From Gemmatimonadaceae bacterium (lineage in GTDB: Bacteria > Gemmatimonadota > Gemmatimonadetes > Gemmatimonadales > Gemmatimonadaceae), in assembly GCA_019186945.1 (NCBI GenBank), contig JABAQJ010000002.1:523897-587896 (forward strand): a stretch of 64,000 bases of DNA, in the 5' to 3' direction. The notes beneath the pieces were generated by a model. The model searched no databases. It was not told where the DNA came from and saw only the letters and a list, made by a program, of their open reading frames with translations. Positions 1 to 64,000 of the stretch are shown here, piece by piece. Made by a program: the position numbers and the translations under genes. Numbering within the stretch: the first letter of the stretch is position 1; the number at the start of each line of letters is the position of its first letter.

Positions 1-2756
1 AAGGAGCCCGTCCAATCCGGGAACGGCTTGCCGCCGTAATGGTCCAGCGGGTCGCCGTCGCCATCTTCGTCCACGCGGTAGATGACGTTACCGGCGATCA
101 GCTTGGGCAAGCCAACCGGTCCGGCGAGCACCGCGAGGATCTGTGCTTCAGTGTCCGCCTTGCCATCGCCGTTGAAGTCATAGGCGAGTTCTCCGGGGTT
201 CAGGCACTGATAGGTCTTCCCAGCCGGGCGTTCGGAGCACGGACGCGCCAGCTTGGAGTTGAACATCGCGCCAGGCGTGTAGCCTTCCTTGATGTAGTTG
301 CGGTATCTGGGATACGAACCGCCAACCTTGATTTCCGCAGCGCCACCTAACGAGGTCACGGTCTGCTTCAGATACGCGCCGTTCACGAACACGTCCGCGG
401 ACAGGTTGGCGCGCTGGATCAGGAATGCCTTGATGCCGATTTCCTGACCGCTGGCTTCCATCTCGCCGATGTTCGACAGCTGCGTGTTCTGGAAACCGCC
501 AGAGATCGGGTACTGCTTGTCGACCAGCAGATCCTTGACCTTGCGGTTCCAGTACGTGTACTGCAGACCAAGCTTGTCGCCCCAGATACCGACTTCGGCT
601 CCACCTTCGATCTCTGTGGAGACTTCCGGCTTGAGGTCCGGGTTGCCGATGTTGCCCGGCGAGAGACCGGAGCCCGCATCGCCCGACAGCGGGTTGAAGG
701 TGGTCAGCTTGTCGAACGCGCCAGGCTGCCGGCCCGACTGACCCCACGCACCGCGGAGCCGCACGGACGAGATGCCCAGCATCGGCTTCCAGCCTTCACG
801 GTCCGACGGCACGACGGAAATCGAGGCCTTGGGATACAGAACGCCCGAGGAACTCTTGCCGAACGTGGAACTGAAGTCGTAACGAGCCCCACCGGTCAGG
901 TAGATCCAGTTCGTCAGGCCCAGCTGCTCCTGCACGAAACCGCCGCCGTTCACCGTCTCGCGAATCACCTCGAGGGCGACCGGATCGTCACCGGCCGACA
1001 CGACGTTGATGCCTGGGCCCGGGAAGTTGTGGTTGAACGCGCCCGGCTGCGCCGAACGCGAGAAGAAGCCCTGCACGCCGACGACGAACGACGAGTTCAT
1101 TCCGAACAGGTCGCGGCTCCAGTTGAGCTTGGAGTCGAGCGTCATTTCGCGCTGGTTGCGGTCCTGCACCGTGCGGTTCCCGGCGGGGTCGTTGTTGTAG
1201 ATCCCATTGAAGTCGGTACCGAACGGCTGCCACGAGAAGTTCTGACCGCCGGTGTAGTCCACACCACCGGTGGTGCTCCACGACAGATCCTGCCACGGCG
1301 TGTAAGTCACGTCGATGGAGCTGACGACGCGGTCGATCTTCTGCTGGGTGCGAATGTACATCAGTTCTTCCGGCGAGCCGAAGCCCTGCACGCCGAAGGT
1401 GTTTCCTGCACCCTTGCAGGTGCCGTCGCCCACGTTGCCGACAGCGCCATCGTTGCAGGCGGAAAGCTCGGGCTTACCGAACAAGGCCTGCGTCACGGGG
1501 GCATAGATGTTGTTGGCGTTCTGCGGCGTCTCCTGAGACGTGTTCGTGTACGCCGAGCGGACACCGATGCGCAGATTGTTGTATGGGACGAATCCCAGGT
1601 TGATCGTGGCGTTGGCACGACGAACCTCGTCAATGGCCGGCCCGTACTGCGTGCCACCGAACGGACCATTCTCCTTGTAGTAGCGGCCGTTCACGAAATA
1701 CGTGATCCCCTCGGTACCGCCCGTGATGCTGAGCGATCCGGTCGTGGACTTGCCCACGTCGTAGAACCGCTTCACGAACGGCTCGTCGAACTTCTTGTAG
1801 GCCTGGATGTCCGTACGGCCGAAGAACGCGTTGAGCGCGCTGGCGTCGGCCGCGGTCTTGGGAACGCCCCAGTTGGAATCGAGGCGATCGTCCGGGTAGC
1901 GGAGAAGGTCGCCCTGCAGCTGGAAGTCCCATTTCGGCTTTCCGGCCGAGCCCTTCTTCGTGAAGATCTGGATGACGCCGTTCGAGGCTTCGGTGCCATA
2001 GAGCGTCGCGGCTGCTGCACCCTTCAGGATCTCGACGCGCTCGATCGTGCTCGGATCGATGTCGTCCAGACGGGAAGGAGCGGCTGCGCCACCGTCGCCG
2101 ATGTTCGCAGAGAAGTCACCGGACGAATTGATTCGGATACCGTCCACGAAAATGACTGGCTCGTTCGACTGCGACAGCGATGCGTTGCCGCGGATACGGA
2201 TGCGGGCGCCCGTGCCCGTCATGCCGGACGAGGGGAGACCCACCACGCCAGGCTCGCGTCCCTGAAGCAGTTCGTTCGTGGTGGCGATTGGCGCGAACTT
2301 CGGCGCCTCGATCTGCGCCACCGTGTTGCCGAGGTGTTTCACCTCCGTCGCCACTGCCGTTCCGGTCGTCACGACCGCTCCCAGTTGCAACGCCGATTGC
2401 TGGAGTTGGAAGTCGACCGTCACGGACCCGCCAGCCCGAACCGTGACTTGCTTGTCGACGGCGCCGAACCCGATGAACCGGGCGCGCACCATCAGACCGC
2501 GTGCCGGCGCATTGGCGATCCGGTAACCGCCGTCGCGGTTCGTCATCGCGCCGATGCCCAAGGCCACCAAACGGCTAGGGCCCAACTGGTCGTACACCGC
2601 CACCTGCACACCTTCGAGTGGCTGGCCGGTCTGAGCGTCTTTCACGGTGCCCTCGATCACGCCGACTCCGCCCGCCTGGGCGTAAACCGACGTCGCGGAC
2701 AGTGCGCTGAAGACTGCCGCAGCCACTGCCCTGCGCCAACGGACATTACTGCTCAT
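1..2756 (-). CDS. SusC/RagA-type TonB-dependent outer-membrane receptor (3' end outside window)
   Basis: Outer-membrane receptor that would import large ligands with TonB energy. The start is ATG at 2756, preceded by GGAGGG five bases upstream. Residues 1-27 form a signal peptide (hydrophobic AVAAAVFSALS, likely cut after VYAQ). Residues ~33-120 resemble a carboxypeptidase-like regulatory domain (IEGTVKDAQTGQPLEGVQV). The plug follows (~125-250), ending in EASNGVIQIFTKKG, the SusC-family version of the plug signature. The rest is barrel; GKPFPDWTGSF near the window edge is typical of the late SusC barrel. About 918 codons are visible and the C-terminus is cut off. No SusD partner is visible: it would lie beyond the window or be absent. 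Substrate cannot be read from sequence. Confidence 0.93.
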   Translation of the reverse strand, partial: MSSNVRWRRAVAAAVFSALSATSVYAQAGGVGVIEGTVKDAQTGQPLEGVQVAVYDQLGPSRLVALGIGAMTNRDGGYRIANAPARGLMVRARFIGFGAVDKQVTVRAGGSVTVDFQLQQSALQLGAVVTTGTAVATEVKHLGNTVAQIEAPKFAPIATTNELLQGREPGVVGLPSSGMTGTGARIRIRGNASLSQSNEPVIFVDGIRINSSGDFSANIGDGGAAAPSRLDDIDPSTIERVEILKGAAAATLYGTEASNGVIQIFTKKGSAGKPKWDFQLQGDLLRYPDDRLDSNWGVPKTAADASALNAFFGRTDIQAYKKFDEPFVKRFYDVGKSTTGSLSITGGTEGITYFVNGRYYKENGPFGGTQYGPAIDEVRRANATINLGFVPYNNLRIGVRSAYTNTSQETPQNANNIYAPVTQALFGKPELSACNDGAVGNVGDGTCKGAGNTFGVQGFGSPEELMYIRTQQKIDRVVSSIDVTYTPWQDLSWSTTGGVDYTGGQNFSWQPFGTDFNGIYNNDPAGNRTVQDRNQREMTLDSKLNWSRDLFGMNSSFVVGVQGFFSRSAQPGAFNHNFPGPGINVVSAGDDPVALEVIRETVNGGGFVQEQLGLTNWIYLTGGARYDFSSTFGKSSSGVLYPKASISVVPSDREGWKPMLGISSVRLRGAWGQSGRQPGAFDKLTTFNPLSGDAGSGLSPGNIGNPDLKPEVSTEIEGGAEVGIWGDKLGLQYTYWNRKVKDLLVDKQYPISGGFQNTQLSNIGEMEASGQEIGIKAFLIQRANLSADVFVNGAYLKQTVTSLGGAAEIKVGGSYPRYRNYIKEGYTPGAMFNSKLARPCSERPAGKTYQCLNPGELAYDFNGDGKADTEAQILAVLAGPVGLPKLIAGNVIYRVDEDGDGDPLDHYGGKPFPDWTGS

Positions 2757-3316
2757 GTTTCCCTCCGAGGGGGTCTCGTTAGGGGTGGAAACTCGCGGTT
2801 GCGTAACGGTGACCAGCACCCCGGGGTACGTCGCCTTGAGCACGAGGCGTACGTGTCCGAACTGCGGCCTCCCAGCGCACTCCCGCACTCGCCATCGATC
2901 CGAAAAAGCAAAGCCCGGCACGGTAACGTGGCTCGCAAAGGGACGGCTGCAACGCCTGCCTCCCAAATTGCGGCCCCTCCACCGCTCACAGACTTCGCCA
3001 TTCCTGACGCGCGGCGACGATGCACCTGCGAGATTCGCTTGTCAATAGAAGAGTTACGAACCGGCTACCGGTGCAACACGCCAGGCGTCAGCCTTCTCGG
3101 CCACAAGTGATTGACCTGCCGGGAGATACCCCCACTGGCGGTGTGAGGCGACCCCGTCCGCGCTTTTTCCATCAGGACCTCGACGGATCGGCAACGCGCT
3201 GGCCCGTTGCGCCTGTTCGTCCCAGGACACGTAGCCGCCATACCGGCGGAGGAGCGCGCCATCGCTGCACTACGGTAGATTCCGGGCGCACCTCCCTGGC
3301 CCGCTTCTCCCATACC
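2757..3316. other. Divergent intergenic region between receptor gene and crtB
   Basis: About 560 bases with no convincing gene; reading frames crossing it have atypical composition. It must hold the promoters of both flanking genes. On the minus strand TTGACA occurs at 3045-3040 with CATCGT 17 bases further on (3022-3017), only a weak match to a -10 box, and would give the receptor mRNA a leader of roughly 250 bases. CGTTAGGG, a variant of the dispersed octamer, sits at 2777-2784 just upstream of the receptor Shine-Dalgarno. No terminator or strong inverted repeat was seen. Confidence 0.5.
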
Positions 3317-4225
3317 ATGAGTGACGCGCGCATCTGCGCCGAGATCGTCAAAGGCCATGGCCGAACCTTCGCGCTGGCCAGTCGCCTGCTCCCAAGGGAG
3401 AAACGGCGTGGCTCATGCGCGCTCTACGCCATGTGCCGCCTCGCTGACGATATCGTCGACCGCGCACGACCAGGAACCCCCGCCTCCCTCGTGCGCCAGG
3501 AACTCGACGCCTTCGAGGCAGGCATCCGAAGGGCCGTTTCTGGATTCGCATCCACGCCGGTCGAACGAGAAGTGTCCTGGGCGGTCCAACGCTTCGAGAT
3601 ACCGCCCGCCACGATAGAGGAACTGCTAGCCGGCATTGCCAGCGACATCGAGCCCCCAAAATACGCCACCTGGGACCAGGTACAGCGCTATTGCGCCGCT
3701 GTCGCGAGCAGCGTAGGCGAAATGTGCGTGGCGGTCTTCGGCGTGTCCGCTGCATCCGAAGCGCGCACGGACGCGATCAGACACGCGCGCCAGCTCGGCG
3801 CAGCCATGCAACTGACTAACATTGTGCGCGACGTCGGCGAAGACCTGGAACGCGGGCGGTGTTATCTGCCGGAAGAGGATCTGCGACAGCAGGGTTTTTC
3901 CGCTGAAGACGTGCTCACCCGCCGAGTACTGCGGAAACCCGCCCAGTGGCAGTCGGTGATGGAACTTCAAATCGAACGCGCTCGCGCGCTGTATCGTGCC
4001 GCCGCGCCCGGGATCGCGCTCCTTGCCCCCGACGCCCAGGCATGCGCTCTGGCGTGTGCCACGGGATACTCCGCCATTCTCGATGTGGTTGAGCGGAACG
4101 GCTACGACAACATCACCCAGCGAGCGCAGGTCGCCTGGGGAAGCCGCGCCCGCATCCTGTTCGCTGCCTGGCGTGGAAAGGACGGCGACGTCCGACCGCA
4201 CAACGCGAATTCGGCGGTCGCGTGA
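3317..4225 (+). CDS. crtB: Phytoene synthase
   Basis: Condenses two geranylgeranyl diphosphates to phytoene, the entry step of C40 carotenoid synthesis. The 302-residue protein shows both aspartate-rich motifs of the squalene/phytoene synthase family: CRLADDIVDRA near residues 38-48 and NIVRDVGEDLERGRCYLP near 170-187. The frame is open upstream to 3020, but the stretch before ATG 3317 is Arg/Pro/His-rich with no family similarity, so ATG 3317 (MSDARICAEIVKGHGRTF) is chosen. The stop overlaps the next start as GTGA. It is first in a crtB-cruF-crtI operon, which supports a carotenoid rather than a squalene role. Confidence 0.93.
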   Translation: MSDARICAEIVKGHGRTFALASRLLPREKRRGSCALYAMCRLADDIVDRARPGTPASLVRQELDAFEAGIRRAVSGFASTPVEREVSWAVQRFEIPPATIEELLAGIASDIEPPKYATWDQVQRYCAAVASSVGEMCVAVFGVSAASEARTDAIRHARQLGAAMQLTNIVRDVGEDLERGRCYLPEEDLRQQGFSAEDVLTRRVLRKPAQWQSVMELQIERARALYRAAAPGIALLAPDAQACALACATGYSAILDVVERNGYDNITQRAQVAWGSRARILFAAWRGKDGDVRPHNANSAVA

Positions 4226-5193
4226 CTGCTCCCACGGCACGGATGGGGACGGCTGGCTCTTCGAGCACGACCGCTTCCGGAACGAACGAATGGCACTCGT
4301 GGGCACGGTCGCTTCTGGCCAGCCATGTCGCACTCGTCCTGTTTTCCACCATCGCGCTGACAACCATCCTGAACGGGCCACCGTCGCCCCTGCTGCTGCG
4401 CGAGCCGAACGCTACGATCATGCGTTTGGGCTGGACACTCTCCGGTCCGACGTACGTCGTGCTCGGCGCGCTGGCGGCTCTGGCACACGCCACAGGCGCC
4501 GTGGGCGCACGGCGAGCCGTGGCGCTGTTCTCGATAGCCTCCGGAATTGCGTTGGCCTCCGAACTGCTCGGCACTTCGACGGGACTGCCCTTTGGCGAGT
4601 ACCGCTACACCCCGCTCCTTGGCTACCGCATCCTCGGGCTTGTGCCATTCCCCATCCCGGTGTCGTGGTTCTACATGCTGTATTCGTCGCTCGCTATCGT
4701 GTCGCGGCTGCGGCCGGCCCGGGACGATGCCGCCACGCGCTGGAAATGGGCCGCACTGGCCGGCCTGGTGCTGCTGGCGTGGGATGTGTCGATGGACCCG
4801 GCAATGGTAGCGACAGCACACTGGGTGTGGGGTGCCGGGGACGCCTTTCATGACGCCGCGATCCCTGTCTGGCTCACCGCTTTCTTCGCTCACGATGTTT
4901 TCTACGGCATGCCACTGAGCAACTGGTTCGGCTGGTATGTGACCGGAACGCTCATCGCCTGGCTGATGCTGATGATCACGCCGCCAACCTGCATCGCCCA
5001 GCGGATCGCGCCATCGCGCCTCCCACTGTTCCTGTATCTGGCGAATGGGATCATGCCCGTTGCCCTGTGCATCCGTGACGACTTGCGGTTGGCAGCCTTG
5101 TTGGGCGGAGTGGCGATGCTCCTGCCGTTCGTCCTGGCGTGGCGCGCCCGTGTGCCGGCGATGCCGAGAGCTGTCACGAGGGGCGCCGCCTGA
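4222..5193 (+). CDS. cruF: CruF-like carotenoid biosynthesis membrane protein
   Basis: Integral membrane protein of the DUF422/CruF family, whose studied members hydrate the 1,2 double bond of acyclic or monocyclic carotenoid ends. The 323 residues contain several hydrophobic helices and the family-typical stretch GLPFGEYRYTPLLGYRILG followed by PFPIPVSWFYMLYSS (~residues 113-155). GTG 4222 overlaps the crtB stop by four bases (GTGA), indicating coupling. The first ~30 residues are Thr/Ser/Gly-rich and dispensable-looking, so a start further in is possible. Placement between phytoene synthase and desaturase supports a role in tailoring acyclic carotenoids; the exact product is not determinable here. 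Confidence 0.82.
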   Translation: MTAPTARMGTAGSSSTTASGTNEWHSWARSLLASHVALVLFSTIALTTILNGPPSPLLLREPNATIMRLGWTLSGPTYVVLGALAALAHATGAVGARRAVALFSIASGIALASELLGTSTGLPFGEYRYTPLLGYRILGLVPFPIPVSWFYMLYSSLAIVSRLRPARDDAATRWKWAALAGLVLLAWDVSMDPAMVATAHWVWGAGDAFHDAAIPVWLTAFFAHDVFYGMPLSNWFGWYVTGTLIAWLMLMITPPTCIAQRIAPSRLPLFLYLANGIMPVALCIRDDLRLAALLGGVAMLLPFVLAWRARVPAMPRAVTRGAA

Positions 5194-6662
5194 GAATCGT
5201 CGTCATAGGCAGCGGCTTTGGTGGCCTCGCCGCCGGCATTCGACTGCGCGCGCAAGGACACGAGGTCACGATCGTCGAGAAACTCGGCCAGCCAGGCGGA
5301 CGGGCCGCCGTGTTCGTCCAGGATGGCTTCACCTTTGACGCCGGGCCCACGATCGTAACCGCGCCGTGGCTCATCGACCAACTGTTTGCGCTGGCGGGGA
5401 GGAGCGCATCGGACTACGTGACCCTCGTTCCCCTCTCGCCGTTCTATCAGGTCCGATTCGAGGACGGCACCGTGTTCCCCTGCACTGGTCGCGATCACGA
5501 AACCGAGACGCAGATCCGCCGGCTCAATCCCGCGGACGTCGACGGATTCCGGCGCTTCTCCGCCGCCGCGGACGAAGTCTTCGACGCCGCCATGCCACTG
5601 ATCGATCAGCCGTTTCATACGCTGCCGCGCATGCTCCGCCAGGTACCCGCGCTTGCACGTGTTCGAGCATGGCGATCCGTGGCGAGAATGGTCAGCCGAT
5701 ATGTCTCCGACGAGCGCGTGCGGCAGGTCCTCTCGTTTCACCCCCTCCTCATCGGGGGGAATCCCTTCGAAGCCTCCTCGATCTACGCCCTGATCCACTC
5801 GCTGGAGAAGCGTTGGGGAGTCTGGTACGCCATGGGAGGCACTGGTGCGCTGGTTCAGGCCCTGGCAACGCTGTTCAAGGAGACCGGTGGCCTGCTGAGG
5901 CTGAAAGCGGAAGCCCGGGAAATCCTCATCGACGACCGGACGGGGCGGGCAACGGGCGTTCGCCTGGTGTCTGGCGAGGTGCTGCAGGCCGATGCCGTCG
6001 TGAGCAATGCCGACTTTGCCCACACATACCTGACGCTGGTTCCTGCGCGCGCACGAAAGGTGAACACGGACGCACGCGTGCGCCGCCGCCGGCAGGCGAT
6101 GTCGCTCGTGGTCATCTACTTCGGGACGGATCGACGCTACCCGGACCTCGCTCACCACGAGATCCTGATGGGGCCACGATACCGCGGCCTGCTCGAAGAC
6201 ATTTTTCGGCGTAGACATCTGGCAGAAGACTTTTCGTTGTACCTGCACAGACCCACCGCAACGGATCCGTCCCTTGCCCCCGACGGCTGCGATGCGTGGT
6301 ACGTGCTGTCACCCGTGCCTAATCTGGGCGGGAACGTGGACTGGGAGGTCACGATCGACCGCTACCGCGACGCTATCGTCCGCTATCTGGAAGCGCGCTA
6401 TCTGCCGAACCTGTCGCAACACATCGTCACTGAACGCCGCGTGGACCCGCGCTACTTCCGCGACAGCCTCAACAGCCATCTGGGTAGCGCATTCTCTGTG
6501 GAACCGACGCTCACTCAATCAGCGTGGTTCCGTCCGCACAACGTGAGCGAGGATGTCCCCAACTTGTTCCTCGTGGGTGCGGGTACGCATCCCGGCGCGG
6601 GCATTCCAGGCGTGCTCAGCTCCGGCAAGATCGTTGCTGACCTCATCGGACGTGCCGGATAA
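5139..6662 (+). CDS. crtI: Phytoene desaturase (CrtI family)
   Basis: FAD-dependent desaturase acting on phytoene or a later acyclic carotenoid. The dinucleotide-binding motif IVVIGSGFGGLAAG is at the N-terminus, followed by VTIVEKLGQPGGRAAVF and FDAGPTI; the C-terminus carries the CrtI signature VGAGTHPGAGIPGVLSSGK. The only usual start codon in frame is GTG 5139, giving a 17-residue extension overlapping cruF by 55 bases. However CTG 5190 overlaps the cruF stop as CTGA and is preceded by GAGGGG six bases upstream; it would give the canonical N-terminus (M)RIVVIGSGFGG. Homologous CrtD enzymes cannot be excluded. Third gene of the crt operon. Confidence 0.9.
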   Translation: MARPCAGDAESCHEGRRLRIVVIGSGFGGLAAGIRLRAQGHEVTIVEKLGQPGGRAAVFVQDGFTFDAGPTIVTAPWLIDQLFALAGRSASDYVTLVPLSPFYQVRFEDGTVFPCTGRDHETETQIRRLNPADVDGFRRFSAAADEVFDAAMPLIDQPFHTLPRMLRQVPALARVRAWRSVARMVSRYVSDERVRQVLSFHPLLIGGNPFEASSIYALIHSLEKRWGVWYAMGGTGALVQALATLFKETGGLLRLKAEAREILIDDRTGRATGVRLVSGEVLQADAVVSNADFAHTYLTLVPARARKVNTDARVRRRRQAMSLVVIYFGTDRRYPDLAHHEILMGPRYRGLLEDIFRRRHLAEDFSLYLHRPTATDPSLAPDGCDAWYVLSPVPNLGGNVDWEVTIDRYRDAIVRYLEARYLPNLSQHIVTERRVDPRYFRDSLNSHLGSAFSVEPTLTQSAWFRPHNVSEDVPNLFLVGAGTHPGAGIPGVLSSGKIVADLIGRAG

Positions 6663-6665
6663 CGC

Positions 6666-7568
6666 TCAGTACCGGAAAGCGAACCCGACGAACGGAATGC
6701 CGGGGAAGAACTTCTCTCCTTCCATGGAATTGAGGAACGCAAGGTCCACGGCTATCCGTTCACCCAGGAAGCGAACGCCATACGAGAGGATTCCTTCGGT
6801 CTTTCCCCCCTCGACGAGAACCCAGTTCTCCGTGAGCAGCGCTATCTGCTTGGCAATGCGCCCCTGCGCACCAAGCATGACCACCGGCTGATCGGCCATC
6901 TCCCCGCCAAGGTATCCCCAGCCCAGTCCAAGACTGACGTTGGACTCTCGCGTCCCCGTCGACGCTACGCCGTACAGGATGCCGAGGGAGTTCATGTCGC
7001 GATCGAGCTCACCTGTCACCAGTCCGGCAGCGCCAAGGAACGCCCCTAGTGAGAACTTGAGTCGCGGTGCGTCCACGACGGCAAGTTTCGGCGTCAGGTA
7101 CACGAGGTTGTCGCCGAAGTTGATTCCGGGGAACACCGAGATTCCGGCGCCGAGCGAGAACCGGTCCGTGATCCCGTGCTGTACCGCCACGAAGAACAGG
7201 TAGATATCGGAGAAGTAACCGGTTCCCTTTTCCAGTGGAAATGCGGTTGGCGAGAAGAGGAGCCGCGTCGAGTGCGGGTTAGGGAACCAGAAATCGCCGT
7301 TACGAACCGCCGTGCCTGGCAGCTCGCGGACCTCCACAACCATGGTACGCTGCACCGTTACGCTGCCCGCGCGGAGGGCCATTGTCACGCTGTCGGCCGT
7401 CAGGCGCGTGATGCGACCCACCAACTGCGTTCCATCGGTGAGCCGGAGGATGTGAACTATCGAAGTGTCCCCAAGACGGAGCCTGTCCAGCGTCGCCTGT
7501 TGCCCCTGCAACACGAGCGGCCCGAACAACAGCAACAGTGCAAGCGCGACCTGGCGTGTCGACCGCAT
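6666..7568 (-). CDS. Predicted exported beta-barrel protein, function unknown
   Basis: About 300 residues. ATG 7568 follows an AGGAAG Shine-Dalgarno; an upstream GTG-type start at 7598 would add ten residues before the signal peptide (hydrophobic VALALLLLFGPLVLQG). After cleavage near LQGQQ there is a short segment, DGTQLVGRITRLTADSVTM, resembling an LSm/SH3-like small barrel often found ahead of outer-membrane domains. The rest is rich in alternating aromatic/Gly stretches and ends in FAFRY, an aromatic C-terminus typical of outer-membrane barrels. I do not recognise a named family. It is divergent from tig and convergent with crtI (3 bases between stops). Confidence 0.7.
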   Translation of the reverse strand: MRSTRQVALALLLLFGPLVLQGQQATLDRLRLGDTSIVHILRLTDGTQLVGRITRLTADSVTMALRAGSVTVQRTMVVEVRELPGTAVRNGDFWFPNPHSTRLLFSPTAFPLEKGTGYFSDIYLFFVAVQHGITDRFSLGAGISVFPGINFGDNLVYLTPKLAVVDAPRLKFSLGAFLGAAGLVTGELDRDMNSLGILYGVASTGTRESNVSLGLGWGYLGGEMADQPVVMLGAQGRIAKQIALLTENWVLVEGGKTEGILSYGVRFLGERIAVDLAFLNSMEGEKFFPGIPFVGFAFRY

Positions 7569-7672
7569 CGTGACTTCCTGGATTCGAGTGCCTAACAATA
7601 CAAGACACGTCCGGGCCGTTCCATTCCCCGGGGCCGCTACGGCGATGTCGTGCCTTCGACTCGTTCGAAGCG

Positions 7673-7686
7673 CCCAAGCGCTTGGG
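7673..7686. promoter_or_regulatory. 14-bp perfect palindrome upstream of tig (possible operator)
   Basis: CCCAAGCGCTTGGG is perfectly palindromic and lies in the 194-base divergent region between the barrel gene and tig, about 77 bases before the tig start. Its core CAAGCGCTTG recurs at 29412-29421 in the intergenic region upstream of glmM. It does not match the CIRCE heat-shock operator. A role as repressor or activator site is inference from symmetry and position. Confidence 0.35.
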
Positions 7687-7762
7687 GCGCACCCCTCCCT
7701 GGCTTACCTTTCGGATCTTCGAGGCGGCGCAGGGCCGCCGCCCAGGGAACCACCGCGCGAAC

Positions 7763-9007
7763 ATGGATATCCAGATAACCCCCACGAAAACGGACGGCAT
7801 CGAGCGCCTTGTCCGCGTCGAAGTTTCAGCGGAATCGTTCCGTGAAGCCCAGGAACAGGCCGCGCGTCGCTACTCGTCGAAGGTCCGACTCCCCGGATTC
7901 CGTCCCGGAAAGGCTCCGGCGGCCATGGTGCTCAGGCGCTTCGGCGACGCCATCCGGCAGGAAACGGTCGAGACGATCGTCCAGGAAGCCTATAAGCAGG
8001 TCGTCGAGGGGGCGACGTTCAAATTGGCAGCCCAGCCTCACGTTCACGACCTGAAGTTCGAGGAGGGTCAGCCCTTGAGCTTCGAGCTGCACCTCGAAGT
8101 TCGACCGGAACTGGACCTCGCCCGCACTGGCGGATTCCGTGTCACCAGAACGCAACGGACCGTTGGTGACTCCGATGTCGCTGAACAGATCGACTCGATG
8201 CGCGAGCATCGCGCGACGTGGAGCCCCATCGACGAGAAGCCACGCGAAGGCGATATGGTCACTGCCGTCCTCGCCACCAGCGAAGACGGTGGCGAAATCG
8301 GGGAGGGCCGGGAGTTCAAGGTGGTGCTCGGCGCGGGTCAGGCCATCGCCGGCATCGAAGAGCTGATCATGGAGACGGCTCCGGGCAGTTCGACCGAACG
8401 CCCCGTAAAGTGGCCGGATGACTTCCCCGACGAAGACCAGCGATCGAAAACGAAACTGGTTCGCGTACTCGTCAACGACGTGAAGCGGAAGTCGCTCCCT
8501 GAAGGTGACGATGCCTTCGCGCGTGAAGTCGGTGACTTCGAGTCTTTCGAGGCCCTCCGAGAAGCCGTGCGAGCGGACCTCAGGGCGGCGGCGGAGCGTG
8601 ACGCGGATGCCGAAGTGCGCCAGAAGCTCCTCGACGAGATCATCGGCGCCAACGAGTTCGAGGTTCCGCCCAGCTGGGTGGCCCAGCTTGTTCAGGCGTA
8701 TAGTGACGCATATCAGATCCCGGCTGAGGAGAAAGAACGGTTCTCGGCGCAATTCCGCCCCATGGCGGAACGCCAGGTTCGGCGCGACCTGATCCTGGAG
8801 ACGATTGCCGAAAAGGAGGCCCTGGCAGCCACGGAAGCCGACCTGGATGACAAGGTCAGCGAAATGGCTGCCAAGCGCGGGGTTGAAGTCGGACAGCTGT
8901 ACGCCTCGCTCCAGAAGGCCGGTCGTCTCAAGGAATTGGAGCGGACTCTCACGGAGGATAAGGTGTTCGCGTGGCTGTATGACAAGAACACGATCGACTC
9001 GGCGTGA
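7763..9007 (+). CDS. tig: Trigger factor, ribosome-associated chaperone and prolyl isomerase
   Basis: Binds the ribosome near the exit tunnel and shelters nascent chains. The 414-residue protein starts at ATG 7763 ([21 protein letters not shown]). The N-terminal ribosome-binding domain carries the signature [13 protein letters not shown] (~residues 34-46). The FKBP-like peptidyl-prolyl isomerase domain follows (~150-240), then the long helical C-terminal arm. Length is close to the usual ~430. It heads tig-clpP-clpX-lon-engB, the classical order of these quality-control genes in many bacteria. The tig stop overlaps a GTG (GTGA at 9004-9007) that could serve as an alternative clpP start. Confidence 0.96.
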
Positions 9008-9078
9008 TCGCTCCGATCATACCTCAGATTCCATTGGGAATCGCCGACACTTCCAACCACCGACGTTTCGAGAAGACC

Positions 9079-9708
9079 ATGGCGACTCTGTATCCACCGT
9101 ACGTCATCGAGCGCTCCAGCCGCGGAGAACGCACATACGACATCTTCAGCCGATTGCTGATGGATCGGATCGTCTTCCTCGGGACGCAGATCAATGACGA
9201 TGTCGCGAACATCGTCATCGCACAGTTGCTCTTCCTGGACGCGGATAACCCGGATCGCGATATCCATTTGTACGTCAACTCGCCGGGAGGGAGCGTGTCG
9301 GCCGGGCTCGCGATCTACGACACGATGCAGTTTCTCAAATCGCCGGTCAACACGACCTGCATGGGACTGGCCGCCAGTATGGGAGCCTTTCTTCTGGCGG
9401 CTGGCCGGAAGGGAAAGCGTGCGGCTTTGCCGCACTCGCGTATCATGATCCACCAGCCGTCCGGCGGGGCCCAGGGTACGGCAGCAGACATCGAGATTCA
9501 GGCCCGGGAGATCATTTACCTCCGCGCCAAGATGAATGAGCTGATGGCCAAGCACACTGGCCGTGCGGTGGAGCAGATCGAGCGCGACGTCGACCGGGAT
9601 CGTTTCATGTCCGCTGACGAAGCCAGGGAATACGGCATCATCGATACCGTAGTGGTGAACCGGAGCGAGGTTCCGGATGGGGTCAGGACCGCAGCGCTGG
9701 CCGGGTGA
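9079..9708 (+). CDS. clpP: ATP-dependent Clp protease proteolytic subunit
   Basis: Serine protease that forms the tetradecameric chamber used by ClpX or ClpA. ATG 9079 gives 209 residues starting [23 protein letters not shown], the normal length and N-terminus. The catalytic serine is in [12 protein letters not shown], the histidine in [10 protein letters not shown], and the aspartate downstream in the [15 protein letters not shown] region; oligomer-contact motifs [10 protein letters not shown] are intact. A GTG at 9004 overlapping the tig stop would add 25 residues, which could act as a removable propeptide, but the ATG with GAGAAG upstream is preferred. Between tig and clpX, consistent with co-expression with its unfoldase. 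Confidence 0.96.
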
Positions 9709-9753
9709 CGGAACGTATTGTGAGAAAAGTCACCGGATCGCCCCTCGGTTTGC

Positions 9754-9780
9754 TTGACGCGCGAGCGAAGCGTCTATTAG
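9754..9780 (+). promoter_or_regulatory. Possible sigma-70-like promoter for clpX
   Basis: TTGACG (9754-9759) is followed after 15 bases by TATTAG (9775-9780). The boxes match 5/6 and 4/6 of the consensus, but the spacer is two bases shorter than optimal. It lies in the 123-base gap between clpP and clpX, about 50 bases before the clpX start, so it could give clpX its own transcript. Confidence 0.3.
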
Positions 9781-9831
9781 GGTATCCCCCGCGGTGCCGA
9801 GTCGGACCGATCCACATCCCGGCCATGAGCA

Positions 9832-11082
<1,251 letters not shown>

Positions 11083-11101
11083 CCGGCCCGGTCGGCCAGG
11101 T

Positions 11102-11138
11102 GCCCGGAGCGTATCCTGCGCTCCGGGCTTATTTTTTC
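11102..11138 (+). terminator. Intrinsic terminator after clpX
   Basis: A perfect 10-bp G+C-rich stem (GCCCGGAGCG, 11102-11111, pairing with CGCTCCGGGC, 11119-11128) with a 7-base loop is followed by TTATTTTTT. It ends the clpX transcript but lies only about 32 bases before the lon start codon. Confidence 0.93.
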
Positions 11139-11169
11139 CTGTCTCCATTCTCCCCTCGCCGCCCGTTCA

Positions 11170-13596
11170 GTGATCCTGTTTCGCGATATCGAGAAGTTCG
11201 AGATTCCCGACCGGCTGCCGGTGCTGCCGTTGCGCGACGTGGTGTTGTTCCCATACGTGGTCATGCCGCTGCTGATCGGGCGTCCCGGATCGCTGGCCGC
11301 CATCGAGGCTGCCGAACGGGAGGGCGACGAGTACGTACTGCTCGTCGCGCAGCGCAGTGCAGAGACGTCCGATCCCGCGCCTGCGGATCTGTACCGCACC
11401 GGAACGGTTGCGCGGGTGTCGCAGCTGTCGAAGCTCCAGGGAGGAACGATCCGCGTACTGCTCGAATCGATTGCGCGCGTACGCGTCACGCGTTTCGCGC
11501 ACGCGCAGGATTACCTCCGGGCGAGTCTGGTTCCCGCTCCCTGGTCTACCGACGATGCGGAGAGTCGCGAACGTGAGGCCGTGCTGTCCCGTCAGGTGCT
11601 ATCCTCCTTCGAGGAGTACGTCTCGCTGCATCGCCGGATACCGCAGGAGGTCGTCGTGGTGGCGCAGGCGGCGCAATCGGAGGAACGGATGGCATGCGTG
11701 GTCTCTGCGCACCTCGCGGTCCGCCACGAAGTCCGGCAGCGGCTGCTCGAAGCGCCGCAGCTCGCGGACCTCTTGAGCGGCGTGCGCGATGCCCTCGCGA
11801 CGGAGATCGATCTGCTCGGGCTGGAACGGAAGATCGACGACGACGTGCGCGGTTCGATGTTCCGGAACCAGCGCGAGTTCTATCTGCAGGAACAGCTCAA
11901 GGCGATTCATCGGGAACTGGGTCAGGAGGACGCCGACGATCTGGACGAGCTGCAGGAGGCGATCGCCTCGGCGCAGTTCCCGGATCCCGTTCGAGCCCGC
12001 GCCGATCGCGAACTGCGCAAGCTACGTCGGACGTCGCCGATCTCGCCCGAGGCGACCGTCGGCCGCAACTACCTCGACTGGCTGGTGGCGTTACCCTGGG
12101 CCAAGCGGACCGATGACGTCCTCGACGTGGCCCACGCCCGCCGAGTGCTGGACGAGGATCACTACGGCCTTGAGGATATCAAGGACCGTATCCTCGACTA
12201 CATCGCCGTGCTCGGGCTCGTCGGCAGGCTGGACGGTCCGATCCTCTGCCTCGTCGGCCCGCCTGGCGTCGGGAAGACGTCGTTAGGCAAATCGATCGCC
12301 CGCGCCCTCGGACGACGGTTCGTCCGGATGTCGCTGGGCGGCGTCCGCGACGAAGCTGAAATCCGCGGACACAGGCGCACCTACATCGGCGCGATGCCGG
12401 GCCGTATCGTCCAGGCCATGCGACGCGCAGAAACCGTGAACCCGGTCCTGCTCCTCGACGAAGTCGACAAGCTCGGCCACGATTGGCGCGGCGATCCATC
12501 GGCCGCACTGCTCGAAGTCCTAGATCCGGAACAGAACCGCGCCTTCAGCGATCATTACCTCGAGGTGGACTACGACCTGTCGCACGTGTTGTTCCTGACG
12601 ACGGCCAACTCGCTCGCGGCGATCCCGGACCCCCTTCGCGACCGCATGGAGATCCTGCGCCTTGCCGGATACCTCGACCACGAGAAACAGGCGATCGCGC
12701 GTAACTTCCTGATCCCGCGGCAGCTCGAACGCCACGGCGTTCCCCCGGCGTCGGTTCAGTTCGAGGCCGATGCCGTACCCGCGATCGTGCGCGAGTACAC
12801 GCGCGAGGCCGGTGTCCGCGAACTCGAACGCCGGATTGCCCGAGTGGCCCGAAAGCTGGCCCGCGCCCGGTCCGAATCCGCGAGCGTCGCTCCCCCCGCC
12901 GGCACTACGCCGCCCGGGGCCACAACCGCTGTCGTAAGGGCCGCCGACCTGCGCACGCTCCTCGGCGTTGCACCGTTCGATCCCGACGAAAAGACCCGCG
13001 ACGATCGCGTGGGCGTGGCCAACGGGCTCGCCTACACGGCCGCTGGCGGTGAAATACTGGAAATCGAGGTTGGCGCCGCGCCCGGTCGCGGGCGACTCCA
13101 ATTGACGGGCACTCTCGGCGACGTCATGAAGGAATCGGCATCGGCGGCGCTGTCGTACCTGCGTGGCCGAGCCAGACTGCTCGGCCTCGACGCCGATTTT
13201 CACCGCACACGGGACGTCCACGTGCACATCCCGGCAGGCGCAACCCCAAAGGACGGCCCGTCCGCCGGCATCGCAATCGCGGCCGCCATGGCGTCCGCCC
13301 TCAGCGGCGTACCAATCCGGGGCAACGTCGCCATGACCGGCGAGATCACCCTCCGGGGACGTGTCCTCGGAATCGGTGGACTCAAGGAGAAATCGGTGGC
13401 AGCCCTGCGCAGCGGCATCCATGAGGTTCTCATCCCCGAAGCCAACCTGCGGGAAATCGACGAACTGCCAGAAGATGTGCGGAGTCGGGTGCGCTTCCAT
13501 GTCGTGACGACCATGGACGACGTCTTGCGCCTGGCTCTCGTGACGCCCGCCACACACGCCGGCGTCACCGTGACACCGGAACTGACCGCGCACTAG
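11170..13596 (+). CDS. lon: ATP-dependent protease La
   Basis: Hexameric AAA+ serine protease degrading damaged and regulatory proteins. The 808 residues comprise the LAN substrate-binding domain ([20 protein letters not shown], ~13-210), a coiled coil, the ATPase with Walker A GPPGVGKT (~365) and Walker [10 protein letters not shown], and the protease domain with catalytic serine in [11 protein letters not shown] and lysine in [13 protein letters not shown] low-complexity Ala/Pro/Thr linker ([17 protein letters not shown]) precedes the protease domain. Start GTG 11170 sits just after the clpX terminator. The last codons overlap the engB start (TAGTG). Confidence 0.96.
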
Positions 13597-14231
13597 TGGA
13601 CAGCGATCGAGCCATCGCCAAAGACCCGCTCGCGATCCGCCAGCTCCAATTCCTTGGCGGGATGGCGACCGCAGGCGGGTGGCGCCCAGACTCGCGACTG
13701 CCGGAGATCGCCTTCGCCGGTCGCTCCAATGTCGGGAAGTCCTCGCTCCTCAACCTTCTGCTCAACCGGCGCAAGTTCGCCCGCGTCAGCAACACTCCCG
13801 GCCGCACTCGCGAAATCAACTTCTTCGAGGTCAACGGCCAGTTCATCCTCGTCGACTTGCCCGGCTACGGGTACGCGCGCATATCGAAGGAAAGGCGCAG
13901 CGAATGGAAACCGCTCATCGAGGGATACCTTCGCCATGCCACACTGCTGAGAGGAGTCGTTCTGCTCCTCGATGTTCGCCGGGATCCCTCGCCGGAAGAC
14001 ATGATGATGATCGAGTTCCTGGCCGATACCGGGATCCCAACACTGATCGCCGTGACGAAAACGGACAAACTCTCGGCACAGGCCGGCACCGTGCGCATCG
14101 CAGATCTCGCGGGCGAACTGGACCTGGATCCCGAGCAGGTGATTCCAGTCAGCGCACACACTGGCGCTGGCCGAACGGAGTTGGCCCAGGCCATGCTCGA
14201 CCTCATCGCACAACCCCCATGGCGCGCCTGA
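13596..14231 (+). CDS. engB: Ribosome biogenesis GTP-binding protein YsxC/EngB
   Basis: Essential-type P-loop GTPase assisting large ribosomal subunit assembly. The 211 residues show G1 AGRSNVGKSSLLNLL, G2/switch region NTPGRTREINFF, G3 DLPGYGYA and G4 TKTDK, with SAHTGAG for G5. GTG 13596 shares one base with the lon stop (TAGTG), so translation is probably coupled. Position after lon is conserved in other phyla (the tig-clpX-lon-ysxC order of Bacillus). Confidence 0.94.
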   Translation: MDSDRAIAKDPLAIRQLQFLGGMATAGGWRPDSRLPEIAFAGRSNVGKSSLLNLLLNRRKFARVSNTPGRTREINFFEVNGQFILVDLPGYGYARISKERRSEWKPLIEGYLRHATLLRGVVLLLDVRRDPSPEDMMMIEFLADTGIPTLIAVTKTDKLSAQAGTVRIADLAGELDLDPEQVIPVSAHTGAGRTELAQAMLDLIAQPPWRA

Positions 14232-14845
14232 CTCTCGTGGTCGTCGCGGTGTGCCTGGCCTGTGCGCCCATTCCCGCTCCGAGCACGCAGTCAGCCGCGG
14301 CTCCTGTCCCGCCTGGAACAGATACCGCCGGACTCGTTCGAGCAGGCTTGGGTTCGCTGAGGCAGGAGGATGTCGCGCTCCGCCTGCAGCTCCAAGGCCT
14401 CGAAGTGCGTGCACTACCGCTCGACGAGAGCATCATCCGCACGCTCTCCCCCGATTCGTATCGTTCCCTCCACGAACTGGTCGCCAGCCAGCGAGAGGCG
14501 GTCTCCAAGGTCGAGCGACGAACCGGCCAGCGAGCGGTGAGCGTTTGGTACGTGTCGTTCTTCGGAACCGAAGTGGGTGAGGTGCGCTTCAGCCCGATGG
14601 AGATGATCGTCACCAGCGTGGGACGCGACTTCCGCCCGCTGGACGTTGTGCCTCTTACGCCGGGATTCGGCGCTCAGCGCTTGCGTCAGCGAGAAACCCA
14701 GAGCGCGCTGTTCATCTTCGACGGGCAGATCGACGTCAACCAGCCGCTGAGTGTCCAGTTCGAGACCGCCCAGAACAGCGACTGGCCTGCAGTTCTGGCC
14801 AGAGTCGAGCGCGAGCGAGCCCTGATCCGGTCGCGCTCCCGATAA
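14219..14845 (+). CDS. Small exported protein, function unknown
   Basis: 208 residues from ATG 14219, overlapping the engB end by 13 bases. The N-terminus MARLTLVVVAVCLACAPIPAP is a signal peptide. The Cys in CLAC might be lipidated, but the box lacks the usual Leu at -3, so lipoprotein status is uncertain. The mature part is predicted mixed alpha/beta with RTGQRAVSVWYVSFFGTEVGEVRF and FIFDGQIDVNQPLSVQFE, which look like strands of a soluble periplasmic domain. No named family recognised. Probably transcribed with lon-engB. Confidence 0.65.
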   Translation: MARLTLVVVAVCLACAPIPAPSTQSAAAPVPPGTDTAGLVRAGLGSLRQEDVALRLQLQGLEVRALPLDESIIRTLSPDSYRSLHELVASQREAVSKVERRTGQRAVSVWYVSFFGTEVGEVRFSPMEMIVTSVGRDFRPLDVVPLTPGFGAQRLRQRETQSALFIFDGQIDVNQPLSVQFETAQNSDWPAVLARVERERALIRSRSR

Positions 14846-14851
14846 CGCATC

Positions 14852-15313
14852 CTAGAGCACACGAAGAACGTCCTCGACTGCTCCGGCGTCCCCTCCCCGG
14901 AGCAGGACCCGAATCTCCGACAAAGCCTGTCTGGATCTGGGCCAGGCAATCCGCTCCATCGCTATCTCGAAAGGGAGCCACTCGAAACGGTCGTGCTCCG
15001 GACCAAGTATGGGCGTGGATCGTCCGACCAGTGCCGCGAACGACACCGACATCAGTACGACGTCCGGTCGATGGAGATAGAACGCCTGGCAGCCGACATT
15101 GTAGAGGCGATCGACCTTCATCCCCGTTTCTTCGGCGATTTCCCGAATTGCGGCCTCTGGCGGCGTCTCGCCAGGCTCGATTCGGCCATGAACGGCCTCC
15201 CATGCTCCCGCGCATCGCACGCCAGCAGCCCGCCGGAGCACAAGAACGTCCCACGGATCATCGTGGAGATTGAGTAGATAGACGTCGATCGCACCTACCC
15301 GAAAATCCGTCAC
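14852..15313 (-). CDS. Nudix hydrolase
   Basis: Hydrolase of a nucleoside diphosphate linked to another moiety; 153 residues. The Nudix box GRIEPGETPPEAAIREIAEE (followed by TGM) is complete with its metal-binding REIAEE, and the core strand VGAIDVYLLNLHDDPWDVLVLRR precedes it. Start is GTG 15313. The substrate cannot be told from the motif; candidates include oxidised dNTPs and dihydroneopterin triphosphate. Stands alone between convergent and co-directional neighbours. Confidence 0.85.
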   Translation of the reverse strand: MTDFRVGAIDVYLLNLHDDPWDVLVLRRAAGVRCAGAWEAVHGRIEPGETPPEAAIREIAEETGMKVDRLYNVGCQAFYLHRPDVVLMSVSFAALVGRSTPILGPEHDRFEWLPFEIAMERIAWPRSRQALSEIRVLLRGGDAGAVEDVLRVL

Positions 15314-15387
15314 GACACTCCCCTAGGCGTCAGGATTGGAGCACAGACCTGTGCTCCCGTGCTCCCGTTTTCTTGCCAGCTGAACGG

Positions 15388-17688
15388 CTACGTTCGTCGG
15401 ATCAAAGCCTTGAGGCGAGACACCAACGCCCGTGGACGGAACGGCTTGGCAAGAAAGTCGTCGGCACCGGATTCCAGTACCTGCACTTCGATCTCCTCAT
15501 CGGTTTTCGCCGTGAGGACAACGACCGGCAGGTGTAAGGTCTGCGGCCGCGAGCGAAGGTGCGACAGAACGCCGAGCCCGTCCAGCCTTGGGATGTTAAG
15601 ATCGAGGACGACCACGTCGGGCGCGGTGCGGTCGATCTCGTCCAATGCGACGACACCATCGCCAGCCTCGACCACGTGGAAGCCGTCGTGTTCCAGGAGA
15701 TCGCGCAGAACGATACGAAGGGGTTCCTCATCCTCGACCAGCAACACGGTACGTCGATCGGGCGTCTGCTTCAGTCCCCCGCCCAGCGCGTCATCGACGA
15801 GTTCGAAAACCGAATCCGGCAGTTGTGTCTGGTGCTGCGCAGGTGCGGGACGTGCCGGCGTGAGCGCGCGGTAGTACGGCTGAGCCGCCGTCCGCATCGT
15901 TCGAGAATCCCCGTTGGCGTCGGTCGAACGTCGTTCGTGCACCCGCGGCTCTGCCGCCGGCTTGGTCGCCTGGACCTCCTGCGGAACCTCGAGCACCCGA
16001 AGAAGCTCATCGATGTCGGTGAGGCCATTCAGGACGTGATCGACGCCGGCATCGAACAGGGAACGCATGCCCGACGCGCGAGCCGCCTCGGCTATTCTGT
16101 CCGTGGTCTGTGCCTCGCCGATGCGGCGTTCGAGTTCGGCATCCGCAATCAACACCTCGGTCACAGCCAGGCGCCCCCGATATCCAGAACCTCCACATTC
16201 GGGACAGCCGCTCGCCTGGAAAAGCTCCACGCTGTCGGGGATGCGGCGCCTGAGTTCTCCCGGGACCGGATCGGTGGCAGGCTTGCGACAGGCCACGCAC
16301 AGGCGCCGCAGAAGTCGTTGCGCCACGACGCCCTTCAGCGCCGCCGCGATCTTGAAGCTCTCGATGCCGATGTCGAGCAATCGTGTGACCGCGCTTGCCG
16401 CGTCGATCGTATGCAGCGTCGAGAGTACCAGATGTCCGGTGAGCGACGCCTGCGTGGCGATGGACGCCGTCTCCTTGTCCCGAATCTCGCCGACCAGCAC
16501 AACGTCGGGATCCTGCCTCAGAATCGATCGGAGCGCTGCCGCGAAGGTCAACCCGGCCTTCTCGTTGACCTGGACCTGCACGATCCCGGCGAGCTTGTAT
16601 TCGACTGGATCCTCGACGGTCACGATGTTCACGCCGCGCGCCTGGATCGTCCGCAGCGCAGAGTAGAGCGTCGTGGTCTTTCCCGACCCCGTGGGTCCTG
16701 TCACGAGGACGATGCCTTCGCGCAGGTTGGCGAGTTGCTGCACGCGCCTCAGGTCGTAATCGTTCAGGCCTAACGTGGCCAGGGAGAGCGTCGCACTTCC
16801 GCCGTCGAGGACACGGATCACCACCTTCTCGCCGGTCGACGCCGGCAGGGTGGAAATCCGCAGGTCTACCCGCTTGCCATTAACGGAGACGCGAGCGCGT
16901 CCATCCTGTGGGCGCAGCCGATCCGCGATGTCCAGCCCCGACATGATCTTGATGCGCGACACCAGCGGAATGCCGACCGCCCGTGGGAGCGACATCGTCT
17001 GTCGAAGCACGCCATCGATACGATAGTTGACGACGACCCCTCCTTCCTGGGACTCGAGATGGATGTCGCTTGCCCGCTGCGAGATGCCCTCGGCCAGAAT
17101 GTGGTCGACCAGACGAATGATCGGGCGATCGCTGGCGTTGTCCGACGTCAGATCGAGTTCACCGACGTCGGGCGCGGTTTCCAGCACCGACTCCACGTCG
17201 TACTGATGCATGCCGTCCAGCAACCGCTCGACGGCCGATTCTGGACGGTAGGTCTCCTCGATGCGCTGGAGAATCTCCGCGGGAGCCGCCAGCTGCATCC
17301 GAACCGCTCGCGCCGTCGCAAACTCGAGCGCCCGCTCGCAATCCAGGTCGTTCGGGTTCGAGGTCGCGATCTCGAGCACGGTATCCGTGCTGTTGAGCGG
17401 GAGAATGCGATACTTGCGCGCCAGGGATTCCGGGACGAGCGCCCTGGCCGCCGCCGAAACGCCGGTCAGGTCCGCCACGGGCAGCCGGAACCTTCGGGAC
17501 AGCGCCGCCAGCATGTCGGCATTGGTCGTCAGGTTCCCGCGCACGGCGGCGTCCCACAGGCCGTCCGGCGCCTCCAGCTTCAACGCCGCGAGATCGCCGG
17601 CGCTGAGCAGTGTTTCGAGCGTGGGAATGAGCCAGTCGTCGTGCAGTTGCCGCATTGTCGCGATTGGTCTCGTTGGAGAATGCGTCAC
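15388..17688 (-). CDS. GspE/PilB-type secretion ATPase fused to a C-terminal receiver domain
   Basis: 766 residues. Residues ~40-170 match the N-terminal domain of type II secretion/type IV pilus assembly ATPases; the central ATPase has Walker A TGPTGSGKTTTLYS (~340), the Asp box TVEDPVEY, Walker B DPDVVLVGEIRDKETA and the C4 zinc site CVACRK...CPECGGSGYRGR. After a ~65-residue Pro/Ala/Gln-rich linker, residues ~645-766 form a complete response-regulator receiver: VLLVEDEEPLR, phospho-acceptor in VVVLDLNIPRLDG, VVVLTAK, and DDFLAKPF. The receiver presumably couples phosphorylation to motor activity (inference). No other pilus or secretion genes are in the window. An ATG at 17655 is an alternative start. 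Confidence 0.9.
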   Translation of the reverse strand: MTHSPTRPIATMRQLHDDWLIPTLETLLSAGDLAALKLEAPDGLWDAAVRGNLTTNADMLAALSRRFRLPVADLTGVSAAARALVPESLARKYRILPLNSTDTVLEIATSNPNDLDCERALEFATARAVRMQLAAPAEILQRIEETYRPESAVERLLDGMHQYDVESVLETAPDVGELDLTSDNASDRPIIRLVDHILAEGISQRASDIHLESQEGGVVVNYRIDGVLRQTMSLPRAVGIPLVSRIKIMSGLDIADRLRPQDGRARVSVNGKRVDLRISTLPASTGEKVVIRVLDGGSATLSLATLGLNDYDLRRVQQLANLREGIVLVTGPTGSGKTTTLYSALRTIQARGVNIVTVEDPVEYKLAGIVQVQVNEKAGLTFAAALRSILRQDPDVVLVGEIRDKETASIATQASLTGHLVLSTLHTIDAASAVTRLLDIGIESFKIAAALKGVVAQRLLRRLCVACRKPATDPVPGELRRRIPDSVELFQASGCPECGGSGYRGRLAVTEVLIADAELERRIGEAQTTDRIAEAARASGMRSLFDAGVDHVLNGLTDIDELLRVLEVPQEVQATKPAAEPRVHERRSTDANGDSRTMRTAAQPYYRALTPARPAPAQHQTQLPDSVFELVDDALGGGLKQTPDRRTVLLVEDEEPLRIVLRDLLEHDGFHVVEAGDGVVALDEIDRTAPDVVVLDLNIPRLDGLGVLSHLRSRPQTLHLPVVVLTAKTDEEIEVQVLESGADDFLAKPFRPRALVSRLKALIRRT

Positions 17689-17813
17689 TTCGATGGAGCG
17701 CGCCTGGAGAGCGAATCCGGGGGTTGAATGTAGGGATGCAGCGTCACGTTCTGCCGGGAACGGCCGTCACCTGGTAGTATCGACCCGCCGTCCCGCCATT
17801 AGAGGACGACTGG

Positions 17814-19880
17814 TTACAGAATCCGCCAAAAATCCCGACCGAGGTCGACCGTCACGGCCCAGCGCCCGTCGCGAATGGATCGGCTCAGGTCCAGACGCAG
17901 GAGGTCGAAGGCCGGCAGAATGCCGATGCCCGCCGAGGGATAGAGCCCTTGCGCGGGGATCCGGAAGCCGGCGCTGCCATCGACCATCAGAAGATGCAGG
18001 AACGGCACTAGAGTGGCGCGTCCAGGTGTCTTCCCCCATCGGCCCAGGGACAGCGACGGCGCTCGAACCGGAAATCCGAGCTCCCCACGGAGCGAAGCGA
18101 GTTGTCGTGCCGCAAACCGGTCGCCGCGATAGCCCGGCGCGGAAACAGGGCCGCCCGCATAGAAGAGCTCCTGCGCCGGGATGTTCGATGCCCCTGCGAC
18201 GGTGCCGCCGTTCGCCCTCAGACTCAGCCGGGCACTCCGCAGTTCACGATGGGCCTCGATACTCGCCCACGCCCTCAGCGTCGTGAGCGGTGGCCCCGAA
18301 TCCCTGTCGGTGCGGGCCAGCCTTAGATCGGTGGACCCGGAGAGGCTCGTCCGCTTCCACTCGAGACGTGGCGACCTGAAGCCGAGTGCAACTCGGCCCA
18401 CGCGACTGGGCAGCACCGGGATGGTCGGCCAGAACGTCCCGCGCACCGGCCGAGCCGACACAGGGACGGAATCGACGTCAGCGATCTCGAGGCTGACGCG
18501 CCATCGCGCCGCGCTACCCGTTCCCACGGAGGCCGTGAACGACCCGCCGCGCGCGTCATATGGTTCCGTATAGTCCGTGCCAAACTCCTGCGCCGCGATC
18601 GAATTGACCAGAGCACTTGCCTCCGGGACATCGCGCGCATCGAGATAGTCGCGGAACCCAGCCAGCCGGAACGTGGTGCCGCCGCGCCGCTCCCAGGTCA
18701 AGCCTGCTGTCGCTTTCGGTTCGTGATCGGCGAAACCGTACCGAGCCAGCACGTCCGCCGCCAATCCGTGACCGAAGCGGTGGCGGATGCCACCGCCTAA
18801 CGCCAACCCCTCGGCGCGCGAGATGCGCGCCATGTCGCTGACGCGGTGCGCCGTCAGCGAGGTGGTCTGCGCGCGGGCTAGCGCACCGGCACGGACCATG
18901 GCGCGGGCCTCGGCCTGTATTCGTACCACGTCTTCGTCGGTCGCCTCTCGCACGTCGGGCGGAAGCGAGTCGAGGAGATTCCCCTTCCATGCGAAGGCTC
19001 GCAGGCTTTCCGGCGGAGCGGTGACGATCTCCGGGCCGGGAAGGTACGCCTCGTTGGGGAGCCGTACGTTCACCTGGTAACAGCAAATCTCCCACCGGCC
19101 ACGAATGATCCCTCTCGCCGGAAAATCCATCCACGTTCCCGTGCGTCGAATCTCGATCTCCTGGCGACGCGGCAGCCAGAACCGGGCTTCCTGCAGCGCA
19201 TTGTCGAGTACGATCGAGACATCCTCGAGGTACTTGTCGAGCAATGCAGCGCGCGTGAACGAGAAGGCCATACGCACGATCTGTGCGTCTTCTCGGGAGA
19301 GATAGACAGCGCCAACGGCAGCCGCGCTGCGATCGTCCTTGGGCCGCACTTTGACTTCGTACACGTCGAGTGCCCGCCCAGGTAGCTGGAAGCGAAGCGA
19401 GTCAGCGATGCGATAGTCGTACACTGCAGCTCCGACAGCGGACATCGGATGTGGCACGTCCCGCACCTCGTCTCCATCGCCCAACCGGATGATGTCCGAG
19501 AAATTGTTCTGGACGATCCCGAGATGGTCGCGATGGTAGTTGATGTCGGTCGGCAGGAGCAGCGTATCGCGGCGGCCCACGATCCACTGCTTGCTGTAGT
19601 TCGGCGCGCGCCAATAGACTTCCAGCGCCAGCTCATCCGCCTTGACGATTTTCGGTGCATCGGGGAAGCCTTCACCGACCTGGGCGAGGAACGTCAGGTA
19701 TCCACGAGCGGAAGCGGTGTAGCTCGCCAGCCCCGTGTCCGCTAGCTGCTTCTGGCGCAATTCCGTGGCGCGCCGGACAAGGGCGGTGGTACGCTCATCG
19801 TTCCACGTCTCGGGCACCGTGGCTTGGGCGCTGGCGCGCGTGGCGAGCACGACGACTCCGAAAACGAGCAGACGATACAT
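17814..19880 (-). CDS. Large outer-membrane protein, barrel-forming, function unknown
   Basis: 688 residues from ATG 19880 with signal peptide MYRLLVFGVVVLATRASAQ. The N-terminal ~300 residues look like a periplasmic beta-rich domain with conserved VYEVKVRPKD and REDAQIVRMAFSFTRAALLDKYLEDVSI, similar in style to DUF5686-like proteins. The C-terminal half is a barrel; FYAGGPVSAPGYRGDRF resembles the conserved motif of the Omp85 surface-antigen barrel, and the chain ends in FWRIL with an aromatic near the C-terminus. Family assignment is tentative. Monocistronic on the minus strand, divergent from trpE with 53 bases between starts. Confidence 0.7.
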   Translation of the reverse strand: MYRLLVFGVVVLATRASAQATVPETWNDERTTALVRRATELRQKQLADTGLASYTASARGYLTFLAQVGEGFPDAPKIVKADELALEVYWRAPNYSKQWIVGRRDTLLLPTDINYHRDHLGIVQNNFSDIIRLGDGDEVRDVPHPMSAVGAAVYDYRIADSLRFQLPGRALDVYEVKVRPKDDRSAAAVGAVYLSREDAQIVRMAFSFTRAALLDKYLEDVSIVLDNALQEARFWLPRRQEIEIRRTGTWMDFPARGIIRGRWEICCYQVNVRLPNEAYLPGPEIVTAPPESLRAFAWKGNLLDSLPPDVREATDEDVVRIQAEARAMVRAGALARAQTTSLTAHRVSDMARISRAEGLALGGGIRHRFGHGLAADVLARYGFADHEPKATAGLTWERRGGTTFRLAGFRDYLDARDVPEASALVNSIAAQEFGTDYTEPYDARGGSFTASVGTGSAARWRVSLEIADVDSVPVSARPVRGTFWPTIPVLPSRVGRVALGFRSPRLEWKRTSLSGSTDLRLARTDRDSGPPLTTLRAWASIEAHRELRSARLSLRANGGTVAGASNIPAQELFYAGGPVSAPGYRGDRFAARQLASLRGELGFPVRAPSLSLGRWGKTPGRATLVPFLHLLMVDGSAGFRIPAQGLYPSAGIGILPAFDLLRLDLSRSIRDGRWAVTVDLGRDFWRIL

Positions 19881-19933
19881 GATCGGCGAATATCCCCAGC
19901 GGGGAATGGACGTTCAAGCAAGCGTGCGGTGAC

Positions 19934-21430
19934 ATGACCTTCGAACGTTTTGTCGCCCTCGCGAAAGAGGCCTCTCTGGTTCCGGTGTGGCGCGATCTCC
20001 TGCTGGATACCGATACCGCGGTGTCCGCTTTCGCCAAGGTTCGCCGGCCGCCGTTCGCGTTCTTGCTCGAGTCTGCCCCTGCGGGGAGCGAAACCTGGTC
20101 GCGCTACACATTCCTCGGAACCGAACCTCGGGAGGCGTGGCGTTACACGGATGGCGTGGCAGAGAGGTGGCTGCCTGACGTCGGTTGGCACGGCGCTCAC
20201 GTCACGAGCGACCCGATCGGCGACCTCCAGACGCGTATCCGGCGCGATCGACCGGCGCGCGTCCCTGAACTGGGGGCGTTCTGGAGCGGGGCGGTTGGCT
20301 ATTTCTCGTACGACATCGCGCGCACGATCGAGCACCTGCCGGCGGCGCCACCGCGCGCGATCCCGGCCCCCGATGCCCAGTTCGTCTTCACCGATGCACT
20401 GATCATCATCGACAATCTCAAAGCCAGCGCTCGAATCGTGGTCGGCGTTCCGCTGGGGGACATGCCTCGCACGGACGTGGCCGGGCTCCGTAACCGATTC
20501 GAGCTAGCCCAGCAGACGATCGACCGGATGGAATCGCGCCTGCGCGGACCATCGCCGCTCGCCGCGCTTTCGATCGACGAAGCGGCTTGGCCGGCGACGG
20601 GTACGTGCGCCTACACGCGCGAGCGGTTCGAGCTGGACGTGCAACGCATCAAGCAGTACATCGCCGCCGGCGACTGTTTTCAGGCCCTGCTGGCACGGCG
20701 CATCGCCGTGCCGCACGATTTCGACTCGACGTCGTTGTATCGCGCGCTACGTGCGCTGAATCCGTCGCCCTACATGTACCACCTGGCTCTCGACGGTACG
20801 GAACTGGTGGGCAGTTCTCCCGAGTTGCTGGTCCGGGTGGCGGACGGTCGGGTGGTGTTGCGCCCGATCGCCGGCACACGACCCAGAGGCGGCACGGACG
20901 AGGAGGACGCAACCCGGAGCGCCGAACTCAGTGCCGACGCCAAGGAATGCGCGGAACACGTCATGCTGGTCGATCTCGGCAGGAATGACGTCGGCCGAAT
21001 CGCCAAGTACGGCACGGTTCGGGTCACGGATCTGATGGTCGTCGAGCGCTTCTCGCACGTCCTTCACCTGGTGAGCCAGATTCAAGGCGAGTTGCGCGAT
21101 GGGCTGTCCTGTCTCGACGTCCTTCGGGCGACCTTCCCCGCGGGGACGATGACCGGGGCGCCAAAGGTCCGGGCCATGGAGATCATCGACGAGTTGGAGC
21201 CGGAGCGACGCGGGCCCTATGCGGGCGGCGTGGGCTACATCGCCGCCGGCGACGACCGGATGGACGTCGCGATCACGATCCGCACCTGTGTGATTGCCGG
21301 CGGCACAGCGTCCGTGCAGGCCGGAGCCGGAATCGTCGCGGACAGCGTCCCGTCGACAGAATGGGAGGAAACCGAGAGCAAGGCACGGGCACTCCTGACG
21401 GCATTGGGTCGCGTGCGAGCGGCGCGCTAG
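19934..21430 (+). CDS. trpE: Anthranilate synthase component I
   Basis: Makes anthranilate from chorismate with a glutamine amidotransferase partner, first step of tryptophan synthesis. 498 residues. The N-terminal domain contains FAFLLESAPAG, matching the LLES motif used for tryptophan feedback in TrpE. The chorismate-binding domain shows IKQYIAAGDCFQ, LRPIAGTRPRGGT, DLGRNDVGR, TFPAGTMTGAPKVRAMEII and YAGGVGYI. No trpG or other trp gene is adjacent, so it is separated from the rest of the pathway. A PabB role is possible, but the LLES motif favours TrpE. Confidence 0.88.
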   Translation: MTFERFVALAKEASLVPVWRDLLLDTDTAVSAFAKVRRPPFAFLLESAPAGSETWSRYTFLGTEPREAWRYTDGVAERWLPDVGWHGAHVTSDPIGDLQTRIRRDRPARVPELGAFWSGAVGYFSYDIARTIEHLPAAPPRAIPAPDAQFVFTDALIIIDNLKASARIVVGVPLGDMPRTDVAGLRNRFELAQQTIDRMESRLRGPSPLAALSIDEAAWPATGTCAYTRERFELDVQRIKQYIAAGDCFQALLARRIAVPHDFDSTSLYRALRALNPSPYMYHLALDGTELVGSSPELLVRVADGRVVLRPIAGTRPRGGTDEEDATRSAELSADAKECAEHVMLVDLGRNDVGRIAKYGTVRVTDLMVVERFSHVLHLVSQIQGELRDGLSCLDVLRATFPAGTMTGAPKVRAMEIIDELEPERRGPYAGGVGYIAAGDDRMDVAITIRTCVIAGGTASVQAGAGIVADSVPSTEWEETESKARALLTALGRVRAAR

Positions 21431-21462
21431 GCACGGCAGGTCGGGAGCGCGATATTCCGGCC

Positions 21463-23106
21463 ATGACGTATCGACTGGTGAGTGCCAGTGGCGAGGTGAC
21501 GTTTGAGCTGCGGCCCGGCGCGCCGCACGTGCTGGGGCGTGCCCTGAGCAGCGATCTCCCGGTCCTCGACCCCACGGTCTCGCGACGACACGCCGAGTTG
21601 ACCGTGGAATCGGGCGGAATCACGCTGCGCGATCTGGGATCGAGCAACGGCACCTTCGTCAACGGCAACAGGATCACCTCCGCACGGGTCGTTGCTGGCG
21701 ACCGCCTGATCTTTGGCAAGGTTCTCTTTGAACTGCGAGAACTCAGTCCGGTCCTGATCGACGACGGAACCGCCGAGAGCCTGCGGCGAGCCGCGCGCGC
21801 GGGTACGACGATCGTGCGCCAGATCCCCGTTCCCGATGCGGACCAGGCACTGGAAAGCGCCCTTCGCGCCAGCGGCGTCCAGAAAGCGGTCGACGAAACC
21901 GCCGCCATCCTGCCACAGGCCGAACGCGACCGGTTGCGGCTGACGCTCCTCCTGGAGATCTCGAAAGCGCTCACCCGCGCGACGGATGTCGACCAGATGC
22001 TGGAGAAACTCACGCAGTTCTCTTTCAGGCTGATGGGAATCGACCGCGTCACGATCCTCCTCTGCCAGGACGACAGCGACCTCGAAGCCCGAATCTCTCG
22101 CCAGCGTGACGGAGCCCCGTCCAGCCGCCCCGTATCCCTCAGGCTGGCGCGTACGGCGATCGAGAAGAAAGTCGCGATCCTCTCGGACGACCTCGCCGTA
22201 ACCAGCTCCGACAAGGGAGAGCCCAGGAGCGGGGGAGGGACCGGCCAGGACGCGAGGACACCAACCGGCGCTACCTCGCACTCGGCGGCCTGTGCGCCCA
22301 TGGTCGCGGGCGAAGGCCGCGTCCTCGGCGTCCTCTATGTCGATTGCGCCACGAACAACTATCGCATCAGCGAGGAGGATCTGGATTTCCTCGTCGCTTT
22401 CGCCGGTATCGCCGCCGTCGCCGTGGACAACGTGCGGTTTGGGGAACGCATCCGTCACGAGGCGAACGTGCGCGGCAACTTCGAGCGCTTCTTCGCACCG
22501 GCTCTGGCGGCGCGGATCGCGGCCGCCCCCAGTGCCGTAAGCCTTGGCGGCGAACGCCGAGCCGTAGCCGTGCTCTTCAGCGACATCCGCGAGTTCACGG
22601 AACTCGCGGCGCACCTCCCGCCTGACGAGACGGCACGCCTGCTCACCGAGTACTTCACGGAGATGGTCGACTGCGTCTTCCGGCACGGCGGTACCCTGGA
22701 CAAGTTCATCGGCGACGCGGTCATGGCGCAGTGGGGGGCACCGATCAGCGAGCCTGACGACGCCGACCGTGCTCTGGACGCCGCACTCGACATGATGACC
22801 GCCGTCGCGCGGCTCAACGCGCGCTGGCGCGGTGAAGGACGGCCGGAAATCCAGGTCGGCATCGGCGTCAGCTACGGCGATGCTTTCGCGGGATACCTCG
22901 GATCCGAGCGACGTCTCGAGTATACGATCATCGGCGATACTGTGAATACCGCGAACCGGCTGTGTGCTATCGCGTTGGGCGGAGAGATACTCGTTACCGA
23001 ACCGCTCGGCCGAGCGCTGACCCGACCACATGAACTAATGGAGTGCGACCCGCTGCCGCTGCGCGGCCGGATGGAGCCAGTTCGCGTCTTTCGCGCGACA
23101 GCATGA
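21463..23106 (+). CDS. FHA-GAF-class III adenylate/guanylate cyclase
   Basis: 547 residues: an FHA domain at ~20-80 (VLGRALSSDLPVLDPTVSRRHAEL, LRDLGSSNGTFVNG) that would bind phosphothreonine peptides, a GAF domain at ~160-330, and a class III cyclase domain at ~365-535. Metal aspartates appear in AVLFSDIREFT and DKFIGDAVMAQWG, and the transition-state Asn/Arg in GDTVNTANRL. These residues support an active enzyme; the Lys in DKFIGD favours ATP (cAMP). Starts at ATG 21463, 32 bases after trpE, and overlaps the Kdo kinase start as ATGA. cAMP receptor not seen in the window. Confidence 0.92.
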   Translation: MTYRLVSASGEVTFELRPGAPHVLGRALSSDLPVLDPTVSRRHAELTVESGGITLRDLGSSNGTFVNGNRITSARVVAGDRLIFGKVLFELRELSPVLIDDGTAESLRRAARAGTTIVRQIPVPDADQALESALRASGVQKAVDETAAILPQAERDRLRLTLLLEISKALTRATDVDQMLEKLTQFSFRLMGIDRVTILLCQDDSDLEARISRQRDGAPSSRPVSLRLARTAIEKKVAILSDDLAVTSSDKGEPRSGGGTGQDARTPTGATSHSAACAPMVAGEGRVLGVLYVDCATNNYRISEEDLDFLVAFAGIAAVAVDNVRFGERIRHEANVRGNFERFFAPALAARIAAAPSAVSLGGERRAVAVLFSDIREFTELAAHLPPDETARLLTEYFTEMVDCVFRHGGTLDKFIGDAVMAQWGAPISEPDDADRALDAALDMMTAVARLNARWRGEGRPEIQVGIGVSYGDAFAGYLGSERRLEYTIIGDTVNTANRLCAIALGGEILVTEPLGRALTRPHELMECDPLPLRGRMEPVRVFRATA

Positions 23107-23846
23107 TCGGGCGCGTTCCGCCCGGCTACTCCAGCCTGCGACTCGGCCAAGCCACCGCGGTAGCACAGGATGGCCTCGTCTCCAGCGTGCGGGAAGCGTT
23201 AGGCGCCGGCACGCTGTACGACTACGCCGCGGCGCACCCCGAGCGCCGCGAACTCGCAGGCCGGAAGACGGCGTTCGCCGTCCCGCTCCCCGGTGGCGGA
23301 GCCCGTGTGGTCGTACGACGCTCGCATCATGGCGGACTGCTCGCGGCAGTAACCGGAGACCTGTTCCTCCCCCCCACGCGAGCGCCATACGAACTTCTCG
23401 TCTCCCTGCTCCTCATACGTGCGGGAATCCCCACGCCGCCGGTACTGGCGTATGCTGTCTACCACGCGGGCCCGATCCTCAGACGATCGGACGTGGTCAC
23501 CCTGGAACTCCATGGCGACAACCTGGCAACCGTGCTGACGCAGAACAGCGGCATCGCATGGGTAGAACCGGTTGCCGACTTGCTCCGCGACCTGGCCAGG
23601 ACGGGGGCGTGGCACCCGGACCTCAACCTCCGGAATATCCTCCTGTCCAGCGACGACGCCGGCAATGCTCGCGCCTGGATCCTGGATGTGGATCGTATCC
23701 GCTTTCACCCACCGGGCGATCCCAACGTGCGTTCGGCAAACCACCAGCGCCTCGATCGGTCCCTGCGGAAGTGGAGTCGCCAGGCCACGGTCGCGCTCGA
23801 TCCTCGCGTTCTCGGCGACTTGCGCCGGCTCGCCATGGCGTCGTGA
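23103..23846 (+). CDS. kdkA: 3-deoxy-D-manno-octulosonic acid (Kdo) kinase-like protein
   Basis: 247-residue member of the lipopolysaccharide kinase (Kdo/WaaP) family that phosphorylates the Kdo residue of the LPS inner core on the cytoplasmic side. The catalytic loop WHPDLNLRNILL (~170-181) and metal-binding AWILDVDRI fit the family; the glycine-rich region is weak, as is normal for it. ATG 23103 overlaps the cyclase stop (ATGA), and its own stop overlaps the heptosyltransferase start (GTGA). Adjacent heptosyltransferase strongly supports an LPS-core function. An alternative would be another small kinase of the same fold. Confidence 0.83.
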   Translation: MIGRVPPGYSSLRLGQATAVAQDGLVSSVREALGAGTLYDYAAAHPERRELAGRKTAFAVPLPGGGARVVVRRSHHGGLLAAVTGDLFLPPTRAPYELLVSLLLIRAGIPTPPVLAYAVYHAGPILRRSDVVTLELHGDNLATVLTQNSGIAWVEPVADLLRDLARTGAWHPDLNLRNILLSSDDAGNARAWILDVDRIRFHPPGDPNVRSANHQRLDRSLRKWSRQATVALDPRVLGDLRRLAMAS

Positions 23847-24889
23847 TCGACAAGCCGCTGGATCGCGTCGGCGTCGTCATGATGAGCGCCGTCGGGGATG
23901 CCGTCCACGTCCTGCCGGTGATCAACGCGATCAAGCGCAGCCGACCGGGTACGCGCATAACGTGGGTGTTGCAGCCGGGACCAGCGACCCTGGTTCGCGG
24001 GCACCCGTCGGTAGACGAGATCGTTCTGTTCGATCGCTCACGTGGCTGGCGTGCGTTCGTCGACGTGAGACGGGCGATGTCGGGGCGGCCACAGGACGCG
24101 TTGTTGGCCTTGCAGGTGTACTTCAAGGCTGGACTGGTGACGGCAATGTGCCGCGCGCCGGTCAAGCTGGGCTTCGACCTGGCGCGAGCGCGCGACCTGA
24201 ACTGGCTCTTCACCACGCACCGAATACCTGCACGGGCCAGCGGTCAGCACGTCCAGGATCAGTACTTCGAGTTTCTGGAAGCGTTAGGCATCCCACACGA
24301 GCCGGTGACCTGGAACCTCGGTCCGTGGGATGCGGAGCGCAGCGCACAGCAGGAGTTCTTTCGCGAGTTCGAGCGGCCGGCAGTCGCGATCGTCGTTGCC
24401 ACCAGCAAGCCGGAGAAGGACTGGCCACCGGAACGCTGGGCGCAGGTCGTGGACGCGCTCTGGTCCGACTTCGGACTTCAGGCGGTGCTCGTAGGTGGAC
24501 GCTCGGCACGGGAACTCCACGCCGAGGGGGTGATCCTGTCGCGAAGTTCGGGGCGGCCGCGCTCCGCGTTGGGTAGCGGTCTGCGCCCGCTCGTCGGGAT
24601 TCTAGATGGTTCGGCGCTGGTTATCTCTCCAGACACCGGTCCCCTCCACATGTCTGTCGCCCTCGACCGCCCGGTGATCAGCCTGATGGGCTACACCAAC
24701 CCGAAGCGCACTGGCCCGTATCGGCGTTTCCATGACCTCATCGTCGACGCCTATGGCGATCCGGGAGAAGACTACCCGATCTCCATGGAGAACCGGCCGG
24801 GGCGAATGGCGCGGATCCAGGTGCGCGACGTGCTCGACCGGGTCGAGCGGTGGCGAACCACGTACGCTTCCGGGCGATGTCAGGGTTGA
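23843..24889 (+). CDS. ADP-heptose:LPS heptosyltransferase (glycosyltransferase family 9)
   Basis: 348 residues from GTG 23843, overlapping the Kdo kinase stop (GTGA). VGVVMMSAVGDAVHVLPVINAIKRSRPGTRITWV is the N-terminal donor-side fold typical of WaaC/WaaF (usually GDxxxxTP), and the C-terminal domain has VGGRSARE and the conserved DTGPLHMSVALDRPVISLMG (family: DSGPxHxAxALxxPxxxxFG). Adds heptose to the inner core. Which position (I or II) cannot be decided. The end overlaps the convergent maf end by 10 bases. Confidence 0.9.
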   Translation: MIDKPLDRVGVVMMSAVGDAVHVLPVINAIKRSRPGTRITWVLQPGPATLVRGHPSVDEIVLFDRSRGWRAFVDVRRAMSGRPQDALLALQVYFKAGLVTAMCRAPVKLGFDLARARDLNWLFTTHRIPARASGQHVQDQYFEFLEALGIPHEPVTWNLGPWDAERSAQQEFFREFERPAVAIVVATSKPEKDWPPERWAQVVDALWSDFGLQAVLVGGRSARELHAEGVILSRSSGRPRSALGSGLRPLVGILDGSALVISPDTGPLHMSVALDRPVISLMGYTNPKRTGPYRRFHDLIVDAYGDPGEDYPISMENRPGRMARIQVRDVLDRVERWRTTYASGRCQG

Positions 24890-25512
24890 TCTCCTTGGCG
24901 CCGGCGATCGGCCACGCGCTTTTCGCGCAGGCGACCGAAGTCGTACTCGACGCCAACGGCCGCCAGCAGTTCGACCATTCGGCCTAACGCGAGTCCCATC
25001 ACAGCGAAATAGTCGCCGTGGATGCATTCGACGAGGGTTGCACCGAACCCCTGGATCCCGTAGGCCCCCGCCTTGTCCATCGGTTCGCCGGTCCGGACAT
25101 ACGACGCGATCTTCTCGCTCGTGAGGGCACGAAACGTCACATCGACAGCTTCCACGCCCGAGACGACCTCACTCCCACGCGCGACCGCCACCGCGGTGAA
25201 AACGACATGGGTGCGGCCACTTAACAGCTGCAGGGTCCGCCTGGCATCGTCTTCGTCCACGGGCTTGCCGAGGATCCGGCCGTCGAGGACCACGATGGTA
25301 TCCGAGCCGATGACGACCGCATCCGGGCGATCGATCGCGACAGTGGTCGCCTTTCCCCGCGCCAAACGCTCGGCGTGCACGCGCGGTTCTTCTCCCGCGA
25401 ATACCGACTCATCGATATCTGCCGGTCGAACCTCATGTGGCAATCCGATGAGCGACAGCAATTCTCGACGGCGTGGCGACTGAGACGCGAGGATCACGCG
25501 GATCGGCGTCAT
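24880..25512 (-). CDS. maf: Maf/YhdE-type nucleoside triphosphate pyrophosphatase
   Basis: House-cleaning pyrophosphatase that hydrolyses non-canonical or excess nucleotides (dTTP/UTP in YhdE-like members). 210 residues from ATG 25512. Signature motifs: [18 protein letters not shown] at the N-terminus, [19 protein letters not shown], and [13 protein letters not shown]. The frame is open further upstream but that region lies in dtd and is not protein-like. ATG overlaps the dtd stop (ATGA), so the two are coupled. Confidence 0.93.
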
Positions 25513-25961
25513 CGCTCGAGCCAGAGTGTCACAGGGCCGTCGTTGACGAGCGACACCGCCATCGAAGCGCCGAACTCTCCCGTGGCCACCTGCACTCCAC
25601 GCGCGCGCAGCTGCGCGACGAAGCGTTCGTACAGCGGAACGGCAAGTTCGGGTCGGGCCGCGTCGATGAACGACGGTCGCCGGCCCTTCTGCACGTCGCC
25701 ATACAAGGTGAACTGGGACACTACCAGGATGGCGCCACCGACGTCCGCGAGCGCGAGGTTCATCTTGCCGTCCGCATCGGAGAAGACGCGCAAGCCCACG
25801 ACCTTGTCCGCCATCCAATCGAGCTCCGCATCGCCGTCAGTGTGGCTGAAGGCGACCAGCAGCAGGAAGCCGCGTCCGATGCTCCCCGACGTGCGCTCGA
25901 GGCCCGGGGTGTCTCGCACGGAAACCGACGCCTGCGCGACGCGTTGGAGCACGAGGCGCAT
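25509..25961 (-). CDS. dtd: D-aminoacyl-tRNA deacylase
   Basis: Removes D-amino acids (and glycine mischarged on tRNA-Ala) from tRNA. 150 residues, typical length. Starts [15 protein letters not shown]; contains the active-site SQFTLYGD and the C-terminal [11 protein letters not shown] carrying the family Gly-cisPro motif. Lies 9 bases after glmS would begin its 3' end on this strand, in a glmM-glmS-dtd-maf run. Confidence 0.95.
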
Positions 25962-25970
25962 GTTGCGGCG

Positions 25971-27797
25971 CTATTCGACCGTGACCGACTTCGCCAGGTT
26001 GCGCGGCTGATCGACGTTGGCGCCGCGTTTTACCGCGATGTAGTACGCCAGCAGCTGCAGCGGGACACTCGCCAGGATCGACCCCAGCAGGTCCAGGGTT
26101 TCCGGGATGCGGAACTCGTAATCGATCTTGCCCTTGAGCGCCGGTTCGTCGCGGCTGGTGATCGCGATGACGCGGCCCTTGCGAGCCTTCACCTCCTGGA
26201 CGTTCGACGTGATCTTGTCGAACACCGAGTCGTGCGGCGCGATGAACACGACGGGCATCATCTCGTCGATCAGCGCGATCGGTCCGTGTTTCATCTCCGC
26301 CGCCGGGTACCCTTCGGCATGGATGTAGCTGATCTCCTTCAGCTTCAGCGCACCCTCGAGCGCGGCCGGGAAGTTGTAGCCGCGACCCAGGTACAGGAAG
26401 TTCGAAGCGCGCTTGAACTCCTCCGCAAGCGCTTCGATCTCGTCGGCGCGGCTCAGGATGTCCCGCACCTGACCGGGGATCGCCTTCATGGCGTCGATGA
26501 TCTCGCGCCCGCGCAGGATGCTCATGTCCCGCAGGCGGCCGAGCTTCAGCGTAAACAGCAGGAGGGCAGTCACCTGCGAAGTGAACGCCTTGGTGGACGC
26601 AACCCCGATCTCCGGACCTGCGTGCAGATAGATCCCGCCGTCCGACTCGCGAGCGATCGTCGAACCTACCACGTTCACGATGCCTAACGTGCGCGCTCCG
26701 CGTCGCTTCGCTTCGCGCATCGCCGCCAACGTATCCGCGGTCTCTCCCGACTGCGAGATCACGATGCACAAAGTGCGTTCGTTGACGATGGGGTTCCGAT
26801 ACCGAAACTCCGACGCGTACTCGACTTCGACGGGTACCCGCGTCAATTCCTCGATCAGATTCTCCCCGATCAGCGCCGAATGCCAGCTTGTGCCGCAGGC
26901 GGTGATCACGATGTTGTCGAACGACAGCAGTTCGTCATCCGTCAGATTCAACCCGCCGAGCCGCGATGTGCCGTCGTCCGGCAGCAATCGGCCGCGCATC
27001 GTATTCTCGATCGTGTCAGGCTGCTCGAAGATCTCCTTGAGCATGAAGTGCGGGAACCCGCCACGCTCGATCTGGTCCAGATCCCAATCGACGCGCGACA
27101 CCTTCTTCTGCAGCTCGGTCGCATCCAGATCGATGATGCGATAGCCGTCGCGGTCGAGCACCGCGAGGTCCCCATCGTCCAGATACACGACCTGCCGCGT
27201 ATGCGCCAGAATCGCCGACACGTCGCTGGCGACGAAATACTCCTGGTCCCCAAGCCCGACGAGCAACGGACTCCCCTTCCTTGCCGCCACGATCTTGTGC
27301 GAATCCGTCGCAGAGATCACCGCGATACCGTACGTCCCTTCCACCATGCGCAGAGCCTGGATCACGGCCTCCTCCAGGTTCCCCTCGAAAAACTCCTGCG
27401 TCAGATGCGCCAGGACTTCCGTGTCCGTGTCGGACTGAAAGGTGTACCCGCGTCCCTCGAGCATCTGCTTGAGCACCATCGAGTTCTCGATGATCCCGTT
27501 ATGCACGACGGCGATCGTCCCGTCCTGACTGACGTGCGGGTGCGCATTGACCTGGTTCGGCTGGCCGTGCGTCGCCCACCTCGTATGCGCGATCCCCGTC
27601 GTGCCGACGACCGGCGTGGCGGAAAGAAGGGACTCCAGACGCGTGATCTTCCCCGACTCCTTCACCGTCTCCACGCCGGACCCGTTCATGATCGCGACGC
27701 CAGCAGAGTCATAGCCACGGTACTCCAGCCGTTTCAGTCCCTCGATGAGGAGGGGAGTCGCGAGCTTCGGGCCGACGTATCCAACGATTCCGCACAT
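25971..27797 (-). CDS. glmS: Glutamine-fructose-6-phosphate aminotransferase (isomerizing)
   Basis: Makes glucosamine-6-phosphate from fructose-6-phosphate and glutamine, the first step to UDP-GlcNAc. 608 residues, standard length. Catalytic Cys2 in MCGIVGYVG, amidotransferase domain to ~220 (HTRWATHGQPNQVNAHPH), then two SIS domains (ACGTSWHSALIGENLIEEL and NFLYLGRGYNFPAALEGALKLKEISYIHAEGY), ending in LAKSVTVE. The gene follows glmM on the same strand with ~20 bases between, pairing the first two steps of the pathway. No glmS ribozyme-like leader is possible in that gap. Confidence 0.97.
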   Translation of the reverse strand: MCGIVGYVGPKLATPLLIEGLKRLEYRGYDSAGVAIMNGSGVETVKESGKITRLESLLSATPVVGTTGIAHTRWATHGQPNQVNAHPHVSQDGTIAVVHNGIIENSMVLKQMLEGRGYTFQSDTDTEVLAHLTQEFFEGNLEEAVIQALRMVEGTYGIAVISATDSHKIVAARKGSPLLVGLGDQEYFVASDVSAILAHTRQVVYLDDGDLAVLDRDGYRIIDLDATELQKKVSRVDWDLDQIERGGFPHFMLKEIFEQPDTIENTMRGRLLPDDGTSRLGGLNLTDDELLSFDNIVITACGTSWHSALIGENLIEELTRVPVEVEYASEFRYRNPIVNERTLCIVISQSGETADTLAAMREAKRRGARTLGIVNVVGSTIARESDGGIYLHAGPEIGVASTKAFTSQVTALLLFTLKLGRLRDMSILRGREIIDAMKAIPGQVRDILSRADEIEALAEEFKRASNFLYLGRGYNFPAALEGALKLKEISYIHAEGYPAAEMKHGPIALIDEMMPVVFIAPHDSVFDKITSNVQEVKARKGRVIAITSRDEPALKGKIDYEFRIPETLDLLGSILASVPLQLLAYYIAVKRGANVDQPRNLAKSVTVE

Positions 27798-27817
27798 AGA
27801 TGGTCTGAATTGACGAG

Positions 27818-29188
27818 TTACACGTTCAGCGCGTCAAGCGGCGCGCGGCAGCGCGCGATCAGACTGCGCGCCTCCTCTGACGTTGGGGCTTCGGCAATGA
27901 CACGCACGATGGGCTCCGTTCCCGACGGCCGAACATGGACCCAGCGGTCCGGCCAGGAGAGCCGCAGCCCGTCCTGAGTATCGGCCTCGGCATCCTCAAA
28001 CGTCGCGCACAGCGACTCATAGACGTCACCTAGATTGCCGCCGGGTCGATCCAGCTTGTCCTTCACGATCGCGTACTGCGGATATCGTGCCACAGTCGCG
28101 CTCAACGGCTCGCTGGTCTCGTGCAGCAGCTGCAGGAGCAGTGCAGCTGCTACCGGGGCATCCCGGCCCAAGTGAAGGTCGGGCAGAATCACGCCGCCAT
28201 TCCCTTCGCCGCCGATCGCCGCGCCCTCCTGTCGCATCCGTACCGCAACATTGACCTCACCCACGGGCGCCCTGATCACTCGCGAACCGGATTCAGCCGC
28301 AACATCATCGACGATACGGCTGGTCGAGAGGTTCGTCACGACCACCCCGGGCCGCCTGGCCAGCACGACTCGGGCGGCGAGCGCTAGTGTATAGTCCTCG
28401 CCGATGGCCCGACCGCCGTCGGCGACCAGGGCAAGCCGGTCCACGTCCGGGTCGGTGGCAAATCCGATCGCGGCGCCGCTCTGGCGCGTGAGCGCTTCAA
28501 GCTCGCCCAGGTTGTCTGCTACCGGCTCCGGGGGCCGATGGAATCTCCCGTCCGGCTCCAGGTAAATCCCCTGCACGACGCACCCCAGTCGCTCCAGCAG
28601 CGAGAGCATGATCGCCGCGCCGGCGCCGTGACAGGTATCGAGTGCCACCGGAAAGCGCCGGCGCCTGATGCCTCCGACGTCGACGAACGGGAGGGCAAGG
28701 ATTCGCTCGACATGCCGTGCGACAGCTCCGTCGTCCTGTCGGACCGAGCCTAACGACTCCCACGTCGGGAAACGCACGCCCCGATCGATGAACGCGCGCA
28801 TGGACCCGCTTTCGTCGGGATCGAGGAACAGGCCGGCAGAGCCGATGAACTTGAGAGCATTCCATTCGATCGGGTTGTGGCTGGCGGTTATCGCCAGTCC
28901 GCCGGCGGCTCCGTGCTCCTCCACCGCGAGTTGCACGGTCGGCGTCGGCGCCATCCCGATGTCGACCACGTCAGCCCCCGCGGCCTGCAGCGATCCAGTC
29001 ACCAAACGATGCATCATCGGTCCCGAAACCCTGCTGTCGCGCCCGACGACGATGGCGCGCGACGTGGAGCGCGCCAGCGACCAGACGCCAAAGCCAGCCG
29101 CATAGCGCGCCACGACCTCCGGCGTCAGACCCTCGCCGACTCGACCCCGAACTCCCGACACGCTCACCATCAAACCGCCAAACGACAT
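27818..29188 (-). CDS. glmM: Phosphoglucosamine mutase-like phosphohexomutase
   Basis: Interconverts glucosamine-6-phosphate and glucosamine-1-phosphate for UDP-GlcNAc synthesis. 456 residues from ATG 29188 (MSFGGLMVSVSGVRGRVGEGL). The phosphoserine loop is ITASHNPIEWNALKF (Ser ~102), the metal loop DPDVDRLAL, the sugar loop GGEGNGGVILPDLH and the phosphate site RPSGTEPIVRVIAEA. The usual GTDGIRG start motif is replaced by VSGVRGRVG. A phosphomannomutase/phosphoglucomutase role is possible, but the downstream glmS argues for GlmM. Confidence 0.88.
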   Translation of the reverse strand: MSFGGLMVSVSGVRGRVGEGLTPEVVARYAAGFGVWSLARSTSRAIVVGRDSRVSGPMMHRLVTGSLQAAGADVVDIGMAPTPTVQLAVEEHGAAGGLAITASHNPIEWNALKFIGSAGLFLDPDESGSMRAFIDRGVRFPTWESLGSVRQDDGAVARHVERILALPFVDVGGIRRRRFPVALDTCHGAGAAIMLSLLERLGCVVQGIYLEPDGRFHRPPEPVADNLGELEALTRQSGAAIGFATDPDVDRLALVADGGRAIGEDYTLALAARVVLARRPGVVVTNLSTSRIVDDVAAESGSRVIRAPVGEVNVAVRMRQEGAAIGGEGNGGVILPDLHLGRDAPVAAALLLQLLHETSEPLSATVARYPQYAIVKDKLDRPGGNLGDVYESLCATFEDAEADTQDGLRLSWPDRWVHVRPSGTEPIVRVIAEAPTSEEARSLIARCRAPLDALNV

Positions 29189-29440
29189 TCGGCCCCCGGT
29201 GGAAATGCAGAACAAGGATTGACGAGAAGTCGCCCGGAAAACGGATGAGGAATCTACAAGGTGCGCTGTCCGCCGGGCGACACCCGGCGATGTCACGCAC
29301 TACGGTCGCGTCACATCCTCGTGACCTGCCTCACGATTGACGTCACCTGCCCCGTGCACACTGTCGCGGCGTACTGCACCTGTGGTGCAATCGGTTTCGC
29401 AGCGCCCGCGCCAAGCGCTTGCGACACCCACGAAACAACG
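29189..29440. promoter_or_regulatory. Intergenic region upstream of glmM with GTCAC/GTGAC repeats
   Basis: 252 bases between the end of the HD-GYP gene and the glmM start (both minus strand); it should hold the glmM-glmS promoter. GTCAC occurs at 29292-29296, 29310-29314 and 29342-29346, and the reverse form GTGAC at 29321-29325. Further upstream are a small hairpin (TGCACC 29375-29380 with GGTGCA 29384-29389) and the palindrome CAAGCGCTTG (29412-29421), also seen upstream of tig. No gene is visible. Confidence 0.35.
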
Positions 29441-30538
29441 TCAGGACGCGCGACCCGCCGCCGAGGGCACGGTCATCGTGCGCACAGCGGCCACCATGTT
29501 GGAGTCGATCTCGCCAGCCTCAACCGCGGCGATGAACGCGTCCACCACACGAGGATCGAACTGCGAGCCGCTACAGCGTCTGAGCTCGACAAGCGTGGAC
29601 GCGACCGGCACGCCCGGCCTGTACGGCCGCACGCTCGTCATCGCATCGAACGTGTCTGCCACCGCCGCGATGCGTGCCTCGAGCGGAACTTCCTCTCCAG
29701 CCAGACCGTCGGGAACGCCACGACCGTCGAACCGCTCGTGGTGCGACCGCACCACGTTCAGGGCGATCGGCTGCTCGGCGAGCAACGGCGAAAGGATGCG
29801 CCAGCCCACGATGGGATGCGTCATGATGTGCTGGTACTCCTCGTCCGTCAGCGGGCCGGGCTTGTTCAGAACTGCCTCGCGCACGCCGATCTTGCCGATG
29901 TCATGGACGTGGCCACCCAACTCGATCTGCGCGACGACGGGCCGATCGAGGCCCAGAGCCCGCGCAATCACGCCCGAGTGCCGACTCACGCGCAGCGAGT
30001 GCCCCAGCGTGTATGGATCCTTGACTTCCAGCGCGTCGGCCAGCGACTGGATGCTGGCGAGAAAAAGCTCCTCAAGCCGGCGCGCCTGAACACGCACCCT
30101 GTCCTCCAGGCGCTCCTGGTAGTCGCGATTCTCGATAATGAGCCGCCGCCGTTCGAGCGCCTGCCTGACCCGCGCTCGCACTTCCTCCAGATGGAACGGT
30201 TTCGTCAAGTAGTCCATCGCCCCGACATTCAGGCAATTGACGGCAGTCCCGACATCGGCCACGGCCGTGATCATCATGACGGCCGTATCCGGATACCGCT
30301 GGCGAAGCTCGCGGAGCAGTTCGATGCCGTCCATCTGCGGCATGTGGAGGTCCGTCACCACCAGCGTTGCCGGCCGAGTCGCCATTTGTTCGAGCGCCTC
30401 CACGCCGTTGCCCGCCTCGTCGCATGAGAATCCATCCGTTTGCATCAGCCTGACGAGAACACGGCGCAGGTGAGGCTCGTCATCCACCACAAGGCAGTGC
30501 AACGCCGAAACCCCATCGTGTCGGACGGGCACGGACAT
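29441..30538 (-). CDS. Response regulator with receiver and HD-GYP phosphodiesterase domains
   Basis: 365 residues from ATG 30538. Receiver domain (~12-125): CLVVDDEPHLRR, phospho-acceptor in VVTDLHMPQMDGIELL, MMITA, and YLTKPFH. A short coiled-coil linker leads to the HD-GYP domain: HSLRVSRHSG, HVHDIGKIGV (HD pair ~210), HPIVGWRIL, and HHERFDGRGVPDGL, where the GYP element reads GVP. HD-GYP enzymes hydrolyse cyclic di-GMP; Val for Tyr in GYP is tolerated in some active members, so activity is likely but not assured. No cognate histidine kinase is adjacent. Confidence 0.93.
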   Translation of the reverse strand: MSVPVRHDGVSALHCLVVDDEPHLRRVLVRLMQTDGFSCDEAGNGVEALEQMATRPATLVVTDLHMPQMDGIELLRELRQRYPDTAVMMITAVADVGTAVNCLNVGAMDYLTKPFHLEEVRARVRQALERRRLIIENRDYQERLEDRVRVQARRLEELFLASIQSLADALEVKDPYTLGHSLRVSRHSGVIARALGLDRPVVAQIELGGHVHDIGKIGVREAVLNKPGPLTDEEYQHIMTHPIVGWRILSPLLAEQPIALNVVRSHHERFDGRGVPDGLAGEEVPLEARIAAVADTFDAMTSVRPYRPGVPVASTLVELRRCSGSQFDPRVVDAFIAAVEAGEIDSNMVAAVRTMTVPSAAGRAS

Positions 30539-30570
30539 CGTCAGCCTCCCCGAAGTGTTTCCGCGCCTTT

Positions 30571-30592
30571 CGGGATGCTGCTGAACATCCCG
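30571..30592 (+). promoter_or_regulatory. Inverted repeat upstream of the trans-sulfuration gene
   Basis: CGGGATG (30571-30577) and CATCCCG (30586-30592) form a perfect 7-bp inverted repeat with an 8-base spacer, 43 bases before the start codon. It lies in the divergent region shared with the HD-GYP gene. It could be an operator or a leader hairpin; there is no U-tract, so it is not an intrinsic terminator, and it is too small for a SAM riboswitch. Confidence 0.3.
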
Positions 30593-30634
30593 AGGGGCGT
30601 GTATCTTTTGGCTCTCGCTTTCACTGAGTCCAGC

Positions 30635-31804
30635 ATGGCCCGCATTTTCGACGAAGACCTGCGCACCGGTTTTGGCACGCGTGCCGTGCACGCCGGACAG
30701 CGCCCCGATCCCGGCACGGGCGCCATCATGACGCCCATTTTCCAGACGTCTACATACGCACAGGAAGGTCTTGGCCGAAACAAGGGATACGAATATGCCC
30801 GCGGCAGGAACCCGACGCGGGAAGCCCTCGAACGGAATATTGCCACACTCGAGGGAGGTACGCACGGCTTTGCGTTCAGCAGCGGGATGGGATGCCTCGA
30901 CTCGATCATGAAGCTGCTGCAATCCGGTGACGAAGTGATCTGCGCGGAAAACATGTACGGAGGAACGCCCCGCCTGTTCGATCGCATCCTTGCCAATTTC
31001 GGCCTGGTGTTCCGGTACGTCGATACCCGTGACCCTCAGCGCGTCGAGGACGCGCTGTCGCCGCGGACACGGGCGATCATCTGCGAAACGCCGACAAACC
31101 CGCTCATGCGCCTGACCGACCTGGGGGCGATCGGCGAGATCAGCAGGCGCGCTGGCACGCTCTGCATCGTCGACAATACGTTCGCCACGCCGATCTTCCA
31201 GCGACCGTTCGAATACGGGGCGGATGTCGTCTACCACTCGACTACGAAATACCTCAACGGCCACAGCGACATGATCGGCGGGATCGCCATCGTGAAGGAC
31301 GACGACCTCGCGGCCCGCCTGCAGTTCATTCTCAATGCCGCCGGCGCCGTTCCCGGACCGTTCGATGCCTGGCTCGCACTACGTGGTACGAAAACACTCC
31401 ACCTGCGAATGAAGGCGCACGATGCCAACGGCCGCCGCGTCGCGGCCTGGCTGGCCCAGCGCCTCGGCGAAGAGCGCGTGATCTATCCGGGACTGAACTC
31501 GCACCCCCAGCACGCGCTGGCCTGCAGGCAGATGACCGGGTTTGGCGGCATGATCTCGATCCAACTCCCTGGCCGCGAAGACGCGGCCCGACTGCTCGGT
31601 CGGGTGCGCGTATTCGCGCTCGCCGAGTCGTTAGGTGGCGTCGAAAGCCTCGCCTGCCATCCCGCGTCGATGACGCACGCCTCGGTGCCGCCAGAGAAAC
31701 GGGCGGCGTTGGGCATTCGGGACGGGCTGGTCCGCTTCTCGGTTGGCATCGAGGATACCGAGGATCTGATCGCGGACCTGGATCACGCGCTCCAGGGAGT
31801 GTAA
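30635..31804 (+). CDS. metB: Cys/Met-metabolism PLP enzyme (cystathionine gamma-synthase or gamma-lyase)
   Basis: PLP-dependent trans-sulfuration enzyme, 389 residues from ATG 30635. Motifs: TRAVHAGQRPDPGTGAI, YEYARGRNPTREALE, MYGGTPRLF, ETPTNPLM, DNTFATPIFQ, and the PLP lysine (~205) in VYHSTTKYLNGHSDMIGG; ends with SLGGVESLACHPASMTHA and FSVGIEDTEDLIADL. The sequence alone does not separate synthase (MetB) from lyase (CGL) or O-acetylhomoserine sulfhydrylase, so the symbol is provisional. No other methionine gene is adjacent. Confidence 0.85.
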   Translation: MARIFDEDLRTGFGTRAVHAGQRPDPGTGAIMTPIFQTSTYAQEGLGRNKGYEYARGRNPTREALERNIATLEGGTHGFAFSSGMGCLDSIMKLLQSGDEVICAENMYGGTPRLFDRILANFGLVFRYVDTRDPQRVEDALSPRTRAIICETPTNPLMRLTDLGAIGEISRRAGTLCIVDNTFATPIFQRPFEYGADVVYHSTTKYLNGHSDMIGGIAIVKDDDLAARLQFILNAAGAVPGPFDAWLALRGTKTLHLRMKAHDANGRRVAAWLAQRLGEERVIYPGLNSHPQHALACRQMTGFGGMISIQLPGREDAARLLGRVRVFALAESLGGVESLACHPASMTHASVPPEKRAALGIRDGLVRFSVGIEDTEDLIADLDHALQGV

Positions 31805-31900
31805 CGAGACACCTTTCCCGCCCAGGTATCGTAGGACGAGCCTACCGTGCGGCGCCTCGGGCTCGGGTTCGCCGCCCCTCACCCCGGTTCGAGGTATTCC

Positions 31901-32884
31901 ATGCCAGACCGCATCAAGCTCGCCGACATCGCATCGACCGCGTGGGAGCATCCGGCGGATCGCGCCGCGTTGAACACCCTCCGCGCCATCCCGGGTTTCG
32001 ACACGGTAGTTCGCAAGATCGCCGGCTTCTTCGGCGAGAAGGGAGTTCGCCAACTCTTCCTCGCTAACGCCGTCCGCGTGGGCCCCGACCAGCGGCCAAA
32101 GCTGTGGGCCCGCTATCAGGAGGTCTTGCAGACTCTGGACTGGCCCGAAGTGCCCGAACTGTACGTGTCCCAAACCCCTTTGGTGAACGCGGCCGCCGTC
32201 GGCTTCGACAAGCCGTTCATCGTCCTCAACTCGGGCACGGTCGCCCTCCTCGATGACGAAGAATGCCGCGACGTACTCGGCCACGAGTTGGGCCACATCA
32301 TGAGCGGCCACACCACATATACAACCATCGCGATCATCATCCTGACGGTCGGGTTGAACAACCTCCCGTTTCTGGCTGGTATGGCCCTGCTGCCTTTCCA
32401 GCTTGCCCTGATGGAGTGGTACCGAAAAGCCGAACTTTCGGCAGACCGCGCCGGACTGTTGACAACCCAGGATGCCAACGCCTCGATGGGCACGTTCCTG
32501 AAAATGGCGGGCGGCGGCGCCGGCGATGACACGATTTCGATAGAAGCCTTCAAGACGCAGGCGAAGGAGTATGAGTCGGCAGATGATCTTGGCGATCGTG
32601 TCTGGCAGGTCATCAACACCGCCTTCCGCACGCATCCATTCGGAACAGTACGGGCCGCCGAGCTGTCGCGGTGGGTCGAGTCGGGCGCCTACGCGAAAAT
32701 CCTGAGCGGCGACTATCGCCGTCGAAGTGACACCAGCACGCCGCCACTCGCCGACGATTACGCCGATGCAGCCGGATACTACGGAGATCAGGCTCGCGGT
32801 GCCGTCGATACCCTGAGCGGTATTCTCGATCGCGCGAAGGATGCGTTCAACACCGCGTTCAAGCCCAGCGGTGGGGCTTCGTGA
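31901..32884 (+). CDS. M48-family zinc metalloprotease
   Basis: 327 residues from ATG 31901, preceded by GAGGT. Zinc motif HELGHIMSGH (His ~127/131) with the third ligand Glu in AELSADRAGLL (~176), the HtpX/M48 arrangement. Between them a hydrophobic stretch (TTIAIIILTVGLNNLPFLAGMALL) could be a membrane hairpin. The C-terminus is acidic and disordered-looking. Membrane-associated protease, perhaps for quality control of membrane proteins; substrate unknown. Its stop overlaps the purD start (GTGA). Confidence 0.87.
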   Translation: MPDRIKLADIASTAWEHPADRAALNTLRAIPGFDTVVRKIAGFFGEKGVRQLFLANAVRVGPDQRPKLWARYQEVLQTLDWPEVPELYVSQTPLVNAAAVGFDKPFIVLNSGTVALLDDEECRDVLGHELGHIMSGHTTYTTIAIIILTVGLNNLPFLAGMALLPFQLALMEWYRKAELSADRAGLLTTQDANASMGTFLKMAGGGAGDDTISIEAFKTQAKEYESADDLGDRVWQVINTAFRTHPFGTVRAAELSRWVESGAYAKILSGDYRRRSDTSTPPLADDYADAAGYYGDQARGAVDTLSGILDRAKDAFNTAFKPSGGAS

Positions 32885-34167
32885 AAGTCTTGATCGTTGG
32901 CAGCGGCGGTCGGGAGCACGCAATTGTCCGGAAGCTGCGACGCGATGATCCCGGATTGGAAATAGTCGTCGCACCAGGCAATCCCGGTGTCGCGAGACTG
33001 GCTCGCTGTGCTCCGATTCCTGCGACCGATATCGCCGGAATCGCCGACTTCGCCAAGGCCGAAGCCGTTGATCTAGTGGTCGTCGGTCCGGAAGCACCCT
33101 TGGCAGCAGGACTGGCAGACCGGCTTGGTTCCGATGGCATTGCTTGTTTCGGCCCTACAGCGGCCGCCGCCAAGATCGAATCCTCCAAGCGTTTCGCGAA
33201 AGAAGTCATGCTCCGGTCCGGCGTCCCTACCGCGTTCGCCTCGTGGCATACTGATGAGGCCGGCGCCAAGCGAGCAGTTCGTGATTTGGGAGCACCGATC
33301 GTGATCAAGGCATCGGGACTTGCCGCTGGAAAAGGCGTCTTCGTCTGCCAGAGCGTTGAAGAGGCGGACCGGGCCATTGAGCTCATGCTCCAAGCCACCG
33401 CGTTCGGTGCTGCCGGTACGGAGATCCTGGTGGAGGAGTTCATGAGCGGCGAGGAACTATCGCTCTTTTTCCTGACTGATGGCGAGAACTTCCTGCCGCT
33501 GATCCCAGCCCAGGATCACAAGCGACTCCTGGAGCACGACCTCGGTCCAAACACAGGCGGAATGGGAGCATACGCGCCTGTCTCCATTGCATCGGCGGCC
33601 CTGATAGATCGAGTCGGGCAGGAGGTTGTTGCGCCGACGCTCGATGAGCTGCGCCATCGGAGCACGCCGTTCCGCGGCCTGCTGTACGCCGGTCTGATGC
33701 TGACGGAGACTGGACCGAAGGTCGTGGAGTTCAACTGCCGGTTCGGAGATCCGGAAACCGAGGCCGTGCTTCCGTTGATGACGTCTCCGCTCCTTCCTTT
33801 GCTGGCTGGAGCATGCCGGCCAGACGGCTTGACGGGAGTCTCCCCTGTTTCTTTCTCCGGACAGTCGGCGTTGACTATCGTCGTCGCTTCTCCCGGTTAT
33901 CCGGAGGCGCCGCGGATCGGGCGGGAAGTGTCCTTCGCGACCCCCCCTGCCGGTGCCCTCGTCTTCCACGCCGGAACGGTGATCGACGCGCGCGGCGTAC
34001 TTCGGACGTCGGGCGGTCGAGTCTTCGCCATTACCGGCATCGGCGACTCGATGTCTGAGGCACAGCGGGTGGCCACGGCTGGTGCCGAAAGCGTCAGCTT
34101 CGATGGCGCGTACTGGCGACACGATATCGGCTGGCGAGAAATGGCACGCCATGCCCGAACTTCCTGA
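32881..34167 (+). CDS. purD: Phosphoribosylamine-glycine ligase
   Basis: Second step of purine synthesis: joins glycine to phosphoribosylamine with ATP. 428 residues, normal length. Starts GTG 32881 overlapping the M48 stop. ATP-grasp fold with VLIVGSGGREHAIVRKL, GPEAPLAAGLAD, IKASGLAAGKGVFVC, LVEEFMSGEELSLF, PAQDHKRLLEHDLGPNTGGMGAYAP and EFNCRFGDPETEAVLP. The end overlaps mutM by 17 bases. Other purine genes in the window (guaB) are far away, so it is not in a pur operon. Confidence 0.97.
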   Translation: MKVLIVGSGGREHAIVRKLRRDDPGLEIVVAPGNPGVARLARCAPIPATDIAGIADFAKAEAVDLVVVGPEAPLAAGLADRLGSDGIACFGPTAAAAKIESSKRFAKEVMLRSGVPTAFASWHTDEAGAKRAVRDLGAPIVIKASGLAAGKGVFVCQSVEEADRAIELMLQATAFGAAGTEILVEEFMSGEELSLFFLTDGENFLPLIPAQDHKRLLEHDLGPNTGGMGAYAPVSIASAALIDRVGQEVVAPTLDELRHRSTPFRGLLYAGLMLTETGPKVVEFNCRFGDPETEAVLPLMTSPLLPLLAGACRPDGLTGVSPVSFSGQSALTIVVASPGYPEAPRIGREVSFATPPAGALVFHAGTVIDARGVLRTSGGRVFAITGIGDSMSEAQRVATAGAESVSFDGAYWRHDIGWREMARHARTS

Positions 34168-34975
34168 GACCGAGACGATCGCTCGGGACCTCGATCGCCT
34201 GGTTTCAGGCGGTGAGGTTCGAGGATGCACCATCCTCCGCCCTGACGTCCTTCGTCGAGTCAATGCGGCATCGATCGGGACGAAGCTGATCGGCCGACGC
34301 ATCGAGCGGACTTGGCGACGAGCGAAGATCGTCGTTCTGGACTTGAACGACGGCCAGCGTATTCTCGTGCAGCCGCGGTTCACCGGCAGCATGCGTGTTA
34401 TTCGAGACTGCGACTCACCGACCCTTCCGCACGAGTGCGTTCGCCTGGCGTTGGCAGACGGTCGGGCCTTGCTCTACTGCGACATCCGTCGACTCGGCAC
34501 ATTCTCTGTCGTGAGTGAGGGACAGTTTAGCGACATCGACTCGACACTTGGGATTGAGCCCCTTGACCCGGCGTTCACAGGGGCGCGACTTTCGGGTATT
34601 CTTCGGTCAAGCGGGCGATTCGTAAAGGTGGTGCTGATGGATCAGCGTCGGATTGCCGGATGCGGCAACATTTACGCGTGTGAAGCGCTCTGGCGCGCTG
34701 GCATCGATCCGTCGCGCCGGGCGGACCTGTTGAGCGGGGACGACGCCCAAGCGCTCCGCGATGCTCTGGTCGGGGTTCTGTCGGCAAGCATCGAAGCGCG
34801 TGGAACGACCTTCCGCGATTTCCGCGATGCACGGGGGGAACGCGGCCAGTTCGCGGCATCGCTGGAGGCATACGGTCGTGGTGGCCAGCCATGTCGGCGG
34901 TGCGGACATCGGATGATCGAAACGCACGCGATTGATGGGAGAGCGACGCATTTCTGTTACCGTTGCCAGGAATGA
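34151..34975 (+). CDS. mutM: Formamidopyrimidine-DNA glycosylase
   Basis: Base-excision repair enzyme removing 8-oxoguanine and Fapy lesions with AP-lyase activity. 274 residues from ATG 34151 giving the diagnostic MPELPETETIARDL, in which Pro2 is the nucleophile and Glu3 catalytic. The conserved Lys lies in RRAKIVVLDL, the H2TH region includes GCGNIYACEALWRAGI, and a zinc finger CRRCGHRM...CYRCQE closes the protein. Overlaps purD upstream and the UvrC-like gene downstream (ATGA), so it sits in a translationally coupled purD-mutM-uvrC-like unit. Confidence 0.96.
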   Translation: MPELPETETIARDLDRLVSGGEVRGCTILRPDVLRRVNAASIGTKLIGRRIERTWRRAKIVVLDLNDGQRILVQPRFTGSMRVIRDCDSPTLPHECVRLALADGRALLYCDIRRLGTFSVVSEGQFSDIDSTLGIEPLDPAFTGARLSGILRSSGRFVKVVLMDQRRIAGCGNIYACEALWRAGIDPSRRADLLSGDDAQALRDALVGVLSASIEARGTTFRDFRDARGERGQFAASLEAYGRGGQPCRRCGHRMIETHAIDGRATHFCYRCQE

Positions 34976-36129
34976 GCCAGCGCCGTCGTCGAGCGCGATC
35001 GCCCGACGGTTTGTGCGAGGCCGCCGAGCCGCAGATGGAGTCTGACGTACAGCCGCTCGAGCGCCTTCGGGCACACGTTGAAGCCGAGGCCACGAATCTT
35101 CCCGGCGTCTATGCCATGCGATCTCCCAACGGTGAGATCATCTACGTAGGAAAGAGCAAGCGGCTCCGCACGCGACTGCTGTCGTACTTTCGCGGCAGAT
35201 ACCCGTATCACAAGGGTGCCCGTATCGTCCGTGAGGCCGCAGCGATCGAGTGGTCGTACCTGCCTAGCGAGTTCGCGGCACTGCTCGAGGAATTGAGGCA
35301 GATCAAGCGATACAGGCCGCGCTTCAACGTCGCGCTCAAGCGAGACGACCGGAACTACGCCTTCATCAAGCTGACGCGCGGCAAGGCGCCGCGCTTTGCC
35401 GTGGTACGTAGTGCGGGAGGCGACGAACGCGCGACATACTACGGTCCGTTCGTCGGGGCCGCGCGGTTACGGGACGCCGTGCGGGAGTTGAGCGATGCCC
35501 TGGGGTTACGGGATTGCTCGCACGACGGGCGGATGGCGTTCGCGGACCAGGTCGAGTTGTTCAACGGTCCTGCCAGGACGCCTGGGTGCTTGCGCCATGA
35601 GATCGGCAAGTGCCTGGGTCCGTGCGTGGCGGCGCCGCGTGAAGACGAGTATCAGGCGCGCGTGCGCCAGGGGCGTGCCTTCCTCGATGGTGAGGAATCG
35701 GCGGTGCTGAAACCGCTTCAGCACGCGATGGAGCTGGCGAGCGAGCGCCTGGCGTACGAGCGCGCGGCCGTGCTGCGTGACAAGTTGCAGCGACTCGAAT
35801 CGCTCCGCGACCTGTTCGCCCGCCTCCGTTTTGGCGTGGAAGCGCTGACGTTTGCGTATCGTGTTCCGGGCGTGCAGGGCGACGATCGAGTGTATCTCGT
35901 TCGTCGCGGTCGCGTTCGCGCGGAGGTGCCTGTGCCGCATTGCGCGGGTGAGTGGGAGTCGCTCCGCGACCTTGCCGGGCGACTCAACGCACCGACTGAG
36001 CGTACGTCTGCCGTCCCCGGGCACGAAGTAGATGAGCTGTTGCTGCTGACGTCGTGGTTCCGCGCTCGGCCGCAGGAGCTTGCGCGCACGGCACCGCTCC
36101 CCGAGTTGTCGGTGCTGATGCAAGCCTAA
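34972..36129 (+). CDS. UvrC-like GIY-YIG nuclease lacking the C-terminal nuclease half
   Basis: 385 residues from ATG 34972. GIY-YIG catalytic domain at ~42-125 (LPGVYAMRSPNGEIIYVGKSKRLRTRL in two pieces, Glu/Asn in NVALKRDD), followed by the UvrC-type segment FVGAARLRDAVREL, a Cys-bearing CLRHEIGKCLGPCVAA as in full-length UvrC, and a UVR (UvrB-contact) helix pair at ~250-290. The chain ends about where UvrC's RNase H-like nuclease and HhH domains should begin. It resembles Cho but keeps the Cys segment and the UVR region. Likely makes only the 3' incision (inference from domain content). Coupled to mutM. Confidence 0.87.
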   Translation: MSQRRRRARSPDGLCEAAEPQMESDVQPLERLRAHVEAEATNLPGVYAMRSPNGEIIYVGKSKRLRTRLLSYFRGRYPYHKGARIVREAAAIEWSYLPSEFAALLEELRQIKRYRPRFNVALKRDDRNYAFIKLTRGKAPRFAVVRSAGGDERATYYGPFVGAARLRDAVRELSDALGLRDCSHDGRMAFADQVELFNGPARTPGCLRHEIGKCLGPCVAAPREDEYQARVRQGRAFLDGEESAVLKPLQHAMELASERLAYERAAVLRDKLQRLESLRDLFARLRFGVEALTFAYRVPGVQGDDRVYLVRRGRVRAEVPVPHCAGEWESLRDLAGRLNAPTERTSAVPGHEVDELLLLTSWFRARPQELARTAPLPELSVLMQA

Positions 36130-36632
36130 GTCAGCTCGATCAGCTCTACGACTGGCTGGCCCTCCACCACCGTCAGGCGCGCCACGCTGGGCTGGAGGTC
36201 GAAGCGTCGCGGACCGGCAGCGCCGGGATTGACGATCATCTTCCCCTCGATGCGGTCCATGCGCTGCCGGTGCGTGTGTCCGTAGACGATCACGTGCGCG
36301 TCGTATCGCTCGGCAAGACGAGCCGGCGTGGGAACGCCAAGCTCGTGCCCGTGGCTCACGTGGATGCGGACACCATTGACGTCGCGTACCTCACGGAGTT
36401 TCAGGCGCGCGTCCTGGGGATCGTCGCAATTGCCCCGGACGGCAATGATCGGTGCGATCATGGCAAGCTCGTCCAGCACGTCGTCGCCTCCCACGTCCCC
36501 CGCGTGCAGAATCAGTTCGACGCCAGCGAGCGCGTCGTGTACGGACGCGCGAACCAGGCCGTGGGTGTCCGAAATCAAGCCGATGATCAGTCGGCGCTCC
36601 GTTCGTTCACGCAGGCCCGACAGCGACGCCAA
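36126..36632 (-). CDS. YfcE/MJ0936-type metallophosphoesterase
   Basis: Small calcineurin-like phosphodiesterase with all metal motifs: GLISDTHG, LHAGDVGG, VRGNCDD, VSHGHELG and VYGHTHRQ. 168 residues if started at TTG 36632. No ATG or GTG is available near the N-terminus. Family members normally begin 3-6 residues before SDTHG, so the first ~14 residues may be untranslated; a CTG (36590) preceded by GGAG, or a TTG just before SDTHG, are possible true starts. It follows ubiX by about 40 bases and ends overlapping the convergent UvrC-like gene by 4 bases. Substrate unknown. Confidence 0.86.
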   Translation of the reverse strand: MASLSGLRERTERRLIIGLISDTHGLVRASVHDALAGVELILHAGDVGGDDVLDELAMIAPIIAVRGNCDDPQDARLKLREVRDVNGVRIHVSHGHELGVPTPARLAERYDAHVIVYGHTHRQRMDRIEGKMIVNPGAAGPRRFDLQPSVARLTVVEGQPVVELIELT

Positions 36633-36672
36633 ATGCCCATCGGCGTCAATCCCAGGCAGGGCGAAATCGAGA

Positions 36673-37281
36673 TCATGCGTCGAGCGGTCCGTCTCCCCAT
36701 CGATGCACGAGAGTGTGAGGCACGTCCAGCAAGTCGAGGATGCGGGCGACCACGAAGTCGACCAGGTCGGATATCTCCCTCGGCCGGTGGTAGAAACCGG
36801 GGGCCGCGGGGACGACGATGCCGCCGGCCCTCGTCAGCCGCAGCATGTTGTCGAGATGGATCTCGCTCAGGGGAGCCTCTCTTGGAACCGCGATCAGGCG
36901 GCGGCGTTCCTTGAGACAGACGTCGGCCGCACGCTCGATGAGCGAACGGGACGAGCCGTGAGCAATGGCGGACAGCGTGCCCATCGAGCAGGGACAGATC
37001 ACCATTCCGCCGTGCCGCGCCGATCCCGACGCTGGCCTGGCCCCGCGATCGGTGTCCTCGTAAAGGCTGACGAACGCATCCCAGCCGGAGGAGCCCACGC
37101 GGGCGCGCAGGGTGTTCACGGAATCGACGTCAGACTCGGTGGCCAGCAACCGCGATCCGTGGCTGGAAACGATCAGCCAGATCGGTCGTTGCGCGAACAC
37201 CAGCGCTTCTACGAGCCGGATCGCGTATGGCGCCCCAGACGCTCCCGTGATGGCGACAACGATCGGCAGCCGGTCCGTCAC
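36673..37281 (-). CDS. ubiX: UbiX-type flavin prenyltransferase
   Basis: Makes the prenylated FMN cofactor required by UbiD decarboxylases. 202 residues from GTG 37281, which overlaps the ubiA stop (GTGA). Motifs: VVAITGASGAPYAIRLVEAL at the N-terminus, VICPCSMGTLSAIAHG, LIAVPREAPLSEIHLDNMLRL and PAAPGFYHRP. Its presence beside ubiD is functionally coherent. In menaquinone-making bacteria that use futalosine the equivalent protein is called MqnM. Confidence 0.94.
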   Translation of the reverse strand: MTDRLPIVVAITGASGAPYAIRLVEALVFAQRPIWLIVSSHGSRLLATESDVDSVNTLRARVGSSGWDAFVSLYEDTDRGARPASGSARHGGMVICPCSMGTLSAIAHGSSRSLIERAADVCLKERRRLIAVPREAPLSEIHLDNMLRLTRAGGIVVPAAPGFYHRPREISDLVDFVVARILDLLDVPHTLVHRWGDGPLDA

Positions 37282-38204
37282 GTGGCTGAGCCTCTGAGCA
37301 CGCGCTCGACCAGGACGAACGCGAAGAATGTGAGGCTGATGATGCCGTTCATGGTGAAGAACGCCGCGTCCAGCCGCGACAGATCTGTGGCGCGCACGAG
37401 CCGGTGCTCGTAGAGTAGCAGGCCGCCAACGGCCGTGGCACCGATCCAGTAGAGCGTGCCCACCGGACTGACAGTCCCCGCCAGCAGCAACGCGACTACG
37501 GTGACGACGTGCAACACGCGCGCGACGTCGATGGCACGGCGCACCCCGAGCGCCGCCGGGAGGGAGTACAGCCCTTGGGCGCGGTCGAACTCGATATCCT
37601 GCAGCGCGTAGAGGATGTCGAAGCCGCTCACCCAGGTCATGACCGCCAGCGCCAACACAACGAGCAGCCACCAGGGCTCACTCCACTGTCCGCCGATAGC
37701 GAGATAGCCGCCAACGGGCGCGATGCCAAGGCCCAGTCCGAGAACGAAGTGCGCCAAGCGGGTGAACCGCTTGGTGTAGCTGTAAAGCAGCACCCATCCC
37801 AGAGCGATCGGGGACAGGGCCGCGCAGAGCGGATTCAGTCGCCACGCGGCAAGGACAAAGAGCCCAGAGGCGAATGCCACGGCCAACGATGCCTCCCGGA
37901 CGCCTAACGCTCCAGCCGGGATCTCGCGCATGGCCGTGCGCGGGTTCCACGCATCGATGTCGCGATCGACGACGCGATTGAAACCCATGGCAGCGAACCG
38001 TGCCGCCGTGAACGCGACCACGATCCAGGCAACCCTGGATGTCGTCACGGCATGCCGGTAGGACGCGAGGATCGCTCCCACCAGCGCAAACGGCAGCGCA
38101 AACACGGTATGCGGCAGCTTCACGAAATTGATATACCGTATCCAGCGTGACACGCCGGCGAACGTCTGACCTTCGCGGAGAGTCGTTGGTGACGGAGCGG
38201 CCAC
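37278..38204 (-). CDS. ubiA: UbiA-family prenyltransferase (quinone biosynthesis)
   Basis: Integral membrane enzyme attaching a polyprenyl chain to an aromatic acid. About 308 residues with 8-9 hydrophobic helices. First Asp-rich motif NRVVDRDIDAWNPRTAMREIPAG and second DILYALQDIEFDRAQGLYSLP are complete. GTG 38204, two bases after the ubiD stop, is chosen over an upstream start at 38237 that would overlap ubiD by 31 bases. In this context (with ubiD, ubiX and a menG-like gene) the substrate may be 1,4-dihydroxy-6-naphthoate, as for MqnP of the futalosine pathway; that is inference. Confidence 0.91.
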   Translation of the reverse strand: MAAPSPTTLREGQTFAGVSRWIRYINFVKLPHTVFALPFALVGAILASYRHAVTTSRVAWIVVAFTAARFAAMGFNRVVDRDIDAWNPRTAMREIPAGALGVREASLAVAFASGLFVLAAWRLNPLCAALSPIALGWVLLYSYTKRFTRLAHFVLGLGLGIAPVGGYLAIGGQWSEPWWLLVVLALAVMTWVSGFDILYALQDIEFDRAQGLYSLPAALGVRRAIDVARVLHVVTVVALLLAGTVSPVGTLYWIGATAVGGLLLYEHRLVRATDLSRLDAAFFTMNGIISLTFFAFVLVERVLRGSAT

Positions 38205-38206
38205 GC

Positions 38207-39691
38207 CTAATGCCCCCCGATGCCGAGCGTCGGCCAAAGCACGTCAATGCGCGTCCTGGTCGCCTCGTCCATGGCGATCACACGCGGCCAATTGCGGGTG
38301 AACCCCTCCTCCGGCCACTTGCGCGTGGCATCGATGCCCATCTTGGATCCGTACGTGAACGCTCGACTGGCATGGTCGAGAACGTCCGTTGGACCGAGCG
38401 TGAAACGCGTATCGCGCTCCGGGTCGATGTTGTTGAGAGCGATCCACCATGCCTCCTGCTCGTCGCGCACGTTGACGTCCTTGTCCAGAACGACGAGGAT
38501 CTTCGCGAGCGACATCAGGCCCGCCCCCCAGAGTGCGTTCATCACCTTGTATGCCTGGCCCGGGTACTGCTTGTCGATGGAGACGAAGACGAGATTGTGG
38601 AAAATACCGGCCGGCGGCATGTGGTAATCGACAATCTCGGGCACCGTCAACTTCAACAATGGGAGGAAGATGCGCTCGGTGGCGTGTCCGAGGTAATAGT
38701 CCTCCATCGGCGGACGTCCCACGATCGTCGTGGCGTACACGGGCCGCTGCCGCATCGTTATCGCGGTGACCTGGACACGCGGGTACAAATCCGCTTCGGA
38801 ATAGAAGCCGGTATGATCCCCGAATGGCCCCTCGGTCACCAGCGGTTCCGCGGGGTCGATCGTCCCCTCGATCACGATCTCGGCGTGGGCCGGCACATCC
38901 AGGTCGCTCGTGATGGCCTTCGCCAGCTGCACCGGCGACTGGCGCAGGAACCCCGAGAACAGGAACTCGTCGACCGTCGGTGGCAGCGGTGCTGACGCGG
39001 AGTAGACGGATGCGGGATCGGCTCCGATCGCGATCGCCACCGGCATGATCTCTCCACGCTCGGCCATCTCCCGCCAGTGCGCCGCTCCCACCTTGTGGCG
39101 CTGCCAGTGCATGGCCAGCGAGTCCCGTCCCAGAACCTGCACGCGATACATCCCTACGTTGCGGATGCCGCGCACCGGATCCCGGGATATGACCATCGGC
39201 AACGTGATGTACGGACCGCCATCCTCCGGCCAGCACGTGATTACCGGCAGCTGCATCAGGTCGATGTCGGCACCACGCCACACGGTTTCCTGGCAGGGAA
39301 CGACACCTCCCTTGAATGCGCGCGGCGGAAACCTGGAGATTTCGATCAGACGCGGCAGCAACTGCAGCTTGCCGAGCAGACCGTCGGGAACCTTCAGATC
39401 GAGGAGCCGCGTGATACGAGCCCCGACCTCATCGAGCCTCCGGACGCCCAGGGACATCGCCATGCGGCGCATCGACCCAAAGAGGTTGATCGCCACCGGC
39501 ATCCCGAACCGCGTGCCATCCGCTCGCAGGACGTGCTCGAACACCAGGGCTGGTCCGCCACCGGGCAGCTTCATCGCGCGATCTGCAATCTCGCAAAGCT
39601 CCAAGTGCGCCCGCACGGGCGCTTTCACCCGCACCACCTCGCCGGCATCGTCCAACGCGGCGATGAAGTCCTGCAATGAATCGTAGGTCAT
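38207..39691 (-). CDS. ubiD: UbiD-family prenylated-FMN-dependent decarboxylase
   Basis: Decarboxylates an aromatic acid intermediate in quinone synthesis. 494 residues from ATG 39691, overlapping the ubiE stop (ATGA). Family motifs: LVFEHVLRADGTRFGMPVAI, KGGVVPCQE, YRVQVLGRDSLAMHWQRHKVGAAHW, and catalytic acidic region VTEGPFGDHTGFYSEAD; ends PRVIAMDEATRTRIDVLWPTLGIGGH. Gene order ubiE-ubiD-ubiA-ubiX suggests menaquinone synthesis with this enzyme as MqnL-like or UbiD-like. Confidence 0.94.
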   Translation of the reverse strand: MTYDSLQDFIAALDDAGEVVRVKAPVRAHLELCEIADRAMKLPGGGPALVFEHVLRADGTRFGMPVAINLFGSMRRMAMSLGVRRLDEVGARITRLLDLKVPDGLLGKLQLLPRLIEISRFPPRAFKGGVVPCQETVWRGADIDLMQLPVITCWPEDGGPYITLPMVISRDPVRGIRNVGMYRVQVLGRDSLAMHWQRHKVGAAHWREMAERGEIMPVAIAIGADPASVYSASAPLPPTVDEFLFSGFLRQSPVQLAKAITSDLDVPAHAEIVIEGTIDPAEPLVTEGPFGDHTGFYSEADLYPRVQVTAITMRQRPVYATTIVGRPPMEDYYLGHATERIFLPLLKLTVPEIVDYHMPPAGIFHNLVFVSIDKQYPGQAYKVMNALWGAGLMSLAKILVVLDKDVNVRDEQEAWWIALNNIDPERDTRFTLGPTDVLDHASRAFTYGSKMGIDATRKWPEEGFTRNWPRVIAMDEATRTRIDVLWPTLGIGGH

Positions 39692-40476
39692 GTGACTCCC
39701 GCGCCGTGAGGCGGCTCCCCTGCCCCCACCGGCTGCTCTCCCACATGGATCGCGACGACGCCCCACGTCAACGTCCGCCACCGGACTCGTGTGAAACCGG
39801 CGCCTTCCATCCGCGCTGCAAGCACCCGCTCCTCGGGGAAGGTTGCTACCGATTCCGGCAGGTAGCGATAAGCAGTCGGGTGATGCGAAACCAACTTCCC
39901 GACCAGCGGAAGGACATGATGAAAATACGCATGATAGCCGGCGCGCACGAACGCCGAGCGGGGCGTCGAGAACTCGAGAATGACAAAGCGTCCACCCGGC
40001 GCCAGCACGCGCCGTGCCTCGCGAAGGCCGGCGTCCAGATCGGCCAGGTTGCGAATGCCGAACGCCACGATCGCCCCGTCAAAAGCATGATCGGCAACCG
40101 GCAGTTCCTGGGCGTCGGCAACCACGGGAACCACCGGCCGACCATCCCGCTTCCAGAGCCCGGAGCGAAGCATCGGCTCTGCGAAGTCCGCGCTCGCCAC
40201 GGTGCCACGAAATCCCTTCTCTCCGGCGAGCTGCACACCCACGTCCAAGGTACCCGCACAGAGATCCAGGTACCGGCCCTCCGGCCGTTCGCGCCACCCC
40301 AGGTCTTCGAGCGCCGCCGCACGCCAGCGGCGGTCGATGTTGAAACTCAGCAGGTGATTCAGCAGGTCATACCGCGGCGCGATATCGGAAAACATGCGTT
40401 GCACATACGCACGCTTTCCCTCACCTCCTGCGGCGGCCACCTGCGCTTGAACACGTTCCGCTTCAATGGCGTTCAT
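39688..40476 (-). CDS. ubiE: Demethylmenaquinone / ubiquinone C-methyltransferase
   Basis: SAM-dependent methyltransferase for the last step of menaquinone synthesis (MenG). 262 residues. Family signatures RMFSDIAPRYDLLNHLLSFNIDRRWR and YLDLCAGTLDVGVQLA; later FGIRNLADLDAGLREARRVLAPGGRFVILEFSTP. ATG 40476. A ~20-residue Gly/Pro-rich tail follows the usual end. First gene of the quinone operon; divergent from the sigma-factor gene with 121 bases between starts. Confidence 0.94.
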   Translation of the reverse strand: MNAIEAERVQAQVAAAGGEGKRAYVQRMFSDIAPRYDLLNHLLSFNIDRRWRAAALEDLGWRERPEGRYLDLCAGTLDVGVQLAGEKGFRGTVASADFAEPMLRSGLWKRDGRPVVPVVADAQELPVADHAFDGAIVAFGIRNLADLDAGLREARRVLAPGGRFVILEFSTPRSAFVRAGYHAYFHHVLPLVGKLVSHHPTAYRYLPESVATFPEERVLAARMEGAGFTRVRWRTLTWGVVAIHVGEQPVGAGEPPHGAGVT

Positions 40477-40597
40477 CGCCGCGAAACTTCGCGGGTCGCC
40501 ATGAGAGCGGCAAGCACGCGCTGGCCCGCCCTCACCACGCTACTTAGGTTTTCTGCTTCACGATCCGCGCAGCGCGCAATGCAGCCGTCGCGCCCGC

Positions 40598-41209
40598 ATG
40601 TCCCGGATGGCGCCGAGACTCGACCTCACAAACCTCCCCGACGCCGATGTCGTCGCGCTTGCCCAGGACGGGCGGGAAGCGGCGTTTCGTGAACTGGTGC
40701 GACGTTACGAGCGACCGGTGTTTTCACTCATTTTCCGAATGGTACGCGATCGGGAAACAGCGGAGGATCTCGCGCAGGAAAGCTTCATCAAGATCCTGAA
40801 CCACATCGATCGCTACCGCCCCGAATTCAAGCTGTCCAGCTGGCTGTTCAAGATCGCGAACAACGTTGCCATCGACTACCTGAGGCGGCGACACGTCGAC
40901 ACGATCAGCCTGGACGGATCGCCGCATGCGGCTTCGCAGGCCGAGATCGAGGCTACGTCCTTCGACGTCGCGGCTCGGCAGGAGACGGCGCTCGAGGAGT
41001 TGGAGGCAAAGGAACTCGGAAGCGCGATCGAGCGGGCCATCGGCCAACTGCGTCCCGAGTACCGGTCATGCATTCTGTTGCGTCACGTAGAGGGTCGCTC
41101 GTACGAAGAGATAGCTGCCACCCTCGACCTGCCATTAGGAACAGTTAAGACATACATCCATCGGGCGCGCCATCAACTGCGCGAGGCCCTCGGAGGCGAG
41201 CGCCAATGA
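40598..41209 (+). CDS. ECF-subfamily RNA polymerase sigma factor
   Basis: 203 residues. Region 2: FRELVRRYERPVFSLIFRMVRDRETAEDLAQESFIKILNHIDRYRP and the core-binding SSWLFKIANNVAIDYLRRR; region 4: LRPEYRSCILLRHVEGRSYEEIAATLDLPLGTVKTYIHRARHQLREAL with a clear helix-turn-helix. No sigma 1.1 or 3 region, hence ECF (group 4). ATG 40598 or 40607 could start it. An anti-sigma-like membrane protein follows, as expected for ECF pairs. Target promoters unknown. Confidence 0.95.
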   Translation: MSRMAPRLDLTNLPDADVVALAQDGREAAFRELVRRYERPVFSLIFRMVRDRETAEDLAQESFIKILNHIDRYRPEFKLSSWLFKIANNVAIDYLRRRHVDTISLDGSPHAASQAEIEATSFDVAARQETALEELEAKELGSAIERAIGQLRPEYRSCILLRHVEGRSYEEIAATLDLPLGTVKTYIHRARHQLREALGGERQ

Positions 41210-41260
41210 ACCCGCATGGAATGCAGTACGCCACCGCTGAAACCCCGCCACACGCGGGTT
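41209..41260 (+). promoter_or_regulatory. Long-range inverted repeat between sigma and anti-sigma genes
   Basis: AACCCGC (41209-41215) can pair with GCGGGTT (41254-41260) across a 38-base loop. The left arm starts at the sigma stop codon and the right arm lies ~23 bases before the TTG start of the anti-sigma gene. It could shape relative expression of the pair in the shared mRNA, but a 7-bp stem with a long loop may be chance. Confidence 0.25.
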
Positions 41261-41283
41261 CGTAGGCCCAAACGGAGGATCCC

Positions 41284-41874
41284 TTGGAACATCGCCACTT
41301 ACTCCCGGACGAAGTCGAACTCCTCGTTGATGGCGAGGAAGGCTTCGGCATCGCACCGCTGATCGCGCACGTCGAACGATGCGTGCAATGCCGCCGCGAG
41401 TTCGAAGCGCAGCAGCAGGTGGCAGCGGAGTTGGAGCGCCTCCCGCACTACACGCCGTCGCCCCTGTTCGCCTACAAGGTGATGAAGAACGTCCAGGTGT
41501 TCGAGCCGTGGCAGGTGACGGCGCTGGACATGGTTCGCCGGTTCGTTCCACGGTCACGAACCGGAAGGGTGCTGGCTGGAGTCGGCGCCGGACTCGCGGG
41601 AACGACGATGGCCATGTTCGCGGTATGGGTAATCCTCCGATTCGAGTCTGCGATTTTTGTGTTCAGCCTGGCACTCCAGCGGCTGCGTGAAATCGCCCTC
41701 GGTGTGACGTCATCGCTTGGCTCTGCCCTTCTGGGCGAGGGAGCGGCAGCGGCGATGCGATCGAGTGGGGCGCTCTCGCTCACCGTGGGCGCTTCGGTGC
41801 TGCTGATTACGGTCGTTGGGGCTACACTGGGCCTGCGCCGCATAACGGACGCCTCCCGTCGTCGGAGGTCGTAA
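41284..41874 (+). CDS. Putative membrane-bound zinc anti-sigma factor
   Basis: 196 residues from TTG 41284, with a good Shine-Dalgarno (GGAGG, 5 bases upstream); no ATG lies near the N-terminus. Residues ~29-40, HVERCVQCRREF, match the HxxxCxxC core of the ZAS anti-sigma domain. Two hydrophobic segments follow (VLAGVGAGLAGTTMAMFAVWVIL ~97-120, and SLTVGASVLLITVVGATLGL ~165-185). Position 74 bases after the ECF sigma gene supports the assignment. Binding of that sigma factor is inferred, not shown. Confidence 0.8.
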   Translation: MEHRHLLPDEVELLVDGEEGFGIAPLIAHVERCVQCRREFEAQQQVAAELERLPHYTPSPLFAYKVMKNVQVFEPWQVTALDMVRRFVPRSRTGRVLAGVGAGLAGTTMAMFAVWVILRFESAIFVFSLALQRLREIALGVTSSLGSALLGEGAAAAMRSSGALSLTVGASVLLITVVGATLGLRRITDASRRRRS

Positions 41875-41875
41875 C

Positions 41876-42967
41876 ATGCGTCGGACCGTACTCGTCGCAG
41901 CCGCCCTGCTGGCGGCGCCGCACCCTTTATGGGGTCAGACTCCAGACACAACGTCACGGCCCTCCTCGCCCAGTAGCGGTACGCCGACACGCGTGGTCGC
42001 GGTCGGCAAGGACACGCTACACATCGCCGGTCTGACGATTCCAGCGGGTGAGCGACGGAGTGGGCCGGTGGTCGTGGCGGGCGGCGACCTGGTTGTGCGG
42101 GGGACGATCGACGGCAACGCCATCGCTATCCTTGGAGACGTGGTCGTACCGGCCGGTGGCCACGTCACTGGCTATGCGATGGCGGCCTTGGGCACCGTCC
42201 AGGCCCAAGGACAGATCGACGGCGAACGACGAGAGATCAACACGCTGACGGCCGGTGGCGAGACGAGAACAGCAGCGGGATCACAGAGGACGACCAGCAC
42301 AACGGATGCCCTCAGGCTATCCGCGGGGTGGCTTATCGTCCTTCTCCTGATCGGTATCGGCGTCCTGGTATTCGCCGGGGCGCACCTGGACGGAGTCGTG
42401 GATACGCTGGAACAGAACTTCTGGCGCTCCTTCTGGGTCGGGGTTCTGGGTGGAGTCAGCCTGGTCCCCGCGTTGGCCCTCTTGACGGCCGCGCTGGCCA
42501 TCTCGCTGATCGGCATCCTGCTGATTCCGTTTGCGGCGGTGGCGTACCTGCTGGCGGCAGCCGGATTGGTCACGCTGGGATTTCTGGCAGTGGCACGGGT
42601 AACCGGGGCGAGCATCGGCTCATCGGCGGTGCGTCGCCTGAGTGCGAGAGGAAGCACGTTGCGCTCGCTCATGATCGGCATCGTGCTGTACATGGGCTTG
42701 TGGGTGATCGCGGCGGCGTTCTCATGGGCGCCGGTGGCGGCGGAACTGCTTCGCGCGATCGCCATCGTGGTGACCTGCATTGCGGCAACGGCCGGGTTTG
42801 GCGCCACGCTGCTCTCGCGGGCGGGATCGCGCCGGGAATTGCCGGCATCGGCACCTTCGCCCGCATCGGACGTGGTGGGATGGCAGACTCCGACTCCGGT
42901 CACCGGCGTGGTCGCAGCTCGGCGACCAGTCTCACCAGCCGGCCACGGCTCGGATATCTCCCGTTAG
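41876..42967 (+). CDS. Membrane protein with N-terminal polymer-forming (bactofilin-like) beta region
   Basis: 363 residues from ATG 41876, one base after the anti-sigma stop. Signal peptide MRRTVLVAAALLAAPHPLWGQ, then a short beta-helical repeat (GPVVVAGGDLVVRGTIDGNAIAILGDVVVPAGGHVTG in two runs, ~60-110) of the kind found in polymer-forming cytoskeletal proteins, then four or five transmembrane helices (~150-310) and a Ser/Pro-rich tail. The beta region would lie outside the cytoplasm. Likely the stress-responsive membrane effector of the sigma/anti-sigma operon (inference). The stop codon lies inside the octamer CGTTAGGC. Confidence 0.72.
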   Translation: MRRTVLVAAALLAAPHPLWGQTPDTTSRPSSPSSGTPTRVVAVGKDTLHIAGLTIPAGERRSGPVVVAGGDLVVRGTIDGNAIAILGDVVVPAGGHVTGYAMAALGTVQAQGQIDGERREINTLTAGGETRTAAGSQRTTSTTDALRLSAGWLIVLLLIGIGVLVFAGAHLDGVVDTLEQNFWRSFWVGVLGGVSLVPALALLTAALAISLIGILLIPFAAVAYLLAAAGLVTLGFLAVARVTGASIGSSAVRRLSARGSTLRSLMIGIVLYMGLWVIAAAFSWAPVAAELLRAIAIVVTCIAATAGFGATLLSRAGSRRELPASAPSPASDVVGWQTPTPVTGVVAARRPVSPAGHGSDISR

Positions 42968-42981
42968 GCGATCGCCGCTCG

Positions 42982-43731
42982 TCAGGAGCGACGGAAGATG
43001 ACCGGAGCGCCGCGCGTGAGCTCCAGCTCACGCGCGGCGCTCCCGTCCCTGATGGCGACTTCCAGCAAGCCGCTCGATCCAGCCAGTGCCAACGCGGATC
43101 CTGCCGGTACGTCACCATACGTGCGCACCACATCCACGTACCGCCCGCCGACGTCCAGCCGTCCGGCGTGTGCACCCAGGATGTTCGTGACGGCGTTACC
43201 GTAGCGGTCGATCGCGATCACCTCACCGGCGATCGCGCCATTCGACAGCCGCGTTGGCTCCCTGGTGCGCCGGATGACCGGCGACGGAAATGGTGCACCA
43301 AGCGACTCCAGGGCCGCGCCCGCCGCGATGGCCGCGGCGGCGGGGGCGAACACATCGCGACCGTGGAACGTGGGAGCCGCGCTCGGCAGAACTTGGAGCG
43401 CAAAGGCCCGCGCATCTGGCCGCAGGAGCGCCGGAGACAGCACGCCGTTATCGGGACCAAGGAGCATCCGTCCGTCAGACTCCACCACCAGCGACGCCCG
43501 TGTGGTCCCGACCGTGGGATCCACGATCACGAGGTGGATCGTCCCTGCCGGAAACCGATGCCAATACCGCGCCACGGCCAGACGTGCCAGCTCGATGTCC
43601 TGTGGCGGGATGTCATGCGACAGATCGACTACGTTGGCATCCGGCAGCGCCGTATACAACACGCCTTTCAGCTCGGCGCCATAGCCGTCGGCCGTTCCGA
43701 AGTCCGTCAGGAGGGTGATCAGCGGTCGCAT
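42982..43731 (-). CDS. SAM hydrolase / SAM hydroxide adenosyltransferase (DUF62 family)
   Basis: Splits S-adenosylmethionine to adenosine and methionine using water. 249 residues from ATG 43731. Family motifs: ITLLTDFGTADGYGAELKGVLY, VDLSHDIPPQDIELA, LVIVDPTVGTTRA (usually DPGVGT), GPDNGVLSPAL and TFHGRDVFAPAAA. The change of Gly to Thr in DPxVGT is unusual but lies beside, not in, the substrate aspartate. Starts 1 base after the MATE stop in a nrnA-mrp-MATE-SAM hydrolase run. Confidence 0.88.
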   Translation of the reverse strand: MRPLITLLTDFGTADGYGAELKGVLYTALPDANVVDLSHDIPPQDIELARLAVARYWHRFPAGTIHLVIVDPTVGTTRASLVVESDGRMLLGPDNGVLSPALLRPDARAFALQVLPSAAPTFHGRDVFAPAAAAIAAGAALESLGAPFPSPVIRRTREPTRLSNGAIAGEVIAIDRYGNAVTNILGAHAGRLDVGGRYVDVVRTYGDVPAGSALALAGSSGLLEVAIRDGSAARELELTRGAPVIFRRS

Positions 43732-43732
43732 G

Positions 43733-45199
43733 TCACAGGGATTTGCGCTGCCAGCGTCCGCTGCGCCAGAGCAGCATCATCGCCACACCACGTGCCGCCG
43801 CGGTCAGCGCGATCGTCCACCAGATCCCGGTCGTTCCCCAACGGGCGGCCGACCATGCGGCGAGGGGAATGCGGAACGCCGTCAAAGCAGTCGATGTCAG
43901 CATTGGCGGGAGAGTGTCGCCGGCACCTCCCAGCGCCCCCTCGAGCACGATTTCCGCTGGAAGCAACAACTGCGCGAAAGCATTGATCCGCAAGTAGCGG
44001 GCGGTCTCCGCGATCACGGCCGGATCGTGTGAAAAGCGACTCGCCATCCATTCGGGCACGGTAAGCGAGGCAGTGCACAGAAGGAGCGCCGGAAGCATGG
44101 CGTAGCTCATCGTGATCCAGCCAGCACGTGACGCCCTGTCGAACCGTCGCGCTCCCAGGTTCTGACCCACGATCGCGGCGCCACCGGCGCCGAAGCCGAC
44201 GCCGACCATGTACAGCCAGCTTTCGACGCGATGCCCCACGCCAAGCGCCGCCAGCGCGGAGGTTCCGAACGTGGTCGTCGTCCGCGTCATCAGAACGTAG
44301 ATGAGGCTGAAGAGCACGCCCGTGGCGGCGGTGGGGAGGCCTACGCGAACGACCGAGGCAATGGTGCTCCGTGACGCGCCACGCGCGATCATCCCCCGAC
44401 GAATCAGGATCGCGGCACCGATGAAGAAGGCAGATCCTCTGGTGGCGGTCAGGGCAACGGCCGCACCCGCGATACCCAGCGGTGGCACACCCCAGAGTCC
44501 GAGGATAAGCACCGGATCCAGCACCAGCGTACACACGACAGACACCAGCAAAAGCGCGAGTGGTGTGCGGGTGTCGCCCGCGGCACGAAACGCCGCATCC
44601 ACCGCGAAGTAGCCGAAAATGAAGGGAAGACCGAGGAGGTACGTCCTGAGATAGTCGCGACCGAGCGCCGTCACTTCCGGCGGCGTCCGCATGAGGGTGA
44701 AAAGCCAGTCGACGCCTAACGCGCCGATGATGCCCAGGGCCGCGCCGAGTATCAGGGCAAAGCGGAGCGAGACACCAACGGCAGCAGCCGCCGCGAGACT
44801 GTCTCGCTCGCCATGACGCCGCGAGGCCACAGCCGTCAGGCCGACGCTGACCATTTCCCCGATGGACACGACGACCCAGATCCAGAAGACGGATGTGGAC
44901 ACGGCCGCCAGCGCCTGACTCCCCAGATGCGTGCCAACCCAATACGCGTCGGCGGACGCGAACAGGGTCATGAGCAGATTCGAGACAACGGCGGGAATCG
45001 CGATCCGCCGCACGACGGCGGGAAGCGCGTCGGCCGTTATGCCCGGTCCACGCAAGGGCGCGACGTCGACTTCGATCGCGCCGTCGGCCGCAACTGGGCT
45101 GGCGACTGGGAACGTCAGCGGCGCCGCGGCGGCGCCCGGACTGCCCGTACCCTCAGGCTCCGGCAGGAACGTCAGCGTTTCATCGTCCCGCCGGAGCAC
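43733..45199 (-). CDS. MATE-family multidrug/sodium antiporter
   Basis: Inner-membrane exporter driven by Na+ or H+. 488 residues with twelve predicted helices in two repeats; IPAVVSNLLMTLFASADAYWVGTHLG opens the first half and VGLPTAATGVLFSLIYVLMTRTTTTFG the second. Start GTG 45199 gives a ~50-residue hydrophilic N-terminal extension and overlaps the mrp end by 20 bases; a later start is possible but no ATG precedes the first helix. Substrate unknown. Confidence 0.9.
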   Translation of the reverse strand: MLRRDDETLTFLPEPEGTGSPGAAAAPLTFPVASPVAADGAIEVDVAPLRGPGITADALPAVVRRIAIPAVVSNLLMTLFASADAYWVGTHLGSQALAAVSTSVFWIWVVVSIGEMVSVGLTAVASRRHGERDSLAAAAAVGVSLRFALILGAALGIIGALGVDWLFTLMRTPPEVTALGRDYLRTYLLGLPFIFGYFAVDAAFRAAGDTRTPLALLLVSVVCTLVLDPVLILGLWGVPPLGIAGAAVALTATRGSAFFIGAAILIRRGMIARGASRSTIASVVRVGLPTAATGVLFSLIYVLMTRTTTTFGTSALAALGVGHRVESWLYMVGVGFGAGGAAIVGQNLGARRFDRASRAGWITMSYAMLPALLLCTASLTVPEWMASRFSHDPAVIAETARYLRINAFAQLLLPAEIVLEGALGGAGDTLPPMLTSTALTAFRIPLAAWSAARWGTTGIWWTIALTAAARGVAMMLLWRSGRWQRKSL

Positions 45200-46277
45200 C
45201 TAACGATTCGTGAACCGCGTTGGCCAGTGCGGCGAGCGCGCGGGCGGCGCTCGATGCCCCGTCCACAGCTACCACCGGGCGACCTTCGTCGCCTCCCTTG
45301 AGCAATGGGGGATAGAGAGGAATCTGCGCCAGCAGCGGCAACTCGAGTTCCTCCGCCAGTTGTTGTCCGCCACCGGCGCCGAAGATCGCCGACGGCTTGC
45401 CGCAATGCGGGCACTCGAACCAGCTCATGTTTTCGACAACGCCCAGGACCGGCACGCCGACGCGCATGAACATCTTCGCCCCGCGCAACGCATCGCCGGT
45501 GGACACGAGTTGTGGCGTGGTGACGATCAGCGCGGTGGAAACCTGGGTGGCCTGCACGAGCGAGAGCTGGGCATCTCCCGTACCCGGCGGCATGTCCACG
45601 ATCAGGTAGTCGAGCGTGCCCCATGCGACGTCCCGCAGGAATTGCGTCACGATCTTCATCACGATCGGTCCGCGCCAGATGGCTGGCTGGTCCCGCTCGA
45701 TCAGCAGACCTAACGAAATGGCTTTCACGCCATAGGCTCGATGAGGGACGATCTTTTCTCTCTCGACGAGCGGAGCGCCGTCCAGCCCAAGCATACGGGG
45801 CAGGTTCGGTCCGTAGACGTCTGCATCCATCAGACCGACGCGCAGGCCCTGCTGGGCAAGCGAGACCGCCACGTTCACCGCGACCGTGGACTTGCCGACG
45901 CCACCCTTGCCGCTGGAAACGGCGACGATACGGCCCAGGTGCGGATACTTCTCCGGGGCGGGCACGGACGCGCGAGGCGCTGCTGGACGGTCGTCCATCA
46001 CTGGCAGCGCGCGCTGAGCGCCACCCGCGCGTTGCGCGGGATCCTCGATGTCGATGGCCACGTCGTTCACGCCAGCCACTCGCGCGACCGCCTGCCGCAC
46101 GTCCCGCACGATCGCCGGATCGTCCTGCGCCGACAGTGCAACCGCCAGGCGCACCGTTCCATCCTGCGAAATCCGTACGTCGCTCACCTGCGCTGCCGCG
46201 ACGACGTCCTTCCCCGTCCGCCGATTGATAACCGTCGACAGCGCCATGGAAATGCGCTCCTGTAGCGTCTGGCTCAT
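45180..46277 (-). CDS. mrp: Mrp/ApbC-type iron-sulfur cluster carrier ATPase
   Basis: P-loop ATPase that transfers Fe-S clusters. 365 residues: N-terminal MIP18/DUF59 domain (~1-88), deviant Walker A VSSGKGGVGKSTVAVNVA (~120), LMDADVYGPNLPRML, DYLIVDMPPGTGDAQL, and the metal-binding CPHC in MSWFECPHCGKPS (~285). ATG 46277, 37 bases after nrnA. An Fe-S carrier is useful for the Moco and quinone pathways nearby, but no direct link is shown. Confidence 0.95.
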   Translation of the reverse strand: MSQTLQERISMALSTVINRRTGKDVVAAAQVSDVRISQDGTVRLAVALSAQDDPAIVRDVRQAVARVAGVNDVAIDIEDPAQRAGGAQRALPVMDDRPAAPRASVPAPEKYPHLGRIVAVSSGKGGVGKSTVAVNVAVSLAQQGLRVGLMDADVYGPNLPRMLGLDGAPLVEREKIVPHRAYGVKAISLGLLIERDQPAIWRGPIVMKIVTQFLRDVAWGTLDYLIVDMPPGTGDAQLSLVQATQVSTALIVTTPQLVSTGDALRGAKMFMRVGVPVLGVVENMSWFECPHCGKPSAIFGAGGGQQLAEELELPLLAQIPLYPPLLKGGDEGRPVVAVDGASSAARALAALANAVHESLGAPAGR

Positions 46278-46314
46278 GGCTCCGGCGCACTCTGCGCGGA
46301 AAAAACGTGAGGCG

Positions 46315-47364
46315 TCACGCGTGGGCGTGCGAACGGGATTCCATCGCGGCGCGTGGGCCCACGAACGCCCGTGCCGCGTTCACCACGCGCTCTCGCACCT
46401 GATCGAGAGTTCCGGGAATCAGCGCACCGGAAGCCTTGGCATGACCGCCACCACCGAACTGACGCGCGAACTCGTTCACGTCCACGTCTCCCGTGCTCCG
46501 AAACGATACTTTCACCTTGCCATAGCCAAGGTCCCGAAAGAACAGTGCCATGCGGGTACCGGCTATCGACCGTGGATGTTCGACGATCCCGTCGAGATCC
46601 TCCGGACTCACTTCGTAGCGCTCGAGGGAATCCGCCGTCACGCTGATCCACGCCAACCCATGGGCCTCATCCACGCCTAACGAATTGAGGGCATCCCGCA
46701 AGAGATGGATGCGACCGGGCGAGACAGACGCGTAAATACGACGATACGTCTCCTCGGGGTCGACACCGAATCGCAGCAGCGCCGCCGCGATCGCATGACA
46801 GCGCGGCGTCGTGTTGCTGTACCGGAATCCTCCGGTATCCGTGAGGATCGCGCAGTATAGCGCGTGCGCCGTGCGAGGCGTGATCTCCAGTCCCAACACG
46901 ACTGCGAAATCGTAGACCAGCTCACCGGTCGCGCAGGCGCTGGTGTCGTCCAGCATCAGTTCGCCCGCGGGTTCGTCTGTCGGCACGTGGTGATCTATCA
47001 CGATGCGCGGGACCTCGAGCGCGCGCACGGCATCGGCCAGATGCCCCAGTCGCTTCATGTCACTGACATCCAGCGCCACCAGGGCGTCGATCCCAGCCAA
47101 CGAAGCAGCCCCTTTGCCCCCAAGATCGCGAAGCCCGCCATCCAGCAGGAATCCGAACGTGGACGGCCACGGCGTCGGATTCACGATCCGAGCCTCGATG
47201 CCGAGCTGTGGGAGCAGGCGCGCCAACGCGGCGACCGATCCGGCCGCATCGCCATCTGCGTTTATGTGCGTCGTAATAGCCACGCGTTTCGCACCGCTCA
47301 GCGTAGCCGCAATTCGTGCGATGGCATCCCTGCGTGCGGGATCCACCGCCAACAGTTCATTCAT
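46315..47364 (-). CDS. nrnA: Bifunctional oligoribonuclease / pAp phosphatase (DHH family)
   Basis: Degrades nano-RNA and 3'-phosphoadenosine 5'-phosphate. 349 residues from ATG 47364. DHH domain: ITTHINADGDAAGSVAALARLL, VALDVSD, VIDHHVPTDEP, LTDTGGFRYSNTTP; DHHA1 domain ends with the GGGGHAKASGA RNA-binding motif. An open frame upstream would add 20 residues through the terminator hairpin and is rejected. The start lies only ~17 bases after the U-tract of the permease terminator, which raises the question of where its promoter is. Confidence 0.92.
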   Translation of the reverse strand: MNELLAVDPARRDAIARIAATLSGAKRVAITTHINADGDAAGSVAALARLLPQLGIEARIVNPTPWPSTFGFLLDGGLRDLGGKGAASLAGIDALVALDVSDMKRLGHLADAVRALEVPRIVIDHHVPTDEPAGELMLDDTSACATGELVYDFAVVLGLEITPRTAHALYCAILTDTGGFRYSNTTPRCHAIAAALLRFGVDPEETYRRIYASVSPGRIHLLRDALNSLGVDEAHGLAWISVTADSLERYEVSPEDLDGIVEHPRSIAGTRMALFFRDLGYGKVKVSFRSTGDVDVNEFARQFGGGGHAKASGALIPGTLDQVRERVVNAARAFVGPRAAMESRSHAHA

Positions 47365-47381
47365 GCCAGAAGCAAAGCTCG

Positions 47382-47417
47382 AAAAAAAAATGGGCGGCGT
47401 CCAGAAGGACGCCGCCC
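47382..47417 (-). terminator. Intrinsic terminator of the amino-acid permease gene
   Basis: On the minus strand GGGCGGCGTCC pairs perfectly with GGACGCCGCCC (11 bp, 47417-47407 with 47402-47392) around a 4-base loop, followed by nine Ts (47390-47382). It lies ~48 bases after the permease stop and ends 17 bases before the nrnA start codon. Confidence 0.95.
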
Positions 47418-47465
47418 GGAACATAACCTGCTAACCGGCTGAAACCGACCTGTATTCTCCCCTGG

Positions 47466-48995
<1,530 letters not shown>

Positions 48996-49030
48996 ATCGA
49001 AAACTCCGTGCGTAGCGTCATTATGGCCGA

Positions 49031-49092
49031 AACGGCAGCGAGAGGCCCGCGCTGCCGTTCACGACGAGGCGCGGCCAAGGTCATGCCGCGCC
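49031..49092 (-). terminator. Two adjacent hairpins downstream of guaB
   Basis: In the 133 bases between guaB and the permease, two perfect inverted repeats occur: AACGGCAGCG (49031-49040) with CGCTGCCGTT (49050-49059), and GGCGCGGC (49068-49075) with GCCGCGCC (49085-49092). Neither has a U-tract, so they are not classical intrinsic terminators; Rho-independent pausing or mRNA 3'-end protection is possible. They also lie in the permease leader. Confidence 0.4.
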
Positions 49093-49128
49093 CAGAGGTT
49101 GTCAAGCACTGACGATGTGCGAACTCCG

Positions 49129-50703
<1,575 letters not shown>

Positions 50704-50726
50704 TCAAGGCTCAACTCAAGTCGTGA

Positions 50727-51167
50727 TCACGCCTTCGAAAAGGAGCGCAGGCGGCGACGCGACGTCTTGGGAATAAAGATCGAGACGACGAGGGCCAGCT
50801 TCTTCAGCCAGCGCGCATCGAGATCTCCGCGGGCGCCACGCCAGTGTGACAGTATCACGGCCCGTCCGGCATGCTCGAACAACCGCGTCACGCAGGCCAC
50901 GAGGATCATTACATCGTCGACCTGCCCGATGACCGGCAGCATATCCGGGATGAAGTCGAGTGGTGAAACCAGGTAGGCCACCGCAAGCACGACCAACAAG
51001 CGGTCGAACAGCGACACGCGACGATCCGCCATCAGACAAGCCGCGAGTCGCGCGTATTCGAGCAGCCGTCGAGTGGCCGACATCGAGCCGGGTACCGTGC
51101 GCGTCTCAGCGGACACGTCCTGCCCGACGTCAGCCGTCCGGACTCGTACCCTCTGTTGCTGCGACAT
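50727..51167 (-). CDS. DUF1232 (YkvA-like) membrane-associated protein
   Basis: 146 residues. The conserved DUF1232 core YLVSPLDFIPDMLPVIGQVDDVMILVA lies at ~68-95 next to a hydrophobic stretch (LFDRLLVVLAVAYLVSP). The C-terminus is basic (IPKTSRRRLRSFSKA). Function of the family is unknown. ATG 51167 (MSQQQRVRVRTADVG). Nine bases downstream of the small Ala-rich gene's stop. Confidence 0.82.
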   Translation of the reverse strand: MSQQQRVRVRTADVGQDVSAETRTVPGSMSATRRLLEYARLAACLMADRRVSLFDRLLVVLAVAYLVSPLDFIPDMLPVIGQVDDVMILVACVTRLFEHAGRAVILSHWRGARGDLDARWLKKLALVVSIFIPKTSRRRLRSFSKA

Positions 51168-51176
51168 CGTCGACTC

Positions 51177-51602
51177 CTACGCTGCTGGCGGCGACCCAGG
51201 CATGGACGACGACTCCTCCGCCGCGGGGGACGCGTTTGACTGCGCCTCCGGGGCAGACGTTCCGCCCGCCGACGGCGACGGAGCTGCCGAGCGCGCAGCT
51301 GCCGACGCTGCGCTGGCAATGTCAGTCGCCACTGACTTGCCGGCAGCAGCAACACCCTCCAGCACACCCATGGCCTTGTTCAGCAACGACATCGTCTCCG
51401 CCACCGCGCTAGTCGAAACCTTCCCTGCGCGCAGCGTATCCTCCACTCCCTCGGCAAATCGCTGGAAGAGCGAGGGAGACTCCGCCTGGCGTTCGGCGTA
51501 CCTGGACTCGAGGAACTCGACGTAGTCGAGGATCTGGTAACCGCGTTCATCGGACAGGGTCTCGATGCGACGAACGATACGGTCGCGAAGACTCGGATTC
51601 AT
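51177..51602 (-). CDS. Small protein with helical N-terminus and Ala/Ser-rich tail, function unknown
   Basis: 141 residues from ATG 51602. The first ~50 residues, including RRIETLSDERGYQILDYVEFLESRYAERQAE, resemble the DUF2281-type helical hairpin seen in some antitoxin-like small proteins; a central part with amphipathic helices follows, and the last ~50 residues are Ala/Ser/Pro low complexity. No toxin partner is adjacent, so a toxin-antitoxin role is not supported. Between the M15-type gene and DUF1232. Confidence 0.6.
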   Translation of the reverse strand: MNPSLRDRIVRRIETLSDERGYQILDYVEFLESRYAERQAESPSLFQRFAEGVEDTLRAGKVSTSAVAETMSLLNKAMGVLEGVAAAGKSVATDIASAASAAARSAAPSPSAGGTSAPEAQSNASPAAEESSSMPGSPPAA

Positions 51603-51708
51603 CGTGCTGAATGCTGGGCCCGAAGGCGTATGGCGCTGGAAATACGTTGCGGCAACGTACGTCGGCGACCAGCGAAATGTGACAGCGGCGCCGGAATCGT
51701 CCCTCGGT

Positions 51709-52713
51709 CTAGCCTCGCCAGCGGGCGCGCGTACCGCGCGCATCTATGTGTACATACGCCGTGCCGCTGCGCGTGTACAGTCCCAGGCCCCCAACGAGGT
51801 CCGGATGCTCACGCTCGACTCGCTCGACGGCCGACGCTACCAGTCGGGCGTCAGCCGCGTTGACCCGTCCGTTCCGGTCTGCGTCCACAGTCACATCGGC
51901 GGCATCGCCATACTGATGGCGACTGTCGCTCGCCGAACGAGCCACCTGCCGGTTATGGAGGGGAGTGCGGAAGCCCGAGCGAACGTCGATGGTCGAGAGG
52001 TTCCCGTCCCGAACAGAATCCGTCAGCAAAGTGAGGGCCCGAAAAACCAGCTCGAGCTTGTCCAGGAGCCGCGGATCCAGCGCGACGTAACGGGGCCACG
52101 TCGATTGCGCGTCGTGCGATATAAAGTCGGCGAGCCGGAGGTGCTCGGTGACCTGCAGATCCAGGTCTCCCGGCATGACCTGTATGAACCCGCGCGGCGC
52201 CGCCACGCTTTCGAACGGACGGCGTTCGACACGGTACTTGCCGATACGGTACCCGTTGAGCTCCGTACCGGTCTTCGCCGAGAAGGGCACGAGCACCGCC
52301 AGGGGGACATCGTCGAAGACGCGCATGCCGCTGTCGCTCAGGACCGCCAAGCGGTAGAAACCGGGCTGCTTCGGAGCCAAGAGTGTCGACGCGAGTGACG
52401 GCGCGTCCGTGGTGCTCACCTTGCCAACGGGAAGCCAGCTGTAGCGCAGCGCGGCTGGGTCTCCGTGGACCTCCAACGGGAGGTCAACCTGCTCCCCAGG
52501 CAGTGCAAAGCGCATCGCCACGGCACCGCTGCGACCGCGGGCGTTGAGCGCCAGCCGTGCCTCGGGCGCGCGCGCGACGGTGCGGTAGCGATCGAGCCCA
52601 TCGACGGGCCTTAGAAAGAGGACGTACAAGGAAGCCAGGGTTGCAAAAACGAGGAACGAAACGCCTCGCTGACGCGTGCTCGTCGCGCGATAGCGACCCA
52701 TTCTCCTCGACAC
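51709..52713 (-). CDS. Membrane-anchored M15-type (DUF882/YcbK-like) zinc peptidase, paralogue B
   Basis: 334 residues from GTG 52713, sharing one base with the stop of paralogue A (TAGTG); ATG 52701 is an alternative. One N-terminal helix (VSFLVFATLASLYVLFL) without a clear cleavage site suggests an anchor. The C-terminal catalytic region has RSGFRTPLHNRQ, SRHQYGDAADVTVD (~260) and the last ligand in AYVHIDARG (~325), the zinc-site pattern of LAS-type peptidoglycan peptidases. Between zinc motifs lies DADRNGRVNAADA, an EF-hand/dockerin-like loop with weaker calcium ligands than in paralogue A. Peptidoglycan cutting is inferred. Confidence 0.85.
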   Translation of the reverse strand: MSRRMGRYRATSTRQRGVSFLVFATLASLYVLFLRPVDGLDRYRTVARAPEARLALNARGRSGAVAMRFALPGEQVDLPLEVHGDPAALRYSWLPVGKVSTTDAPSLASTLLAPKQPGFYRLAVLSDSGMRVFDDVPLAVLVPFSAKTGTELNGYRIGKYRVERRPFESVAAPRGFIQVMPGDLDLQVTEHLRLADFISHDAQSTWPRYVALDPRLLDKLELVFRALTLLTDSVRDGNLSTIDVRSGFRTPLHNRQVARSASDSRHQYGDAADVTVDADRNGRVNAADARLVASAVERVEREHPDLVGGLGLYTRSGTAYVHIDARGTRARWRG

Positions 52714-53627
52714 TAGCCCTGCTTCCAGCGCGCGCGGTTACCGCGTACGTCCACATGGATGAAAGGGCCATGGGAAGCGTTTGCCCGGTAGAGGCCGGCT
52801 CCACCGACCAGCTCGGGATGCTGGCGTTCCACACGCTCGACGGCTTCGATGAGCACCATGGCATCGCGCGTGTTGACTCGGCCATCGCGATTCAGATCGT
52901 CCATCCGGCCATCGCCGTTGTTGTCCACGAAGATGTCCGCGGCGTCCCCGTACTGATGCCGGGAGTCCTTGGCGCGCCCGCCTCGACGGACACCCTTCGC
53001 GTTGTACTCCGGTGTGCGGAAACCCGACAGGATGGAGAATCGTTCGGCGTTGATGCCGCGCGCGTTCAGATCGTCGAGGATCAGTTCGAGCTTGTCGATC
53101 AGCGCTTCGCGCAGAACCAGGTATTTCGGCCAGACATCGCGCTGGTTGTGCGTCAGGAAGTCGCTGAGTCGGAAGTGCTCCGACACTCTGGTCTGCTGGT
53201 TTTCCTCAGTGACCTCGATGAATCCCTCCGGATTCACGTAGGCCTCTGAGCGTGGCTGTCGGCGCTCGGCGGGCCATCGCCCCAGGCGATACGCACCGAC
53301 TCGCCCGCTCTCCTTCGAGGAAAAAGGAATGAGACGGACCAGCGAGAACGGCACCTGAGCAGCGCTGTCTTCCAGCGTATAAATCCCGGGGCGCCTTACC
53401 GCGGAATCTCCAAAAAGCCTCTGGAGAACGCCAATGGCGAGCGGGAACGAATCGCGAACGACACCCAAACGGAGCTTGCCGCTCTTCCCCCGCATGGGCT
53501 CGACGATTCTGGTCGTCGTGACGGTGCTGTCGATACTCTCGTTCTGTGCCCCCGCGGAATGCGCGGCGAGGAGGAACAAGGCCGCTACCAGCCAACGAAA
53601 GTGGGGCGAAATGAGGAGAATTGGCAT
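52713..53627 (-). CDS. Secreted M15-type (DUF882/YcbK-like) zinc peptidase with EF-hand-like insert, paralogue A
   Basis: About 304 residues from ATG 53627 (MPILLISPHFRWLVAALFLLAAHSAGAQ, a signal peptide); GTG 53666 would add 13 residues. Shares with paralogue B the middle domain (IPFSSKESGRVGAYRLGRWP, EHFRLSDFLTHNQ) and the catalytic elements SGFRTPEYNA, DSRHQYGDAADIFVD and FIHVDVRGNRARW. Between zinc motifs is DNNGDGRMDDLNRDGRVNTRDA region: two consecutive DxNxDGxxxx loops like dockerin/EF-hand calcium sites. Likely a periplasmic peptidoglycan peptidase (family knowledge plus inference). Tandem duplicate of the next gene. Confidence 0.87.
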   Translation of the reverse strand: MPILLISPHFRWLVAALFLLAAHSAGAQNESIDSTVTTTRIVEPMRGKSGKLRLGVVRDSFPLAIGVLQRLFGDSAVRRPGIYTLEDSAAQVPFSLVRLIPFSSKESGRVGAYRLGRWPAERRQPRSEAYVNPEGFIEVTEENQQTRVSEHFRLSDFLTHNQRDVWPKYLVLREALIDKLELILDDLNARGINAERFSILSGFRTPEYNAKGVRRGGRAKDSRHQYGDAADIFVDNNGDGRMDDLNRDGRVNTRDAMVLIEAVERVERQHPELVGGAGLYRANASHGPFIHVDVRGNRARWKQG

Positions 53628-53676
53628 CGGGTGGTTGGACCTGCCAGGCATGGGAATCGTTGCCACCCGACTGACG

Positions 53677-53702
53677 GACTGTGACCGGTGACTGTCACAG
53701 TC
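53677..53702. promoter_or_regulatory. Perfect 9-bp inverted repeat upstream of the M15 pair
   Basis: GACTGTGAC (53677-53685) and GTCACAGTC (53694-53702) are exact reverse complements separated by 8 bases, 11-50 bases upstream of the possible starts of paralogue A. It contains TGTGA and TCACA, the half-sites of CRP-type regulators, but spaced by 10 rather than the classical 6 bases. Operator or leader hairpin are both possible. Confidence 0.45.
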
Positions 53703-53851
53703 GACGCCGTCCCCTCCTCACCGGCCTCACGCGGGCACGGAGTATGTCGAAGTTGTCGGGCCAGCACCAGTCGTCAGGAGAGACTCTTTTCGGCCGGACC
53801 TCGCATCCCGGCCGCCCGTGATACAGCGCTTATCAGTCGACTGCGTTCGTT

Positions 53852-54706
53852 TCAGTAGATGTAGACCGGGGTGCCTACGGGCACGAGGCGGAACAGCGTC
53901 TCGATGTCCTCGTTGCGCAAGCGTACACAGCCGTGGCTCACTGAAGTGCCGATCGAGGTTGGGACGTCGGTCCCATGGAGCGCGTACCCGTCGCCGAGAT
54001 TCAGGCGGTGCGTACCAACGACGCCAGCAAAGCGCCGTTGGTTGGTGCCAATAGGCGGAACGATGACCTTCCCGTCGATGATCAGCTCGCGTCCTTCGCC
54101 ACCCTCCAGCACGGCTTCGCGCCCGTCCGGATAGCGCCGTACGATCTCGGCTCCAGCTACGGCGATGACCGAACTGTCCGACAGGAGGAGGGGAGAGTTA
54201 CGGTCGATCTGTTGCATCCGGACCTTCTTCTTGTGCGCGACCTCGACGTAGTGCCAGTCGGGCGGAACCCAGGCAGGATCGCTTTCCTTGTTGAGCACGA
54301 CGAGTCGGCCTCGAGGCGTCTCGAACTTCCATTTCCGGCGTCCGGTTTGCGAGAGGATCCGGCCGCTGCCCGTGGCGACGCGAGTCGCGAAGATCGTCGT
54401 CTCCTTCTGCTTGAGCCACAGCCTGTGGTCGGCGATGGAGACGACGATGTAGGGACGATCTCCGATCGAGTCGATCGGTGCGGACACGGCAGCCTCCAGC
54501 GAGTCACCGCTTTCGTCCGCCCGCAGCCTGGCCTCTGCGAGCAGCCGCTGACTTTCGTCGTGGATTTGGCGCGTGAGATCTCGCTCACGTCGGCTCGTCG
54601 CCAGTTGCGACGCGAGCAACCCGGTCACGATACCGAGCGTCAGCGCGAATGACACCAGCGGCGTGCCCCCGGCCCGCAGGAAGTTGCCGACTCTTCCGAT
54701 CAGCAC
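53852..54706 (-). CDS. L,D-transpeptidase (YkuD domain), membrane anchored
   Basis: Forms 3-3 cross-links or attaches proteins to peptidoglycan. 284 residues from GTG 54706, with GGGAGG upstream. N-terminal helix (TPLVSFALTLGIVTGLLAS), a coiled-coil-like stretch (~45-75), then the YkuD domain from ~90: YIVVSIADHRLWLKQ, VGTHRLNLGDGYALHGTD (His) and the catalytic SHGCVRLRNEDIETLF (Cys ~255), so it should be active. Ends VPVGTPVYIY. Lies 12 bases after its Cys-less paralogue. Confidence 0.93.
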   Translation of the reverse strand: MLIGRVGNFLRAGGTPLVSFALTLGIVTGLLASQLATSRRERDLTRQIHDESQRLLAEARLRADESGDSLEAAVSAPIDSIGDRPYIVVSIADHRLWLKQKETTIFATRVATGSGRILSQTGRRKWKFETPRGRLVVLNKESDPAWVPPDWHYVEVAHKKKVRMQQIDRNSPLLLSDSSVIAVAGAEIVRRYPDGREAVLEGGEGRELIIDGKVIVPPIGTNQRRFAGVVGTHRLNLGDGYALHGTDVPTSIGTSVSHGCVRLRNEDIETLFRLVPVGTPVYIY

Positions 54707-54718
54707 CGCCGCCTCCCG

Positions 54719-55411
54719 TCAGTCGAACACATAAACAGTCATCCCGGGCATGATGTTCGGCGCGATCGCACGCAGGTCGTCCCCACGAACGAGGACCGCG
54801 CCTTCGAGCACATAGGAAGAGTCGGACAGTGGACCGTCCTTCGGCAACGCGTAGATGACTGTGCCTCCGTCGAGAACGAATGCCACCTTCCCCAGGGCGC
54901 CTTTCACCCGTCGGTCCTGGGGGACTGGAAGGTCGCGGTCGAGATATACCCGTTCCGGTACGTCCCAAAGGGCGCCGCCATCGAGGACCGTTCCGATCGT
55001 CCGTGCACCGCTCGCCAGGCCGACGCGGGCCGAGTCCGACGAACCGCCTGCCACTCCGATCGTTACCGGCATGCTGCGCAAGGTGATGCCATCGCGTTGC
55101 AGCAGCATTCGCGCGCTATCCACGTCGAGTGTCAGGTGCAACTCACGATCGGCCGCTGCCTGTCGACGCACGAGTTCCGCAACCGTCGTAGCGCGGTTCC
55201 GTTCCGACGTGATCGCGAGATCGATCCGGGCTCGCTCGGCGTCCGACATCTGCTCGCGCAGGTGCGCCGTCTCGCTGTGCAAGCGCCAGACGCGCGCAGC
55301 CATCGCGATATCCGTGAGAAGCAGGATGACGATGGCCGCGGCTATCGAGGCGATCGCACGCGGATACGCAGCACGCAAGGCGCGCGCGCGATCGAGGAAG
55401 GAATGCGTCAC
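54719..55411 (-). CDS. Degenerate L,D-transpeptidase paralogue lacking the catalytic Cys and His
   Basis: 230 residues from GTG 55411. Same layout as the next gene: N-terminal helix (AIASIAAAIVILLLTDIAMAA), coiled coil (~45-75), then LHLTLDVDSARMLLQRDGITLRSMPVTIGVAGG (in two parts) aligning with the YkuD start. In the catalytic region ALHGTD of the active copy aligns with ALPKDG, and SHGCVRLRNEDI aligns with LEGAVLVRGDDL, so His and Cys are gone; the end MPGMTVYVF matches VPVGTPVYIY. Probably a pseudoenzyme that binds peptidoglycan or its sister protein (inference). Alignment was by eye. Confidence 0.78.
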   Translation of the reverse strand: MTHSFLDRARALRAAYPRAIASIAAAIVILLLTDIAMAARVWRLHSETAHLREQMSDAERARIDLAITSERNRATTVAELVRRQAAADRELHLTLDVDSARMLLQRDGITLRSMPVTIGVAGGSSDSARVGLASGARTIGTVLDGGALWDVPERVYLDRDLPVPQDRRVKGALGKVAFVLDGGTVIYALPKDGPLSDSSYVLEGAVLVRGDDLRAIAPNIMPGMTVYVFD

Positions 55412-55455
55412 TGGGGCGACTGCGTGCTGGTTGGAGGAAACGCCGCCCGATACAT

Positions 55456-55485
55456 TCCACAGCCGTTCATCGCACTGAGTATATC
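55456..55485 (+). promoter_or_regulatory. Possible promoter for gpmI
   Basis: TCCACA (55456-55461) and TATATC (55480-55485) spaced by 18 bases, with the -10 box 22 bases before the gpmI ATG. The region is the 96-base divergent gap between the Cys-less transpeptidase gene and gpmI, and TATATC is one of few A+T-rich hexamers in it. Confidence 0.4.
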
Positions 55486-55507
55486 ATTCACGCGCAGCCA
55501 GGCCAAC

Positions 55508-57049
55508 ATGGGGAAGCGCAGACCCGTCGTTCTGGTCGTAATCGATGGATTCGGATATCGGGAAGAGCGGGAGGGAAACGCGGCGCGCCTTGCGCGGATG
55601 CCGACGTGGAACCGGCTCTGGGAGCGAGCTCCGCACACCTTGCTCGAGGCATCGGGACGCCGAGTGGGCCTGCCTGAGGGTCAGATGGGAAATTCGGAAG
55701 TCGGCCACCTGAACCTCGGGGCCGGCCGCGTGGTCAAGCAGGATCTGGTACGTATCGCCGAGTCGATCGAGGATGGGTCGTTCTTCCGCAAACCGGCATT
55801 CGTGACTGCCTGCGAGCAGGCGGTGCGTTCGGGGGGGACTTTGCACCTGCTGGGACTTCTTGGCGACGGCGGCGTGCACGCGTTGAGCGATCACCTGGTT
55901 GCGCTGATCGATCTGGCGGAACGCCAGCGGGTGCCGCGCGTGGCAATCCATGCCCTGCTCGACGGGCGGGATACCATGCCGACGTCTTCGTTAGGTTTCA
56001 TGGAGGCGTTGCTGGCGCGCTCGAGAGGCCGGGCGTTCGTCGCCAGCCTTGGCGGGCGGTACTTCGGGATGGATCGCGACAAGCGCTGGGATCGGGTGAG
56101 GAAATGGTACGACGCGGCAGTGCTCGGAACCGGCCTGCGTGCCGCCGAACCGCTCCAGGCGATCCGCGATGCATACGCCCGCGGCGAGTCGGACGAGTTC
56201 ATCACGCCGGTCACGATCGTGAAGGACGAGGGTGCCGTTGCTCCGATGCGAGATGGCGATGCAGTGATCTGCTTCAACTTCCGGTCCGACCGGATGCGAC
56301 AGATCTGCCGGGCGCTTGCCGATCCAGGATTCGACGGTTTCGATGTCGGCAGCCGACCGCGCGTGGCGATTTCGACCATGACGTCCTACGACGAGACGTT
56401 CTCCTTCCCGGTTGCGTTCGCCCCGTTCTCGATGGCGCGCATCGTGGCCGAAGTCGTGTCGGGGGCCGGCATGACCATGTTCCGGACGGCGGAAACGGAG
56501 AAGTATCCGCATGTGACATATTTCTTCAACGGCGGGATCGAGATCCCGTTCGCTGGAGAGGAACGACTTCTGGTGCCCAGCCCGAAGGTTCCGACATACG
56601 ATCTGCAGCCGGAAATGTCCGCCGTGGGCGTGACCGATGTGCTGTGCACTGCGATCGAGAGTCGGGACTTCGACTTTACGTTGTGCAACTATGCCAACTG
56701 CGACATGGTGGGCCACACGGGTGTGCTGCCGGCCGTGATCGCGGCATGCGAGACAGTCGACGCATGCCTTGCCCGTGTCGTTGCGTCCGCGGAGAAGTCG
56801 GGAGCACACGTAATGCTGACCGCGGATCATGGGAATTGCGAACTGATGATCGACGAGGAGACCGGTGGACCGCATACGGCACACACGACCAATCCGGTAC
56901 CTTTCGTTCTGCTGGACCGGGACGGGGACCGCGCGCTGCGCTCGGGCGGCGCGCTGTGCGACGTCGGCCCCACGATCCTCAGCATGCTCGGGATCGCGCA
57001 GCCCGATGAGATGACTGGCCGAGATCTGCGCCTGACCACAACCGAGTAG
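55508..57049 (+). CDS. gpmI: 2,3-bisphosphoglycerate-independent phosphoglycerate mutase
   Basis: Interconverts 3- and 2-phosphoglycerate in glycolysis using two manganese ions. 513 residues from ATG 55508 (MGKRRPVVLVVIDGFGYREE), standard length. Nucleophilic Ser (~63) in QMGNSEVGHLNLGAGR; HALLDGRDTMPTSSLGF; NFRSDRMRQI; ETEKYPHVTYFFNGG; NYANCDMVGHTG; TADHGNCE and HTAHTTNPVPF complete the metal sites. The frame is open upstream to 55097, but that part overlaps the divergent gene and is not protein-like. First of a long + strand run to 63554. Confidence 0.97.
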   Translation: MGKRRPVVLVVIDGFGYREEREGNAARLARMPTWNRLWERAPHTLLEASGRRVGLPEGQMGNSEVGHLNLGAGRVVKQDLVRIAESIEDGSFFRKPAFVTACEQAVRSGGTLHLLGLLGDGGVHALSDHLVALIDLAERQRVPRVAIHALLDGRDTMPTSSLGFMEALLARSRGRAFVASLGGRYFGMDRDKRWDRVRKWYDAAVLGTGLRAAEPLQAIRDAYARGESDEFITPVTIVKDEGAVAPMRDGDAVICFNFRSDRMRQICRALADPGFDGFDVGSRPRVAISTMTSYDETFSFPVAFAPFSMARIVAEVVSGAGMTMFRTAETEKYPHVTYFFNGGIEIPFAGEERLLVPSPKVPTYDLQPEMSAVGVTDVLCTAIESRDFDFTLCNYANCDMVGHTGVLPAVIAACETVDACLARVVASAEKSGAHVMLTADHGNCELMIDEETGGPHTAHTTNPVPFVLLDRDGDRALRSGGALCDVGPTILSMLGIAQPDEMTGRDLRLTTTE

Positions 57050-57055
57050 AATCCG

Positions 57056-57745
57056 GTGCGACTGCTGTCTGTTGCTGCTGTCTTTGCCGTGTGTGCGCCA
57101 CCAGCGTGGGCACAGATCGGCACTCTCCCCGACCGAAGTCCGTATCGCGACATCGAGTTCCGGCAGGAGTGGACGACGTTTGCCGGGCAGTTCAACGCCC
57201 GCAGCGATCCGGCGCACGTGGCCCCGCGTGGCGGCCTGTTCATCGGAGAGCGGTGGGCAATCAAGCTGGGCGGGCCAATGTACTTCACGGCCAGGATCGC
57301 CGGATCCATGCAGGAACGCACGATCGTCAACCCGCGACTTGCAGAGCCGGCTCGCAGCCGCCGGTCGGAGCGATTGCCGATCCTCTATACGGACATGGGA
57401 TTGGAGTTGCAGCTGACAGGCTCCAAGACCTGGCGATCGATCGCACCGGTCGTCAACGGCGGCATCGGGATGACGGCTGATCTCAAGTCCAAGCGCGATG
57501 TCGGCGGTTTCAAGTTCGGCCAGCCATTTACACTCACATTCGGTGCGGCGATCAAGTACATCCCGGCGCGCGGCCCGAATGTCCGGTTCGACTGGTCCAG
57601 CTACGTGTATCGGATCCACTATCCGGAATCGTACTTCCTGAAGTCCGGGGATGCCCCGATCGTGCTGCCGGCGAGCGTCAAGAAGGATCTCTGGCGCCGG
57701 AACAACGTGCTCACCGTCGGCTTGACGGTCATGAACTTCCGTTAG
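57056..57745 (+). CDS. Exported protein, probably outer-membrane, function unknown
   Basis: 229 residues from GTG 57056, six bases after gpmI. Signal peptide MRLLSVAAVFAVCAPPAWAQ. The mature chain has alternating patterns (WAIKLGGPMYFTARIAGS, FTLTFGAAIKYIPARG, LTVGLTVMNF) consistent with a small beta-barrel, and ends NFR rather than a clear C-terminal Phe signal. No named family recognised. The TAG stop lies in the octamer CGTTAGGC. Confidence 0.65.
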   Translation: MRLLSVAAVFAVCAPPAWAQIGTLPDRSPYRDIEFRQEWTTFAGQFNARSDPAHVAPRGGLFIGERWAIKLGGPMYFTARIAGSMQERTIVNPRLAEPARSRRSERLPILYTDMGLELQLTGSKTWRSIAPVVNGGIGMTADLKSKRDVGGFKFGQPFTLTFGAAIKYIPARGPNVRFDWSSYVYRIHYPESYFLKSGDAPIVLPASVKKDLWRRNNVLTVGLTVMNFR

Positions 57746-57757
57746 GCGGAGGAGTGC

Positions 57758-58180
57758 ATGCCGGTCGCGACGCTGACTCGCCGCGTGAGATTCGCTGCCG
57801 CCCACCGCTATCGACGACCGGAGTGGGACGAAGCCACCAACGTGGCGGTGTTCGGTCTTTGCGCGCGTCCGAACTACCACGGGCACAGCTACGTCTGCGA
57901 CGTCGCGGTCGAGGGGCCGGTTGACGCGCTGACCGGCATGGTCGTGGACCTCGGCCGCCTCGATCGTATCCTCGATGCCGAAGTCCGCCAGCGCTTCGAT
58001 CACCGGAACATCAACCTCGACATTCCCGAGTTCGCCGACGGGCAGCTGATCCCCACGGGCGAGAACCTCGCGAAGTTCATCTTCGAACGTGTCAGGCAGG
58101 CGTTAGGCCCGGAGCCTCGCCTCGCCAGCGTCACGATCGCCGAGGACGACACGCTGCGGTCGAGCTACGCCGCCGACTGA
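57758..58180 (+). CDS. queD: 6-pyruvoyl-tetrahydropterin synthase / QueD family protein
   Basis: 140 residues from ATG 57758. Zinc histidines in RFAAAHRYRRP and NYHGHSYVC, catalytic region DHRNINLDIPEF and the substrate glutamate in PTGENLAKFIFERV. The Cys in FGLCARPNYHGH fits the catalytic cysteine position. QueD makes 6-carboxy-tetrahydropterin for queuosine; PTPS-type use in folate or molybdopterin-related chemistry is also known for the family. Neighbouring Moco genes use pterins too, but no que genes are present here. Confidence 0.88.
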   Translation: MPVATLTRRVRFAAAHRYRRPEWDEATNVAVFGLCARPNYHGHSYVCDVAVEGPVDALTGMVVDLGRLDRILDAEVRQRFDHRNINLDIPEFADGQLIPTGENLAKFIFERVRQALGPEPRLASVTIAEDDTLRSSYAAD

Positions 58181-58227
58181 CGAAACCGACCGCGATACGG
58201 CCCTTCCATCGCCGGATCCCGCTACCA

Positions 58228-58977
58228 ATGTTTCCTTGCATGAGCGATCCCGGATCGACCCAGCTGCAACTCGATGCCGTGGAGGAGGTCCCCGTGTGGC
58301 TCGAGATCAACGGGACACCGGCCGTCACTTGGATGTGCACGCCCGAGCGCCTCGACGATCTCGTCATCGGATGGCTCCATGGGGAGGGCTACATCGAATC
58401 GGCAAACGACGTACTTCGCATGCGACCGTGCTCGCGCGAACCGGGCTTCTGGGTGGATATCGCTCCCGAACGCGTCGCCCGCGTGGATGCGCTGGAACGT
58501 CGGCGCATCCTCGCATCCGGTTGCGGTTCGGTTACCGCATTCATGGGTAGCCTGGCAGACATCCCGATCGGCGCGCCAACGGGGTTCACGCTCGACGTCA
58601 GCACGACCCGAGCGCTCTTCAAGGATCTCTTCGCGCGCGGCGAACGCTACAAGGATACCGGAGGCGTCCACGCCGCGGCGCTGACCGATGGCACGACTCT
58701 GCTCCAACACGCCGAGGATATCGGCCGGCATAACGCCGTCGACAAGGTGATCGGGGCCGCCGTGCAAAGCGGGCATCCCCCGGCCGGCATGATCCTCCTC
58801 GTCACGGGGCGCATCTCCGGCGAACTTGCCTACAAGGCAGCCCGCGCGCGTATCGGAGCCGTTGCCACGCCGTCGATTCCCTCCACGATCGCGGTGGAAG
58901 TAGCGCGCGCCGCCGGGATGACGCTGGTGGGGCGCGCTGTCAGCGCCCATCCGCAGCAGCATCGCTTCTCGCGTTAG
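58228..58977 (+). CDS. fdhD: Formate dehydrogenase accessory sulfurtransferase
   Basis: Passes sulfur from IscS to the molybdenum/tungsten cofactor of formate dehydrogenases. 249 residues from ATG 58228 (or 58240). PERLDDLVIGWLHGEGYI, the Cys loop LASGCGSVTAF, GGVHAAALTD, EDIGRHNAVDKVIG and TGRISGELAYKAARARIG match FdhD. The characterised E. coli protein has CxxC in the loop; here only the first Cys is kept (C-G-S-V), as in a number of homologues. No formate dehydrogenase is in the window. Confidence 0.92.
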   Translation: MFPCMSDPGSTQLQLDAVEEVPVWLEINGTPAVTWMCTPERLDDLVIGWLHGEGYIESANDVLRMRPCSREPGFWVDIAPERVARVDALERRRILASGCGSVTAFMGSLADIPIGAPTGFTLDVSTTRALFKDLFARGERYKDTGGVHAAALTDGTTLLQHAEDIGRHNAVDKVIGAAVQSGHPPAGMILLVTGRISGELAYKAARARIGAVATPSIPSTIAVEVARAAGMTLVGRAVSAHPQQHRFSR

Positions 58978-58979
58978 GT

Positions 58980-59606
58980 ATGCACTGTATCGGCGTCATA
59001 CTGGCGGGCGGAGCGGCGGTCCGGTATGGCGGCCGGCCTAAAGGGCTGGAGACGGTTGCCGGTACCCGCATCGTCGATCGCGTCCGGGACGCACTAGCCG
59101 CGGCCTGCGATGACCTGCTGCTGATCGCCAACGATCCGGAGGCTGACCGCTGGCTTCCCGGGGTCCGCACGGAGCGAGACGTCCTTCAGGGCATCGGCAG
59201 CGTCGCCGGAATCCACGCAGCCCTGGCGCATGCCGGCAGCTCGATCGTGTCGGTCGCCTGGGACATGCCGTTCGTTCCTTCCTCCCTTTTGCTCGCTCTC
59301 AGAACGAAGGCTGCGAGCGAGCGGTCCGACGTTGTCGTCCCGGAAAGCGACTCGCGCCGCGGGCTGGAGCCCATGTGCGCGTTCTACGGACCGGCGTGCC
59401 TGGGGGCAATCGAACGTGCCATCGCCCGGCAGGACCGCCGCATCGTCGCGTTCTTCGACGACGTCCGCGTCACCCGAATCCCTGCCGACGAGGTCGCGCG
59501 CTACGGCGATCCGGCTCACATTTTCATGAACGTGAACACACCGGAGGATCTGGCCCGTGCCGAGCAGTACGCGGCGTCCGCCGCTCCTGGCCATAGTAGG
59601 GCGTAA
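58980..59606 (+). CDS. mobA: Molybdenum cofactor guanylyltransferase
   Basis: Attaches GMP to molybdopterin to make MGD. 208 residues from ATG 58980, two bases after fdhD. Nucleotide-binding VILAGGAAVRYGGRPKGLETVAG, then AWDMPFVP and ESDSRRGLEPMCAFY, and FMNVNTPEDLA near the end. The 3' end overlaps mobB by 50 bases. Together with fdhD, mobB and moeA this implies bis-MGD enzymes elsewhere in the genome. Confidence 0.93.
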   Translation: MHCIGVILAGGAAVRYGGRPKGLETVAGTRIVDRVRDALAAACDDLLLIANDPEADRWLPGVRTERDVLQGIGSVAGIHAALAHAGSSIVSVAWDMPFVPSSLLLALRTKAASERSDVVVPESDSRRGLEPMCAFYGPACLGAIERAIARQDRRIVAFFDDVRVTRIPADEVARYGDPAHIFMNVNTPEDLARAEQYAASAAPGHSRA

Positions 59607-60096
59607 GAACGCCGGCAAGACGACGCTGGTCGTGCGGCTTGCGGCGACGTTGTCGCGGCGTGGTCATCGCGTGATGACCATCAAGCACGGATCGCACACG
59701 TTCAACATCGACCCGGTCACTACCGATACGTATCGCCACTACCACGAGGGGATGGCAGAGCGCGTCGCGATGGTCTCACCTGACAAGTTCGCGCTGGTGA
59801 CGCGGTTGGATGCGCCGTTGTCGGCCGAGGAGGTCGCTTCGCTCTACATGAGCGACGCGGACGTCGTCGTTTGCGAGGGCTTCAAGGCGTCGGCGCTGCC
59901 GCGAGTAGAGGTGCACCGCTCGGCGCTCCATGCAGAGCCGCTCGCGCTCGACGACCTCGACCGCGCGGACCTCTACCGAGCAATCGTAACGGACGACCCC
60001 ACGCTCAACATCGCCATTCCGCTGCTCCCCCTCGATGCCGACGACTGCCTGGACCGCCTCGCTGACCTGGTGGAACGCGATGTCATGGAACGTTAG
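59557..60096 (+). CDS. mobB: Molybdopterin-guanine dinucleotide biosynthesis adaptor GTPase
   Basis: GTP-binding helper of MobA. 179 residues from GTG 59557. Walker A VGRKNAGKTTLVVRLAATL, KHGSHTFNIDPVTTDTYRHY and VVCEGFKASALPRVEVHR are the MobB motifs. Overlaps mobA by 50 bases and dacB by 17; a start closer to PPLLAIVGRK is possible. The TAG stop lies in the octamer CGTTAGGC. Confidence 0.92.
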   Translation: MPSSTRRPPLLAIVGRKNAGKTTLVVRLAATLSRRGHRVMTIKHGSHTFNIDPVTTDTYRHYHEGMAERVAMVSPDKFALVTRLDAPLSAEEVASLYMSDADVVVCEGFKASALPRVEVHRSALHAEPLALDDLDRADLYRAIVTDDPTLNIAIPLLPLDADDCLDRLADLVERDVMER

Positions 60097-61609
60097 GCCG
60101 CGCAACGCGGCGCTGACGATCTGCACCGTCCTGACGCTTGCCGGCTGCGCCTCGACGCGCCAGCCTCTGAGGACGCCGGTGCCACGCGTGGCCTTGCGCC
60201 GAACGATCGATTCGATCGTCGCCCAGCCGCAGTTCCGCAGCGCGCAGCTCGGCATCCTGATCGTCGACCCCGAGCGCGCGGACACGCTCTACTCCCACAA
60301 TGCCGGCAAGCTCTTCATCCCGGCGTCCAACCAGAAGCTGATCACCGGCGCGGTGGCGGTGCACGCGTTAGGTGCCGACTACCGCTTCTCCACCACCGTT
60401 TCCGCTCGCGGAACGATCTCGGGAAATACCCTCGAAGGCGACCTCGTGGTCACCGGAACGGGCGACCCGAGCATGAGCGACCGCATGCGGGGCGACGCGA
60501 TGACAGCGCTCCGCGACATGGCCGATTCGCTGAGCGCACGTGGCGTGCGACGCGTGACCGGCTCCCTTACCAACGGCCCGTCGATCTTCCCCGACGCGAC
60601 GCTCGGCTTCGGCTGGGCGTGGGATGACCTCGACTTTCCGTATTCGGCCGGCGTGGATGCATTGTACCTCAACGAGGGGTTCACGCGGATCGTCGTAAGC
60701 GGTGGGCCTGCCGCCGGCGACATGCCCAGTGCCCTCACTGCACCTGCATCTACGTACCCGATCGTGCGGATGCGCGCGACGACCGTTGCGGCGCCTGCGC
60801 TGACGGCGCTGACGGTTTTCCACGACAGCTCCAACATCGGTAACGTCATTGTCACCGGGAGCGTTCGTGCTGGTGCCGTGGATACGCTCGCGCTGGCGTA
60901 CCGCAACCAGAACGCGGCGTTCCTCACCGCGCTGCAGGAAGCCCTCCGGGAACGCGGCGTCGCACTCGACGGCGGAGTGCGCCTCCAGAACCCGGCCGAT
61001 GCCGGCATCGACACGACCGGATCGTCACACGCCTTCGAACCGGCGGCAATTCCGCTGTTGTCGATCGTTTCGCCTCCGCTCCGCGACATCCTCGCCGTCT
61101 TCGAGAAGACGTCGCAGAACCAGATCGGCGAGATCCTTTTCAAGACGATCGGCTGGCGAACGAGGGGTGTCGGCTCCGCCGAGTCCGGCCGCGCGGCGGT
61201 CACCGCCCAGCTTCTCGCGTGGGGTGCGCCACCCGATGGCTTCGTGGTTCGTGACGGCAGCGGCCTGTCGCGCCACAATGCCGTCACGCCGGAGACCCTG
61301 GCACGTGTCCTTGACGCAATGCGGCAACATGCCGACTTCGCGACGTTCCACGAAGCTCTGCCGATCGCCGGCGTCGATGGAACGATCGCGTCTCGCATGC
61401 GCGGCACGGCCGCTCAGGGAAATCTGCGCGCCAAGACCGGGACGCTCGACATGGTGCGGTCGCTGTCCGGCTATGTGACGACCGCCGACGGGCACTTGCT
61501 GATCGTCGTGCTGCTCGCCAATAGCTGGACAGTGCCCGTCCGGGAGGTCGAGAGAGCGCAGGACGCGATCGTGATCAACCTGGCGCAGCTGCGCCTCGGA
61601 GTATTCTGA
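60080..61609 (+). CDS. dacB: D-alanyl-D-alanine carboxypeptidase/endopeptidase (PBP4, lipoprotein)
   Basis: Class C penicillin-binding protein trimming peptidoglycan. 509 residues from ATG 60080. Signal peptide with a clear lipobox (TLAGCAS, Cys ~23), so it should be a lipoprotein. SxxK in FIPASNQKLITGAVAVHAL (~83), SxN in VRDGSGLSRHNAVTP and KTG in LRAKTGTLDMVRS are intact. The insert domain between SxxK and SxN fits DacB. Unusually it sits inside the molybdenum-cofactor run, overlapping mobB before it and moeA after it (TGATG). Confidence 0.93.
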   Translation: MSWNVRPRNAALTICTVLTLAGCASTRQPLRTPVPRVALRRTIDSIVAQPQFRSAQLGILIVDPERADTLYSHNAGKLFIPASNQKLITGAVAVHALGADYRFSTTVSARGTISGNTLEGDLVVTGTGDPSMSDRMRGDAMTALRDMADSLSARGVRRVTGSLTNGPSIFPDATLGFGWAWDDLDFPYSAGVDALYLNEGFTRIVVSGGPAAGDMPSALTAPASTYPIVRMRATTVAAPALTALTVFHDSSNIGNVIVTGSVRAGAVDTLALAYRNQNAAFLTALQEALRERGVALDGGVRLQNPADAGIDTTGSSHAFEPAAIPLLSIVSPPLRDILAVFEKTSQNQIGEILFKTIGWRTRGVGSAESGRAAVTAQLLAWGAPPDGFVVRDGSGLSRHNAVTPETLARVLDAMRQHADFATFHEALPIAGVDGTIASRMRGTAAQGNLRAKTGTLDMVRSLSGYVTTADGHLLIVVLLANSWTVPVREVERAQDAIVINLAQLRLGVF

Positions 61610-62859
61610 TGCTGTCCGTTTCGGAGGCCTCGGCGCGCATCCTCGCGGATGTTCACCCACTCGCCATCGAACGCGTACCGTTGATCGAGTCCGCGGGTCG
61701 CGTCCTTGCCCAGTCCGCTGTGGCGCGGTACACGTTCCCGCATTGGGACAACTCGGCGATGGACGGATACGCCGTCATCGGCGACGACGTGGATGGCGCC
61801 ACCGCCGAGCGCCCGGTGAGGCTGACGGTGAAGGAAACCGTGGCCGCCGGCGCATTCGCCACCACCGAAGTGACCCGTGGCTCGTGCACCCGGATCATGA
61901 CCGGAGCGCCGCTCCCCGCGGGTGCCGACGGCGTCATTCGCGTCGAGGACACCGATGGCGGCACGTCGATCGTCACCATTCGCAGCGATCGGGACGCCCG
62001 CAGGAATCTACGGCCGCGCGGTGAGGACTTCGTCGAAGGGCAGACCGTCATCGAGGCCGGGGTGCCGATTACGCCGGCGCAGATCGGTGTGCTCGCGAGT
62101 CTTGGGTGTCCCATGGTCGACGTCTACAGGCGACCACGGGTAGCTATCGCGGGATCCGGCGACGAACTCGTCGACCTTGACCGGTTCGAGGAAGTGCTCT
62201 CTGGCCAGCGAATCGTGTCATCCAACAGCTACACGCTGAGCGCGCTCGTTGCCGCGAACGGTGGACTCCCCCAGCTACTCGGCAATGCGGCGGACTCTCT
62301 GGAGTCCGTTCGGGCGATTCTCGAGCGCGCCAAGGGTGCGGATCTCATCGTAACGTCGGCAGGCGCGTCGGTTGGAGAGTTCGACTATACCCGTAGCGCT
62401 CTGGAATCGCTCGGTGCATCCATCGACTTCTGGAGGGTGCGGATGCGCCCCGGAGCGCCAATCGGATTCGGCATGCTGCGTGGAACACCGTGGCTCGGGT
62501 TGCCAGGCAACCCGGTATCGGCAATGGTGACGTTTGAGCTGTTCGTACGACCCGTGATCCGCCGGATGCTGGGTTTCACCAGGATTTTTCGGCGGCCTCT
62601 CCCCGTGGTCCTGGGAGAGACGGTAACCATCGGTGCCAGGCTGACGCACTTCCTGCGCGCGGTGGTTGAAATGGGCCCGCGTGGTGCGGCCACGGCGCGT
62701 CTCGCGGGCCCGCAGGGTTCCGGAATACTTACGTCAATGACGAAAGCAAACGCCTTGCTTATCGTGCCCGAGGATCGCTCTCGAGTGGAGGCTGGGGAGA
62801 CGCTGCATGCGCTCCCGATCTCGGACGACGCATACCTGCACGACCAGTTCGCCCTGTGA
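61609..62859 (+). CDS. moeA: Molybdopterin molybdenumtransferase
   Basis: Inserts molybdate into adenylated molybdopterin. 416 residues from ATG 61609, sharing one base with the dacB stop. Domain order: N-terminal MoeA domain with FPHWDNSAMDGYAVIGDD and RIMTGAPLPAGADGVIRVED, the MoCF-binding domain with AIAGSGDELVDLD, SNSYTLSALVAANGG, VTSAGASVGEFDYT and LGLPGNPVSAMVTFELFV, then domain IV. Length matches. No moaA-E genes are in the window. Confidence 0.95.
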   Translation: MLSVSEASARILADVHPLAIERVPLIESAGRVLAQSAVARYTFPHWDNSAMDGYAVIGDDVDGATAERPVRLTVKETVAAGAFATTEVTRGSCTRIMTGAPLPAGADGVIRVEDTDGGTSIVTIRSDRDARRNLRPRGEDFVEGQTVIEAGVPITPAQIGVLASLGCPMVDVYRRPRVAIAGSGDELVDLDRFEEVLSGQRIVSSNSYTLSALVAANGGLPQLLGNAADSLESVRAILERAKGADLIVTSAGASVGEFDYTRSALESLGASIDFWRVRMRPGAPIGFGMLRGTPWLGLPGNPVSAMVTFELFVRPVIRRMLGFTRIFRRPLPVVLGETVTIGARLTHFLRAVVEMGPRGAATARLAGPQGSGILTSMTKANALLIVPEDRSRVEAGETLHALPISDDAYLHDQFAL

Positions 62860-63554
62860 CTGATGTCGTCGACCCCGTGGCCTGGATTCCGGAGGAATGC
62901 CGTCACCGGTTCGCAATCGTTAGGGACGAAGTCGCGGTAGCGGGTACGCGGTTCGTGCTTGCACGCCCGGAGAGCGCAGAGGATCTGATCTCGGAGCAGG
63001 ACTTTGCCCGCGACGAACGCCTGCCGTATTGGGCGGACGTCTGGCCATCGGCGTTCGCGCTTTGCGATGACATCGTCGAGCGCCCCGGCTCCCTGTTCGG
63101 CCATCGTGGTATCGAACTTGGTTGCGGCGTTGGACTGGTCGCTTGCTGTGCGGCGCGAGCTGGGCTGGAGATGACTGTAGCCGACTACTACGACGACGCA
63201 ATGGCATTCGCCGCGGCGAACGTTCGAGCGAACACCGGCCAGGCGGTGGTGACGCTTCGACTCGATTGGCGCGCGCTACCTGCACAGGTAGAGCGATTCG
63301 ATGTCGTGCTGGCCGCTGATGTGCTCTACGAGCGAGCGTATGGAGCGCTGGTGGCGCAAGCCGTTGGCCGACTGTTGAGTCCCGTCGGACTGGCTGTGGT
63401 TGCGGACCCCGGACGTGTTGGTGCGTCGGCCTTCCTGGATGAAGCCGCGACGCTTGGCCTGTGCCCCGTTCGATACACGCGATCAGTCGTCGTGAGCGGG
63501 CGCAGTCACGACGTCGATGTGTTGGTCCTGAAGCGAACGGCGCCTGGAGTTTGA
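62856..63554 (+). CDS. SAM-dependent methyltransferase (METTL/nicotinamide N-methyltransferase-like)
   Basis: 232 residues from GTG 62856, overlapping the moeA stop (GTGA). RLPYWADVWPSAFALCDDI followed by GIELGCGVGLVACCAARAG is the typical opening of the METTL21/ETFB lysine methyltransferase-like group; ADYYDDAMAFAAANVRAN and DVVLAADVLYERAYG follow. Probably a protein or small-molecule methyltransferase; substrate unknown. Last gene of the + strand run. Confidence 0.82.
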   Translation: MTDVVDPVAWIPEECRHRFAIVRDEVAVAGTRFVLARPESAEDLISEQDFARDERLPYWADVWPSAFALCDDIVERPGSLFGHRGIELGCGVGLVACCAARAGLEMTVADYYDDAMAFAAANVRANTGQAVVTLRLDWRALPAQVERFDVVLAADVLYERAYGALVAQAVGRLLSPVGLAVVADPGRVGASAFLDEAATLGLCPVRYTRSVVVSGRSHDVDVLVLKRTAPGV

Positions 63555-63584
63555 CCCGCACCGCCGACACGACGGCGCGGGTCA
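63552..63584. terminator. Hairpin between convergent genes
   Basis: TGACCCGC (63552-63559), beginning at the methyltransferase stop codon, pairs with GCGGGTCA (63577-63584), with a further four pairs inside (GCCG 63563-63566 with CGGC 63573-63576) around ACACGA. There is no run of Ts on either strand, so efficiency as an intrinsic terminator is doubtful, but position between convergent genes fits a bidirectional stop. Confidence 0.45.
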
Positions 63585-63591
63585 GGAAATC

Positions 63592-64000
63592 TCACTTCTT
63601 GGTGGCGCAGCCGTTGTAGGCCTTCTGGTCGACCCAGACCGTTGCCTTCCATTCCATTTCCGCGTCACCAGCCTTGCACTTGGTCATCGCCAGTGTGATG
63701 TCGATGCGATGCGTATCCGGCTGCATCCGGATCACGGTGAACTCGCGGATGGCCCCGTTGATGGTGGGCGCCTTGTACTCGAACTGGATCGTGTCCGGCT
63801 TCCCTGATGTCTTCGGCCCGTCGAACAGAATGCCGGTCGGCGTCACTTCCACCGACCAGTTCGGGCTCTTGCCCACCATGCTGAACGATTCGGGAGCCGG
63901 GGTCGCGGCGGCAGCAGCGGCGGCAGAATCCATTGCCGCGGTCGAATCAGCCGCCTTGCCCTCGCCACCACCGCCGCAGGCGAACGCGAAGGCAGCGGTA
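63592..64000 (-). CDS. Lipoprotein, function unknown (5' end outside window)
   Basis: The minus-strand frame ends at 63592 and remains open to the window edge. Reading upstream of the internal ATG at 63933 gives a hydrophobic stretch AAFAFACGGGGEGKAADSTA, whose FAFAC-G is a lipobox with the lipid Cys codon at 63978-63976, so the real start lies beyond 64000. An Ala-rich linker is followed by a domain with PNWSVEVTPTGILFDGPK, REFTVIRMQPDTHRIDITLAMTKC and YNGCATKK; two Cys may form a disulfide. No family recognised. Confidence 0.75.
   Translation of the reverse strand, partial: TAAFAFACGGGGEGKAADSTAAMDSAAAAAAATPAPESFSMVGKSPNWSVEVTPTGILFDGPKTSGKPDTIQFEYKAPTINGAIREFTVIRMQPDTHRIDITLAMTKCKAGDAEMEWKATVWVDQKAYNGCATKK

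Follow-up and report, generated by a model that had tools for sequence, protein, structure and literature searches.

L,D-Transpeptidases can bypass the classical beta-lactam targets. To our knowledge, little is known about dedicated proteins that switch these enzymes on, and it is our impression that the wall biology of Gemmatimonadota has been little studied. The catalytic triad of L,D-transpeptidases is described as Cys-His-small residue, and E. coli living on 3-3 links requires an L,D-endopeptidase activity, which MepK can supply (PMC12729407). Domains of the YkuD type that lack the catalytic Cys are exemplified by LdtPae1 of P. aeruginosa, whose second YkuD domain carries QLGKIR in place of SHGCIR and is described as being of unknown role (PMC10434034). 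Outside this fold, inactive LytM members are reported to regulate wall hydrolases (PMC8416486; PMC8360153). A free-standing, conserved pseudo-transpeptidase gene linked to an active one was not found in the literature searched.

Here we describe a gene of this kind from a Gemmatimonadaceae genome. It is located in a stretch of 64,000 nucleotides, referred to as the window, for which a first-pass annotation had proposed a YkuD pseudoenzyme devoid of Cys, conserved in frame beside an active copy. We denote its product the pseudo protein. Unless stated otherwise, counts over copies of this protein refer to the 50 family loci that were read, the window included; one of them (L030) runs into a contig end.

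The gene pair and its surroundings

The features of the locus are collected in Table 1. In agreement with the first-pass annotation, the reading frame of the pseudo gene is intact: It is open from GTG to stop, and the encoded protein of 230 aa contains zero cysteines. An N-terminal membrane helix (residues ~19-40) is followed by a helical stalk reaching to ~87 and by the Cys-less YkuD domain (~88-230). The AF2 models of both the pseudo protein and the active neighbour start with a membrane helix that continues into a long helix, and the long helical stalk of the two proteins is presumed to form a coiled coil. Hydropathy reveals a clear membrane segment near the N-terminus in 43/50 pseudo copies and in 46/49 active partners. 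Conserved residues of the helix and stalk are D34 (43/50), E47 (48/50) and R52 (49/50) in the pseudo protein, and R42 (43/49), D43 (43/49) and R46 (48/49) in the active partner. The near-invariant Asp D34 lies inside the predicted membrane helix, which is unusual for a plain anchor.

The active gene is located downstream on the same strand, separated from the pseudo gene by 12 bp. Its product, correctly called an active YkuD copy by the first-pass annotation, is the only PF03734 match in the 3.95 Mb genome (whole-genome search, E 0.001). Two genes for M15-type peptidases follow. Their products reach the Pfam cut-off for Peptidase_M15_2 and score 25.1 and 22.9 bits against the MepK model NF053624, under its cut-off of 185 bits. 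Beside the peptidase motif, each of these tandem peptidases contains a stretch similar to a dockerin calcium-binding repeat (Dockerin_1, sub-threshold matches with E 0.00019 and 0.15).

Upstream, the promoter of the YkuD pair is presumably situated in the gap to the divergent gene, which we take from its sequence to be the phosphoglycerate mutase gene gpmI. A contig scan with 11 close relatives as query returned 23 loci whose titles all name Gemmatimonadetes, Gemmatimonadaceae (as MAGs), Gemmatimonas sp. or Roseisolibacter sp., a set that overlaps with the family genomes; one other contig scan for relatives of the pseudo protein gave no match. Among these 23 loci, 17 show an M15 gene following the YkuD pair, and the nearer peptidase of the window is perhaps part of the same pathway. 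The gene after gpmI (57056-57745(+)), whose product has no NCBIfam match, occurs in 21 of them. The YkuD pair is present in the culturable relative Roseisolibacter sp. H3M3-2 (L118).

Table 1. Coordinates of the pseudo gene, its lost catalytic sites and the adjoining features in the window.
Feature	Position	Strand	Basis
Pseudo-L,D-transpeptidase	54719..55411	(-)	ORF; AF2 model; VIA-align Z 13.8 to 1y7m; hydropathy
Lost catalytic His site, residues 187-193, YALPKDG	54833..54853	(-)	Alignments; coordinates from reading frame
Lost catalytic loop site, residues 202-213, LEGAVLVRGDDL (neighbour SHGCVRLRNEDI)	54773..54808	(-)	Alignments; coordinates from reading frame
Active L,D-transpeptidase (YkuD), same architecture plus a long insert	53852..54706	(-)	Pfam PF03734 90.3 bits, E 2.3e-25
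M15-type peptidase, downstream neighbour	52713..53666	(-)	Only NCBIfam match MepK, below cut-off
Further M15-type peptidase of that family	51709..52713	(-)	Only NCBIfam match MepK, below cut-off
96-bp gap to divergent gene 55508-57049(+)	55412..55507	.	ORF listing

YkuD fold and lost catalytic residues

Single-sequence scans give little indication of the nature of the pseudo protein. The window copy has no YkuD match in Pfam at E up to 5, stays below the PF03734 gathering score of 23.4 bits and receives no NCBIfam name, and weak YkuD matches appear in 10 of 39 pseudo copies, with a best E of 0.011. When the alignment of these 39 copies was compared with that of 48 neighbours by hhalign, the whole proteins matched with E 2.9e-11 over 215 columns. 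The YkuD domain alone yielded E 1.2e-8, to be compared with E 0.031-0.66 for eight column-shuffled controls and 0.079 for one reversed control, and helix plus stalk alone matched between the two families with E 1e-4 (four shuffled controls, 0.13-0.52).

The AF2 model of the pseudo protein (pLDDT 90.7, pTM 0.69) has B. subtilis YkuD (1y7m) as its top structural match, with Z 13.8 over 108 residues at 2.5 A; the model of the active neighbour reaches Z 19.8 against the same structure. Among the best 50 structural matches listed, 49 are by title L,D-transpeptidases, YkuD, Csd6, Pgp2, Bd1075 or an E. faecium peptidoglycan binding protein, the sole exception being 4xxt, titled a fused amidase/peptidase. 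Since the profile comparison stands above its controls and the fold comparison points to the same proteins, we place the pseudo protein in YkuD, as the first-pass annotation had done; profile and predicted structure together establish a YkuD beta-sandwich fold. Chance similarity and an unrelated fold are ruled out by the profile controls and the fold comparison.

The active family retains H244, G245, S257, H258, G259, C260 and R262 in 48 of 49 homologues, the remaining one being cut by a contig end. From the known HG. and SHGC motifs, we take His244 and Cys260 to be the catalytic pair of the neighbour. For the His site, the first-pass annotation had set ALPKDG of the pseudo protein (residues 188-193) against ALHGTD, which the neighbour has near there. 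The missing His stands, as the catalytic His (HG.) is absent from the window copy under either of two alignments, whereas the pairing of ALH with ALP belongs to one of them only: His244 faces Tyr187 in the ungapped multiple alignment and Pro190 in the hhalign alignment, which has a 3-residue gap just before. Position 187 is Tyr in 46/50 family copies and in 27/27 tree rows. In the gapped alignment, the place of His244 is taken by Pro in 40/50 copies and by His solely in L041. Any His within residues 183-195 is confined to L007, L041 and L042 (3/50), and none is found at place 187.

The place of Cys260 is occupied by Ser in 26/50, by Ala in 17/50 (window copy included) and by other residues in 7/50 copies, and by Cys in none. 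The motif (S/T)xGCh(R/N) with the catalytic Cys is found in 0/50 family copies and in 0/6 copies of a second family, f6, such that no relative read retains the Cys. Gly259 is retained in 50/50 copies, the place of His258 is Pro in 43/50 and Glu in the window copy, and the Arg of the catalytic motif is kept in 46/50, with Leu in the window copy. All six copies of the second family reveal the pattern of the window's family, with Tyr opposite His244, Pro opposite His258, and Ala, Ser or Gly opposite Cys260.

In place of the catalytic motif, the pseudo family has a motif of its own, Y..P..GPL.DS.YV.PG(S/A)(V/I)R. Full-length copies carry Y187, G193, L195, G204 and D212 in 40/40 and P203 and R207 in 39/40 cases. 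The C-terminal pattern (M/V)PxGxxVYxF/Y, which the first-pass annotation had assigned to both proteins, fits only the neighbour (PVGTPVYIY); the pseudo protein reads MPGMTVYVF, and the part common to both is G..VY.(F/Y).

Some copies deviate from the full-length form. Three family copies (L042-L044) are very divergent, and in seven (L045-L051) the middle of the YkuD domain is gone while helix, stalk and tail are retained. Loss of the central YkuD strands with the membrane helix, stalk and C-terminal tail kept is also seen in L091, L092, L094, L143 and L148, so that such copies are spread over several genera.

Distribution, linkage and ancestry

A protein search finds the pseudo protein in 65 of the 99 genomes available for the window's family. 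In a profile search, 146 of 395 phylum genomes match at E 0.001. Weak profile matches outside the family are, judged from their sequences, probably cross-matches to ordinary YkuD proteins: In 15/15 of such loci fetched, the matching frame scores better with the active profile, and 14/14 of those aligned carry the catalytic His and Cys. Full-length matches were obtained in 12 genomes of the second family of the class, f6. At each of the six f6 loci read, an active YkuD gene immediately follows the pseudo gene, and neither gpmI nor an M15 gene was detected within 5-6 kb around the pair. At 12 loci read from the families f5, f7 and f8, likewise of this class, active YkuD proteins occur with no pseudo partner adjoining. 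Thus, the YkuD fold does not generally need a partner. At two f5 loci (L076:756-1973(+) and L088:3151-4611(-)), the insert-less active protein is adjoined by another YkuD-like protein, which carries the motif WT(D/N)GC(I/V)AVTN.

Conservation beside the active copy turned out to be stronger than the first-pass annotation had claimed. The pseudo gene is located upstream of, on the same strand as and adjacent to the active gene in 49/49 family loci where both are visible. Gaps between the two range from -4 to +274 bp and are <=50 bp in 41/49 cases, with 14 pairs of overlapping frames (start codons assigned by a simple rule), and no fusion of the two genes was seen among the loci read.

Co-occurrence reveals the same picture. 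Among 94 family genomes with a close active orthologue (E < 1e-84), 90 have a pseudo profile match, with E <= 3.5e-14 in 86 of these. When the four weak matches (G086, G227, G245 and G398) were read, they proved to be shortened copies; the G398 copy runs into a contig end. As to the four genomes without a match, G048 and G217 hold a shortened copy, the contig of G032 ends within the locus, and G279 revealed no intact pseudo copy. Conversely, six genomes have a pseudo match and no close active orthologue; five of these matches are weak (E 1e-5 to 1e-4) and probably cross-matches to other YkuD proteins, and in the sixth, G378, the gene runs off the contig.

A tree was built from 76 YkuD domains over 150 retained columns. 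The 27 pseudo copies included in it form one clade (100/100), of which the two families are the two halves. Instead of joining the present neighbours, this clade falls with L,D-transpeptidases devoid of the long insert (95/96). A tree constrained to make it the sister of the neighbours is worse by 26 log units but is not rejected (p-AU 0.103); an origin of the pseudo gene by tandem duplication of the present neighbour thus appears disfavoured only in part. The long branch of the clade makes its position among the insert-less enzymes uncertain. On an evolutionary scale, the catalytic loss has one ancient origin, older than the split of the two families.

For 30 close pairs of pseudo genes, dN/dS lies between 0.05 and 0.39 with a median of 0.167 (YkuD domain, 0.141), and 27 pairs of active partners give 0.134; these are rough values, as some dS exceed 1 and pairs share species. 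All pairs are from relatives outside the window's genus. Since the loss of Cys is universal in the copies read, the copies form a single clade and dN/dS is low, the pseudo gene is an old, maintained pseudoenzyme under purifying selection. The view of the first-pass annotation that it is maintained rather than decaying is hereby supported.

Proposed role and relation to known systems

We consider it rather probable that the pseudo protein is anchored in the inner membrane and, having no catalysis of its own, serves as a dedicated partner to the L,D-transpeptidase of the next gene downstream. This reading is suggested by a fold without its chemistry, a close and ancient linkage to a single enzyme, and conserved residues in helix and stalk of both proteins, and further by the fact that the pair persists in f6, where neither gpmI nor an M15 gene was found around it. 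Both proteins would be neighbours in the inner membrane and pair via their helices and stalks, and the dead YkuD domain may activate, position or stabilise the live enzyme on peptidoglycan, in the way that degenerate LytM factors control amidases. That the partner activates the transpeptidase, rather than inhibiting or merely anchoring it, would be a guess by analogy. A protein contact is favoured over a ligand pocket, because in 7/50 copies the central part of the domain has disappeared, whereas helix, stalk and tail persist.

Co-evolution of the two proteins was addressed by distance correlation. Given gpmI, the partial correlation with the pseudo protein is 0.45 for the active enzyme and 0.69 for the protein of the unrelated neighbour 57056-57745(+); the measure is not specific to the partner and gives co-evolution no support. 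Linkage and co-occurrence could also result from shared expression without contact.

More tentatively, and with somewhat less than even confidence, we propose an obligate two-protein L,D-transpeptidase in Gemmatimonadaceae and the second family, in which the enzyme would work only with its membrane-bound dead YkuD partner, paired via helix and stalk and gating the access to peptidoglycan. If true, this would be the first genetically encoded L,D-transpeptidase activator of the enzyme's own fold, as far as the literature searched shows. The adjoining M15 peptidases would suit a module in which 3-3 cross-links are both formed and cleaved.

Several other roles have to be weighed against a dedicated partner. 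The strongest competitor, to which we assign a clearly smaller share of belief, is a peptidoglycan-binding module: The dead YkuD domain would bind stem peptides or cross-links and tether the envelope or sense the wall, without directly regulating its neighbour. The rebuilt loop is as strongly conserved as expected of a binding site, with five residues invariant in all full-length copies, and the authors of the LdtPae1 study speculate on peptidoglycan binding for the Cys-less second domain (PMC10434034). However, an intact pocket is not needed everywhere, as seven copies are without the domain core and shortened copies also occur in genus g23, and a general wall binder would not be expected to adjoin one enzyme so strictly.

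It is unlikely that the pseudo protein assists not the transpeptidase but the downstream M15 peptidases, or an entire module of cross-link turnover. Such a role would agree with the frequent M15 gene behind the pair and with MepK as the only NCBIfam match of both peptidases, albeit below the cut-off, but four of the 23 contig-scan loci with room for it (L102, L120-L122) keep the pair with no M15 gene detected, as do the six loci of the second family.

Marginally less credible again is a protein that is still an enzyme with a rebuilt site, based on Ser at the Cys position or on the conserved Tyr, Asp and Arg of the new loop. The frequency of that Ser (26/50) and of Tyr187 (46/50), which the ungapped alignment pairs with the catalytic His, would suit it; on the other hand, Ala at the Cys position in 17/50 copies, including the window's, rules out a serine enzyme, no His is kept at the catalytic place, with any His nearby in just three copies, and seven copies have deleted the domain core.

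A decaying paralogue retained by linkage alone, to which the shortened or very divergent copies of several genera (L042-L051, L091, L092, L094, L143, L148) and one genome without an intact copy (L144) might point, is highly improbable and regarded as ruled out by dN/dS and conservation, given the intact frames, the low values in all 30 close pairs, the motif of its own and an inactivation that predates the split of the two families.

A dedicated partner of the downstream transpeptidase thus remains the preferred reading. A conserved dead partner, present as one gene pair in many genomes, offers a natural handle on protein activators of L,D-transpeptidases, and the pseudo family itself escapes both Pfam and NCBIfam when single sequences are scanned. 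A possible likeness in the way of working exists to the degenerate LytM factors, such as EnvC, as inactive relatives of wall enzymes that regulate wall hydrolases. Their fold and their target enzymes are unrelated to those of the YkuD pair.

With the YkuD L,D-transpeptidases (B. subtilis YkuD, LdtMt2 and others), the pseudo protein has the fold and a residual profile similarity in common; it differs from them in the absence of the catalytic His and of the (S/T)xGCh(R/N) motif. DpaA of E. coli, formerly LdtF/YafK, is likewise a YkuD member that is not a transpeptidase, but it is described as an amidase with an active-site Cys (PMC8263019). LdtPae1 resembles the gene pair in that a Cys-less YkuD domain stands beside an active one; there, however, both domains reside in one polypeptide, an architecture that its authors had detected in no other LDT (PMC10434034). 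In contrast, the pseudo gene specifies a separate, membrane-anchored product, is encoded upstream of its active counterpart, and is conserved across one family and present in a second.
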